A stretch of DNA of 64,000 nucleotides from Microvelia longipes (Eukaryota > Arthropoda > Insecta > Hemiptera > Veliidae), in contig JACMZG010001863.1 in the NCBI GenBank assembly GCA_018340805.1, positions 58,355,536 through 58,419,535 of the forward strand, read 5' to 3'. How positions within the stretch are numbered: the first letter of the stretch is position 1; each line of letters begins with the position of its first letter. A program made the position numbers and the translations under genes. The notes under the pieces were generated by a model that did no database searches, had not been told where the DNA came from, and saw only the letters and a program-made list of their open reading frames with translations. Shown piece after piece: positions 1 through 64,000 of this stretch.

Positions 1-352
1 GCGTGGTTATTTCTATGAAAGTTTAAGTCTTCTGGTGGTGGCGGAGTCAAGGTAAATGGTGATTCCGACGTTTCTCTTCTACTGTGGTAAACAACTTCAC
101 TGATTTACTGAAACTGAATATTTGTAGTACGTAGTGTCCCATTTAGTCTAGAGATGTAATGACAATTAGATTTTTGTCCCTATCCAGTAGGCGAAATACC
201 CTGTAGGCGCTTATCGAGTAGGCGTTGGCGAATTAAAGTAATCTTAAGAGGACTTTCAGAGGTTAAGTCCCAAACTTGCAAGGCGTTTCCTGGCATAGAT
301 AATAATATTTATTATACAATATGTCGCCTCAATAACAATTCCATACAATATA
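1..352. other. AT-rich flank, no gene seen
   Basis: No open frame with coding character, no splice-like exon and no recognisable repeat was seen before the foldback element that starts at 353. Confidence 0.5.
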
Positions 353-638
353 GTCCAAGAGCCCAGGGGTGTTTTGTTAATAAAAAGTGTAATGGCTGGA
401 ACCAGTCTCAATTTTTCGTAAATATCTTTCTGAACAAGGATCTGCAATTCTGCCGACTCGTATCGGATGGGTGTCCCAGGCAGAACCTTTGACCCCTAAA
501 GTGCGTTCTGCCTGGGACACCCATCCGATACGAGTTGGCAGAATTGCAGATCCTTGTTCAGGAAGGTATTTACGAAAAATTGAGACCGGTTCCATCCATT
601 ACACTTTTTATTAACAAAACACCCCTGGGCTCTTGGAC
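353..638. mobile_element. Foldback MITE, TA target duplication (family F1)
   Basis: The element is an almost perfect 286-bp palindrome. Its two arms, about 133 bp each, run from GTCCAAGAGCCCAGGGGTG inward to a spacer of about 18 bp near 487-504, and the right arm mirrors the left. TA dinucleotides flank it at 351-352 and 639-640, as expected of a Tc1/mariner-type target duplication. It has no coding capacity; the open frames crossing it are palindrome artefacts. A second copy lies at 40181-40606. It is probably a non-autonomous DNA transposon mobilised by a TA-targeting transposase. Confidence 0.85.
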
Positions 639-640
639 TA

Positions 641-3227
641 ATATATTTACATTACAGACGACCTCATGTTCTGCTGCTATTAATGTAGAAACGAAACGTC
701 CATTGTATCACCTATCTTGACTCAGGCCTCGCCTAAAGACGAAACTTTCTAATACATCAGTCCTTATTTTAAATTAGATTTGTGTTTTCCCCGCAGCCTT
801 TGAAATATTAGATATAAATGAGAGCGTTTTTCTCGCCAATAGACCTAACGAGGGTCCGCTAGTTTGACGATCCGTCTGCTTAGAAACCCTAACATAGATA
901 ATAAATAGAAAGCATGTACATAGAAAACTTTAGCTTATTAGCAGTAGCATGTTATTTCTTTACGTGATAGTATATTATAATAATAATGTAAATATAATAA
1001 ATAAACTGATGATTCTGCTTCACTCATACGAGAAACTTATAATTTTTCTTATTGGTCGGCTCTCAATATTGAATAGAAAACTTAAAGCGCTTAAACCTTT
1101 TCATTTTAGTTCAATTCCAGTCTTATAAAGGCTGCATAGAAGGTACATTTTCGTTAACTAAAATAAAATCGGGTTCAAGGTACTTGTGAACATTTCCTAA
1201 CCATAACGAATTCTCTACTATCATCTGTATCTTTACGTATGATTTAAGTAAATAAGTGCAAATCACTTATAATTTAGTATAAGTTTTGTTATTTTGAATT
1301 GGTTTTATTTCTCAAACGTAAATATATCATTCGATGCAACTAGAGCTAAAATTTAAATTTCTACTGCGTTATAAATGACAGCTAATGACGTCATTCATTG
1401 ATTTTAGCACCAAGTTTTTACCAGAGACTATAGATACTTAAACAGTAAGACTGTCGACTCAATGGTGGGAAAATTTGGATTCCGTTCGACACTAGCGCGG
1501 CGAGGGACCTACCTTTCAATTGAGTGGGCGTGTCTTTATTCCCGCTTTTTGCCCACAGTCAGTTTGAAATTTAATTTTTATACTTTTTATAGTTATACTT
1601 CTAACTAACCCTACCACTATCATCTTACACGGAACGCTTCTGATTATTTTTAAGTTTTCATTCAAGTAATTTATTAATTTAATTAATTCAATCAGGTAAT
1701 AATGAAATAGTGGCTAAAGTTTACACGTGGTAGAAGATTTTGGCATTTAATCCAGCCTGTATTTTAATTACATCGGCAAGATGCGCACATGTGATTTAAT
1801 GTAATTACCTGATAAAATCGACTTAATTAATAAATTAATTAAATGAAATTTACACTTATCTGCTATCTCTGGAAGTTTTAAAAAGGTTTCTATTTACTTT
1901 TAGTTTCTGAATTTTTGAAATACAGAACATGCAACGGCGAACCGTTTTTGTGAAAAATACATACAGAAAATAATCATTTTATAATAATAATAATAAATGT
2001 AGCTGTCATAACCAAGAATTGCCATGGTATTCATAAATTTAAATATAATCAGTCATTTTTGGAAAGCTATTGGGGTTAGTTCATGAGTTGTCCGCACCAG
2101 TCCGCCGCAGCGCTATTTTTAGTAGCTTGCGATAATCGAATCCAAACTTTTCCTCATTTAAGTTAACCCCCTCTGGTTTTTACTCTCTAACATAATAACA
2201 CTATTATAGGGAGGATTTTGATAACAGACACAGAAACAGATAAAAAATTTAGTAAATAAAACATTTTGTTATCTAATATTGATTAATCTAAAGAAGAAAA
2301 AGAAAAGATGTTCCTGAAATTTATTTTTTCGGAAATGTAAAGATTACTTCCGTAGCCAGTTAATTGGAGTGCAAGTATATAATTTGGTATTTTCGCCGTG
2401 TCAAATACGAAATGAGCTCTTATCGTTTTGTAGCTTGTTACTCCTAGTACTTTACTGATTTATCCAAATATTTTCTTTACATAACATTGACCAATTTCAA
2501 GAAGATGCTCGTGTCGTTATAATAGTAATAAAGAACGCATTGATTTCATTACAATAACTTATATAGTGGAAAAATGATATGGTAAAAAAAGTACTTCCAG
2601 AGCTGCCGCTAGAGACCAGCACCGAGTTCACCCCTACCTTCTGTATAACGCTCTCTTATACCTTCTGACATTCTACACGTATTATATTCTTTGGAGTCCT
2701 CAAGTCATTCATGTTGCTATGGAATCACAATGTTCCCGATGTCAATTTTATTTATTAGTTAAGATGTGAATGTTACCTCTAAGAAGTAGAAAATTTATGA
2801 ATGATGTACGTCAACAGGTTTTTAATACTTTAAACCTGAAAGAGGTGGAGAATCTACGATACCTAACGTTATACGCCCCTCCCCTTTCTCAATCAATCAT
2901 TTTTTCGTCGTTGATCATTAACTTTATAACATATGATTTGGAGTTCTCTCTGTATCCACCTAATACTTCCAAACGTTATTATTTTAAGTCATAATGAAAT
3001 TATTTCGAGTTATGTAAAGTTAAATTATTATAGTAGTAGCATATTACAATACTATTGTATAATTAATTAAACTCATACACAACAGCTTTATGTATTGTTA
3101 CCTAGTCGGCCTTTTTATCTCTTAAGCGTGTTTATAAATAGCATGTGAACGTTTTGTTTTTTATCTAGTTTATTAAAAATAATAATAAAATATTTATACA
3201 AAACATTAAAGATGTGTTTTCTTGAAT
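641..3227. other. Non-coding AT-rich stretch
   Basis: No convincing exon was found. Short open frames such as 2770-2994 lack codon bias, splice context and recognisable domains. The only structure noted is the inverted repeat at 1668-1847. Confidence 0.45.
1668..1847. repeat. Short imperfect inverted repeat
   Basis: A left arm of about 33 bp (1668-1700, ending TCAGGTAAT) is mirrored by the right arm at 1803-1847 (starting ATTACCTGA), with about 100 bp between them. The arms are very AT-rich, so this could be a small foldback element or chance low complexity. Confidence 0.45.
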
Positions 3228-3489
3228 TTATTCACCTAAAGGAGTCGAGAAAATAAATAGGAGACTGGCCTCCAGGCGAACAAACGCAGGGAACGGGTCT
3301 ACTGCATGGGCCGGCTTGGACCGCCGTGGCCTTTTCGGGGCTTTAATATAGTCTTCTGGCCAAGTGGTCAATAAATTTTCAAATGCGTGTCTCCACTCCG
3401 GATGTATTCGACCCACTCGTCGAGTGGCCACTTCACGTCCATAGGACCGTAGCACCTCTTTTATTCGATTTAGCACCTCGAAATACGAC
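3228..3489 (-). CDS. Possible single exon, unrecognised protein
   Basis: The minus strand is open for about 86 codons and encodes a charged peptide with RIHPEWRHAFENLLTTWPED and a basic APKRPRRSKP stretch, ending in TPLGE and a stop. The region is less AT-rich than its surroundings, which is why I kept it. It has no ATG. An AG lies at the open-frame boundary (acceptor-like, with a poor pyrimidine tract), and a GTGAAT just before the stop could be a donor, so an internal or terminal exon is possible. I recognise no family. It could also be a relic of a transposon gene. Confidence 0.3.
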
Positions 3490-3802
3490 CTGTTATTTCA
3501 TTTTTATGCGAAGTTAAAGACACTTGTTTTCCTATTGTTATTAACTTTTCGCGCTAAACATTTAGCCTCATTGAGCTGAAACCGGTTTTAATAGATTCAG
3601 AAGTCCCAAAAACACAAAACATAATTCCTCTCACTTTACTAAATATTGTAGTAGATGTTTGATGACGTCATAAAGAAGGTAATGTCGTAAGGCTTATCAT
3701 AAAACAGGTTTTAAATGTGCGCCATTGTTCTTGTGAGAGATCGGAGCATCCCTGATTAAACAAAAAGCACAAACCAGGTTGGCTCTCAAATACAGTATAC
3801 AT

Positions 3803-3961
<159 letters not shown>

Positions 3962-4446
3962 GTTTTATAAATTAAAAGCAGTGAAAAAATAGGCGATGTT
4001 CTAAAAAACACGTCACGGTTAAAGAAGAAAACAATATTAGAAAAGTAACAAAAACTTGACTCTGTTTTGCTGGTCCCAATGGGTTACACTGGATCTCATC
4101 TTTCTTTAGTCCTATATAGTTGGCACAACTGGTTCATATCTCTATCCCGGGGTCCAATTACTTTAACTTTCACTAAAAATTAAGATATAAAAACTACAAC
4201 ACAATACATCCCTTTCCTCAATTTATGAAAAGAAAAATGATTACACTGGGCGTCACAATGCTTTGAACTATATAATATTCTTTTACCCGACATTGCTGTC
4301 GTCTAATTGTTTACAACACCAAATTAGTTTGTTAGCACGATGTATATATTTATCAATATGAAAAGGAAAGGGGTAAGATTTTCTTCCTACAGTAATCTAA
4401 CCGCAGGCCAACTAGCTAGCCAACAAGCTGTGTCTGAAACAATCAA

Positions 4447-4735
4447 AGGACAAAGCCTAAAACCATCAAGGAGGTGGTTTTCAATGGTTAGCCTGAAACC
4501 ATCAAAGGAGGTGGTTTCAATGGTTAGCCTGAAACCATCAAAGGAGGTGGTTTCAATGGTTAGCCTGAAACCATCAAAGGAGGTGGTTTCAATGGTTAGC
4601 CTGAAACCATCAAAGGAGGTGGTTTCAATGGTTAGCCTAAAACCATCAAAGGAGGTGGTTCCAATGGTTAGCCCGAAACCATCAAAGGAGGTGTTTTCAA
4701 TGGTTAGCCTGAAACCATCAAACTATCGTTTTGGT
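4447..4735. repeat. 36-bp minisatellite, open in one frame
   Basis: About seven or eight copies of a 36-bp unit (core ACCATCAAAGGAGGTGGTTT) are arranged head to tail. Because 36 is a multiple of three, the plus strand from 4340 to 4741 stays open for 133 codons and would encode a 12-residue repeat, VSLKPSKEVVSM. Each unit also holds an imperfect dyad (GAAACCATC ... GGTGGTTTC). There is no splice context, signal peptide or known domain, so I treat it as a minisatellite rather than a gene. Confidence 0.85.
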
Positions 4736-4964
4736 CTTTAGGGTTGAAAAGATTGAAGAAGATCAATTATTTTGTTACTTGGTGTTCTTTTCTGATTCTT
4801 TGTAATTCCTCTTCACTCGTCATCACGAAATTTGATGGAATAACTTTAACTCTGATTACGTTTTCATTTATTAGAACACAATTATCTCTTTTTATTTTTA
4901 AATTTTGTGAATTAAAAACAGTTTTTACCTCTTTTAAATTTTCAAGGAATAAATCATGAAGCAC

Positions 4965-6876
4965 TGATAAGTTTGATATTTATTTCAATAATAAAACACT
5001 CGGAATTTTACAATTATAAGTTTTACTCGTGTAGATTATGTTTTATTTATATAGTTATACTAACACTATTTATGTGTCTACGTTATATATTTACATTCAT
5101 TTTTGAAATTAAAAACCCTTATTTATTTACCTGTGTCTGGTTTTTAGGTCTGAAAGCTTATATAGGGGACATAACAGCTTGACACCAGCAGTAGCGCAAA
5201 GCGTTCCCTGTGTCCTTTTTATAAAAAAAGATGAGACACAAAATTAACATTTTAGCTTTTAGAAGTACCTTATACCCCTGCTAGGAGGGAGGCATTGATT
5301 TTAAGTTTAATACAACCATAAGGGCCGTACTTAAGTCTTAGAACTTAAGAGTCGAAAGCATGATATGGCCAATAATTATCTAATCCGGTGTGCACTCAAT
5401 AACCATTGAGTGGTGGAACGCTTGAACCCAATCAAGCGTTCGTACCTTTTTTATGACTAACTTTCTTCCTCAAATCAAAGTTTAGCAAGAAGAAGCAGGA
5501 AAAGGATTAAGATGAAGTATGAAGACATAGAGTTAATAAGGGAGTAGAGAATAGAGCGAGGAAAGTGTTAGAGCTAAGAATAGTGGAGTATGTAGGCGTA
5601 TAGAGTGGACTGTATAGAGCTTTATGATTTCCCTAGAGAATATAACAAGGCATGGAGACTCAACTTCATTAGTTACTAATACTAATACGTTTTTTTATGA
5701 ACAAGATCAAAATTAATTTTATTTCTTTTGTAGATTTCACAAGAACGAAATTTGTGAAAAAGTATAAAAACACACTGGATAAACACAATTTATGTAATAA
5801 CAAAGCTCTAATTAATCATTACGAGATCGCACTAGAGCGTTTGCTTAACATACTCTTAAGCGAATAAGCATACGAGCTTTTCCTATAATGTGAAAAATAC
5901 GATACTGACATGTCCCATACTGTTTTTCTTTACATAAAAATTTAAGAGTCAAAAGATTTCATTTATCGCGTAATTTATCGTCTATGGAAACTTTTATTTA
6001 GTTATAAGTTTACTTAAATTATTTCTTAACCTAGTTTCATTTGCCAGATATATGCTAGCTTATTTACCCGTTTTAGGGTCTTTAGGGCCATTAGGGTATT
6101 CGCCCTGCGGGAATAGCTTTAAATTAGTCGTCTCTACTCTGCTCGTAGGGTTAATTAAACTGGACAACAAATCTTTATTTAATAAATACTATTAATATAA
6201 TTCTAGTCCAGTGTGAGAACCCTAGAGCACCAATGGCAAATTCTAGTGCATTGCTCTTCAAGCAATTATCATTTATAATAAAATGTTACAAAAATGTGGT
6301 ACACTTCAGTGAAGTTATCTCCTTTCAATCCATAAAAGTATATTTAAAATTTTTGTTTGATATATGGGAAATAAAATGTGAAAATGACTCCAGAAGTTGT
6401 ATAGAAACGAACAAACCCAAGGGAATAAAGGAAAATTCCCACCAAGAGCTCGCCTTCCCAGGGGCGTTCTAAAGAAGTAAACAGGAAAGACTAGAGAAAT
6501 AAAAACAATGTTGGGCAAAGTGAAGGTTTCTTCAACATTCAGATGTAAGAGCATTATAATACAATAAACATCCATGTTTTCTAATGTATATGTTATCTGT
6601 TTCATCTACATTACTATTTCAAAAACTTCTTTTGAAAATAATTTTCTTTAAAAGAAAATAATTTTATTAATGTGTTCTTTTAAATATCACGAATATCAGG
6701 GAAATCAAATTAAAACATCAGGTTATAACTTAATAACTTTAAATAACGTATATAACTTAAATAACTTGAAAAAACGTATCCCCCTTATCTTAATTACGAA
6801 AAATACGTAAACTGGTTTTGTCTTAAATTGTGGCCATGCACCATCAAAAATTTAATTTTTGACATCGATTCCATTT
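4965..6876. other. Non-coding AT-rich stretch
   Basis: I see no supported gene. Open frames at 4973-5182, 6233-6472 and 6315-6605 have no recognisable domain or splice context. A small dyad around ACGCTTGAACCCAATCAAGCG near 5430 is the only local structure noted. Confidence 0.4.
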
Positions 6877-6961
6877 GGACATCACCAGTGGTGATGTCCG
6901 TGGTGATTGACCACGGAGGTGCAAACACGGAGGCCACACAGGGCCACACAGGCCACACAGG
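6877..6961. repeat. Perfect short hairpin plus GCCACACAGG repeat
   Basis: Positions 6877-6899 form a perfect hairpin with a 10-bp stem (GGACATCACC against its complement) and a 3-nt loop. It is followed by a nearby CCGTGGTGATTGACCACGG dyad and by about three copies of a 10-bp GCCACACAGG repeat near 6930-6961. The function is unknown. Confidence 0.7.
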
Positions 6962-7432
6962 GCTGGATGCCTTCATTTTTAAGTATGAAATTTCCGGAAT
7001 TTTACATATAGAAATAAATTTCATACAGTTCAATACTCACAACATATAGGGATAAAAAGAACGTGAAGTATTGTTGGAAAGTCAAATAACGTTTGATGTT
7101 TGCTTTTCATAGACTGGGAGGGATTTTCAAAAGAAAACTCGATACGAGAATGTGGGTTGTGCGGGAAATGTGGGATGCAGGATAAATCTCAGAAATGGGT
7201 TTGACCCCTTGAGATATCACGTTCACTCCAGTTCACATTTCTTATTACTTGCGACGCAAAAGAAGGCAACATTCTTGTAAATCGTATTCAATACCTATTT
7301 AAGGAATTTTTTAATAAAGATTTTCTTTTAGAAACAGTTTTTTGAATAAAGAAACAACCACTTCCTCATCTTAATCCTGTTAATTCTTTTCGAATTCAAT
7401 ACTTTGTGAAATTGGTATGGTTTATTTGCACC

Positions 7433-7975
7433 CTAAGAATAATACTATTTATAGAAGGAGCACTACTGATAACAACGAAAGCCGGTTCACTGGTGCACCT
7501 AAGTAATGCTGCCACCCTTACAATATACAATTTTCTAAAAAAAATTAGCAATACTTCCAGTTGCTGAATTATTATGTTTTATTATTAATTAATGATTGAT
7601 TATTCATAAAATACTAATATAAATATCGGTGCATTACTATTGTATGCATTTTAAATTGTAGTTTAACATATTTATTAAAATTATATAAAAAGTAGTCCTC
7701 GTCAACTAAATGTAGAATCTTGTATTCCGCCAACCTTTTGCCATCTAAGATCAGTTTTATTAAATTCTCAGCAGGTATTTTATGTTATTATATTTGTTCT
7801 TTACGATCTTTCTTCATTAATAGATATTTATGACACATATTTAAAAATAATGTTTTGTTGTCAGGTTGCAGCATTACTTAGGTGCACCAGTCAACCGGCT
7901 TTCGTGTTATCAGTGGAATTACATTGTGTGTTCGGTTCGGTCCTGTGCTCCTTCTATATATAGTATTATTCTAAG
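7433..7975. mobile_element. hAT-like MITE, copy 1
   Basis: The 543-bp element has terminal inverted repeats (CTAAGAATAATACTA... and its complement) and longer subterminal inverted segments containing AAAGCCGGTT and GCAGCATTACTTAGGTGCAC. It is bounded by an 8-bp duplication, TTTGCACC on the left (7425-7432) and TTTGCCCC on the right (7976-7983), with one mismatch. Eight-bp duplications are typical of hAT elements. It is inverted relative to the longer copy at 25461-26094 and lacks about 100 internal bases present there. It is non-coding. Confidence 0.85.
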
Positions 7976-7983
7976 TTTGCCCC

Positions 7984-8527
7984 TGTCTGCAAGAGTAAAC
8001 CTATCATGACAGCAGAGTTCTCGCGCTTTTACCCCAGGATGTGTCCCCATTTTTTATTAATACATGCAACAGGTAACCCTTGCAGTTGGTTACCATTACT
8101 TGCAAGTTGGTAACATTACATTGTTGTAGTTCTTAATGTTTCCTACAAAACTAAATCTTTACATCAATAATTTATATAAAAACCAAAACAAAACAAACCA
8201 ATACCTACTTAAAGCAGCATCTATGTAATCATATTGATATTAAAACATAATATTATATAAACTATTTATGGTAAGTTTTAAATAATTCTAATAATATTGT
8301 ATCCTATTAACAAGAATATTCGACGCACACCCATCCATTCTTGAGCATCATGTATTCAAATGCCAAAATGTATTTTTAGAAACTTTAGGTCCTAGAAAGC
8401 GGAAATTTAAAGGAAATAGTGAATTTAACAATTGTTTATCATTGTCATTCATGGCAAATTTTGTCTGTAAGATAAATGAAGTTATGTCCACCAACACAAG
8501 CATTAGTTTGGACAAAAGGATAGGTAA
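7984..8527. other. Non-coding stretch
   Basis: No gene, repeat family or structure was seen apart from a short GTTGGTTACCATTACTTGCAAG near-duplication around 8085-8115. Confidence 0.4.
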
Positions 8528-8747
8528 GGTCTAGTTAAGTTTATGTAAGTATATGTTAAGTTTATGTAAGTATAAGGTTTATGTAAGTATTATGTAAGTA
8601 TAAGTTAAGTTTATGTAAGTATAAGTTTATGTAATAGTTATGTACTTAGTAAACTATGTATAGTTTATGTACTTAGTTTAAGTTCATAAAATATAAGTTA
8701 AGTTTATGTAAGAATAAGTTAAGTTTATGTAAGTATAAGTTAAGTCA
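8528..8747. repeat. Irregular AAGTTTATGTAAGTAT minisatellite
   Basis: Units of roughly 16-21 bp built from AAGTTTATGTAAGTATAAGT recur, with indels, about ten times. Confidence 0.85.
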
Positions 8748-10025
8748 TCTGCCCTTACGAATAAATCAAAGTAGCATACATTTTTCCCACATCTCATAAT
8801 TACCTCAACGTATATTAGCATTGATTTAAATCGTTTATAAGATCTTAATGTGGACTCACTTAAGACAAACAACGCCATTATCTATTTAACATTTTAAAAA
8901 GACCGTGCCGACTATCGACTTCCTTCTTCTAAGTGACTTCGAACAGTTTCCATAAAATTTAAAAAAAACTGGCTGCTGAGTACCTCAGTGCTTTTTACAC
9001 AACTCCAGAATAACCTCGCTCGTCTGCACGATAATCTAAAGCTTAAACTTCTAATTTAAGTTAAGACAACCTCATAAGCGGATTTCTTTGATGAAAATTC
9101 GCTTAAATACATTCGAATCAAAATAAATAGAAATCAAAATTCAAAATAGCAATAAAAATAAATTTAAGAAGTGTTTTCGGATAAAATTCACTTCAATTTG
9201 AATTACATTTTCAAATTACATTTTTGTAAAAGTTATTGAAGGAAAACTTTCAAAAGAAAATGGGGTGGGTGGATGGTATGAAAATTTTACAAGCTTCTTA
9301 TTAACTTTAATTTTCTTGACAACTTAACGAATTATTGATTTAATTTCTCGTTTGAGTTTTATATTTATACGGATTTATAAATAGGTTTACGTCATTTCAT
9401 CTCAAAAACAAAATGAGTGTCATTATTTTTTTTTAATAAAATATCGATAAAATTAATAATAATATTTTATATTATAAAAAGTTTTTGCATCTGTGTTCGT
9501 AAATACTATTTTACGACGAACTAGAATACTAAATAAGGTGATTCCCTTATTCTAAGGACATGCAAAGCGGGTCCGAAGTAGTGGGGATGAGGGTAGCCAA
9601 TCAGATAAGGTCAGGATAATTTTCGACGCACCCTGTACTCGATAATATTATTTTTGACAGGACATAAAAACTTGCAAATCACTAGTATAGGTTCTCTCTA
9701 TTTTTTTGGCATTGTCCTTAAATTATTTAAACGATTTAAGTCCTCTAGACTTTAATTACTCCGCCTCACAAGTCTAAGATCTTTGGGCGTACTTCAATCG
9801 CCCGTACCACTCAATTTTATTTTGATATTAGTAGTCGTAGTGAAAATATTGACTTCTGAATTTCCAAACATTGAAGGCCTAACTTTCACTGTGTTGACGT
9901 ACAATAAACCTTCAGATAGCGTAAAATATACAGACATAATAATTGTTGACAAATATAATTTGACTTTGTAGGTAATTGGCGAAAGTATACATTTATTGGT
10001 GCGTTAACAAGTATTAAACATGCTG
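8748..10025. other. Non-coding stretch with a 5S-SINE fragment
   Basis: There is no supported gene. Around 9545-9610 the sequence AAAGCGGGTCCGAAG and the following bases match the body of the 5S-derived SINE found intact at 62862-63066, so this is a truncated copy. The open frame at 9783-9971 has no recognisable features. Confidence 0.4.
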
Positions 10026-10605
10026 TCTTTAGCACATGTTGCTTTTACTACCTTTGGCATATGTTGCCTTTACACCTTTGTCTTTGGCACATGTTCCCTT
10101 TACTACCTTTGGCACATGTTGCCTTCACTACCTTTGACACATGTTGCCTTTACTACCTTGCACATGTTGCCTTTACTCCTTTGACACATGTTGCCTACCT
10201 TCGGCACATTCGCCTTTACTTCGGCACATGTCGCCTTTACTACCTTTGGCACATGTTGCCTTTACTACCTTCGGCACATGTTGCCTTTCCTACATTTGGC
10301 ACATGTTGCCTTACTACCTTGGTACCTCGGCACATGTTGCCTTTACTACACATTGCCTTTATACCTTTGGCACATGTTGCCTTTACTACCTTCGGCACAT
10401 GTTGCCTTTACTACATTTGGCACATGTTGCCTTTACTACCTTTGGCACATGTTGCCTTTACTACCTTTGGCACATGTTGCCTTTACTACCTTCGGCACAT
10501 GTTGCCTTTACTACCTTCGGCACATGTCGCCTTTACTACCTTTGGCACATGTTGCCTTTACTACCTACGGCACATGTTGCCTTTACTATCTTTGATACAT
10601 GGTGG
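10026..10605. repeat. 25-bp minisatellite (CACATGTTGCC unit)
   Basis: About twenty copies of a 25-bp unit (CACATGTTGCCTTTACTACC plus five bases, TTTGG or TTCGG) run head to tail. Because 25 is not a multiple of three, all three plus frames stay open and give the same repeating peptide in different phases. These large open frames are therefore not evidence for a gene. Each unit contains the palindrome CACATGTG-like CACATGT. Confidence 0.95.
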
Positions 10606-11611
10606 TCTTTTATTATTTATTTTGTGCAAACTTTAATTTTATTTTATTTTTTGTTAAAATTACTAGTTATTATTACCTAACGCAAATAATTTTATTCTTG
10701 CTCTTATCTATATTTACTTTTACGTTTTGCAAGCCAAATTTTGTATTTAAAATATGATATATAATAAAACATACATAAAAGTTTTTATAAAATGATTAAA
10801 TAAAAATTAAACAGTTCGGACCAAAAATAATAAATATGTTTTTTGGCATACAATAAATATGCATTTAGTGATTACTGCACAAGTTTCAGTTTGAAAGAGC
10901 AACTATTTCAAGTAAGATCTATTTGAAACTAGGAAAGTGCTTTTTAATAGCTACACATCACTAGAGCGAATATAAAGGGAAGACGCTGCACAGTAGCTAA
11001 ACTACAAATTTTATAAGAGCGTCTGTATTGGTATATGAATCTGTAAAAGCATTTAAGTGAAGAAAGGGGGAGGGAGGGGGCGGTAATAAATCAAAATTTT
11101 ATAACCATTGTCTTTTAGAACGATCTGTTTGGGAGAAAAAAAAGTCGTTTGAATTATGACCAGTTATATAAATCTGAGTTTAGTTGACATCGCATATTTT
11201 TAATGCCTTTCACTAAGAATATTTTGTGGGACAAAAAGAGAGACATTTTAAAATACGAGTATATGAACACACAGAGCCATTAGTGAAATAAAACCTATCA
11301 AATGAATTGTCATCATTTTTATATTGTGATAAATTTATCACCGAGTTTTACTGTAAAAACCTTTTTATCACCCTGAGTGATTACGCACTTTAAAAGGGGG
11401 GGGGGGGATAGAATTAGAAAGTAATAAATTTTATTATTTTATTGAGAGAGTTTGTTAATAATAACTCTGTATTATTTTGGGTGAAATGCCATTTGAAACC
11501 CTCACCATTCCAAATTGTTACATTTAATACTTTGAAACCTCAACTAATAAAAAAACTGCGATGTTAACTTGATACAACTAAGGGAGCAAGGTTACGTGTA
11601 TGGATCTGAAA
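10606..11611. other. Non-coding stretch
   Basis: I found no gene. A run of G of about 13 bases lies near 11396-11408. The first copy of the PLE target duplication begins at 11612. Confidence 0.45.
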
Positions 11612-11621
11612 GAATCTGTAG

Positions 11622-11929
11622 AATAAAAGTCATCAACTCCGTCTTTTCCACAAGATTTTTATTTATTAAGGCAGAACCGGCTTTCAGCTTACGCCATCAT
11701 CAGTGCCTAACATAGCAATACAAACATATTATAACAACATACATCCAATTAATAAAATAAATAAAATAAAAAAGTTAATCACAAACGTAAAAAAGTTAAA
11801 ACCTAAACCTAATGAAAATAATAAATATAAATCCAATTATAATAAAAATAAATACGTTTAAAACACAAAAAAGCATACCGGAAAGATATCGAGCCGTCAA
11901 CTGTCCAGGACCTCTGTTAAGAGTATGGA
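11622..11929 (-). repeat. PLE left terminal repeat (inverted)
   Basis: This is the near-perfect reverse complement of 13524-13831. The similarity starts at AATAAAAGTCATCAACTCCG and runs inward until AGAGTATGGA, where the coding region starts to be unique. Confidence 0.9.
11669..11708 (-). ncRNA. Predicted hammerhead ribozyme, left PLE repeat
   Basis: This is the reverse-complement copy of the motif described at 13743-13786. On the minus strand it has the order AGGCA, CUGAUGA, short stem II, GAAA, GCCGGU, UC, UGCCU. Confidence 0.6.
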
Positions 11930-13485
11930 AAGAAAATCCTAAAGAAGATCCGACTGAAAAACTTCAGAATAAAGTTCGCCAGACCATTAAAGCACTAACC
12001 ACTGCCCTCAACAGTACTCAGTTTAAACCTAGTCTTATCAGTATGAATCCTCAACCTCCCCGTATTTACGGGGTAGTCAAAATACATAAACCTAGCGCAC
12101 CTATGCGGGTTATTTTATCTAACCTTTCGTCACCTACAGATAAATTATCTAGAGCCACTGATAAGGAATTTAAAAAAGTTACTAATTTTAAGGCTTACGA
12201 TTCCATAAGGAATAGTTTTGAACTGGTTGATGGTTTAACTTCCATTATTTTACCCGACAACGCTATAATGGTATCGTTCGACGTGGTCAACTTATTTCCA
12301 AGTATTGATCCTAAAATATGTAAATTTCTTATGGGTAGGATACTCAAGAAAACTTGTACCGATAAAATACTTATCACTGAAATCACTGATCTACTTAACT
12401 TGTGCTTCGAACAGAATTATGCATTATTTAACGGAAAATTGTATAGCAGTTCGAATGGGTTAGCTATGGGTAACCCTTTAAGCGGGCTAGCTGCCGAAGT
12501 TTTTATGCACTATTTTGGTCAAAAATGTATCCACACACCTAACAACCCATTTTTGAAATACATTCTTCATTGGGTCCGTTACGTCGACGATACTTTCTGC
12601 ATTTGGACCGGTAGCCGTTCTCAATTAAACAGATTTCTCCAGTACCTGAACCAATGTTGTGAAAACATAACATTTACGATGGAGGTCGAATCAGAGGCAG
12701 GTTCGATCAATTACCTTGATCTCACCTTAACTAAGTCAGAAAATAAAATAACCTACTCGATCTACAGAAAACCAACTTCTACCGATACTGTTCTACACGC
12801 TACTTCACGGCATCCATGGTCACATAAACTGGCTGCCTTCAATAGTTATGTCCATAGGCTTTTAAACATTCCACTCAGTAATGATAGTTTTAATAAAGAA
12901 AAGGCGATCTTAAAGCATATCGCCGTGAAAAACGGATACGCCAGTAACATAATAGATGCCATAATAAACAAAAACTTAAAAAACGGACTCTGGCTCAAAT
13001 ATACCAGTCACCAGCTTCACCTGTGGAGTCGGATAGGACGCGCTACTCTATTCCATACATTGGTACTGTTTCAGTCCAAATCGCCAATACCTTCAGGTCT
13101 TTTGGAAGACTTAGTGCATTCCGTGCTACTAACTCCTTAAGACAACAACTTTCTCGGGTTAAAGATCCTATACCCCCAGAAAATAAGAGTGGTGTGTATG
13201 CTATCCGATGTGGAGCAGCAGGATGTGCTAAAGCGTATTGCGGGCAAACTGGTAGAGAATTCAAGTCCCGTTTAGGCGAACATATAAAGAAAACTTCGTC
13301 AAGTTTTTATCAGCATATTACAGATAAATCATAAAGATGAACCCCACGAAGTTTTTTTCTACATTTTGCCCCTAAAGGAGGAAAGTTGAACTCGCTGGAA
13401 AATCTTGAAATACGTAGACTCCAATATAAGAACCTGAAAATTCGCTTAACAAGAAAAATGAAGGCGAGGACTCAGCTATCTTGTA
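11880..13485 (+). pseudogene. PLE reverse transcriptase / GIY-YIG endonuclease, broken
   Basis: The frame that ends at 13140 carries the PLE-type RT series in order: VVKIHKPSAPMRVI, SFDVVNLFPSID, GLAMGNPLSG, the catalytic YVDD in HWVRYVDDTFCIW, INYLDL and IYRKPTSTD, then HPWSHKLAAF. Near 13020-13030 the reading shifts to another frame, which carries the linker IPYIG ... VKDPIPPENKSG and then the GIY-YIG nuclease (GVYAIRCG, YCGQTGREFKSRL). A stop at 13332-13334 interrupts it. The C-terminal motif GGKLNSLENLEI continues in a third frame to about 13485. The N-terminal part of the protein is missing. The gene reverse-transcribed and integrated the element; this copy is inactive. Confidence 0.9.
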
Positions 13486-13523
13486 TCCCTTGATAGACAA
13501 GGTCAATAAAAGGTCAGTCGTCT

Positions 13524-13831
13524 CCATACTCTTAACAGAGGTCCTGGACAGTTGACGGCTCGATATCTTTCCGGTATGCTTTTTTGTGTTTTAAACGTAT
13601 TTATTTTTATTATAATTGGATTTATATTTATTATTTTCATTAGGTTTAGGTTTTAACTTTTTTACGTTTGTGATTAACTTTTTTATTTTTATTTATTTTA
13701 TTAATTGGATGTATGTTGTTATAATATGTTTGTATTGCTATGTTAGGCACTGATGATGGCGTAAGCTGAAAGCCGGTTCTGCCTTAATAAATAAAAATCT
13801 TGTGGAAAAGACGGAGTTGATGACTTTTATT
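13524..13831 (+). repeat. PLE right terminal repeat
   Basis: This partner of 11622-11929 in opposite orientation overlaps the 3' untranslated part of the element and holds the hammerhead motif. Confidence 0.9.
13743..13786 (+). ncRNA. Predicted type I hammerhead ribozyme with minimal helix III
   Basis: The core elements appear in the right order: stem I 5' strand AGGCA (13745-13749), CTGATGA (13750-13756), a short stem II GGC/GCT, GAAA (13768-13771), helix III GCCGGT (13772-13777), then TC and the stem I 3' strand TGCCT (13780-13784). Cleavage is expected after C13779. Helix III is self-complementary and too short to close within one molecule, which fits a dimeric hammerhead. Hammerheads in Penelope terminal repeats are established; activity here is inferred. 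Confidence 0.65.
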
Positions 13832-14034
13832 AAAAAGCATTCCACAGCGTAGTAAAAAATATTGAATCTGTAGAAAATTATCAAACGACACTATATTGTA
13901 GCATTGCATCAGAGGTTTTTATATCAAACAGTTCAAAATGTCAAATTTCATTTAAATTTTTCTTATCCATTTACTTGTCATATCTTACATTTTCTGTTTA
14001 TAATATATACATACATACATACACACACAACACA

Positions 14035-14240
<206 letters not shown>

Positions 14241-14245
14241 TTTTT

Positions 14246-16889
14246 TTTTTGTGTGTATTTATAGTATATTTTTGTTTTATTTTATGGCACACGCTAACTT
14301 TCGAACGCTTTATCGAATCGGAATGCAAGAAAAATCCTACTCAATAATTTTCAGAACCTTATTGTTTATAAAATGTTTATGACCTCAATAAGTAACTTAT
14401 AAGTTAGTTAACATTTTGAAGAAGACACTGGATTAGTGAAGAAGATAACATTTTGGAGATTAGCCCTGGAATCATGAGGCCACTTTGGGCTTGAAAAACT
14501 TCAAAACGTTATTGGAAAGATTTTTTTACCATCCACACATTTTTTTCAATTTTATATGATTCCATTTTGATGTGCCGTTTGTAATTACCCCATTTCATTA
14601 AAAATAGATGAGCGGCTTGAGTTGCAGCTGGTTTTCAAGAAATGTCAACATCCATACAAGCATACACACACACAGAGACACCACTTTTTTGGGATATTGA
14701 GGTGCTGAAACATCGACTAATTATGAAAAATTGGGTGTTATGTTTAGCTAAAGCAATGCTTCTCCCTTCTTATATGAGGCACGGAAGCAACAGTGTCTTT
14801 TATTTTATTTTGTATTAAAATTGTAAGAGTAAGCATCTCTCCTCCAGGCAGCTCTAGCTATGGATAAGACTTGCTACTAAAAATTTAATAAAGAAATTTA
14901 GTATTTTTACAATAATTAAAGTCATACAATCATTAATTCGAAATTTAATTTAATTTTATGCTTACTATTAGGAAAAGAATGACTAATTCTACAATATTTT
15001 TTAAACAGGAACTCTTCTTTTCCTAATAGTAATTATGGAATTCTACAAAAAAGACTTTTCTCTCTTTAGAAGTTTAATTTTATACGCAATAGGTATTAAG
15101 CGGTATGGATCGTGGTTAGTAGGTGGACGAGTGTAAACAATTGAAGCCAGATTGAAGTAAAATAAAATATAAATTTAGTGTTTTTAAATTTATTCGGACA
15201 AGCAAAGCCAGGCCCACGTGGTGAAGATGATCATAGGAAATTCTATAAGGAGGAAAATTTCCGAGGTACCCTAACCAAATTTTTCGTTAAGATAATTTTG
15301 GGTAGTAAAATGTAAACATGTTTAGTAGTTGTTTTAAAGGTTTTTATTTTTGTATTTGTAAAAAATTCTCCCAATTTCTTTGATAAAATACAACATTCTA
15401 CGCTTCAACAAAATTATTGTTCACATCTGCTAAAAATATTTATACTTATTTTATATTTCAGATTTTCTTTTCTATAACGCGTATCAATCGATTTATACAT
15501 ATTATGCCACTATAAGAACCATATGTAGTTATTGCAACCTGAGTTTTGTTGCAATCTTGAGATTATTATTAACTCAATAATAATCTCAATAAAGGGGAAA
15601 TAAGGGGAATAAAGGGGATGACGCATTAAGGAACTTTTCTGACCCCATGGAAGTTGTATGAGATAGAGAATTAGAAGCAAACTTACCCCTTCCCCATGAT
15701 TATAATGAAAAAATCGCCAAACGCAGGTTATGTAGCAAGGTTGTCGAGTTTGCTTCTCAACTTTCTTCTGTGCTTCTCGTGATTGTTACATTTGTGGTGC
15801 TTGTTTATTCATTTGTGCTTATATAATTTTAAATTTTGGAATATACTTTGCCTCTTCAGTGAGTGATAATTTAAGCGTGTTTTGTTATAACCTTCTCAAG
15901 CAATAAACAATGGAAATCATTGTGACGTAAGTTTGCCACTAAATTTTAAGACCTGCGCTGTTTTAAGAATTGTAAGCATGAGTAGTTTGTACCAAGCATG
16001 TAGAGTTGGTTTTTGACGTGTGTTTCGTGTTGAATTCTCTCTATTTTCTATTTTTCGATGGGGTCACTTGTTTGTATGGCAAATCGACTTAGTGCGTCAT
16101 CCCCTTTATTCAAGATCCTTGAACTAGACCTAAGGTTTCATTTTTGTACCAAGATTCAACTTTCTAGCATAAATACGTTGGGGCTACGAGGATTGGGTGT
16201 GTTTCTATACTCACATCCATACAAACAGATACCTATGTGGAAAGCTCTCAGAAAGTCTTAAAATTCCTGAAACAAATTACTAGCTGAAAAACCCGGTTTC
16301 AGATTTTTTACAAACACAATACTTTTTCGTAATACTTATGGTTTAAATGAAGAAAAGTAAAAATACTTTTTTCAGTAAAATGATGTGGAGATATTTTATC
16401 CGGAGATGAGAAGAGGGGCAGGTATTAAAACAGATTATCAGAACGTTATGAGAAACGTAATAAAGCGGCTTAGGAGCCGTCTTGATTCATACTCGGCTTA
16501 ACCTTCATGTGATACTTTCGTATGATGAGAGATATTCCTTCTCGATGCTATTCATTCAACGTGTTTATTGCTTCCATGAGTATATTTTTCTGCAAGTATA
16601 AATAATTGCTTCCTTTGTGAAGAATGAAAGCGCTTTTCCTTTGCAATGAGTACTTCCTCGCCGACCAATCTAGTTCTCGCTCAGATTATCGGTTTTGCTT
16701 TACAATCGGAGGGGGTAACACTTTTATTTTATTCTTAGTTTCCTTGAATTTTTCAAAGGAAATACGAAAATTTTAATTAATTTTGGTTAATTAATTCTGC
16801 ACAGCATATTAGGCAGACAAACAAAGCTCTGCTTTTTCTTATCTCTAAAATGTTTCAGCGCATTTCCTCTAAAAAAATTAAGTAACATT
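14246..16889. other. Non-coding stretch with degraded repeats
   Basis: No supported gene was seen. Around 14610-14700 and 16110-16260 there are sequences ending in ACATCCATACAAxCA and CACACA-type tracts, resembling decayed tails of the interspersed family seen at 18.6-19.0 kb and 42.8-43.0 kb. Around 15195-15290 a decayed 5S-SINE body (CCGAGGTACC) is visible. The open frame at 16058-16261 falls in such repeat sequence. Confidence 0.4.
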
Positions 16890-16995
16890 AGCTAACAAAT
16901 AGAAGTGTTACCCGTCTGACTATATGAAGCATAAACCGGAAACCTGAGCAAGGACTGGATTGGTGATCATGAAAGCAAACATTCTAAAGGAAATC

Positions 16996-18581
16996 TGTTT
17001 GTATAATTTTAAATTATTAAAAGAAAATGTTACACAGTACTGCTTGACCCGCATAACATTCAGTCCTGCATATATGTGATCTAGCTAGAACGAACCTGGG
17101 TAACAAGTTTGATTCGCTCAGTCCCGTTCGGCACATTGTAAAGATATTGTGTTCCGTGAATATATATCGGTTAACATCCGTTATTTAGTTATTTATTCTG
17201 CTACAATGGTTATGGGCCCAATTTAATTTTGGGTTCTAAATAATTATTTTTTTATTTTTGTAAATTTTAACATCGAAATGTCCGACAACGGTAACGGAAT
17301 CGTGAACCTAGTAAACAAACTAAACGACACTAATTATGTAGTGTGGCAGTACCGAATGACTTCAATTCTGAATGCTTTACGGTTTAGAAAAACACTTAAG
17401 AAACAATAATGCAAATACGAACGAACCATCTGGTTATCTGGATCTGCTTCTTCAAGAAGCAGTACATTGATCGGGCTGAGAAGATGCTTGAAGAAGCGAG
17501 AACTGCAGAATGTACTATTGGTGATCAAGAGTTTATAGTGAGTCTTCTACGTTATCTTCCCGGTAAATATAATGACGTAATTATTTTTAGTATTAGTCTC
17601 CATTGTTTTTTGTGTTTATAAATTCAAGATTTATGAAATAAATCTTGAATTTATTCTTTCCTATCGAGTGTCCGAAAAGAAATAAAATATAATGACATAG
17701 CTTGCCAATATGATAATAACTCAGCTACTGATACTGATATTAGAAAAAGCATTATGATTTTTGGTGAAATATCTCTTAAGACTAACTCAAGTGAGTCTTT
17801 GGCTTTTAAAACTTCTAATCCTAGTAAAAAGAAGTAAAGCGCTGTTTTATCTCTTCTAAGTCAGGCCACTTTGCCAAATACTGTTGCAACAAATATAATA
17901 AAAAAGTTAAACTTAAATCGAGATTGTGGTGGGCGATCATTTCAACAATTCATTCGTTCATCATTTTAACAATTGAAAATAATGTTTACTTTTATATTTA
18001 TGCAATGTAATTTAAATTTAAATTAAGAGCAATAGTCTTTTAAATCTTAATTTTACTAACGGCATTGGTTAAGAAATCACTGAGTTGTTGTTCGAAAAAT
18101 TTAGATTCGAAAGACTTTAAAGGCTCTAAATTTAACTTTAAATTACACAGTATAAATTGTAATTTATTGTATTAATAAATAAATAAATTGTACAATAATA
18201 AATTGTATTGCAAATCTCTTCAATTGCATAATTATAAAAGTAAACAACAATGATTCGAATTAAATTTAATTTTTGAAGAAGTGATTTTTATTTTTACTTG
18301 AAGTGAATAATTTTTGGAAAAGTTGATTAATTTAAGAAGAAATTTCTTATGAATATTTCAAAATTACGGAGGAATGTGTTATTATAATTTTAAAATATGA
18401 AAAGACAATATTACACAATACTGCTTGACCCGTTCAACATTCAGTCTTGCGTATATGACCTAGCAAGAACGAACCTGGGTAACGAGTGATTCGCTCAGTC
18501 CTGTTCGGCATCTTGTGAAGGTATGTTTTCAGTGGATATATATCGGCAAACATCCGTTACTTTGTTATTTATTCTGCTACA
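16996..18581 (+). mobile_element. Decayed copia-type LTR retrotransposon
   Basis: Two LTRs of about 205-210 bp (16996-17205 and 18377-18581) begin TGTT and end CTACA. A perfect 5-bp duplication AAATC flanks them (16991-16995 and 18582-18586). Right after the 5' LTR comes a primer-binding-like TGGTTATGGGCCCAAT (17207-17222), common in insect copia elements, and a purine-rich GGAGGAA precedes the 3' LTR. Only gag relics remain between them; protease, integrase and RT are absent. The LTRs differ at many sites, so the insertion is old. Confidence 0.88.
17279..17905 (+). pseudogene. copia gag remnant
   Basis: An ATG at 17279 opens a frame containing KLNDTNYVVWQYRM, the typical N-terminal gag signature of copia elements, which soon ends in a stop. 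Further pieces in other frames read DQEFIVSLLRYLPGKYNDVI and a zinc-knuckle relic CFISSKSGHFAKYC, in which the second cysteine is replaced by serine. Gag would form the particle that packages the RNA. This copy is non-functional. Confidence 0.8.
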
Positions 18582-19152
18582 AAATCCGTTCAGCTCGCGA
18601 ACCTCAGCGCCAGAATTATTCGGTAGGTATAACTTTATAAAGTGTACCATATAGCAATTAAATCATATCTCTGAAACCAAGATTCGAACCCGAGCATCTA
18701 TGAACTTAGATTACTCGGATCGTCTCTGACTAGAAAATTTGGACTAAATTCATTCTATTTAGAGCCTAAAATACATTGAAAACAATACCCTACTCGATAT
18801 TTGTTGTTTACATGCTGTAAGCTAAATATTACGGTTTAACAACTTGGTTTTCAATATGGTTTATGGCCTCTCCAATCCAAGGTTGGTTTTAGTACCAAGT
18901 TTAATTAAAAATATTTATTGGTTCTAACAGAATCGTGTTTACGAGAAAATATCTTGAGACACAGACACACACAAATTATATAAAACTAATAAATAATAAT
19001 TTCGACTCCTTCCAGAGTATCACCGTATTTATAATATATTTATTTTTATTATAATGGTGAATTATAATGGAATGAACTGTTGTTTGGATTGATAGATAGT
19101 AATTGATAAGGGTAGATGTGCACTTTTCTTATAAATACTCTGATTTAAATTA

Positions 19153-19650
19153 GTACGTTCACACACACTTTAGATCCGCGTATCGTATAGAGTACGATCT
19201 CTCAATACGGTAATTTAAGCTGTATGAACCATGCGGAGGAGATCCGATCGCATACGCTAGAACTAGGGAGATGGAATCTAAATGGATCCCCGATACGCTG
19301 TCTTTTTGTGTGTGTACCTTTAGAGACGATCGTATTTAACGGATAATCTTCTCATCGAACTTTTATTTCTCTTTATTTCACTTCTATATAACCGTTTTTG
19401 ATCAAATAACTTTTGGAATATTATTTTTTTTAGTGTAACTTTATTATTACGCAAAGAAATCACAATTTAATTAAATATATTTTTTAATTAAACCAAAAGT
19501 GAAGGTTCACTATACAAGACGCCATGTTTTGGCGGAATCAGTTATCACTCGATCGACTAAACAAATACGCTGCAAGAACCGTGAAGTTAGTTGACCGTAT
19601 TGTGTACGTATTCTATACGATCCGCGGATCTAGAGTGTGTGTGAACGTAC
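19153..19650. mobile_element. MITE with TIR GTACGTTCACACACAC, TA flanks
   Basis: The 498-bp element has imperfect terminal inverted repeats of about 60 bp (GTACGTTCACACACACT..., including TAGATCCGCG and ATCGTATAGA). TA flanks it on both sides (19151-19152 and 19651-19652). The open frame crossing its right end (19524-19748) is not a gene. It could equally be a Harbinger-like element if TTA/TAA is the target. Confidence 0.8.
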
Positions 19651-19652
19651 TA

Positions 19653-20454
19653 AATGACTATGCTCCTGTGATTATTAAGCCTCTTAATATGATTGGTGAG
19701 GAAGCATTGTTTCATGATTGCCAGCTTGTTTTTCAATTCATTCGATAAAAGCTGCTTAGCTAAAAGATCCATAATAAAATATTTTCAGTTTCCTTAGGGT
19801 TTTACCTAGGTAAAAGACAGGAAATGAAATGGTTTTGTATCTGCGTTATAAACCCTAATAATTATAAACCCTAATATAGCTGATAAGATAAACAGCAAAG
19901 GTCAATTTTCCTTTCAATTTATACCGCTTACTTATTGAACATTTAACTTTACCTTATTAAACATTTAATTAAATCTTTTATATCAATTATTATCACCACA
20001 TTTAAAGGGAAAGATCAACATAATCAGTTAGTTTGCATTTAACTGGTAATTCGTATTTGCTTTTTATCTTTGATAACTAAACGCTAATAAAATCATTTTA
20101 ATCTTCATCTACTACCGTAGGTAAATAGGAAAATTATTGTGTTTGCGCCCTTAAATACCACAAACCGAGATTTTATTAAAGTGATCCGTTTTAAGAGTTT
20201 TCATAACGATCTGCGATTTGACATTCAACATAATGTTCATTCGTTTGTCTGTGTGTGTGCCTATCTCATGCAGTGATAATTAAAAAAAACGTTAAAACGA
20301 GTCACAAAAATTAAACTTTAGTTTTAGTTAGGGTGCCAGGAATAAAAGATGTCCTTAAAATTTTGATTAACATATTATGTTGTCCTATATCAGTTTGTTA
20401 TATAAACATTACATTTTTATTTAAATGGCCAAATTTTCGAATGTTTTGCTCAAT
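19653..20454. other. Non-coding stretch
   Basis: No gene or recognisable repeat family was seen. There is a short near-duplication of TAATTATAAACCC around 19855-19880. Confidence 0.45.
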
Positions 20455-20635
20455 AAATCGGGTACGGGGTACCTCTGAAATTTTCCCCTCCCCATCGGAT
20501 TCGTTACGCTCATTCTCGTCTCTACTTCGAAATTGATTCGCTCGTCCTCAGACCGTAAATACATTTGTTTTATTCCCAACGGTCACCCATCCAGGCACTA
20601 GCCTCACTCGATGCTGCCTAACTTTTATGATCATT
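20455..20635 (-). mobile_element. 5S-rRNA-derived SINE, copy 1
   Basis: On the minus strand the head near 20580-20625 reads AGGCAGCATCGAGTGAGGC and then a GGATGGGTGACCG block, which mirrors the 3' half (internal promoter region) of arthropod 5S rRNA. The body carries GAGGACGAGCGAA, and the tail ends in AGAGGTACCCCGTACCCGAT. Confidence 0.75.
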
Positions 20636-20639
20636 AAAA

Positions 20640-23070
20640 CCCGTAGATATACTTTTTTCTTTTTTTTTTTTATAGGGCGCATGCTCCGTGATAATATTAC
20701 ATGCGCTCGGCTGCACAGGGGGATAAAGCTTACATGCAGCTCCGGTTTTTTTTCTTTATTTATTTTTGTCAAGTACAACAACAATATTTAGAATATTCAA
20801 TGTATTAAGCACAAACTTAGAACAATGTAATTTATTCTAAAATGATGCAAGCTTTTTCTTACATCTTACATTTAATCTTACGTAGATATACTTGTATTTA
20901 AAAGAAACTTGATGTACTTATTTATATTATTAATACTTATATTATTATAAGTTATATTATAATATTGTTATTTATAATACTTATACTTATAAGTATTACT
21001 TATACTTACATTATTTTATACTTACTTGTATTAAATTTCAACTCAATTAATTTATTTTCAATATTTTGCTATTATTTAAAATACGAATTTTGAAATTTCA
21101 TTATTTCGGGTTAATGACGTCATAAAAATATTCTCCGGATAGCACAATCACCGGATTAATAGCACAATTTCCCGGATTAATAATGACGACCCTGTCCAGT
21201 CCAAGGAAATACATCAAGAAATTCGATAAAAGATTGGCTGTCTAATAAAATTTAATATCAAACAGCTTACTACGTCAAAAATTCTGATTAAAATATAAAT
21301 TGAAAAAGGGGTGATCTGGTAAACATTTATAATTTATTAAGATGCTTTGACAAAATATATTAAATCTATTTTCTATGATTAAGCTAATTGTCCTGTAAGA
21401 CCCGAGTATATTTTAAACTAGGGAAATGAGCTGTCAGATCCATGTTTTGTGATAAAGGGGGGGGGGGGGGATTTTTTTATAAAAAAAACTGATAAAGAAA
21501 CACTAGTGCTTCAATATCAAGTTTTAATATTTTGACTGACATTGAAAATTATAATATTACAAAAAATAATAATAAAATAAAGATAAGAAGAGCTGAAAAA
21601 GGACGAGAGAAGGTGAAGTGGTTGTTGGGTTATATTAAAGATGTAGGTTATATTACATTCAATGTTATGCCGGGTTAGTATAACCTTGTATATAAAGGGC
21701 TCTCTTCAAGTATAGGAGGGAGGGGTAGAATTTCATAGCATGAGCGCCTGTCTCATCAGCCCTCTCCCTTGAGCGGGGGGAGCCATGCCCTTCAGTTCAC
21801 TCGACGCGTTCGCAGCGCAAGCATTGCCGTCGAATTTATTTATTTTTCAAAAAAATATTTCTCGAAAAAGTTTCGCAATCGTACCGCCCTTTTTTTTTAA
21901 AAAAAATATTGTATAAAATATTGGATTATTTTAATTTTTAAAGGTAATTAATATGAATAATTAATAATAATAGCGAAAAAAATATTGGGTCGGTTCAGCA
22001 GGTTGAACCGGTTAAATATAACTAAATTTTTCAGGTTTATTTGCCCTCATGAGTTTTCCTTGAATTTTTCAATTTGTATGAATTTTTGTTTATATTTATT
22101 TTAGCTAATTTACATCAGAAAATGACGCTAATGTTTCATTTGTATTACTCTGATAAAATATTATATCGAGTCGTTATTTTTCTTTTACTGTCATTTATTG
22201 AGTGAATTTCGAAGAAAATCAAGTCTCTACTTGGCTGTAGTATTTTTTTAATATATTTTTGTGATGAGTTTTTATGGGCACAAAACACAGGTCAAATTTT
22301 TATTCTTCATACACGACCACAATTATATTATTTATTTATTTTTAATGTTATGTAATTTATTTTATTATTTTCATACGTGATAACAAGCCAATGACAGCTT
22401 TCCCATTCAAATTATTCATTTATTTTTTTACAAATTTGATCATTACCACAATTTTTTTACTCTACTATAAATAATTACTATTATATTAATTGATTACCAT
22501 AAATAATTATATCGATTGCCGATATAGTATAAATAGTATTATATTGATTTTCTACCATAAACTCTTACTGCCATATTAATTTTGGTCATAAAATATTCCT
22601 GTTACAATAATTACCATGAATGATTATACACAAATAATTTTTTGAAGCACATTAAAAAATAGAATTATTTTTTAAATGAAATATGATCTTATTGGATTTT
22701 AATTAAAAATCATAATCAATCAATATTTGTTTATGATTTGTTCTGTTTAGTTTTAGAATAGCTATGTCAGCATATCACTCTATTGTTATTGATTTCTAAT
22801 ATAATTATATTCTCAGTATCTCAAATAATTACACTAAAACACAACTATATGACTGATGAAGACACGCAAAGCAACAGAAGATATTCTTCTAATATTTCTT
22901 TGTTTTATATATATATTTATATATACATAATATTATATTCTTCATTCATTTTTATACTTTGTTAGCCATTTTTAGAAATTATTTTTACGTTATATAATTT
23001 TAAATAATAACTAAAAGTCAAAATGAGAAAGAGTGGATTTTTTTTAAACTTTTCCATGTGACCCAAGTAT
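20640..23070. other. Non-coding AT-rich stretch
   Basis: I saw no supported gene. The stretch includes a run of about 11 G near 21460, polyT/A tracts and TTAT-rich low complexity at 20930-21050 and 22440-22600. Open frames at 20548-20784 and 22783-22965 have no coding character. Confidence 0.45.
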
Positions 23071-23073
23071 GTG

Positions 23074-23128
<55 letters not shown>

Positions 23129-23140
23129 ATATATATATAT

Positions 23141-23189
23141 GCCACTGAAGTCTGATGCTTATACCACAGGGATCATAATAATCACGTTA

Positions 23190-23263
<74 letters not shown>

Positions 23264-23309
23264 CGTGATTATTATGTTCCCTGTGGTATAAGAATCAGAC
23301 TTCAGTGGC
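23141..23309. repeat. Palindrome with a (TA)n core
   Basis: Arms of about 48-50 bp (left GCCACTGAAGTCTGATGCTT..., right mirrored and ending in GACTTCAGTGGC) surround about 70 bp of TA repeat. A further TA tract lies just outside the left arm. The whole can fold into a cruciform, and it may be a foldback element whose centre expanded as a microsatellite. Confidence 0.85.
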
Positions 23310-23847
23310 GGAGGTCTGGGATTCACAGCCTCCAAATGAGGCTATGTTATCATTTGTTATGATAAGTATTTGTTTATAAAGATTACTTTAAACTCAGTTG
23401 ATGCCTTCCATCTGTAGTTACTCCCGAAGTGTGAATTTACTAGTAACTGAAAGGTTTTAAAACGCTTATTATTTTATGACATCGACACCACTGGCAATTA
23501 TCGCGTTACATAACTCTATGTAACTCTCTTATACAGTACTGTTCTCAATACTTGTACTTTAGGTAAATACTCAGATCTCTCACACCTGGTACAACTCTGG
23601 GCTTGTGGAGAGCAGTCCAGGGTGGGAGAAGGGAGAACGGGACATGTGAAGAGAACAGACCAGAATTATCAGGAATCCCAAGAAGGAGGATTACCTGGAG
23701 CTGAAAACCCGTTCACATATCTGGGTATAATCAATGCACTAGAAGAAATTATTAGGCGCAGACCTTACCTACATCCCCCAGAACACGTACGGAGACGTCC
23801 TGAGCTTATGCAAACATAGGCATGGTTACTGTACTTCAACATTTATG
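23310..23847. other. Unexplained stretch with a weak open frame
   Basis: The plus-strand frame at 23622-23819 reads a charged peptide with YLGIINALEEIIRRRPYLHP, and it is less AT-rich than its surroundings. It has no splice context that I can support and no family I recognise. It may be a transposon-derived relic. Confidence 0.25.
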
Positions 23848-24035
23848 GAGAACCAGCCCCGCATATGCGTATTTGACGATCGTTAAGCACGCTTAAATAA
23901 GAGGAACAAAGGTAACCAAGTAAACAAAACTCGGCTGGGTTGGCCTGTCCTGATCCAGGACCGGCTGGCATTGAACCAACGACCTCTTGATTAACAAGCG
24001 TTGATTTTAACCACTGGACCGCCCTGCTCGGTACG
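23848..24035 (-). mobile_element. tRNA-derived SINE-like element
   Basis: On the minus strand the head reads GGGCGGTCCAGTGGTTAAAA (A-box-like) and, about 40 bases later, GTTGGTTCAATGCC (B-box-like), with an anticodon-arm-like segment between. A unique body of about 130 bp follows. The acceptor stem does not close, so it is not a functional tRNA gene. Confidence 0.7.
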
Positions 24036-24045
24036 AACAAAACAA

Positions 24046-24385
24046 TTCGTAAAAAACGTAATAATTCGATTTACATAAAAAACGAATAATTATTATTATT
24101 ATTGTTTATGTATAAAAACTTTATTAAACGACAAATAATATAGTAATACAGGCTAATATAGTAATATTGACTTTTAATTAAAAACTTTAAAGTTAAAATA
24201 TAAATACAGAAAAACCAGGTTCTATTCTCAGACAAGGTTTATTAATAGTAGGAAAGAAATTAAAGAGTAAAAAAATAAAACGTAAAAAATGTAATAATTC
24301 GATTTACATAAAAAACGAATAATAATTATTATTATTATTGTTTATGTATAAAACTTTATTAAACGACAAATAAATAGTAATACAG
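24046..24385. repeat. Tandem duplication, unit about 235 bp
   Basis: The segment starting GTAATAATTCGATTTACATA recurs at 24290 after about 235 bp. The second copy is truncated at about 24385. Part of the unit (TTAATTAAAAACTTTAAAGT ... AAGAAATTAAAGAGTAAAAA) also recurs at 29098-29215. Confidence 0.8.
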
Positions 24386-24431
24386 GCGAATTTTAAAAAT
24401 ATTATAAGATCATTTGTTGAAGCTAAAAATC

Positions 24432-24433
<2 letters not shown>

Positions 24434-24506
<73 letters not shown>
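24434..24506. repeat. (TA)n microsatellite
   Basis: Uninterrupted TA dinucleotides. Confidence 0.95.
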
Positions 24507-24510
<4 letters not shown>

Positions 24511-25256
24511 ATAAGTAGTAAGAATAAAATATTATGAAATAAAACAAGATAGTGTATTAGGTATGTTTATGAGCATAAAAAGAGCTTATTTTTGATTAAA
24601 TTTACGTAAAAATAATAATACGTAAGAGCTAAAAAATTATTTGTAGAATAAATTGTTTGTGTAACGAAAAAAGCAATATGGTGGGACGTAAAATTAGTTT
24701 GATTTAGTTTAGGATGCAGGCTGTAAAAAATATTTCTTTCCCCTCCGGAGCTGAACCGTAAATGGAGATAGACCCCTTAACAATCCGACCAGAGCTCTGT
24801 CGTATTCTCTATCCTAGTAGAGCTAAAGAAAATCAGGAAATGGAAATTATGTAAAAGTTTTTCATGAAACATTTAGTTTTATTGGGACTGTGAGTATTTT
24901 CTAAAGGTAAATCTATATGAGCATGAGTTATCCAGCTTATTGTGTAAGAAAGTGAAAATATAATACGTAGATACATTAAATAAAATTCTAGTTCTAACGC
25001 CCGCTAAACGAGCGAATTTGAAATTTTATTTGTTTAACTGTCCATTTCTTCCTTAAGTTTATGCTTTACAACCCGAGCATAAGCATTATTTTTTGCCGTC
25101 TAGTGTTGCAGTAAACGGCTACTCGATTTTGGCTTAACTGCCACTGTCAACTGTGTCACTTCTCTTGACCTCAGAATATTAGGTAAACAAATCTATAGGG
25201 TGTTAAAACATAACGTTAATTAAAGTATTTAATTCTTAATTAATTATTAATAGTTA

Positions 25257-25305
25257 TCCGATGTAATGAGGAAAAGTTCGGAGGTACCCCGTACCCGACT
25301 TTTTA
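25257..25305 (+). mobile_element. 5S-SINE 3' end fragment
   Basis: The sequence CCGATGTAATGAGGAAAAGT followed by GGAGGTACCCCGTACCCGA matches the tail of the intact copies; the head is missing. Confidence 0.65.
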
Positions 25306-25460
25306 CTTTTGCTAATGTAGGATAGCACAGGGTAATGGGTAGGTAGCGTGACAGTCCATCTCGTGTACTCTAAGTTTAGAGAATTCAGGCTGTCTGTTAG
25401 TTTGGTTAGTTATTGTCATGTAGCAAGTTTTATTTATGTTTAGAATCAGTAAGTTAGTAC

Positions 25461-26094
25461 CTTAGAATAATACTATATATAGAAGGAGCACAGGACCGTA
25501 AACACAATGTAATTCCACTAATAACACGAAAGCCGGTTGACTGGTGCAACTAAGTAATGCTGCCAACCTGACAACAAAACATTATCTTAAATATGTGTCA
25601 CAAATATCTATTAATGAAGAAAGGTCGTAAAGAACAAATATTATAACTTAAAACACCTGCTGAGTATTTAATAAAACCGGTCTTAGATGGCAAAAGGGTG
25701 GCGGAATACAAGAATCTACATTTATCATTTTGATACTACCGAGTTTTGCAAAACATGAATAGTTGACACAATATATATCAATGTCTCTCGCACAATTATA
25801 TTGTTTCAATCTACATTGAGTTGACGAGGACTACTTTTAATATAATTTTAATAAATACGTTAAACTACAATTTAAAATGCTTTAAATATTGTAATGCACC
25901 GATATTTATATTAGTATTTTATAAATAATCAATCATTTATTAATAATAGAACATAATAATTCAGAAACCGGAAGTATTGCCAACTTTTTTGTAGAAAATT
26001 GTATTTTTTAGGGTGGCAGCATTACTTAGGTGCACTCGTGAACCGGCTTTCGTGTTATCAGTAGTGCTCCTTCTATATATAGTATTATTCTAAG
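25461..26094. mobile_element. hAT-like MITE, copy 2 (longer)
   Basis: The 634-bp element has TIR CTTAGAATAATACTATATAT and is flanked by a perfect 8-bp duplication GTTAGTAC (25453-25460 and 26095-26102). Subterminal inverted segments contain AAAGCCGGTT and GCAGCATTACTTAGGTGCAC. The 8-bp duplication supports the hAT superfamily. It is the more complete of the two copies and lies against a LINE fragment. Confidence 0.9.
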
Positions 26095-26102
26095 GTTAGT
26101 AC

Positions 26103-26492
26103 TAAGCCAGTGTTTGATAAGTCTAATTCAAGGAGTCTTAATGTTTCCGTGAATGAGTTGGTAGCGCATACTATTGCCAAATCATCGCAGTAGCCTATCA
26201 TTTTTGAATTCAACGTTAACTGGAAGATGACGTTAATATGGACTAAAAACAAAATTGCGCCGATAACGGTACCTTGGGGTATTGAGTACTGAGACGAGAA
26301 GGCGAATATTAACTTTGCACTATTATTCATTTTGTCTAAACACTTTACTTTACCTTTATTATAAATGAGGAAAAGTGAAAAGATTTCAATGTAAATGTAG
26401 GACTGCATGCAATGGCAATTGAAATTGTCATACCGTTTAGAGTACAGATCAAATTTAAATAAGTAAACTTTATCTTTTCTTTTGAATTTCAT
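26103..26492 (-). pseudogene. LINE reverse transcriptase fragment
   Basis: The minus strand encodes IPQGTVIGAILFLVHINVIF followed by MIGYCDDLAIV. These correspond to the PQGSVLGP...LF..YIND and Y(A/V)DD blocks of non-LTR reverse transcriptases, with the alanine of YADD replaced by cysteine. Only this part of the palm is present. The hAT-like MITE abuts it. Confidence 0.7.
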
Positions 26493-26597
26493 TGAAGGTA
26501 TAAAAAGGTTACGTAAAAGAAAATTTGCAATTAAATTCTTTCCACTGCAAAGAGATACTTTGAAGAGTTAATGTTATGTCAACTCAACGAATCGTAT

Positions 26598-26890
26598 TGC
26601 TATAGTAAAGGAAGTTATGCAAGGAGCACATAATGTATCTGGCTAATTAAAAGAGATACTGGGAAAGGATAAATGGATAAAAGAATGGATAAATGGATAA
26701 ATAGTAAAGGAAGTTATGCAAGGAGCACATAATGTATCTGGCTTATTAAAAGAGATACTGGGAAAGGATAAATGGATAAAAGAAAGGATAAATGGATAAA
26801 TAGTAAAGGAAGTTATGCAAGGAGCACATAATGTATCTGGCTAATTAAAAGAGATACTAGGAATGGATAAATGGATAAATAGATACTGGG
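26598..26890. repeat. Tandem repeat of about 118 bp with GGATAAAT subrepeats
   Basis: The segment TAAAGGAAGTTATGCAAGGA ... ATACTGGGAAAGGATAAATG recurs three times. Between copies the 8-10 bp word GGATAAATGGATAAA is itself repeated. Confidence 0.9.
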
Positions 26891-27074
26891 AATGGAGTCT
26901 CTACCAAGAAATAATGTTTAATGGCAAAGCATTTTTATCCTAACTTAAAGTCATCCTCAGTGGCATAATGAAGACGGGAGTTAGTAATCTGTTACATTTT
27001 CTTTGAGAAGTTAACAGCTCGGTAAATGGTGTGTGACTAACAGGTGGATGGAGTGGAACCTTCAGAAGAGTACG

Positions 27075-27580
27075 TTGACGTGGCGAGCTGTACCCTTGTA
27101 GTAATAGGGTGGAGAGGCAAAGCCTGGCAAATAGGGCACGTTGTTGGGCCCTTTTTGCCAGCCCCGATTCCTTAAACTACACCACCTCTACCAAGAATCT
27201 CTAGGAAAGATTGATATATTGGAGCATATATCTCCAACTAAGAGAAGAAAGTTCCTCTTCATACAACGCCAAATATGCGGGTACGAAGGGAATTATAGGC
27301 CTGACCTGTACCATGTTTTGGCTTTAAGTCGCCCACATATCATTGATTACAAAGGATTTCGAGATTATCTAAGAAATCAAGCTCACGCCTTTTATTGGTT
27401 CAGTGCAGAAATCCGCTTGGCACTTATTTCTTATACGACAGCGCCAGACTACCTGGGTTGCTAATTTATGTTAGGGACAGCGAAACTATCTTGCTGCAAA
27501 TTTCGCAAAGGACAGCGCTAGAAACCAGGTGTGATAAACAACTGCAGAGTTATCTGGTGGAGTTGCTCTTCATTTAGAAA
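27075..27580 (+). other. Unrecognised open frames beside a SINE fragment
   Basis: The start (about 27080-27165, AGGGCACGTTGTTGGGCCCT) matches the tail of the tRNA-SINE at 28290-28800. The plus-strand frame at 27141-27464 continues with RRKFLFIQRQICGYEGNYRP and other residue-rich sequence, then shifts frame at about 27400. I recognise no family. It may be a transposon relic. Confidence 0.3.
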
Positions 27581-27849
27581 ATCCATAGAGTCGTTAAACT
27601 TGCAAGGCTTGAATTCTCGGCATAGGATAGTTCTGTCCTGGTAGTTAAACTCAATTCATGCTCCATTTCGAGCCCTATTAGCACAAACAAACCAATTTCA
27701 AATACTGGCCTATGATTGACTGATGAGAATAAAAATGCCCACACCAATTGAAGAAGAGGGAAAATTTAATACGGTTTCTCACTGGTTCTTCTTCATCGAG
27801 ATGAAGAAATTTCTATATGTATTCTATATGTAATTTCTGACATATAGAG

Positions 27850-28055
27850 CTGCCGGTATCAATACCCTAGTGAGCCATCTGAAGCTTTTGCCAATACCCC
27901 GCCATAACAAATTTATTTCTTTTCCTTCGGCTATCATATGCTTAATATCATAATGCCTCCTATACACCAAGAGTATGTTACATGGGAGTTTTCCCAGCAC
28001 ATGGGCTGGTGTTTTATTCTCTTGACCGCATTTGAGGCAGAGATTCTCAAGAAAT
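27850..28055 (-). pseudogene. LINE C-terminal zinc-motif fragment
   Basis: The minus strand reads LCLKCGQENKTPAHVL followed by about 35 more open residues (HYDIKHM...). This resembles the CxxC...HxxxxC motif at the end of many jockey/I-type LINE ORF2 proteins (CRxCG..EET..HVL.EC). The final cysteine is not in place. It is not collinear with the RT fragment at 26103-26492, so the two come from separate or rearranged insertions. Confidence 0.6.
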
Positions 28056-28289
28056 ATTTTCGTATATAATTACAAAAATAGCACATATTTTATTGTACTT
28101 TTCTTTATATTTTATCTTTTTTAATTCAATCAGTTTTTTCTATTTATAACTGATAAAATGATTATTGTTAAATATTTTTTAATTAATTATACCGATAGGC
28201 AGATAAATTTTGTGCAAAAATATATCATTAAAACAAAAATAAATAAATCACATCTAATCATAAATAAACAATATCTATTACTTAGTAGT

Positions 28290-28800
28290 AGGGGGGAGTG
28301 GTAGTAGCTACCAGGCAAGTAGGCCACGTTGTTGGGCCGTTGTTGGGCCAAGTGTAGGTATATTTCATCTAATCTAGACAGAAGAGCCGTGAATTTCTAT
28401 GCTTCCTCTCACGCTTTTTCAAGCAATCATACATATTTTCACTGACTCTTATAGTCTAGTGAAAACTAGGAACATCACGTGCTCTCACTGTTAAACCAAA
28501 CCTCCACACACTTCAAACTACAAGGCAGAAACAGTATAGTATTATAATGAATCTACAATGAGGGTCCTAAATTTTGCCTATACCCAGTTTCATTTAGGGT
28601 AAGGGACCTTTAACGAATACCTGACAATGCACAGGCTCGAGACCACCGGCTTTACGTCCCTTTTGAAGGACCTGGTACGCCGAATTTTTATCCCTCTCAT
28701 AAAAATCCTAGAGGCCCGTGCTGGGATTGAACCCATGACTAAAGTCCATTCATCCTGTGTATTGGCCAGGTACCTTAACCACTACACCACGGGTGACTCA
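28290..28800 (-). mobile_element. tRNA-derived SINE, copy 1
   Basis: On the minus strand it starts at about 28800 with a tRNA-like head: ACCCGTGGTGTAGTGGTTAA (A box) and ATGGGTTCAATCCCAGC (B box). A body of about 400 bp shared with 58690-59150 follows (CCTCTAGGATTTT, ACGT.AAGCC.GTGGT, AAATTTAGGACCCTCA, AAGGCAGAAAC), and the tail ends near CCCAACAACGTGGCC. It is non-coding and would be transcribed by RNA polymerase III. Confidence 0.82.
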
Positions 28801-29097
28801 TATCTATTACTTATTAAGTTATTTAATTAATATTATTAAATAAATAAATTGGTTTAATGTATAGAAAAGAATCTCACTCTTCATTGTGAAGGGCAAAGCA
28901 GGTTGGAAGTATAAAAAAATAGAATGGAGTTTTAGATCGCATAAAGATCTCCATCCACATTATTGAACACCCTTTGGGGTTCTCTGGTAATATTGCAAGT
29001 TGACGTTTAAAAAGTTTTTATCAATCTACCATTAGATTTAAACATATTTTAAAAACTCGTTGGTTACAAAGATAAAAACCAAAAAGTATTTAAACTT

Positions 29098-29215
29098 ACA
29101 TTGACTTTTAATTAAAAACTTTAAAGTTAAAATATAAATACAGAAAAAACAGGTTCTATTCTCAGACAAGGTTTATTAATAGTAGGAAAGAAATTAAAGA
29201 GTAAAAAAATATCGG
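29098..29215. repeat. Dispersed copy of the 24-kb tandem unit
   Basis: About 115 bp (TTGACTTTTAATTAAAAACT ... AAAGAGTAAAAAAAT) match 24168-24278 almost exactly. Confidence 0.85.
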
Positions 29216-29895
29216 GGGTTGAAGTGGAGAGCTTTCCGGGCGGGTGAGGCCTAGACTGGCAGGCGGAGAAGCCTTAGTCGGGGCAAAATTTTAATCTGAG
29301 AGGCAAAACTAAGAGAATTAAACCTTTTTGCCTGCGTATAAAGAGACACTCAAAAAATCGCTAAAATCTCATTTTACTACTCTAAAAAAGTTTTTTTTGC
29401 CCCTTAATGAACTTTTAAAAAGAAATAATTTGTGGGCAAAAAATTAATTATCTTTTTTTCTCCCAAAAAGGGAATAATTTTGTCGGTACCACCGACAATA
29501 GTTTATTATAATACTTTTTGTTTTTCGACGAGACAGTTTTTTGCGATAAAACTGCTTTTATTGGAAGTGGAAAACAATCGAGCATTTTAAACAAAGTTTT
29601 TACTGAAATTAATACAACAGGGCTTAACTTGGTTATAAGAGTAATAAAAATGATACACCTTCATTTTTCTTTTGTTTTTTATTGCTATAAATTAAAGTGG
29701 GGTTTTTATTACAAAGAAAATTTCGTTGCTTTTTCGTTTTACATTTAATGAAATACTGTTTCTTTTTCTCATGTGATTTTCTGCATCAGGGTATACTGAC
29801 ATCTGGTATGACGTGAAACTAATTATAATCATCAGTACGAAATTTCTCACCGCAATGATTATTAATTTAATCCAAATTTCAACCTAAATGGTCAT

Positions 29896-29985
29896 CACCG
29901 TTGTCGGAGGGTCATGACAGTGGCGGAGGGTCATGACAGTGGCGTAGGGTCATGACAGTGGCGGAGGGTCACGACTGAGTGACGA
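29896..29985. repeat. 19-bp GGGTCATGACAGTGGCGGA minisatellite
   Basis: About four and a half copies; each unit contains the palindrome TCATGA. Confidence 0.9.
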
Positions 29986-31195
29986 CCTATGACTGAGAGT
30001 CTCCATCGTGATATCATAAGACTTATCTTCATCTGTATATTCTTTTCTCCTGCACATATGATGGTCATTTAGGTCGAAAGCCGTAATTTTGATAAAATTA
30101 GTAAACATGGTAGTGAGCTAGGATGAAACCTTAAAATGATTCAAAAAAGGTTTTGAAAATTCATAAAACACGGAAAAACAGAAAATGTATAGATCAATTT
30201 AAAATTTAGCTCCCAAGTAGTTGTGTATAAGACCAACGAATGTGGCAAGTTTTATATAATTATCAGCATTAGTACATATTTATCAAGTAATATGTACACG
30301 TTTTTATTTAAATTATTAAAATTTGGGAAGGACAACATCTGAGGTACCCGGACCTAATTTTTGCTATTTAAATACTTTTCCTAAATTTGGAATCAACAAA
30401 ACTAATAACATTTGACATTTATTAACAAAACTTCAGAATTTGTTATCTCGCTACTTTTATTAAGGAAATCCGTGATTAACTTTTCTGTCATATCACTTAA
30501 TTTTATTTTATTAATTTAAAATTTCTCGCAAATCTTTTTCCGTGAAATATTTTTTTAAAGGAAACAACAAAACAGCTCGTTGTTTAAATTCAAAATAAAT
30601 TCCACTCAGAAAAAAAACTGATATAAAATTTTGTTATTCTGTTGAAAAATATAACAATACCCTCAATTGAGGCAGTTACATGTGTGTGGTTTAACCCAAT
30701 ATGTGACACATATCTTCCACAATATGCAGTATTGTTATTATTAAAATTTAATCTCTTGCTGAGGTCGAGGTCAAATTGTTTTGTAAAAACAAATTCACAG
30801 GTCAAGTTTTATATTTTAGCATTTAATTTTTACTTTTCCTTGTCTACTGTGGTAGGTTTATTGTAAAAGTAATGTGTCCACCCAAAACTTATGTTTTATA
30901 TATTTTATTACTTTTGACTTTCAAATATAATTTATTATAAGAAAATTAGGAAATTAGCTTAGTCTGAATCTTTAGTGGTTTTCAATCAATGTGGCATTCC
31001 GTTGCCACATTGTAAAGGTTGCTCTAATACATGACAAAATGCCATATATTAATCGCATTAAGAAAGTAACATATAACAACGATTTTAAGGCCTCCTGAGT
31101 GGTTTTCGCAAAGATGTCTGTCTTTATGTGTGTGTCTGTTATCATTGTAGCGCCCAGTGTATTTATGCTAGAGAGTTAGATTTGTGATTTTCGTT

Positions 31196-31372
31196 AGATC
31201 ATAAAAATTAAAGAGCACTGAGTGTGGTCAGTGTTGTTTGGATGACTGCTGAGAATGATACGGATACGTTTACTATCTGAAGACGAGCAAAGAGAGTCCG
31301 AAGCAGGAAGGATGAGCTTAGCGAATCCGATGTAATGAGAAAAAGTACAGAGGTACCCCGTACCCGATTTTT
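31196..31372 (+). mobile_element. 5S-rRNA-derived SINE, copy 2 (diverged)
   Basis: It starts with TTAAAGAGCACTGAGTGTGG and GGATGACTGCTGAGAATG, a decayed form of the 5S-like head, then ACTATCTGAAGACGAGC, and ends in AGAGGTACCCCGTACCCGAT. Confidence 0.72.
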
Positions 31373-31639
31373 TAACAATAAATAGTCATGGGAATAGTTT
31401 CACCTGACGTCACGTATAGAATTTCCTTTGCATGAATCAGCGTCGGCTCTCTTTATTGTCTATGGTACTCGGTGTGTGTTTCTTTGTTAGAGAGTGGTCT
31501 GAAAGTATACTTGGTTTATCTAAGCATTATTATCTGATATAATACCTGTTTATAATTTATTTTTTTGTCATTTTATTATTATTTTATAAAAACTTGTTGC
31601 CACTTAATGATAATATATAATATATTAATATTAATGATT

Positions 31640-31640
31640 A

Positions 31641-31680
<40 letters not shown>

Positions 31681-31690
31681 TATATATTAT
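31640..31690. repeat. (TA)n microsatellite with AATATTATA dyads
   Basis: A TA tract bordered on both sides by AATATTATATATAT. Confidence 0.85.
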
Positions 31691-31844
31691 TTCATAGTGC
31701 GTTGTAGTACTAAGCCATACTATAGTTAGATCTTCACATTACTGCCACATCACCTGTACTCCATTGTAAACTAAACTAAAATAATCTGAACTCATATTCA
31801 AGAATTATATTGATTAAAATCAATAAAATGTTTTAACTTACATA

Positions 31845-32340
31845 CATGTATATTAATTCCAATTATAAGCATGTATACTGATTCCATTTGCATACATGAA
31901 TATTAATTCCATTTGTATACATGCCTATTGGTTTTATTTGTATGCATGTATATTGATTCCATTTGTATACGTGTATATTGGTTTCATTTGTATACTTGTA
32001 TATTGGTTCCATTTGTATACGTGTATATTGGATCCATTTGTTTACATGTATATTGATTCCATTTGTATACATGTATATTGGTTCCATTTGTATACATGTA
32101 TATTGGTTCCATTTGTATACGTGTATATTGATTCCATTTGTATACATGTATATTGGATCCATTTGTATGCATGCATATTGGTTCCATTTGTATTCATGTA
32201 TATTGGTTCCATTTGTATACGTGTATATTGGATCCATTTGTATACATGTATATTGATTCCATTTATATACATGTTTTATTTGTTCCATTTGTATACATAT
32301 ATGTATATAGATTTCATTCGTATACATGTATATTGAATCT
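31845..32340. repeat. 25-bp minisatellite (TTCCATTTGTATACATG unit)
   Basis: About nineteen copies of a 25-bp unit (TGTATATTGGTTCCATTTGT plus five bases) run head to tail. As 25 is not a multiple of three, long open frames appear in several frames on both strands. They are repeat artefacts. Confidence 0.95.
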
Positions 32341-33491
32341 TTCTATTATAACACTGTTGGAGCTATGATGATAACACACACGCATACATATACACATACA
32401 TACACAAATACTTACGCAAACATACAGACAGTCAACCAGGTAATAACTTCTCTTTAGGTTATAAAAACACCTGAATATGATACAGAGTGCTCCAGAACTT
32501 TGCCTCACAACATAGTCTTGGCAATGTTATGGTTACCCAAAGCGTAACGTTTATTCCTTGGGTTCGATGCGAATGTACTTAGAATGTAGGGGAAATATAT
32601 GTTTGAATTTGCTAAGATCGCGATAATTAATATACAGGAAAAATATTTTTTTCTATGTCTGGTTATAAATTATAATTCACAATATTATAACTTATATTTA
32701 AAATTAAAGATAAATAATTTAAAATAAATCAAAGTAAATAATTCATAATAAATTAAATGAATTATAAATTATATGCTATCCATAAAAAATTTTATAATAG
32801 CAATGGTTTAAAACTATTACATTAAGGAAACTATCAATGATTCTTCCTTCAATCTATACACATATAGCAAGAAATTATTTTTTCAAATATGATAAACAAG
32901 AATGATAAAACACAAGAAGTAAGTTAAGGGATTGTCTTTTTCCTTTGGATTGGCTCTCCCTCACGTAGCAATAGAAACCCTTCTCAAGGGCTAAAGAAAA
33001 GTAGAGAGGGAAGGGAAATTATGTAAAATTTGTAGGCAACCCTTTTTTGCAGAGTAAAGTTAAAGTTTATCTTATACTTAGTGTGAGGTTGCAAGTAATA
33101 AAAACTTCCAACATTGATTATGAGAATCTTTCTTCTGGTATTGTGCAAATAAATCAAAATTGCTTCCCCATATTCTAAAAGGAGGGGTTGTATTGAATTA
33201 GCCTGATACCTAACACTCAGTTTTCCATCAAATTCTGAAGATTTAGCTGCTGAAAATTTAAAAAATAGCATAAAACTTTAGTGTCTGTGTGTGTGTGTGG
33301 ATGTGCACATTCTTTGTAAATGCGCCACAGCTCAAATGGCCGATCCGATTAAAATGTAACTCGCCACAGAAAGCAAGCCTTATGAGAGAAGAACTGACTA
33401 GATTTAGCAATCAATCCCACAAAACGTATAAAAATGGCGCCAAATAAACATTTTGAGGAATCAAAACGTTTAGGACGATAAACATTTGATT
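32341..33491. other. Non-coding stretch
   Basis: No supported gene. The minus frame at 32984-33271 has a weak LINE-like IQPLLLEYGEAI but no flanking RT blocks. Confidence 0.35.
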
Positions 33492-33580
33492 GTTGTAATG
33501 ATGTTTTGAAGATTTCATCCACATCCATAGCTAGCGCTGTTTTGAGGATTTCATCCACATCCATAGCTAGCGCTGTTTGG
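33492..33580. repeat. Tandem duplication of about 36 bp
   Basis: The word GATTTCATCCACATCCATAG with AGCGCTGTTT occurs twice in succession, so the two strands both read a repeated peptide. Confidence 0.85.
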
Positions 33581-33664
33581 AGTATTGTGCTTCATATAAA
33601 ATTGTTTATAATATATTTAATAAAATTAAAATCCAACTATACAATAAAATGTACAATACTATAT

Positions 33665-33667
33665 ATC

Positions 33668-33737
<70 letters not shown>
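33665..33737. repeat. (TA)n microsatellite
   Basis: TA repeat with one break. Confidence 0.95.
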
Positions 33738-34614
<877 letters not shown>

Positions 34615-35102
34615 AGGCGCGGTCGAATATCCACGGCCTTCTAGAACATTGGATCACGAACAAACTTTTTTTATAACTTTTTCTTCAAAATTTTCAGTAA
34701 TTAGCCGGATTTGTAATAAATGAAGCCTATTTACGTAATCTGCACGCTCTTTTGGTTAATCTCAAAGAGTGTTTACATTCACTCAACAATTTATTTTTAA
34801 TCTAACTTGGTACATACATAACTACTGTTAGACGTCAATATTTTGTGTTATATTTTGACATGTCATATTTGTTAACATTGACGTCTATCAGTAGTTATGT
34901 ATGTTCCAAGTTAGATTAAAAATAAATCGTTGAGTGAATGTAAATTCTCTTTGAGATTAACCAAAAGAGCGTGCAGATTACGAAGATAGGCTTCATTTAT
35001 CACAAATCTGGCTAATTACTGAAAATTTAAAAAAAAAAAGTTATAAAAAAAGTTTGTTGGTGATCCAATGTTCTTGAAGGCCGTGGATATTCGACCGCGC
35101 CT
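34615..35102. mobile_element. Foldback MITE, 488 bp, TA target duplication (family F2)
   Basis: Arms of more than 200 bp run from AGGCGCGGTCGAATATCCAC inward to a spacer near 34840-34870 and mirror each other with few mismatches. TA flanks at 34613-34614 and 35103-35104. It is non-coding. The near-identity of the arms indicates a fairly young insertion or hairpin-driven homogenisation. Confidence 0.88.
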
Positions 35103-36199
35103 TATACATTTTTTAAGGAACAATACAACAGTGAGATTTCTAGTAGTTAGATGGAGCTCTGACATGCTTTATGAAGGCAGATGCTGATTATGTTTTTTCC
35201 TGGACCTCAATTAATTATCAGCGCTTGTGTAAAACCTTATTTTGAATTCACCGAAGCAGCGCCTTTTTACGATCAGTTTATAATTTTAATAGCCTAAACA
35301 TTAAACATTAAATGCACATCATAACAAAGAAATGTATAAAAAATAAGTAGTAACAATTTTAACGCGACAATAAAAAACGCAATAAAAGAAAGAATTAAAG
35401 ATAAATCTAATTTTATAGACATTCAAGCTTTTATAAGTTAAATAAATACAGGAGACTTTTATACAACTAAAAGATGTTATTTTTGTATAAAAAAGCTTTC
35501 TAGGGTTTTTCTCACCAAAAGTTTTCTTTTAAGAGTAAAAATTGTTAGTTATGTTAGGATTTTTGCTTAGGAGTAACGCAAGGAGCTTTACTTGGTCTCG
35601 TTTCGTATCTTATTTATATTTAATGAAGTGTATGCTTTTTATAGGAACAAGAGTTAGCTTTCAAGTCTGATAAGAGTTTGTTGTTTTGAGATAACATCCG
35701 GAATTTTGTCTTTACAAGTTGTCTTCATTAAATTGAAATTGAAGTTTTGTGAAGATCAATGAAGACTAAAGGGGCCCCAGGTGTTGTCTGCCAACATCAC
35801 ATTCTTATAAATTCTTCTATATATGTTTCTATGAATAAGCATGCATTTTCAAAGGTTTTCAATACTTGATTCAGCGTGAAATGAGAATAAATTGTATATT
35901 AAAGATTCGTGCTTACGGCTTTAGAAAAACAGAAGGGAAGTAAGAGAGCATTCAATCCCCATAGACATAAAGGAATTTTTAGCCCCTATTTTAGAATAAA
36001 TGCTTCCGAAAGAAGCTTTTTATTGTCTGCAATCACAAATGACATTATTAAAAATTAATTCTTCAAATTAACTTAAAAATTGCAAACTCCAAACACTACG
36101 AGACTTGTGCTATCATAGAGGTACACTACAATAAATTTTGCTTCCATGTAACTTCATGCGTTGACTGTTATAAAAAATTCCAATATGCTGGTGAAATGT
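35103..36199. other. Non-coding stretch
   Basis: No gene and no clear repeat family was seen. Confidence 0.45.
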
Positions 36200-36207
36200 A
36201 TGTATAT

Positions 36208-36272
<65 letters not shown>
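36200..36272. repeat. (TA)n microsatellite
   Basis: TA repeat with one AATA break; overlapping open frames are artefacts. Confidence 0.95.
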
Positions 36273-36276
<4 letters not shown>

Positions 36277-36504
36277 CTTACGATGTGATCGTGAGCAATT
36301 AAATTTGATTTTAGTTGATATTTTTATAAATTTGCTTTTATCGTTGCATACATAGTAAGCAATATAATACAAGAAGCTTGAAACGTGATCGTTTCAAGTA
36401 AACCAATATATCAACCAATTAATGTGACAGGTCTCACCAAATTTTATTTATTAATTTTATTTATTTATTCGTTGCACGGGTTAAAATCAGCTTTAGAATA
36501 TATT

Positions 36505-37195
36505 GAAAAACGTAAAGTACAGTATGGTATAGTATATAGTATAGTTTAGTACAGTATGGTATAGTATAGTTTAGTACAGTTTGGTATATAGTATAGTTTA
36601 GTACAGTATAATATAGTATAAGTATAGTTTAGAAAAGTATCAACAAAAACTCTTTGGTTTCACTACTTCTCTTATAGAACTTTCACATTTTTAATGACTA
36701 GAATAAAATGACTTATAGTTCTATATCATATTAAAAAACAGCGTATCACTTAATGGTAGCTATATATTTCAGTCAACTCTGTGGCCATCTTTAGGTTTAT
36801 AAACATAAATCTTAAAAACTTTTCATATCACAATCAACTAAAATTAGAAAAACAAACACATTATACAAAATTTTAAAAAAGGCTAACAAAGAATAATAAT
36901 ATTAAACATAATATTCAACATTAAATTAACTCGGTCTCTGTACTAGTATCATAGAAGAGAAGTTGATTGTGATATGTATAGTTCTTAAGATTTATGTTTT
37001 AAAGCCTGAAGATGGCCACAGAGTTGACTGAAATATATAGCTACCATTAAGTGATACGCTGTTTTTTATTGTGATATAGAACTATAAGTCATTTTATTCT
37101 GGTCATTAAAAATTAGTACAGTATGGTATAGTATATAGCATAGTTTAGAACAGTATGGTATAGTATATATAGTATAAGTATAGTTTAGTACAGGG
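36505..37195. repeat. TATGGTATAGTATAGTTTAGTACAG minisatellite, split
   Basis: Irregular units built from TATAGTATAGTTTAGTACAG occupy 36505-36640 and resume at 37113-37195. The intervening segment is the foldback element at 36688-37112, so the element appears to lie inside the minisatellite. Confidence 0.8.
36688..37112. mobile_element. Foldback element inside a minisatellite
   Basis: Arms of about 140 bp start with TTTTTAATGACTAGAATAAA and mirror to the right end (CTGGTCATTAAAAA). They contain AACTCTGTGGCCATCTT and its complement. The inner sequence AGCCTGAAGATGGCCACAGA followed by GACTGAAA resembles the 3' tail of Penelope-like elements, so the foldback may derive from an inverted PLE terminus. 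Confidence 0.75.
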
Positions 37196-38716
37196 TCGTC
37201 GATGACTTTTAGTTTCCCATTCCAGCTCCCCCAAGTTACTTGACTGGAAATTATTGCCACGATTGGAAAAAGTAATAATTGTCTCCATTTTGTAAAAGTC
37301 AATTTGATCTTCTAGTAGGTACCATTAGTAAGCGTTTCTGTCTGATGACAGAAAACTTGTTATGACTGTGCAAATGTTGTTACTCGGGTTGTAATTCGGA
37401 CGTTAGTCGTATTGTAATGAAAATTTCATTGACTATTAGTGGTATTTAGGGTGAGGCCCCAGACAATCCTCAACATTATACATTCAACAATCTCGTAAGG
37501 AAAGATCAAAATGACGGACACGATAGAGATAATGTTGTGAACATATACAAAATATGTGCTTTCATAAAGATCTTGGATATATCCTACAACAGGCATATTT
37601 AAAAATGCTTCGTTTTAAGGTGCGCATATCTGGAGAAGACACCAAATAAATAATGTTGAAACAGACAAAGGACATTATGATGTCTACGTTAACAAACTTT
37701 ATTACCAAACGCCAAGAGGTCGATAAAACTTATTAGACATCTCATGTGTTGCTTGTATTCTTTGTGATAAATAACTATTGTAAAATGCATAATAATTTGT
37801 GTCTTACTTCATAAATAAGAAATTATCTCTTGTTATATTTATTACAAAATATTTTTACATTTTGAATTATAATTTTCTTGAGACGTATTATGCCTGGCTG
37901 AATATTTTTAATACGTACTACATTTTGCATAAATTAATTTACGTTTAGGTATTCATAACTAAAACCAGATATTGTCGGAATCACCGGTTTAGTGTCTCTT
38001 TATGACTGCCCCTTTTTGCAAAGTGCGGCAGATATAAGGTTTCTTATTCCTAGGATAAACATCTAACCTGATTAGGAGGCACACTCTCTGCTAACAATTA
38101 AATCACCAGGTTCTTTGCGTTAATCAAACTGTATTAAATATAAAACCTACAGAACGATTTGGCTTAGTGACCTCAAAATACAAAGTTATAAAACCAGGTC
38201 AGCTTTATTTAAGCCAAAGTTAAATTAGCCACATTGAAGTTTTTAAGAAATCTTCACAAGTCAATAAAACTTTTACTTTTAATTGAAGGAGATAATTCCC
38301 TCTTCCATTATGATAGTAAAGAAAAAAAGATAACAGAAGAAGGAAATAAGATTTTCTGGACAAAGAAGGGATTTGTGAGTATTACGGGTCCAAGTTTCAC
38401 CACCTCTCTAAGAGGCTTTCTTCTGGAGATGTTGGGAAAATTCAACAAGACCCCCAACACAATCACTAACCAGCTTTCCAGCTTCTTAACACTCCTCTCC
38501 CAATCACTTCAAACTTTTTTTTACCTCACATTTCTCTCTCCTTTCCACCTTTCAAGTCTTATCTAAGTTATTATTTAAGCTCTATCCAGTTGTAATTGAA
38601 ACAGAACGTATTTAATTAAAACAATATTGGGTCTATAAAATAATTCACTATTGTGAGAAAACCTTATTTTAAGATAATCGATTGCTCGTTATTATTAAGT
38701 GAAAAAATTAAATTAT
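37196..38716. other. Non-coding stretch with one weak open frame
   Basis: The plus frame at 38234-38566 (110 codons) has a hydrophobic C-terminal half and no recognised domain. I find no splice or promoter support. Nothing else was seen. Confidence 0.3.
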
Positions 38717-38718
38717 AT

Positions 38719-38783
<65 letters not shown>
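38717..38783. repeat. (TA)n microsatellite
   Basis: TA repeat with one break. Confidence 0.95.
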
Positions 38784-38787
<4 letters not shown>

Positions 38788-39381
38788 TAAAAACAAGTTA
38801 TAGGTTTTTTCTAAACTGGACGTCACAGTTAAGCTAAATTATTTTGGAGCTGAGGATATATTTATCACAACTTTGAAACATTCAAAAATGCTTATAATTT
38901 CATTTTATGTATGCGTCCATACAGTGATATAATATATGCAGTGTTAAATGTTTATCTTACACACACTGTAGAGTTCATTAAACCTTCCTGGTGGTGACGT
39001 CATAATAAATTATTTTGCCAAAGGGCTGCTTTGGATAGTCCGACTGAACTGAGACCGGTCTCTATCGTTTCTGCCTATACCTTTTAGAAAATACATCGAG
39101 GTCTTTACGCATGGAGGGTGTAGCATTATTATGTTAAAGTAGACTTTGTCTGCCATATTTAATTGTTGCTCTGTAGCTTGATGGTTATAATAAATAAGGT
39201 TATGATTCCTGTGTTCATGTAATACATGTGTTATTATTAATTTTCCCTGTTAGTATTAAAGAAACAGTACAGAGGGCATGCTTACCTTTACCTCGCCGTT
39301 GTTTCGTCCGTGAGAGCCATTTTTATCTTGTCTGTCTGGAACAGTTGGCTAACGAGGTAACGTGGGTGTTGTATATATATA

Positions 39382-39428
<47 letters not shown>

Positions 39429-40180
39429 ATTTATTTATTTATTTATTTAGTCTGCCATGGTAAATCGTCTAAAAGAAAAATTAAATACGCCACTTAGTCA
39501 ATAAAGAAGGTAAAAATCCACTAAAGCTGCCAGTTTATATTATAATCAAACAAAGTTCATACAAATCGGAAAATTTCATTTTAGACGACTTCTTATTTTG
39601 ATTTTACTGCAATATTTTTGACGCTCCTGCAGACTAAAGTAGTGAACTGATACTGATGCATTAAGAATTTTTTGATTTGTCTTGTGTTCGTTTGCATTCG
39701 TACGTGATAAAATCTCTAATTCGACATTCCTACCATTAGCTTAGTTTTTCATACGATGAGGCTTTTGCAATCTTAACTGCTGAACACATTTTAATAGACT
39801 CTCTGGATTCGTTGATATTTATGTGTGTGTGTGTGGGGATGTATGTATGCGTGTGCGCGTGTTTGTGTAGATATGAGGTTTTCCAGTCATACTTTGTAGA
39901 CATTTTTATACATACATACATTTGATACATTTTTAATAAAACGTTCAACCTTATTGAGATGAGGGTCTCTTTTAAACAAATATTAAACTTTTCTTAAAAT
40001 GCTAACTGGAGCATTTCCTTTGGAAAATCTACAATAAAATTGAGTTAGAAGTCGTAATGTCGGTTCTCAGTCTATGCACTTTTAACTGACAAAAAGTAAG
40101 CAGGCCAAAGGAAATTTGCTCGACATGCGCGGCATTTCAGAGGTTTTTAAATTTAAACCCTATTTATGAGTTTTCTTTTA
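38784..40180. other. Non-coding stretch with (TA)n at 39370-39432
   Basis: No supported gene was seen. The stretch holds a TA microsatellite at 39370-39432 followed by a short TTTA tract, and a GT-rich tract near 39825-39870. Confidence 0.45.
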
Positions 40181-40606
40181 GACCAAGAGCCCAGGGGTGT
40201 TTTGTTAATAAAAAGTTTAATGGCTGGAACCGGTCTAAATTTTTCGTAAATACCTTCCTGAACAAGGATCTGCAATTCTGCCGACTCGTATCGGATGGGT
40301 GCCCCAGGCAGAACGCACTTTACAGGTCAAATTTACCACCGAAGTTAATAAAAAGTGTAATGGCTGGAAACGGGTTTAATTTTTCGTAAATACCTTCCTG
40401 AACAAGGATCTGCAATTCTGCCGACTCGTATCGGATGGGTGTCCCAGGCAGAACCTTTGACCCCTAAAGTGCGTTCTGCCTGGGACACCCATCCGATACG
40501 AGTCGGCAGAATTGCAGATCCTTGTTCAGGAAGGTATTTAAAAAAAAATGAGACCGGTTCCAGCCATTACACTTTTTATTAACAAAACACCCCTGGGCTC
40601 TTCGTC
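40181..40606. mobile_element. Foldback MITE family F1, rearranged copy with three arms
   Basis: This is the same family as 353-638, flanked by TA at 40179-40180 and 40607-40608. It contains two successive left arms (40181 on, and again from about 40345) before the single right arm. The spacer after the first arm (GAACGCACTTTACAGGTCAA) is the inverted form of the spacer between the second arm pair, so the extra arm probably arose by hairpin-mediated rearrangement. Confidence 0.85.
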
Positions 40607-40608
40607 TA

Positions 40609-41929
40609 TTTTGTTCTAGCACCTATACAGCCGATCAAACTTTAAAACAATCATCTAGAAATTGATTCAATTACCTATGTAATATCTTGGCCTCTATAAA
40701 GCTAACAATGGTAACGCCTTCAGTGGTCTCCGGTCCTCTCGGAAGGCCCACATAATAAAAATAAATTATTTGCAATATAAACCGATCGGTCCACATAATA
40801 AAAAAAATGTCAAAATTAATATGGCAACATTACTCATAATAAATAATAATGAATCAACAATCAATGCATGAAGAGCTTCTTCTGTGCGGGTGGATGGCCT
40901 GCGATGCCCCCCCTCCCGTAACGGCCAGAGGCCTTATATAAGATAAGGCGTTAACATTTTTAACTGAAAATACTGATAACGAAATAAATGTTAAACCAAC
41001 TTTTAAGATACCATCTACCTGATATAAGAAAAGTTAAGTAAAATATAAGAAAATCAAACTACTCAGAGAAAAAGTTTTTCTAACAAATCTCAGGAGACAT
41101 GAGGTTAAACTAGTTTAAGAAGGTCTAAAACTTCTCCAGAACTTGATGGTCTTAAGCGTTAACTCTCTCGACCTTTCTTGACTCGCAACTTGCAACTTCA
41201 ACCCTCTTTCGAGGTCTAATTAGACCTGCCAAGTTTTTCTGGATAAAACTTTTCCAAGTTAATCTGTTTAACTATCTCGTTGAGTAGTTTTTATTTCAAC
41301 TGTTCCGAACTATTTTCTTCAAGTTTATTATTTTATCAGAAACATATGTCTGATATAAGGGAAAACTTTTGAAAATAAAATAAAGTGATAATTTAATATA
41401 TGAAAGAAGATAAAGGTAGAAAATATTGCACAATGTTTTTAGTATTACTATCAAATTAATAGAATGAAACACAAGTGTGAGAGTAAAATAAATAAAATAG
41501 ATTTTTCCATTTAAAATTGAAAGCAAATACTGATAACAGATAGCCAAGTTGATCAAGCATTCACAGCGTTTTCAGGCCGATAACTGCCTTTCTTATTAAA
41601 GTATTAATTTGACATAGGTTGACTAAATGTTAACGGCACAGACGTCTACCGACTTTTACAAGCTACTACGTTCACATGTAGACAGGTACTTCGTAACTTA
41701 AAACATTTGAAATAATTACTAAACTTATAAAGAAAGACATTTAAATCCCGAGGGGAGAGGGATATTCTAATTAGGAAAAGATAACTGACTAAGCTTAAAG
41801 ATAAGTAACTAAGCTTTAAACTAGTGCAAATAATAGTGCGTACTTCTTATTTTAGAGGCATAGTTTTGTACAACAACTGGATGATTATGCGCATTTACTT
41901 TGGAAAATACAGACAAAATGAGTTACGAG
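40609..41929. other. Non-coding stretch
   Basis: No supported gene was seen. Near 40740-40810, CCACATAATAAAAA is duplicated. The open frame at 41296-41556 is AT-rich and featureless. Confidence 0.4.
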
Positions 41930-42510
41930 CAGTGCTTGACAATTGAGTAACTGCTTAGGTTCTAAAGCATGAACCGGAACCACGCTATGGACATGGTTCT
42001 TGCATAAGCAAGAAATGGGTTGTTTAGCACGGAAACACGCATTCTAAATTAAATTCGCCCGACAGCGGACCACCGCAACGGAATTATTTATTTAGTAGTT
42101 GTAAACTTATATTATGTAAAAGGCACGGAAACACGCATCCAAAGGAAATTCGCCCGACATGCGGACCACCGCGCCAGAATTATTTTCTAGTTTTAAACTT
42201 ATATTAGGTAAAAAAAACGATACAAAATTATTGTCCTACTAGGATTTGAACCCAGGTACTCTGGGTTTGAGTGCTTACATCCAAAGAAAATTCGCCCGAC
42301 ATGCGGACCACCGCGCCAGAATTATTTTCTAGTTGTAAACTTATATTAAGTAATAAAACGATAAAAAATTATTGTCCCTTCCAGGATTTGAACCCAGGTA
42401 CCCTGAGTTTGAGTGGTCGTATTGACTCCAGACCACTGGCATTCAACTCAGAGGCCCGAAAAACATTAAAAATGACACCCTACTCGAAATTTATTTTTCA
42501 ACAACCGTAA
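41930..42510. repeat. Interspersed repeat R1 with internal tandem triplication
   Basis: The R1 sequence (GCATGAACCGGAACC, then CACGGAAACACGCAT, TTCGCCCGACATGCGGACC and CGCGCCAGAATTATT) occurs here with its middle part repeated three times (42027-42120, 42121-42277, 42278-42420). Two of the units carry the B-box-like GGATTTGAACCCAGGTAC. Confidence 0.8.
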
Positions 42511-42770
42511 TTTTGGTTTTCTATAATTTTTGTAGTTTTTTCGACTTTTTGGTCACTTAGAGTGGTCGTATTGACTTCGGACCGGTTTCATGCGATTCAG
42601 CGCCCAAAAATACATAGATAACGACACCCTACTCGAAATTTATTTTTTATCGACCTAAATTTTGGTTTTTAGGTGATTTACAATGGTTTTTTCGACTTTT
42701 TGGTCACTTAAAGTTGTCGTATCGACTTCGGAACGGTTTCATTTGATTCAGCGCCTAAAAATTATAAATA
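42415..42770. repeat. Tandem repeat of about 145 bp
   Basis: GTGGTCGTATTGACT..., GACACCCTACTCGAAATTTA and TTTTTCGACTTTTTGGTCAC recur two and a half times. Confidence 0.8.
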
Positions 42771-42999
42771 TTGACCTTTTTTGTGGCAAAATATTAACCC
42801 TGAAATTTGCCGATTTTTTGAAAATTTCGCTGACTCAGCAAACCGGGTTAATGACGCCACAAAAACCTGGTTTTCAATTTTTCAATAGGGTTCGTGTCCT
42901 CACAAAGGTTGATTTTGGTACCAAGATTAGTTAAAAAATATTGATTCGTTCGAAAGATAGAGTGTTTACAAGAAAGTGTCTAGAAATACACACACATAT

Positions 43000-43053
<54 letters not shown>

Positions 43054-43604
43054 GCAAAACGTATTTTTTCATCATTAGGGACCTCTGAAACGGATTTGTG
43101 TCGTGGTCCGAGGTTCGAATTCCGCCATGACGCCTATCCCATTAACCGAATTTTCAAAGGGAATTCGCTAAAACAACGCATTTTTAGGTTTTTATTTTTA
43201 ATAAAAAAAACGATTTTGATAAATTTTTACCAAATTAAAAAAAATTCTAAAGAAAATGTCATTGTTTATGTTTTGAGGCGCTGAATCAAATAAAACAAAA
43301 CACTATAAGTGGCCAAAAACTAAATTAGTAAAGGCGACATTGTTTCTTTTATCTACATACAAAAATCTAGTTAAACCAGTTTATATAAACAAAAAATTAC
43401 AACTAACCAGAGAACACTTCGAATTTCGAAGAGAATGATTTATTTTTATGAGAGACCGATTTAAATTTATTGTCGGTTTAGTAAAATATTTTTACAAGCA
43501 CGTTTAGTAACGAAATAATTCTGGCGCAAGTGCCTCAAGCCAGAAGAACTTCCTATAAAAATGCGTGCTTTTTTGCTCTACATATTATATCTTGTATAAA
43601 TCTT
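42771..43604. other. R1 tail, TA tract and non-coding DNA
   Basis: The stretch at 42840-43010 matches the R1 tail downstream of the copia element (TGGTACCAAGATTAGTTAAA, then a CACACA run). A TA tract lies at 43010-43046. No gene was found. Confidence 0.5.
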
Positions 43605-44035
43605 CTGTTTATGATTCATAACCTGGAGCCGTAGTATTACTACTTTTTACTCAATTATTTGATTCATAACCTGGAGAAGTAGTATTACTACTTGTTACTC
43701 AATTATTTGATTCATAACTTGGAGCGTAGTAACTCTTGGAGCCGTAGTATTACTACTTGTTACTCTCATAACCTGGAGCCGTAGTAACTACTTGTTATCA
43801 TTATTTGATTCATAACCTTGAGCGTAGTATTACTACTTGTTACTCAATTATTTGATTCATAACCTGGAGCCGTAGTATTACTACTTGTTACTCAAATTAT
43901 TTGATTCATAACCTGGAGCCGTAGTAATTAATACTTGTTACTCAATTATTTGATTCATAAACTGGAGCCGTAGTATTACTACTTGTTACCATTATTTGAT
44001 CATAACCTGTATTACCTTGTAACTTAATTATTCTG
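43605..44035. repeat. 48-bp minisatellite with indels
   Basis: The unit GATTCATAACCTGGAGCCGT with AGTATTACTACTTGTTACTC recurs about nine times. Several copies are shortened. Confidence 0.9.
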
Positions 44036-44279
44036 ATTTTTTTAAAGGAGATGCACTTAAACATTTTAAACATTAAGACAATCTGAGCTTGATATTAGTA
44101 CGAATAATGCTGTGCATTTCCGATTTGGGGAGTTATGATTGTACTTTTGAATAAAATTTAGGATAAATATGCGCATTTCCTTTATAAAGTTTGGAAACAA
44201 TGGGGTAACAAGTAGTAATGAAATTTCTTTAGGTTATGAATCATCATGAACAGATCATTCATTACTATGAATTGTTAAG

Positions 44280-44575
44280 CAATGAAGCACATATTTCAAA
44301 GAAAATTCGCCTGGTTTGAGGACCGCTGCGCTAGAATTCTTTTAAGTTCAGTTAACGCTTATCTTTAAGGGTTTAGCGCATTTTCTAGAAAAATTAATTA
44401 AAAGTAGAAATTGTGTAGCTTAAGTTACAAAGCATTAACCGGAAATAAATGGATAAAAAGAACCAAGGGTCCTAGGTTGGAGTACTTGGAGTAATTCCGG
44501 ACTAGTTTCATTTTTCTTAGAGCTCTTAAAAATATTGAAAACAACAACCTACTTAACTTTCTTGAGTCTGTCACG
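44280..44575. repeat. Interspersed repeat R1, diverged copy
   Basis: It contains AAAGAAAATTCGCC, GCTGCGCTAGAATTCTTTT and AAAGCATTAACCGGAAA in the R1 order, but much decayed. Confidence 0.55.
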
Positions 44576-44639
44576 ACTCACCGACATCGTCGAGTCGAAA
44601 AAGAAGTGAAGGGAAACTGCTAATGCCACTGTTTGACAT

Positions 44640-45085
44640 GTGTTCACTTTTAATTTTTTTCTCTTTGCCGTTATTTCTTTATGTTATATCCGGCACTGAT
44701 GATGGCCTCTTGTTAGGTTGAAAGAGCTTTGAATAAATTATTGTTTTTGGAGAGACTCTTTTCTACATTACTTAAATTATAAACAACTCCACTGGTGCTA
44801 ATTCTCAATCATATAACATGTAACCTACTAACTCATATAACCTACTTGAAATATGTTTTCACTCATAGTCTTACAGATCAGATATCAAAGATAGACTATG
44901 AGTTTATCTTTGATATCTAATAGTAATAGAACAATATAGTGAGATTAATACATTAATAAATCAAGATAGTGAGATAGATTCTTAGTCTATCTTTGGTATC
45001 TAATCTGTAAGACTCATCTATCATCCTCTTCTTTATTCAACGACTAGCACTGATGATTGCCTCTAGGTTGAAAGAGCATTGCTAT
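44640..45085 (+). pseudogene. Two Penelope-like 3' tail relics flanking an inverted repeat
   Basis: GGCACTGATGATGGCCTC ... GGTTGAAAGAGC at 44692-44730 and GCACTGATGATTGCCTC ... GGTTGAAAGAGC at 45049-45085 resemble the hammerhead-bearing tail of the PLE at 13.7 kb. Between them, ATAGTCTTACAGATCAGATA and its complement form an inverted repeat (about 44865-45010). Neither relic keeps a usable cleavage triplet. Confidence 0.55.
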
Positions 45086-45174
45086 TAAAGAAATGTATTT
45101 TTTTTAATAGACTTCTTCTTTGTATGTTTTAGAATGAGCATAAATGGAGTCCATCGTAAAGCCTATCCACAAAT

Positions 45175-45813
45175 AATAGTTATTTATGCAACAAGGGATG
45201 AAAGTAAGTTTTACAGCTCAAGTTAAAGTTTCGTCCTAAGGCAGTGCCGAAGGAGGAAACTTCATTAGCTCACGAGGCCGGTATGCCGAGGGAGATAAAC
45301 TAGTTAGCTCCCGAGGCTTGCCGAGGGAGTTAACTAACATTTTGGCTCCAGAGGCTTGACGAGGGAGATAATACGAGAGCTGAAAACTTTCATCCTTGTT
45401 GCATATTAAAATTTTATCTACGACTAGAGAACTAATACTAACAACTATTAATATATTCTTCAGCTCCTTAATTGTTATTGTCTTAGTTTAGTTTATTCTT
45501 ACCATGTCAATTACTCTGATGAAGAGAGAATAAAGCCACTATCTTCACATTATTTTATTGTAAGCTGTCAATAGAATAATGTGTAATACTATATTTGTAA
45601 TTTAAACATTAGCGTGTGTATATTGTATATTCTACCCGTAGTACCAACATAACACCGAAAAAATCCTAAAAATTTCCTAAAATTCCTAAAATTTTAATTA
45701 AAAATTCTGTCAAGTTGGCAACACTTCCAATTTTCCTCCCTAGGGAATAAAAGTACATTTACAGTGTGAGATAACAAGACTGTAAGTAGAATTTACAATA
45801 CAAGGAGTAGATA
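45175..45813. repeat. Composite repeat R2, copy 1
   Basis: It is about 640 bp. The first 240 bp form a foldback: TTATTTATGCAACAAGGGAT pairs with the complement at about 45390-45410, and in between are several CCCGAGGCTTGCCGAGGGAG dyads. The remaining 390 bp begin TTTTATCTACGACT and end AAGGAGTAGATA, which gives short TATCTAC/GTAGATA termini. The whole recurs at 61107-61744 and 63099-63716. It is non-coding; the element type is unknown. Confidence 0.85.
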
Positions 45814-46426
45814 TATATATTTATTCACAATAAACCTGAACACTTTCTTCTTTATTGTAAATAAATATCTTGAACTATGTAGAGATTTTCTATTCTTTCG
45901 TTCTATGACTTCTTCTTCTTTCACTTCATGAAGATTTAAAATAACCGTGTTAACGTTGAAAATATAAAGAGATATCAAGCGCTTTAGATTCAGAACTTAG
46001 CAATGTAGACATAGGATTTATTGCTTAAGCTATTCAAGGTATAAAACTTAAATAGCTTAACCAACAGAAAAACCTTGCATGAAAGTCATAGATTAAACAC
46101 TATGATCTTTATTGAACGTTCGTTTTTCTGGTATCCTTTCTGATATGACAAACTCTAATTCCCACGTTTGTTTTTTTAAACTACATGCTTTTTACAAAAT
46201 GTAATTAGTGAGTAGAATTATTAGAGAATTTACATTATATGAGTGATAACTGATAAGCAAATAAGCGGGATAAAGCTTATCGTTTATTATTCTTAATTTC
46301 CCTGAGTTTCATGAACACCATCTAATTGAGTATTTTTATTTTTAATTTTATTAATAATTTTTAATTTTTAATAATTTTGTTTGTGTATTTTTTTTATTAT
46401 TTCATTATGTATTTTTATTGTTTCAG
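45814..46426. other. Region upstream of the IGFBP-like exon
   Basis: An AT-rich stretch ending in a good splice acceptor (TTTTTATTGTTTCAG, AG at 46425-46426). The 5' untranslated exon expected upstream could not be located. Confidence 0.4.
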
Positions 46427-46723
46427 TGCTATGATGTGAGGGTACAATGTCTTTACTCTGTGTCTGGGTCCTGCTACTAGGACCCGCATTGGTCCGTTCG
46501 TTCTCATGCGTGTGTACTCCATCAGAGTGTGAACTGACATCGGATTCGGACTGTCCACCAGGCGTCGGAACTGTTTGGGATCCGTGCGGGTGTTGTCGAG
46601 TTTGTGCCAGGACTGAAAACCAGCCTTGCGGTGGTCCTTATGGATTTTATGGTTCGTGCGGCAAAGGATTACTCTGTGTCGTCACAGATGTCTCGTCAGA
46701 CGGAACTGAAGGCACATGTAAAC
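46427..46723 (+). CDS. Secreted single-domain IGFBP-like protein (first coding exon)
   Basis: The exon is bounded by acceptor TTTCAG at 46421-46426 and donor C|GTAAGT at 46723/46724. The ATG at 46447 starts a signal peptide (MSLLCVWVLLLGPALVRS) followed by about 74 residues with 12 cysteines, including PCGCCRVC and QPCGGPYG. This matches the IGFBP N-terminal domain (GCGCCxxC motif) at full cysteine count. Such stand-alone domains in arthropods (SIBD type) are secreted and linked to immunity or insulin-like signalling; the partner is unknown here. The exon ends in phase 1, just after the last cysteine. A minimal upstream ORF (ATG ATG TGA, about 46431-46439) precedes the start. The next exon is uncertain; one weak candidate, at 47664-47680, would add only QTLL. 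Confidence 0.85.
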
Positions 46724-47346
46724 GTAAGTAAAACATTATTTAGGTAACAATTGAGTTTCGAGTCCAATAAGACTGCTTATCAAGTAATTGACGCATGAGA
46801 CATATGACAAAGGAATAGTGCATGAGTCATATGACAAAGGAATATTGCATAAATCAGATGACAAAGGAATAGCCAGAGTAAAATTAGTTGGACGTAAACC
46901 ATTACGTCCTACTAATCCAACTAAATTTCAACTAATTTTCACAAGGTCATAATACAACCTTGTAACTAACTATTATATCATAGGAATAGCCTGTCCGATT
47001 AGCATTCCTTTGTCATTAGACTTATGTAAAGACTCAGTTTCAAATCCCAGAACATTGTTTAAAATTAATCGACCGACGCTTGTGTAAGTTGACAAAGGAA
47101 TGCCTGTTCGATTAACATTTCTTTGTCATTAGACTGATCCAACATTTTCTCTTTCTTTCTACTTATTCATCTATCTCCTTAGTTGTTAACGTAATGTTGT
47201 TGAACAAACATGTTCTTTATTGGCAAAAGTATACAATTTACATATACTTAAATGTTGAATACTACTTTGAAAGATAATTAAATATATGGTATTTTTGCAA
47301 TGTAGTAATATGCTATTGGGACAATGCTAATGTACAAAAATTTGTA
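46724..47346. other. Intron of the IGFBP-like gene, small repeats
   Basis: A segment with ATATGACAAAGGAATA... is repeated about three times at 46798-46875, and ATTAGCATTCCTTTGTCATT and its near-complement recur near 47000-47130. No exon was found. Confidence 0.5.
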
Positions 47347-47600
47347 TTTTTCACCCAATAATAGTTATTTATGCACCAAGGGAATAAACAATGCAATTAT
47401 ATCCCTGAGCAGTTACAAGGTTTCTAAGGCGTAAGTAGAGTTGGCCAAAGTATTTAAATCCTGAGGCGAAGCCAATGGATTTATGTGTTAAATTCCCGAG
47501 GCAAAGCCGAGGAGGTCATGACTATTAACTCCCGAGGCGAAGCCGAGGAAGGTAATTGCGAGGGGGAAAATTGTACTTTACTCCCAAGGTGCAAACAAGA
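47347..47600. repeat. Foldback related to R2
   Basis: It starts TAGTTATTTATGCACCAAGG, like R2, and the right arm is ACTCCCAAGGTGCAAACAAG. In between are CCCGAGGCGAAGCCGAGGA dyads. It is a diverged relative of the first half of R2. Confidence 0.7.
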
Positions 47601-48316
47601 TTTTATCTCCAGACGTTGACTTTATTTTAATATGTTTTGTTGTATTTTATTCTATTTTTTTAGGTCAGACCCTCTTATAAATTTAGGGGTGTTGCCTCCA
47701 AAAAAATTGTATTGCTCCAAATAACTTCTTTTGGCCTGAAACGGATTTGGAGCCAGTACTTTTTTTTTTGTTTGTGTCCCCTTATAAATTTTTGGGGTGC
47801 TGCCCCCAAAAATATTTTCGTTTTCTCTAAACTACTTCTCTTGACCTAAATCGGATTTTGAGCCAATATTTTTTTTATTTCGGTTGAGTCTCCCTAATAA
47901 ATTTTAGGAGTGCAACCCCCCGAGAAAATTTAAAAAATTGATTGATCACTTTTATAAATTTAGAGAATAACACTTCTCCATGAAAATTAATATAATTGGC
48001 TCTAATAACCCAAGAATAGGAAACACTTTTTATTCCCAAGGGAGAAAAGTTAAAGGAAGTGAAAAGTAGTCCTTGGGAGTGAAAAGTATCTTTTCTCCCT
48101 TGGGAGTGAAAAGTATCTTTCTCCCTTGGGAGTGAAAAGTATCTTTTTCTCCCTTGGGAGTGAAAAGTATCTTTTTCTCCCTTGGGAGTGAAAAGTATCT
48201 TTTTCTCCCTTGGGTGAAAAGTATCTTTTTCTCCCTTAGGAGTGAAAAGTGCTTCTTTACTCCCTACATATTAGTCAATAAACTTTACATAATACACCGT
48301 CTGGAGATAAAGATAA
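47590..48316. repeat. TIR-bounded segment with 125-bp and 30-bp tandem repeats
   Basis: The ends TTATCTCCAGACG (about 47593) and CGTCTGGAGATAA (about 48299-48311) are inverted copies. This mirrors the TATCTAC/GTAGATA ends of the second half of R2. Inside, a unit of about 125 bp with CTTATAAATTTxGGGGTG and CCCCCAAAA occurs three times (47660-47940). Then about eight copies of a 28-30-bp unit (CTCCCTTGGGAGTGAAAAGT) occupy 48045-48265. Confidence 0.7.
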
Positions 48317-49612
48317 TTTATTAATGAGGAATTCGGTTTTGTAAGGAAGAGACTCTGTCCATAAACCACCACATGATTTTCAATATACTGCGAGCTAATG
48401 ATCTTTGGAACTGATCAATATTTTAAAATTACACTTCTTACAAAAATATTATTAATTTGGATATGATAAAGACCCTTTTGACAATCAGGATGTTGTGATG
48501 TCATTTACCTGGTTTAATGAGTCAACTAAATCTTAAAAAATGTCGGTACAATTATCCTTACGGTACTTAAAAAATGCGACAATAAATGATTATTACAATT
48601 AACATAACCTATGTTAACTTAATTAACATGAAGCTGCTTTTCGCTATTGGTCTAGTTGTAAGACCGAATTAGTTAGATTAAAAATATTATCTTACAATAG
48701 TCAATCCCAATATTCAAGGTCTGCATGCCTAGCGAATTTCTTTTGGTATACGTCTTTGCGTACTTAACATATATTTCTTGCTTAAGCTTCAAGTTTATGC
48801 TTTATAACTTGAGCAGGTATTCCCTTATAAAGCACTGTTTGTAACTCATTTTTTTCTGTATTTTTCAATGGAAATGCGCTAAAGCCTTTAAAGATAATTG
48901 CTAATTATGCTTTGAATTAGAGTGAATAATGGAGTGTACTGCCAATTTCACCAGCATAGTTTTGTATAACTTACTAGCAGTGCTTGATGAATAAGTAACT
49001 GATCAAGTTATAAAGCATAAACCGAAACCTTAAGCAAAATATAGATTTTTAAGCATGAAACACGCATTCCAAAGGAAATTTCCTTGGCATGTAGACCACC
49101 ACGCCAGAATTATTTAATAAATTAAGAAAATATTTGCTTACAAATTAAAAAAATTGCTGATAAAAATGTAATAAATCAAAAAATGATTCAAGCCAAAAAT
49201 GTACTGTTGAGCTAAAAATCAGGTATTCCTCCAAACATTCGCCCAGTTTGCGGACCTTTTAGGCAGAAGTATTTTTATTTTATAATCACTGTGTAAAAAC
49301 AAGAACTCTTCGGCCACTTTGACGCTCCGCTGCCTGAGCACTTCGCGCCTCTTCCGCTACGCGGCGACGGAACCACAGGAAGGCCCGTCGCGGCCATTTA
49401 GTTGTTGCACTTTATTAGTTCGTCATATTACTAGTTTATTTAAGTGGCATATTGCCACGATATAAGCCAATTTTCAAATGTATTAGAAAAAAAACTTGAT
49501 TGTTTACATTGTGTCAATTAAAGACATAGTTTTGTTTGACAATTATATGTCTCTCAATGAAACCTGAACTAATACTGATAATTAAATGGAACTTCGTATT
49601 TTTGTGAAACAA

Positions 49613-49662
<50 letters not shown>

Positions 49663-49997
49663 ATATATGAACCCTACAATATTTATATTCTTGTCCCCCA
49701 TCCCAAAAAATTTACGTCACTTCACTTCCCCCTTCCATGAGCCCTACCTCTTAAGCCCCCCTTTTTTTTTGAAAATTCGCTTAAAACTTATAGGGGCATT
49801 TAAAACATTACTTAAGATTTTCGAAGACTTATTCCACGATTCAGCTTGGGAAATAATGTCCTCAAATAACGTTAAATGTAAATTATCCAAATAAAAACTC
49901 TAATAAAAGCTAAATATATTTGGATTCACAGTTTTCTTTGAGTTTGCATAATTCTACCCTGGCGTTTCTTTTAAGCTCCTTTTCTTGAATATCACTA
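48317..49997. other. Intergenic stretch with repeat R1 (48890-49270) and TA tract
   Basis: R1 is recognisable at 48890-49270 (AAAGCATAAACCGAAACC, CACGCATTCCAAAGGAAATT, CACGCCAGAATTATTT). TA repeats lie at 49616-49665. The plus frame at 49667-49894 is not supported as a gene. The span 49300-49400 is notably GC-rich (CGCTACGCGGCGACGG) but has no reading I can support. Confidence 0.5.
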
Positions 49998-50003
49998 TTT
50001 ATT
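49998..50003 (-). promoter_or_regulatory. Candidate polyA signal for gene 1
   Basis: AATAAA on the minus strand lies about 105 bases past the stop of gene 1 at 50108. In AT-rich DNA this word is frequent, so the support is positional only. Confidence 0.4.
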
Positions 50004-50107
50004 ATGTTTTTATATAACTACTTTAGTCCTTGAATTTTCATTTCTTAGTGCTTAGTTTATCAAGTGTATACTTCGAATAATGAATCTTCATCAACTTTAA
50101 TACGTCG

Positions 50108-52638
50108 TTAATAAAGAGAAGAGCCAACAGGACACGTTTTTATGGCCAAACAATTGTTTTCTTTAGCGGCATGAGTTTGACTAATTGTAGGAACGGAAGA
50201 AGAGTCTTTACAGTTAGTTTTTTCCTCTGGTTGGCTAACTCTTATAGTTAAATTTTCAGCATTCTTTGCAGTTGGGGACGCATACGTACTTTCTTTAAGA
50301 TATGGAAACAGAAAGTCGAGAAATGACTCAATATCAAGATAAGTTAAGTCCCTGTTGTTGTGCTTTTGATCTATCTTCAATCGCTTTAATATAGGTTGGT
50401 TTTGAGAATATTGTTAAGTTGACGTAGTAAGTTGATATGATTCGTTGAATGAACTAGTAGGTATCCCAGTTAGCACAAGATAATATGATGCATAAGGCAA
50501 TGTTTGATTTGGTTTACAGAGTAGGCTCGTGTGATATGCAGACAATATAGCTGGATTTGACTCGTTGGAAAGAAAATGATGAGATCGAGGGTATATCGCC
50601 GAGTGCTTCTGGTTATAAGTGTATATTGGTGTATGTGATTTAATAGGCAAACTCACTCCATGTTATTCTGTAGGGCTTTGGAGTATTAACTGGACAAGGC
50701 GTCGATTTGTTTCCAGAACTTTCCGTTTTCTCTTCACCTTGGATATTAGGTCTACATCCAACACCAGATGGAAATTCTACTTCACCTGGTGAAACTCCTC
50801 CAGGAGTTATCCCTCCCCTACTATCGGGGGTACTCTCTCCGCTACTTCCAGTCGGGCCGCTACCCCCTGGTACTTCTGGAGGTTTTGGAGTATTATTACT
50901 GCTAATATCATTAGCTGAAGGGAATCCTTTACCCTGGCTACCGCCAGACGCCGGGGAACAAATAGTAGCGGGTGACAAACCTTCACTACATGATGGCGGA
51001 CTGCTACCACCATGACCTGTCCCGACAGAACCTTTACCACCTGAACCTCCACCACACCCTGATGGACAACCACCAGGTGGTACACCCCCCTTTGATGGCG
51101 GACAGCTTCCAACAGAACCTTTACTACCTGAACCTCCACCACAACTTGATGGACAACCACCAGGTGGTACACCCCCGCTTGATGGAGGACAGCTTCCACT
51201 TTGGCCTGTCCCAACAGAACCTTTACCACCTGAACCTCCACCACACCCTGATGGACAACCACCAGGTGGTACACCCCCCTTTGATGGCGGACAGCTTCCA
51301 ACAGAACCTTTACACTGAATCTCCACACAACTTGATGGACAACCACCAGGTGGTACACCCCCGCTTGATGGAGGACAGCTTCCACTTTGACCTGTCTCAA
51401 CAGAACCTTTACCACCTGAACCTCCACCACACCCTGATGGACAACCACCAGGTGGTACACCCCCCTTTGATGGCGGACAGCTTCCAACAGATCCTTTACT
51501 ACCTCCACCAGAAGAAGGTTTGGGTTTACACGTCGTTCTCTTATTATTAAATTTAGCATCTGGGGCTCTGCCATACACGTGTTTCTTCATTTCACTTATT
51601 TTGGAGAATGTATTTTTTCTTGATTTAGAAGGATTGTCAGCAACGACATTTGTCTGATTTACAAAAAGAGGTTGTTTCTGAAGAATATTTAAAGGATGGC
51701 GGTTATAGTCAACTGTTGACAATGGTAATAGGCTGCTCTTACTTTCTTTCTCACTATGTGCTATGTACTTGTTATCAGGTATGATATTATCGATCAAGGC
51801 TTGACACCACACAATATTTTTACTCTGTAATGGCTCGATTTCCGCAAAGTCGGATCGATTTGGATAATTTCTCTTGCTTCTAGCGGTGAAAGGTTGATTG
51901 TAAGATAGATCCTTCATATTCCTCTTCTTCTCGTACGCAACTATTAAAATAAACTAATAAATATTTGAAAATTCATAAAAAATACCCTAAATGTCACTAG
52001 AGGTAAAGGAGAAGAAAAAACACGTATATGGCAGTAGAGCTCCTCATGATCGTATTCCACTCCGCAAAAAATTTAGAATAACAATACAAAGCATTCTCAA
52101 TTCAAATTTTGGATTTTAAAAAGCGAACAAAACTTATCAGCTAGCTTAGGCTATAAAATCTAATTAAAACATTTGTATCAGCAATTTTAATCCTAATGTA
52201 AACAAGTTTTTTAAATTCTATAGTACGACAAACGGCTAAAATCAGTTGACAGCGTGGAAAAATAATGCGAGGGAGCCAATGAGGTTACCCTGGATCTTAG
52301 ACCACACCATCAATTTCAATTCAGGCCAACCTTATTGGTTCCTCAATTCTATTTTGTCACGCTGTCAACTGATTTTAGCCTTGTGTCGTACTATAGGTTA
52401 TAAATAATAATGTAAAACAAAGAACCTTAAGGAAATATTTAAAACTTATTGTTTCCTTGGACTTCTGTTCAGTAGGGTCATGTTAAATTGGAGTATTATG
52501 CAAAATTACCAGGTCTAAACCGGAACACTTAAATCTAATAAATTAAATTATAAATTAAACCGTACACGAAACATTTATTATAAGTATTAAAAATACAGTG
52601 AAGTACGTTAGACGTATCAGCGCGTATCTAAAGTACAT
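50108..52638 (-). CDS. Secreted Gly/Pro/Cys-repeat protein (gene 1), three-exon model
   Basis: Exon 1 (52638-52566) encodes a 24-residue hydrophobic leader (MYFRYALIRL...LIINVS) and ends T|GTACGG in phase 1. Exon 2 (51940-50657, after TTTTAATAG) completes the cleavage-type sequence VSFA and continues with dibasic EKKR, KKHVYGRAP (51587-51561) and six repeats of 29-36 residues built from GSVGSCPPSKGGVPPGGCPSGC. It ends at A|GTGAGT, again phase 1. Exon 3 (50370-50108, after GATAG) gives the tail down to CPVGSSLY and the stop. All three joins keep frame. The product is predicted secreted, disulphide-rich and structural. The exon 1 donor and exon 3 acceptor are weak. I recognise no named family. 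Confidence 0.62.
50990..51515 (-). repeat. Coding array CPPSxGGVPPGGCPSxCGGGSGxK
   Basis: Within exon 2 of gene 1, 29-residue units alternate with longer 33-36-residue units that carry an extra TGQSG-type insert. One unit has VEIQCK in place of the GGGSG linker. The nucleotide units are nearly identical, which points to recent unequal exchange or conversion. Confidence 0.85.
51991..52119 (+). pseudogene. Inverted KKHVYGSRAP fragment in intron 1 of gene 1
   Basis: A 42-codon ATG frame on the plus strand encodes EKKKHVYGSRAPHDRIPLRK. The coding words for KKHVYGRAP match the gene 2 version at 58134-58108 almost base for base, apart from an inserted AGT. It sits about 50 bases from the exon 2 boundary of gene 1, in head-to-head orientation. 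I read it as an inverted remnant of a third family member, or as a small antisense peptide. Expression is unknown. Confidence 0.55.
52223..52391. mobile_element. Short MITE in intron 1 of gene 1, TA flanks
   Basis: The 169-bp element has TIRs of about 34 bp (GTACGACAAACGGCTAAAAT ... AGTTGACAGCGTG and complement), flanked by TA (52221-52222 and 52392-52393). The GTACG start resembles the MITE at 19153-19650. Confidence 0.85.
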
Positions 52639-52886
52639 TTCTAATAAAAATATTTTATTTATCTATACGTGATTACTGAAATGATTACACCATACTTGGA
52701 ATAAAATTGGTATATTTCTATAAATTTTGTTTTTGCAGAGTTTTACAAGCTTTCTCTTTCTAAAAATTTGTGGCTATATCCGTAGTTATTAGATGACTGA
52801 GTGCATATGTTTGACAGAGCATTTATTATGGTTTGCCCGGTATGTTCTATTAATCTTAAGTCTTACAAAATAAGTATTCGATTCAG

Positions 52887-52892
52887 TTTATT
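52887..52892 (-). promoter_or_regulatory. Candidate polyA signal for gene 2
   Basis: AATAAA on the minus strand lies about 90 bases past the stop at 52979, at a typical distance. It also separates the 3' end of gene 2 from the leader exon of gene 1, about 250 bp further on. Confidence 0.45.
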
Positions 52893-52978
52893 CTCGTTTC
52901 TAATCAATGTCAGTGTCGGAATGAAATATTAAAAATTGATTGGCTCTTATCTAGCCAAGAAATAGCGATAAAATGTAT

Positions 52979-55900
52979 TTATAAAGTGACGGTATTTTTG
53001 TTTACGAACTTGCTTGCGTTTACTACCTGTCTCTCGTGTGAATTATAAATCGGTAATTTCGACGATAAATGGCTTTTCTTTTTTCTCAATACGCATTCAG
53101 CAATATATTTTAACTTTCCTCTAAGATTTTCTGGATTATTACTATCTTCAACATCGAAAAGATGAATCAGAGAGTTGGGGTTGTTAATAACTTCTACAGG
53201 AACTAGATCGTAGTCTAATGGTTCTTTGATGAACGGGCCTTGAGGTATTTTGGTACCGCAAGATGTAGCACATGAACAACAGGGTCTTAGTCGACACTGC
53301 GTAGCCCTCAATCCAGCGCTGCACGTCGTACAAAATTCATCTTGTAACGAAGGGCAGCAGCACGGTGACTTGGGTCCTTCCGCTTTCGGACAACAACCAC
53401 TTTCCCTCTTTCTGGCCTTTTGAGGTGCAATACGATTATATTCTACGAACTTTAATCTATTACAAGGATCGCAAGTAGTAACCAAGGCGGGTAATACACA
53501 TTTAGTGTTGTGCTTACAGGGAATAGGAGTGTTCTTAGTTGCACAGGTATGACACTGTGCTTCCCTTTTATCAATAAATTCTACCGTCAAATCGTTTTCT
53601 AAATCATCCATTTCAGGTGATAATCTCGAGTCTTCGATAGCGGTGAGTACCTTGGCTTCTTCTTCATTAATTTGTTTGTTAAATGACGGTGTCGATTTTT
53701 GCAAACTGATTTGGCACGGAACGGGGTCTGTGTCACATGGTGGCAATGCAGAGGAAGTACGAGAGCAGCAGGTCGGTAAGTGTCCACAAACGTCTTTCTT
53801 TTCAAGTTCATGTTTAGTTAGTTTGTTATCTTCGATTTCTGGTTGATACACGCCACAACCGCAAGACTTTTGACATGGGCAAGTTGGCTTGCAAGCATTA
53901 GTGCAAGGTGTGGAGCATTGAGTCGTACAGGCAGTGGAACATTTTGACTTGATTCTACATGGTGTCGTACATACAGTGGTACAAGGCGTTGTGCATGCAG
54001 TGGTACATTCTGTTGGGCATGGAGTAGTACAAGGCGTCGTGCATGGTGTAGTGCATGGTGTGGTACAAGCTGTTGTGCATGCAGTAGTACAACTGGTAGT
54101 GCAACCTCTTTCTCCCCCCATGTCACAGCCACATTTAGGAATGGCAGGATCTCCAATGCCTACAAGGGATGATTTCAAGTTTTGATTGCCATAATGCCAT
54201 TTAGTCCCGTTTTTTAGATTTTTTATTTTCTTTGGGAAAACGAATCTTTTTATTTTTTGGTTGTTTCTCGAAATTTCTTTAGGCTTACACTTTGGCGAGC
54301 ATATAGGACAAGGAGGTGGATTGCACGGGTCACAGGGTTTAGAAATTTTGGGGCAACTACTACTGAAGTTTACACAGGGGAATGGCGACTGGTTCTTGCA
54401 ACCACATCTTTTAACTCTAGCGACAGGCTGCGACGGTTCTGATATGTTTCGTTTGACATTTGACTTGATATTTTTACTAGATTTATCGTCTATTTTAACC
54501 GATACAACCTTGCTACCACATTTAGGTGGACAACAAGGCGATTGAGGGGGTTGACAGCACGGAGGTGGAGGTGGAGGACAGCACGGAGGTGGAGGTGGAG
54601 GGCAACACGGAGGTGGAGGTGGAGGACAGCACGGAGGTGGAGGTGGAGGACAGCACGGGGCACAGCATGGGGGAAGTGGACAACATGGTGGAGGGCAAGG
54701 GGGGCAACACGGAGCACAGCATAGAGGAAGAGGTGGCGGGGCTTTAGCCCCACAGTTTTGTGGGCAACACTTCGTCGTGGGCGCACAGCTAGGAGTTGAC
54801 TGACCGCATCTTTTATATCTATTTTCAAAATTGGTTCCACTTCTAGGTGAAGTTTTATTGGTTGACTCATATTTACAGGAAGGCGGACTAGCGCGAGTAT
54901 AGCATGATTGACAAGGAGGTGGTGGTAAAGTGGGTGCTGTAGCCCCACATCTTTTGTATCTGTCATCAGAATCTAGTTCTTCAGCGCATCCAATATTAGG
55001 CCCATAGTGATTATGTTTACGTAGTTTCAAATGATTACATCTTTCTGTACATGGTGTTGTACAAGCAGTGGAACACGTACGTTTAGGTGTACATGCAGTA
55101 GAGCAAGGTGTAGTACAAGCTGTCGAGCATGTTGTAAAACATGATTTTTTAATAGTACAAGGTGTGGTACAAGCGGACTTAGTACTACATGGCGTTGTAC
55201 AAGCTGTTGTGCATGCTGCTATCGGACAGCACCTTTTCCTAATCAAAATGTGCGGATCAGACGAATTTAGGAACAAATTGCTACGATGTCTCCAACACGG
55301 TACGGAACAAGGCGTGCGACAAGCAGTAGTGCAAGGAGTGGTACATGCTGTTGTGCACGGAGGTGGTACATGGCAGTGCAAGGAGTGGTACATGCAGTTG
55401 TGCAAGGCGGTGGTGCAAGGAGTGGTACATGCAGTAGTACATGGCGTAGTGCATGCCTTAGTGCAGCCTACTGTCGCACAACACCGTTTCTTAATATTCA
55501 GAATTTTGGTGTCAGACAAATTAGGAGCAAATTGCTACGAATGTCTCCAACACGGGCACGGAACAAGGCGTGCGACAAGCAGTAGTGCAAGGAGTGGTAC
55601 ATGCAGTTGTGCACGGAGTGGTACATGCAGTAGGTGTAGTGCAAGGAGTGGTACATGCAGTAGTGCAAGGAGTGGTACATGCAGTTGTGCACGGAGTGGT
55701 ACATGCAGTAGTGCAAGGAGTGGTACATGCAGTGGTAGGCGTAGTGCATGCCTTAGTGCAGCCTACTGTCGCACAACACCGTTTCTTAATATTCAGAATT
55801 TTGGTGTCAGACGAATTTAGGAGCAAATTGCTACGATGTCTCCAACACGGCACGGAACAAGGTGCTACAAGCAGTAGTGCAAGGAGTGGTACATCAGTTG

Positions 55901-58900
55901 TGCACGGAGTGGTGGTAGTGCGCATGTACAGTGCAAGTACATGCAGTGCAAGGAGTGGTACATGCAGTAGTGCAAGGAGGTGGTACTGCAGTAGTGCAGT
56001 GGTAGTGCAGGAGTGCAAGGAGTGGTGCAAGGTACATGCAGTAGTGCAAGGAGTGGTACAGGCTGTAGTGCATGGCGTCGTGCATACCTTTTTGCAGCCT
56101 GTTGTCGCACAGCATCTTTTCCTAATGATAATTTGTGGATCAGACGATTTTAAGAACAAATTGCTACCATGATTCCCACATGGTACGGAACAGAGCGTGG
56201 TAACAAGCAGTAGTGCAAGGAGTGCAGGTGCATGCATAGTGCAAGGGTGGGACTGCAGTAAGTGCAAGGAGTGGTACAATGCCATAAGTGCAAAGGAGTG
56301 GTAACAGTGCAAGGAGTGTAGTAGTGCAAGGAGTAGTACAGGCAGTAGTGCAAGGAGTAGTACAGGCAGTAGTGCAAGGAGTAGTACAGGCTGTAGTACA
56401 TGGCGTCGTACATGCCTTTGTGCAACCTGTTGTTGGACAACACCGTTTCTTAATTTTCAAAATGTGCGTATCAGACGAATTTAGGAATATATTGCAACAT
56501 GATTTTACACACGGTACGGAACAGGGTGTGGTACATGCAGTACTACAAGGCGTGGTACAGGAGGGCATACAAGCAGTAGTACATGCTGTAGTACATGCTG
56601 TCGTACATGCTGTAGTACATGCTGTCGTACACGGAAGTTTTCCTGGACAACAAGGGAAGGGTATGGTAGGGCAGCAAGACTTTTTATCTATTTTATGTAA
56701 ACATTTTTGTTGTGTTCTTAACTTTACATTAGAAGGCAAATCTTTAATAAAGAACCAGGGTTTATGTGAATCGTTACAAGCGATTGTACTTTTTGATTTA
56801 GTAGGGAGCGGAGTAATGCTTGCTGAATTAGCTTTGGTCGTGCAAGGACTGGAGCACGTTCCTTTGGTCGTACTAGGAGTTAGGCAAGTTGCTTTGGGCG
56901 AAAGAGCTGTGGGTTTGTTAGAGCATGCGTTGTTAGAAGTTGTTTTAGTTGTGCTAAGCGTGGTGCTAGACATTGAGCTGGACGTGATGCACGCAGTAGA
57001 GCAAGTTTGCTTTTTATAATTAGGGGTAGAGTATGTTGGATTGTTTTCAGACGGGATACAACATCTTTTAGCTATAGTGAGTTTGTCAAGAAATGTTTGT
57101 TTTGGATAGAAGGTAGGATCAATTCTATTTGGTGAAATTACATTTTTATATAAAGACAAAGACTGGTCGCAACTCCTAGTTTTGACTGACTTATTTGTAA
57201 TATATTTTAAAAGATAATCTGGTTTTGGTATACGAGACGGTCGCTCGCTGGATGTAAAAAAATTAGAGAGATTAAACGAGTTGAAGGCTTTGTCGTTTTG
57301 GTTAAAACTTATGCTATCACTCATCAAAAGCCTAATTCCATCTATTTTTTCTTTCAGTTGTTTCCAACCTTTGTCTATAGAAGGGGAGCATGTAATATGA
57401 GGACCGTCTTTAGCATTAGCAGGTTGAGTACTTTGTCCAGAAGATGCTTGTCCTCCAACACATGTAGTTTTAGTAATAGGACCAATTGTTGCCCCTGGTG
57501 ATCCCGGTGAACTTCCTTGTGAGCTTGGACCAGGCCCCCCTGGCGATTTTCCAGGTGTTCCACCGGCAGGAGCACACCCAGTAGGCACTGTTGTAGTAAT
57601 AATGGGACAATTTGTTGGGACTGCTCCGGGTTTATTCCCTGCACCACCAGGTTTCGTACCTTTCGTACCAGTGTCACCAGGTTTTGTTGTAGTATCACCA
57701 GGTTTCGTACCAGCATCACCAGGTTTCGTACCAGTGTCACCAGGTTTTGTACCAGCACCACCAGGTTTCGTACCATCATCACAAGGTTTCGTACCAGTAT
57801 CTCCAGGTTTAGAACCAGTATCGCCAGGTTTGGTACCAGTGTCACCAGGTTTTGTACCAGCACCACCAGGTTTCGTACCATCATCACAAGGTTTCGTACC
57901 AGTGTCACCAGGTTTTGCACTAGTATCGCCAGGTTTGGTACCAGCACCACCAGGTTTCGTACCATCATCACAAGGTTTTGTACCAGTATCTCCAGGTTTA
58001 GAACCAGTATCGCCAGGTTTCGGAACAATCTCGCCTGTTTTAGCGCCTCCTGGTGGAGGGTTGGGAAGTGTTTGACATGGAGGAAACCCTGGGTTTCCAC
58101 CTCCTTGAGGAGCTCTGCCATATACGTGCTTTTTATTTCTTTCTCGTGAAATATTATTAAGGTCTGACACAATTTGAGGTAAAATGTTCCCTGAGGTATG
58201 GGACGGACAAAACCCTTGCATAGGAGAAAGCATTAAGGGGGAGAGGTTATCTATCGGTGTCAAAGTTTCATCGGATATGAGGTCCCCTGTTTCCTGACAA
58301 GATGAATTGTCCTCAGTCGTATGAAAATTTAAATCACGCTCCATTTCTGGGAAACTTAAGTACAGCTCTCTTTTGTGCTTAGCACCTAAAGTCGTCCATC
58401 CCTCATCAACTACTTCCTCATCTAAAATAATATAGAATTGGGTTTGTTAATAACTAACTCATGTAAAATATCTCAATTTATTCAACAAATGCGATATTCT
58501 TTGCTTTATAGAATCTTTGTAGGGGGAGGGGTTATAGACAACTGAGAAAGGTTGGTATTGGTCTATTACCAATAAGACTCAGGGACCTGCAAACTTTTCC
58601 TCAAACCTGATTCGCTACGCTTCATCGCTACATTGGACTCGTTTCGCTCGTCGTCAAAGAGTAGTAAAGAGTAGTGAAAGTAATGAGGGAGAGGTGATTG
58701 ATTAACTAACAAGTAGGGCGCGTTGTTGGACCCTTTTTGCTGGATCCCTTAGATAGAAGATAGCATTATATCTTATGAGTCGTGGTGCAGGCATTTTACG
58801 TCTAATCCACAGAAGAGCCGTGGTTTAAATCTTATTTTCTATAGCTTCAACTAGAAAACAACACGTGCCCCACTGCCAGACCAGGCTTTCCAGCTTTTGA

Positions 58901-61900
58901 AACCAGAAGGCAGAAACATAATATATTTAATATAAACTATTATTGAGGGTCCTAAATTTTGCCTAAACCTAGATTAATTCTAGGCCAGGGATCTTATACG
59001 AGTACCTGACATCGCAGAGGCTCGGAACCATTGGCTTAACGTCCCTCTCGAAGGACGGCACGTGAAAGGATTTCCATCCTCGCATGAAAATCCTAGAGGT
59101 GCCCACTGTATGGGTGGCAGGCGAACCATTACACTCCCCCCCCCCCCCCCAAAGAGTAGAGATAAATAGTTTTATTACAAGCCAGCACCCATCCACGTAA
59201 TGACTTCGCTAGATGCTGCTTTACACTTGCGACCCCATTCTTATTATCATATATCATTATACGTATAGATACGTACATCCTAAATTCAAATCATATTTAA
59301 TGAATACATTAGTATTAAATTTATAACAGTTTTAATCTAAAAAATCGGGTTCGGGGTACCTCGAAACTATTCCTTATCACATAGGATTCACTTCACTCAT
59401 CGTCCCTATTTCGGACTCGCTTCGCGTGTCCTCAGAATATACAATTCGCCGAATTTATACTACAATAGGTCTTTGGATTCGCTTCGCTCGTCCTCGGATA
59501 GTAAATACATCCGTTTTATTCTCAGTGGTTACCGATACAGCTATGACCACGCTCAATGCTGCTTAACTTTTATTTTCTAACAAAAACCATTGATAGACTT
59601 GTCGTATTAAAACTATAAAGGTATACTCCTATACTAAATTTCAGCTCGATTGGATTGTTTTCATTTTTTTTAAAACGTACAAAAATAATACAAGATTATT
59701 TTATACAAAATTGAGCTAATGCAGATGATAAGATGAAAGTTTGCACATATATGTTAGTCTTATACATATATTAGTCTAGTTAGTCTTAGTTTGTTAGTCT
59801 TATTTATGCGAGCTAAATCTCAATCCAATCAACTCATTGCTCCACGTTTTACGACTTATCGAAATTTTTGCTGTGTCATTATTTCGGGTTTATGACGTCA
59901 TAAAAAAAAATTCTGAATATTCTTGACTGATTTTTGTACGAATTTTAAGGTCTCTAGCATAGAGAAACTAGGAGCTACGATGATAACAGACACACACGCA
60001 CACATAGACAGAAAACTTTGTGAAAACAATCAGGAGCTCTTAAAACAGCTAAAACGGATAATTGCAGTGACATCACGTTTTGAGATTTTGTAAATCACAA
60101 TATTTTTTCCATATGCCTACGGCATGAATGAGGAAAAGTGCACATGTCATTCCATAAATTGAATATATTTTTATAATGAAATAAACATGAATAAATAAGT
60201 TTTTTTGAGGTAGTACGTAATTAAGCACTTTATTGGACCGTTTTTAGGATGAGAAGCCAATCATTATTGTTATAGGAGGTTATTAGTACTTTTCACCTCC
60301 GAGGACAATAATAAATGTAAAACTCCTAGGACGTAAAGTAATTCATATGTTGCCGCCATTACTGGTAATGTAGCGTGTAAAAAACAATCTGTGTTAACCT
60401 TCGTGAGCTTTATTTAAAAACGTTCATTTTGTTTCTGTTTTTGTTCGTAGACTAATTTTTTTTTCGTTTTTAAAAGGTGTTCTAATTGACAATTTTTGTG
60501 TGTTTATTTGTAAAGCTTTTACATTTTTGAGTAGAAGTGTGAAGCTATGGATGAATTTAATGACGGCGATAATATGGAGTTAATAATAATAGGACGTTTT
60601 TTTTTCAATTAAGTATATAGCGCAGTTTAATAAGTGCTTTTTTTGATTTTTTTTAATGAGTGCTTTATTTAATGAGTGCTACCTCAAAAAGAAATAGTGT
60701 ATGCCATCCGGCTGAGAATGTCTTTATGTCTTGGCAATTTTTCCCGACTCGCTTCGCTCGTCGGTAAATCTAATTGCCGTGACATAAAGACACACTTCTC
60801 AGCCTTATGGCATAAATAACTATTTTTTTGTATTTTACTCGGGTGCATGCGAGCCAAATTATGAATCAGTTCTATAATTTTCCCTACTTTTTTTTCAAAA
60901 TACATTTTGGTGATGTCACACAAAATATTTTCGGATAACACAACTAGCCATAAAGATTGATTTTAGTATCAAGTTTCATTTCTGTAACATCGACACACTG
61001 AGAGGTACGTTACGACACACACATACAACTACAGACAAGCAACATTTAAAAACCGCTAACGTTGTCTTTGAAACATCAATATTTAGGTCCAGTTTTTCTT
61101 TCCGAAATAGTTATTTATGCAACAAGGGATGAAAGTAAGTTTTACAGCTCAGTTAAAGTTTCGTCCTAAGGCAGCGCCGAAGGCGAAAACTTCATTGGCT
61201 CACGAGGCCGGTAGGCCGAGGGAGATAAACTAGTTAGCTCCCGAGGCTTGCCGAGGGAGTTAACTAACATTTTGGCTCCCGAGGCTTGACAAGGGAGATA
61301 ATACGAGAGCTGAAAACTTTCATCCCTTGTTGCATATTAAATATTATCTACGACTAGAGAACTGATACTAACAACTATTAATATATTCTTCAGCTCCTTA
61401 ATTGTTATTGTGTTGGTTTAGTTTATTCTTACCATGTCAATTACTCTGATGAAGAGAGAATAAAGCCACTATCTTCACATTATTTTATTGTAAGCTGTCA
61501 ATAGAATAATGTGTAATACTATATTTGTAATTTAAACATTAGCGTGTGTATATTGTATATTCTACCCGTAGTACCAACATAACACCGAAAAATCCTAAAA
61601 ATTTCCTTAAAATTCTTAAAAATTATACTAAAAAATTCTGTCAAGTTGGCAACACTTTCACTTTACCTCCCTAGGAAGTAAAAGTACATTTACAGTGTGA
61701 GATAACAAGACTGTAAGTAGAACTTACAATACAAGGAGTAGATAAAGTTAGTTTATTCATTAATCCCGATCTGTTTATATTAAACATAAACAATCAGGGG
61801 TTAGATAACCGGCCTGAAACAGTAGCGTTAAGTGACCCCGGTGAATAAAAACTGAATCCAGGGACACACACGGGTCACTCTATGTTTGTGGCCCTGATGC

Positions 61901-62501
61901 TATTCAAATCTTAGTAAGTCAAAATTCCTTTACTCAATAGGTTTACTAAGATCCTCTTAAAGTCAAAGTCATTTTTTAAACATAGTCATTCTTTAAATCT
62001 TATTTAAACGCAATCAGTAGCCCATATATATAAAGTTAGTTATGAGTTCTGATAGTTATTACAGCAATCAGTTTGTTACTCAGCTTGTAAAATGTTGTCC
62101 AATTATGATATAGTTATTCATTACACCTAACATAATACAAGCATTATCTCTGTACATGATTGCCCTCTCGCGGGCAAACCGTGTCCCCCAAACCAATCAA
62201 GCGGTCACAGCGTGACACCACTATATAGTAAAATAATCATTTTCTTTACTAGTTGATGATGACGTCATAAATAAGTTCTTTGCCAATTTTGCCACACTTG
62301 ACTGCGGCTTTGACAAAACTACTTTGAGACCCTCTCGTTTCGTAGGCCTGCTTATCTCGATATGGTTCATGGAAACCTCAGAAGTACAAAAGGTAGGGGT
62401 CCCTTCTTTTATACTACCTTCTCAAACTCTAGGAATACTGATTCCCACACTTAATAGAGGTCATTAACATAGACGTTTACGTGTAAACAATAATTTATGT
62501 G

Positions 62502-62579
<78 letters not shown>

Positions 62580-64000
62580 ACATTTTGGCATATCGTTTTG
62601 ATATCAAAAAGCCAAACAAAAAACAACCTCATAAGCGTAATTTTTATAAAAAGAAATCACTAAAACATGGAAATAATAATATAAGCATGTATTTAAAAGG
62701 AGAACATTGTATCAGCCGGAGGCAGTGTGCTCTCCTTAGTTACAAATCTATTTTTTTTTCTCTGCATTTTTTTTTTTAAAAAAATAGAATTTTAGGAGAA
62801 TAAAAATATTATTATTAAAATTTGAATCCTTATCCACACACACACAATCCATGAATTTTAGTGGATCATAAAAGTTAAGCAGCATTGAGCGCGGTCAATA
62901 CTATATGGGTGACCGCTGAGAATGAATGGGATGTATTTGCTATCTGAGGACGAGCGAAGCGGGTCCGATGACGGATTGCAGTATAAATTCAACTAACAGT
63001 GTATTCTGAGGTCGAGCGTAGCGAAACAATGTAATGAGGAAACGTTCCGAGGTACCCTGTTCTCGATATATTAAATATTTTAAATATTAATTGGATTTAA
63101 TAGTTATTTATGCAACAAGGGATGAAAGTAAGTTTTACAGCTCAAGTTAAAGTTTCGTCCTAAAGCAGCGCCGAAGGAGAAAACTTTATTAGCTCACGAG
63201 GCCGGTATGCCGAGGGAGATCAACTAGTTAGCTCCCGAGGCTTGCCGAGGGAGTTAACTAACATTTTGGCTCCCGAGGCTTGACGAGGGAGATAATACGA
63301 GAGCTGAAAACTTTCATCCCTTGTTGCATATTAAATTTTATCTACGACTAGAGAACTAATACTAACAACTAATAATATATTCTTCAGCTCCTTAATTGTT
63401 ATTGTGTTAGTTTAGTTTATTCTTACCATGTCAATTACTCTGATGAAGAGAGAATAAAGCCACTATCTTCACATTATTTTATTGTAAGCTGTCAATAGAA
63501 TAATGTTAATACTATATTTGTAATTTAAACATTAGCGTGTGTATATTGTATATTCTACCCGTAGTACCAACATAACACCGAAAAATCCTAAAAATTATAC
63601 TAAAAAATTCTGTCAAGTTGGCAACACTTTCACTTTTCCTCCCTAGGGAGTAAAAGTACATTTACAGTGTGAGATAACAAGACTGTATGTAGAACTTACA
63701 ATACAAGGAGTAGATAAAAAAAATAATTGATGCACAACAAAATATTGATTATTTTGCACAACAAAATAATTGATGCAAAATCGGTTAACCAGCTGATTAA
63801 AATACATAACAGAAATATAACTATGTTAATTATAATAATTTTACCTTGAATTTTACTGGGATCAGATTTTTCCCATTCCTTATCTGACATGTGCGGTATG
63901 GCCGGATTGCATGAGAGACAAACTTTAGGATGTTCCTTGCCCGGGCAGTGAGAGGAGTCACACCCGGTTCTTTTTTCTCGAAATAACTTACATCCGTTTC
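52979..64000 (-). CDS. Giant Cys-rich repeat protein (gene 2), partial, frameshifted
   Basis: The edge exon (64000-63845, open at the window end) encodes GCKLFREKRTGCDSSHC, KVCLSCNPAIPHM and ends SDPSKIQ G|GTAAAA in phase 1. The next exon starts after TATTATTTTAG at 58421 with AT GAG, so the join gives Asp and DEEVVDEGW... It runs to the stop at 52979, about 1800 codons. In order it carries: KKHVYGRAP (58134-58108), a KPG heptad array, a Ser/Thr-rich block with AKRCC, five KRCC modules of CTTACTTPC octads, blocks starting YKRCG, a Cys-Pro array, VKRCGC and KRFVF blocks, a second CTTxC run and a mixed Cys-rich tail. The frame changes at least twice within the module array (about 56300-55520). 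The protein is probably secreted; the leader is off the window. Family unknown. Confidence 0.6.
53865..54115 (-). repeat. Second CTTxC array of gene 2
   Basis: About 25 tetrads of the form CTTA, CTTP, CSTP or CTTV encode a cysteine every fourth residue. They are in frame with both flanks, unlike the main array. Confidence 0.85.
54530..54725 (-). repeat. Coding CCPPPPPP array
   Basis: Units of 24 bp encoding PPPPPPCC alternate with CCAPCCPPCPPP-type spacers. It resembles Cys-Pro-rich extracellular structural proteins; the function is inferred only from composition. Confidence 0.85.
54980..56640 (-). repeat. Tandem KRCC / CTTACTTPC module array
   Basis: Five modules start with a conserved block NLFLNSSDxxIL(I)(K/R)KRCC, whose KRCC codons lie near 56440, 56110, 55775, 55480 and 55225. 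Each continues into a run of CTTACTTPC octads and ends TPCSVPCW. Module spacing is about 250-335 bp. The octads change reading frame at several places, including one short compensated shift (LHNCMYHSLHCHVPP at about 55405-55365) and net shifts between 56300 and 55520. Confidence 0.85.
57640..58025 (-). repeat. Coding heptad array TGTKPGD
   Basis: About 18 heptads of the form [TAD]G[TS]KP[GC][DG] occur. A three-heptad higher-order unit (TGTKPCD, DGTKPGG, AGTKPGD) recurs. It is in frame with the N-terminal part of gene 2. Confidence 0.85.
58690..59150 (-). mobile_element. tRNA-derived SINE, copy 2 (truncated head)
   Basis: It shares the body of 28290-28800 (AAGGCAGAAAC, AATTTAGGACCCTCA, CTCTAGGATTTTCAT). 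The A-box end is lost into a run of about 15 C at 59137-59151. A fragment of the 5S-SINE body lies just before it (58590-58665), and a 5S-like head fragment follows at 59170-59235. Confidence 0.78.
59342..59580 (-). mobile_element. 5S-rRNA-derived SINE, copy 3
   Basis: On the minus strand: GTTAAGCAGCATTGAGCGTGG, a decayed GGTAACCACTGAGAAT, GAGGACGAGCGAAGCGAATC (present twice), ending GAGGTACCCCGAACCCGAT. Confidence 0.8.
60201..60690. mobile_element. TIR element GAGGTAG..., possible deleted transposon
   Basis: The ends TTTTTTGAGGTAGTACGTAA and TGAGTGCTACCTCAAAAA are inverted copies, with AAGCACTTTAT words repeated inside both termini. An ATG at 60547 opens MDEFNDGDNMELII, the look of an acidic transposase start, but the frame ends in the TIR. 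It may be an internally deleted DNA transposon. Confidence 0.55.
60700..60814. repeat. 115-bp hairpin with CGACTCGCTTCGCTCGTCGG centre
   Basis: ATGCCATCCGGCTGAGAATG pairs with the right end (CTTCTCAGCCTTATGGCAT), then GTCTTTATGTC with GACATAAAGAC. Its right end, GGCATAAATAACTATTT, resembles the end of repeat R2, so it may be a small relative. Confidence 0.8.
61107..61744. repeat. Composite repeat R2, copy 2
   Basis: It is nearly identical to 45175-45813 across both the foldback half and the TATCTAC...GTAGATA half. No clear target duplication was seen. Confidence 0.88.
62500..62577. repeat. (TA)n microsatellite
   Basis: Uninterrupted TA dinucleotides. Confidence 0.95.
62862..63066 (+). mobile_element. 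5S-rRNA-derived SINE, copy 4 (best preserved)
   Basis: The head AAGTTAAGCAGCATTGAGCG, CGGTCAATACTATATGGGTG and ACCGCTGAGAATG aligns by eye with the 3' half of arthropod 5S rRNA, which holds the internal polymerase III promoter. The body GAGGACGAGCGAAGCGGGTC and the tail CCGAGGTACCCTGTTCTCGA follow. Confidence 0.85.
63099..63716. repeat. Composite repeat R2, copy 3
   Basis: This third near-identical copy of R2 lies 1.4 kb from copy 2 in the same orientation. A small deletion is visible near 63595 relative to the other copies. Confidence 0.88.

Follow-up and report, generated by a model that had tools for sequence, protein, structure and literature searches.

This locus raises the question of whether two neighbouring genes that encode very different low-complexity proteins belong together and, if so, what they have in common. 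Both genes, here called A and B, lie on the minus strand of the window, by which we mean the whole stretch of 64,000 nucleotides that was analysed. The original prediction described two large minus-strand exons with low-complexity bodies, a common nonapeptide KKHVYGRAP and phase-1 acceptors, and all of these are present. It went further in viewing them as members of a tandem family of disulphide-rich proteins with a fixed N-terminal architecture and exchangeable repeat bodies. Our own reading, to which we assign a rough probability of 0.45, is that A and B are adjacent orphan genes for secreted, dibasically processed structural proteins that cross-link by disulphides. The features on which the discussion draws are collected in Table 1.

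Table 1. Position, strand and basis of the features of genes A and B in the window.
Feature	Position	Strand	Remarks
Candidate upstream coding exon of A	63845..64000	-	open frame to window edge; Cys-rich; contains REKR
Gene A large exon	52979..58421	-	phase-1 acceptor; stop 52979-52981; 5.4 kb
KKHVYGRAP, gene A	58108..58134	-	alignment and pattern search of assembly
KPG(D/G)(T/A)G(T/S) 21-base tandem repeat, gene A	57661..58022	-	17.2 copies
CTTACTTPC array, gene A	55371..56319	-	apparent frame breaks: 11 (penalty 9), 7 (penalty 12)
Pro-Cys 24-base tandem repeat (CCPPPPPP), gene A	54553..54658	-	4.4 copies
Gene B exon 1, predicted signal peptide MYFRYALIRLTYFTVFLILIINVS(FA)	52566..52638	-	phase-1 donor, 5/9 consensus
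Gene B predicted intron, phase 1	51941..52565	-	splice-site scan and joined translation
Degenerate third motif copy	51991..52116	+	antisense in predicted intron of B; 42-codon frame with KKKHVYGSRAPH
Gene B large exon	50640..51940	-	with exon 1: uninterrupted 457-aa protein, 22 Cys
KKHVYGRAP, gene B	51561..51587	-	residue 143 of 457-aa model
Gly-Pro-Cys tandem repeat, gene B	50991..51504	-	186-base period
Candidate third exon of B	50108..50292	-	end of 101-codon open frame 50413-50108

The exact nonapeptide starts 96 residues into exon A and 118 residues into exon B, and five of its nine codons differ between the two genes, all of them silently. A search of the readable part of the 664,620,837-base (665-Mb) assembly with the coding pattern AARAARCAYGTNTAYGGNMGNGCNCC returned two exact matches, namely A and B, where about 0.002 would be expected by chance (our own estimate, assuming equal base frequencies); the reversed pattern, run on the same assembly as a control, returned none. 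As both exact matches lie here and the control is empty, the motif is real, common to A and B, and confined to this locus in the readable assembly. With two mismatches to AARAARCAYGTNTAYGGNMGNGCNCC, a single assembly match was found (C505), which was rejected as a further member since it lies inside a frame of only 12 codons. Neither the nonapeptide nor six other words taken from these proteins were found in the literature searched.

The similarity of the two proteins ends with this segment. When their N-terminal parts were aligned locally, the score was 53 with the motif included, a value reached by none of 5,000 shuffles (shuffle maximum 52), and 23 with the motif removed, which was reached by 1,550 of 2,000 shuffles. 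When the B region was compared with the A region by blastn, the motif was recovered at 84% over 32 bases (E 0.008) along with two further matches, each at E 0.36; tblastn again picked out the motif (E 0.035) and, at E 0.89, a single Cys-Pro match. Judged by these alignments, the similarity of A and B is the nonapeptide alone. The postulated fixed N-terminal architecture is thus not supported beyond the nine residues and one dibasic site early in each large exon: once the motif is taken out, the alignment is no better than that of shuffled sequence. A phase-1 intron leading into each large exon had been put forward as another common trait. The best-looking acceptors are both phase 1, but this argues little for a shared architecture, since phase 1 is common among introns that directly follow a signal peptide.

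Nor could the tandem family be extended beyond two genes. In the 313,537 bases scanned (the window and 249,537 further bases, 5,000 of these N) there is no fourth motif copy, and a local tandem array was rejected on this ground; the assembly contains no further exact copy of the motif, and B is single in its own genome. When up to three substitutions were allowed in the same 313,537 bases, the sole extra row was KKHVYGNIL (L024), which we took as a chance occurrence.

The large exon of gene A contains a spacer with KHKR, KKHVYGRAP, KPG/Thr/Gly repeats, CTTACTTPC arrays, Pro-Cys arrays and a Cys-rich tail. Its first base, 58421, follows the acceptor ATATTATTTTAG and opens the exon with ATGAGG, while exon B begins at 51940 with TTGCG behind TTATTTTAATAG. 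Other AGs near the open-frame starts of A and B would give other phases, and the two phase-1 acceptors are the best-looking choice, not a proven one. Further upstream, the candidate exon at the window edge, single-copy in the assembly, ends in a phase-1 donor (CAAG followed by GTAAAA, 7/9 consensus). We infer that it is joined to exon A, the intron then measuring 5.4 kb. The 5' end of A falls into the run of exactly 5,000 N that directly follows the window end (L009 537-5536), and secretion of A is plausible. The presumed intron houses two copies (61106-61759 and 63098-63716) of a dispersed repeat some 640 bases long; a third is at 45174-45827, and the three are 94-95% alike.

The reading frame of exon A appears to be broken. 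A frame trace returned 18, 11 and 7 breaks at penalties of 6, 9 and 12, respectively. At penalties 9 and 12 every break falls within 56319-55371 (0.95 kb), and at penalty 6 six more lie outside; the uninterrupted stretch 55234-52982, used as a control, gave four breaks at penalty 6 and none at 9. The clustering of the breaks in the most repetitive kilobase suggests that they are consensus errors. If they are real, they may represent decay, and A may then be a pseudogene.

For gene B, 1,037 bases were scanned from the stop of A to exon B, and apart from the first exon they contain no ATG exon whose phase-1 donor reaches 5/9 consensus. As a control, we examined 252 overlapping window segments of the same size on both strands; a signal-peptide-like phase-1 first exon occurred in 11 of them, and two of these 11 are this very exon. 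Among 302 phase-1 candidates in the whole window (307 minus five dropped as simple repeats), two combine a hydrophobicity of at least 3.4 with at least two basic residues up front, namely exon 1 of B and a frame running past the donor of the edge exon. Hydrophobicity, position and phase are the sole grounds on which the signal peptide of B is predicted. Signal cleavage follows the -3/-1 rule, and at the predicted site in B, between VSFA and YEKK, these two positions are occupied by S and A. Two AATAAA sites lie 87 and 152 bases past the stop of A, ahead of exon 1 of B. Given this signal-peptide exon of its own in the gap and the AATAAA sites before it, B is best read as a separate, predicted secreted gene. 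Gene B may have a third exon, about 60 codons long. It would be reached from a phase-1 GTGAGT donor at 50656, just ahead of the stop of B, through an AG in matching phase before 50292 with a pyrimidine tract of 72%; the other phase-1 AGs of the 101-codon frame have poorer tracts.

The expected richness in disulphides suits A best, where Cys makes up 7.0% of the first open frame and 14.1% of the last; B has 22 Cys in 457 residues. A Cys spacing of three dominates A, accounting for 42 of 119 spacings in the last open frame and 22 of 53 in the first. Units 12 bases apart were compared by codon position: in the Cys array 54112-53900, 19 of 67 first, 17 of 67 second and 52 of 67 third positions are mismatched. 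Because these mismatches are mostly third-position, the protein pattern has been kept here while silent sites have drifted. Likewise compared 12 bases apart, the stretch 56631-56510 has 8/37, 5/37 and 18/36 mismatches at the three positions, and 56420-56321 has 7/29, 1/30 and 15/29. The third-position bias is weaker in the Pro-Cys array (lag 24; 16, 16 and 26 of 59) and in the KPG array (lag 21; 31/126, 20/127 and 35/127), and there is little of it in the unbroken stretch 55232-55050 (lag 12; 31, 21 and 36 of 57). The repeats of B are too alike for this codon-position test.

Dibasic sites in A tend to precede Cys. Its two open frames contain 13 KR pairs, seven of them followed by Cys and six not; shuffles gave a mean of 0.46 KR-Cys and a maximum of five in 20,000, although the blocks concerned are partly mutual duplicates, so that the sites are not independent and the underlying events are fewer than the count. 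Three of the seven fit [RK]-x-[KR]-R-C (RYKR, RYKR, RVKR), and two more KR-Cys lie within the frame-broken stretch. As seven of the 13 Lys-Arg sites precede Cys, the sequence suggests that A may be a processed precursor, or polyprotein, cut into Cys blocks. Gene B has three KR pairs.

The statement that no described family shows this combination agrees with the searches of the protein database, Pfam and the PDB, none of which produced a relevant hit, the animal coverage of these collections being uncertain. Pfam contains no family for B and gave for A a weak MUCL1 match (E 0.024) below the curated cut-off. In the protein database, B has no match at E 0.001 among the 7,996 candidates that share most words with it, a set possibly crowded by its low-complexity repeats. 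Residues 10-125 of A and the tail of A have none at E 1, with 86 and 588 candidates scored, respectively. A sequence search of the PDB returned two low-complexity matches only (E 0.33 and 0.52), and none for the edge exon. In the genome, the repeat half of A matches 13 places, one of which is A itself; three loci (L002, L003 and L007) that cover five of the 12 others show low-complexity repeats, including Pro-Gly and Tyr-Ser-Ala-Pro types. We set these matches aside, and a relative of the Cys-rich tail (52982-54151) may yet exist elsewhere in the genome. Locus L003 (C558:32180551-32181438) encodes a long RPGEYPSRPGDISG / PGRPGEYPSPG repeat protein that gives the impression of being elastomer- or cuticle-like. 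Three stretches of viral contigs match a pattern, and none of them encodes a relative.

We tentatively combine these observations in the reading of A and B as secreted proteins of a disulphide-hardened material. The signal peptide, predicted for B, would route the product to the secretory pathway, where subtilisin-like proprotein convertases would cut at the dibasic sites early in the large exons (KHKR in A, RSKR in B) and probably also at KK, before HVYGRAP. In A, cuts may additionally fall between cysteine blocks (IKKR/CC, IRKR/CC, RYKR/CG, RVKR/CG, the slash marking the cut), and A would then be a possible polyprotein giving rise to several Cys-x3-Cys and Pro-Cys peptides. By analogy, the Cys blocks, separated by Thr-Thr-Ala/Pro or polyproline, would cross-link via disulphides to an insoluble gel or wall like that of hardened secretions, perhaps in a gland or a reproductive covering. 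As the sole constant segment, KKHVYGRAP might open the mature repeat chain or serve as an address common to both partners. A more specific version, in which the peptides of the A polyprotein assemble with the B chain and KK/HVYGRAP is the common start that brings unrelated chains into one disulphide-cured material, we regard as speculative and unlikely in its details. The general reading draws on the signal-peptide exon of B, which stands in the right gap and phase, on the KR-Cys excess and the Cys spacing of three in A, on the mostly third-position mismatches of the array 54112-53900, and on the purely silent differences within the motif. Several points speak against it: the interdependence of the KR-Cys sites, only three of seven of which fit the longer consensus, the six of 13 KR pairs without Cys, the apparent frame breaks in A, KK being a weaker convertase site than KR, the mere three KR pairs of B, the small third-position bias of 55232-55050, and the excessive likeness of the repeats of B for such a test.

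A different origin of the motif comes into view with its third, antisense copy. By blastn, this copy matches the DNA of A over 52012-52046 (85.7% across 35 bases, E 5.7e-5), and it is single in the assembly. A 14-base core is present at three places in the window, the expectation being 0.03. The antisense copy would most simply be a degenerate one in inverted orientation, in which the insertions relative to A preserve the frame, perhaps by luck. The same predicted intron carries, at 52220-52400, an inverted repeat seen by eye, CTAAAATCAGTTGACAGCGTG and its complement, perhaps a small DNA transposon.

The shared nonapeptide could accordingly be a trace of small local DNA duplications, in which a short piece of exon A gave rise to two copies close by, one inverted within the intron of B and one in its exon, A and B being otherwise unrelated repeat-protein genes. 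In favour of this, the antisense copy matches A better (60 gapped columns, score 47; the highest of 500 Markov controls reached 36) than B matches either A (local score 37; none of 500 controls as high, maximum 34) or the antisense copy (33; three of 500 as high), and A and B share nothing else detectable. However, differences that are always silent in five codons would be rare for a neutral copy of that age, and the copies in A and B are both in frame and both ahead of the repeat body, so we consider this explanation rather unlikely. Quite improbable, in our view, is a single gene with alternative last exons, in which common 5' exons would be spliced to either large exon. Phase-1 acceptors on both large exons, the phase-1 end of the edge exon and the weak donor of B are compatible with such an arrangement, yet the gap is occupied by a signal-peptide exon of B that has a phase-1 donor of its own, and the AATAAA sites behind A precede that exon.

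Two further alternatives concern function rather than origin. A fast-evolving secreted effector of salivary, venom or seminal type, acting on host or mate, would suit a repeat-rich orphan (in the searches made) with predicted secretion of B; no functional domain was detected by Pfam, the composition suits cross-linking better than binding, and the assembly reveals no expansion, which together make this improbable. Non-secreted Cys-Pro proteins of sperm structure, among them mammalian SMCP and the products of the fly Mst(3)CGP genes, resemble the Pro-Cys arrays in composition. Together with the keratin-associated proteins they share Cys-Pro or Cys-Gly-Pro low complexity with the pair, but they are intracellular and not known to undergo dibasic processing. 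In view of the predicted signal peptide of B and the regular dibasic sites before Cys in A, a sperm-structure role of this kind is very unlikely.

Returning to the reading of a disulphide-hardened secretion, related principles are known from other systems. Cnidoin is described as having a signal peptide, a large propeptide up to Lys-Arg, a repeat body and cysteine-rich domains and as contributing to a disulphide-linked wall (PMC4321713); these features of cnidoin and the minicollagens of the nematocyst wall resemble what is predicted for the pair. Unlike the pair, minicollagens have a collagen Gly-x-y stretch, whereas the KPG repeats here are seven-residue units (translations read by eye), and the PDB sequence search gave no match to solved cnidoin or minicollagen structures. 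The minicollagen/nematocyst CRD pattern CxxxCxxxCxxxCxxxCC has one match in the first frame of A, amid Cys at every fourth place and thus easily by chance, and none in the middle or last frame of A or in the edge exon. The salivary sheath proteins offer a second parallel. The aphid structural sheath protein SHP is described as secreted, Cys-rich and hardening by disulphide bridges (PMC5156713), and compared by description SHP and other salivary sheath proteins are like A and B in Cys content and in the secretion and disulphide hardening proposed here. In the same source, SHP is described as one 154-kDa protein, which differs from a pair.

As far as the searches go, the pair is new in sequence, while the kind of protein is already known. 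If the preferred reading is right, this orphan pair joins those secreted proteins that are cut at dibasic sites and then hardened by disulphides, and it illustrates how little sequence such partners must keep. It is a modest find as it stands, perhaps limited to one lineage, and lends itself well to testing whether proteins that assemble together can be marked by a motif of nine residues.

The GC content of two-kilobase windows lies between 25.5 and 47.5%. Three features of the surroundings would suit an arthropod, probably an insect, although other animals might show them too. At 11800-13331 (+), reverse transcriptase and GIY-YIG pieces occur in neighbouring frames, as in Penelope-like elements. 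About 88 kb left of the window, a chitin synthase exon (L031 1605-2042) matches Pfam PF03142 at E 6.5e-5, below the cut-off, and chitin synthases of the PDB at E 0.005. Finally, a separate predicted secreted protein with a single IGFBP domain (Pfam PF00219, E 1.9e-11) is encoded at 46435-46731 (+); the start resembles a signal peptide, the phase-1 donor is strong (8/9), and its best PDB matches are IGFBP7 (E 3e-4) and SIBD-1 (E 0.0037).
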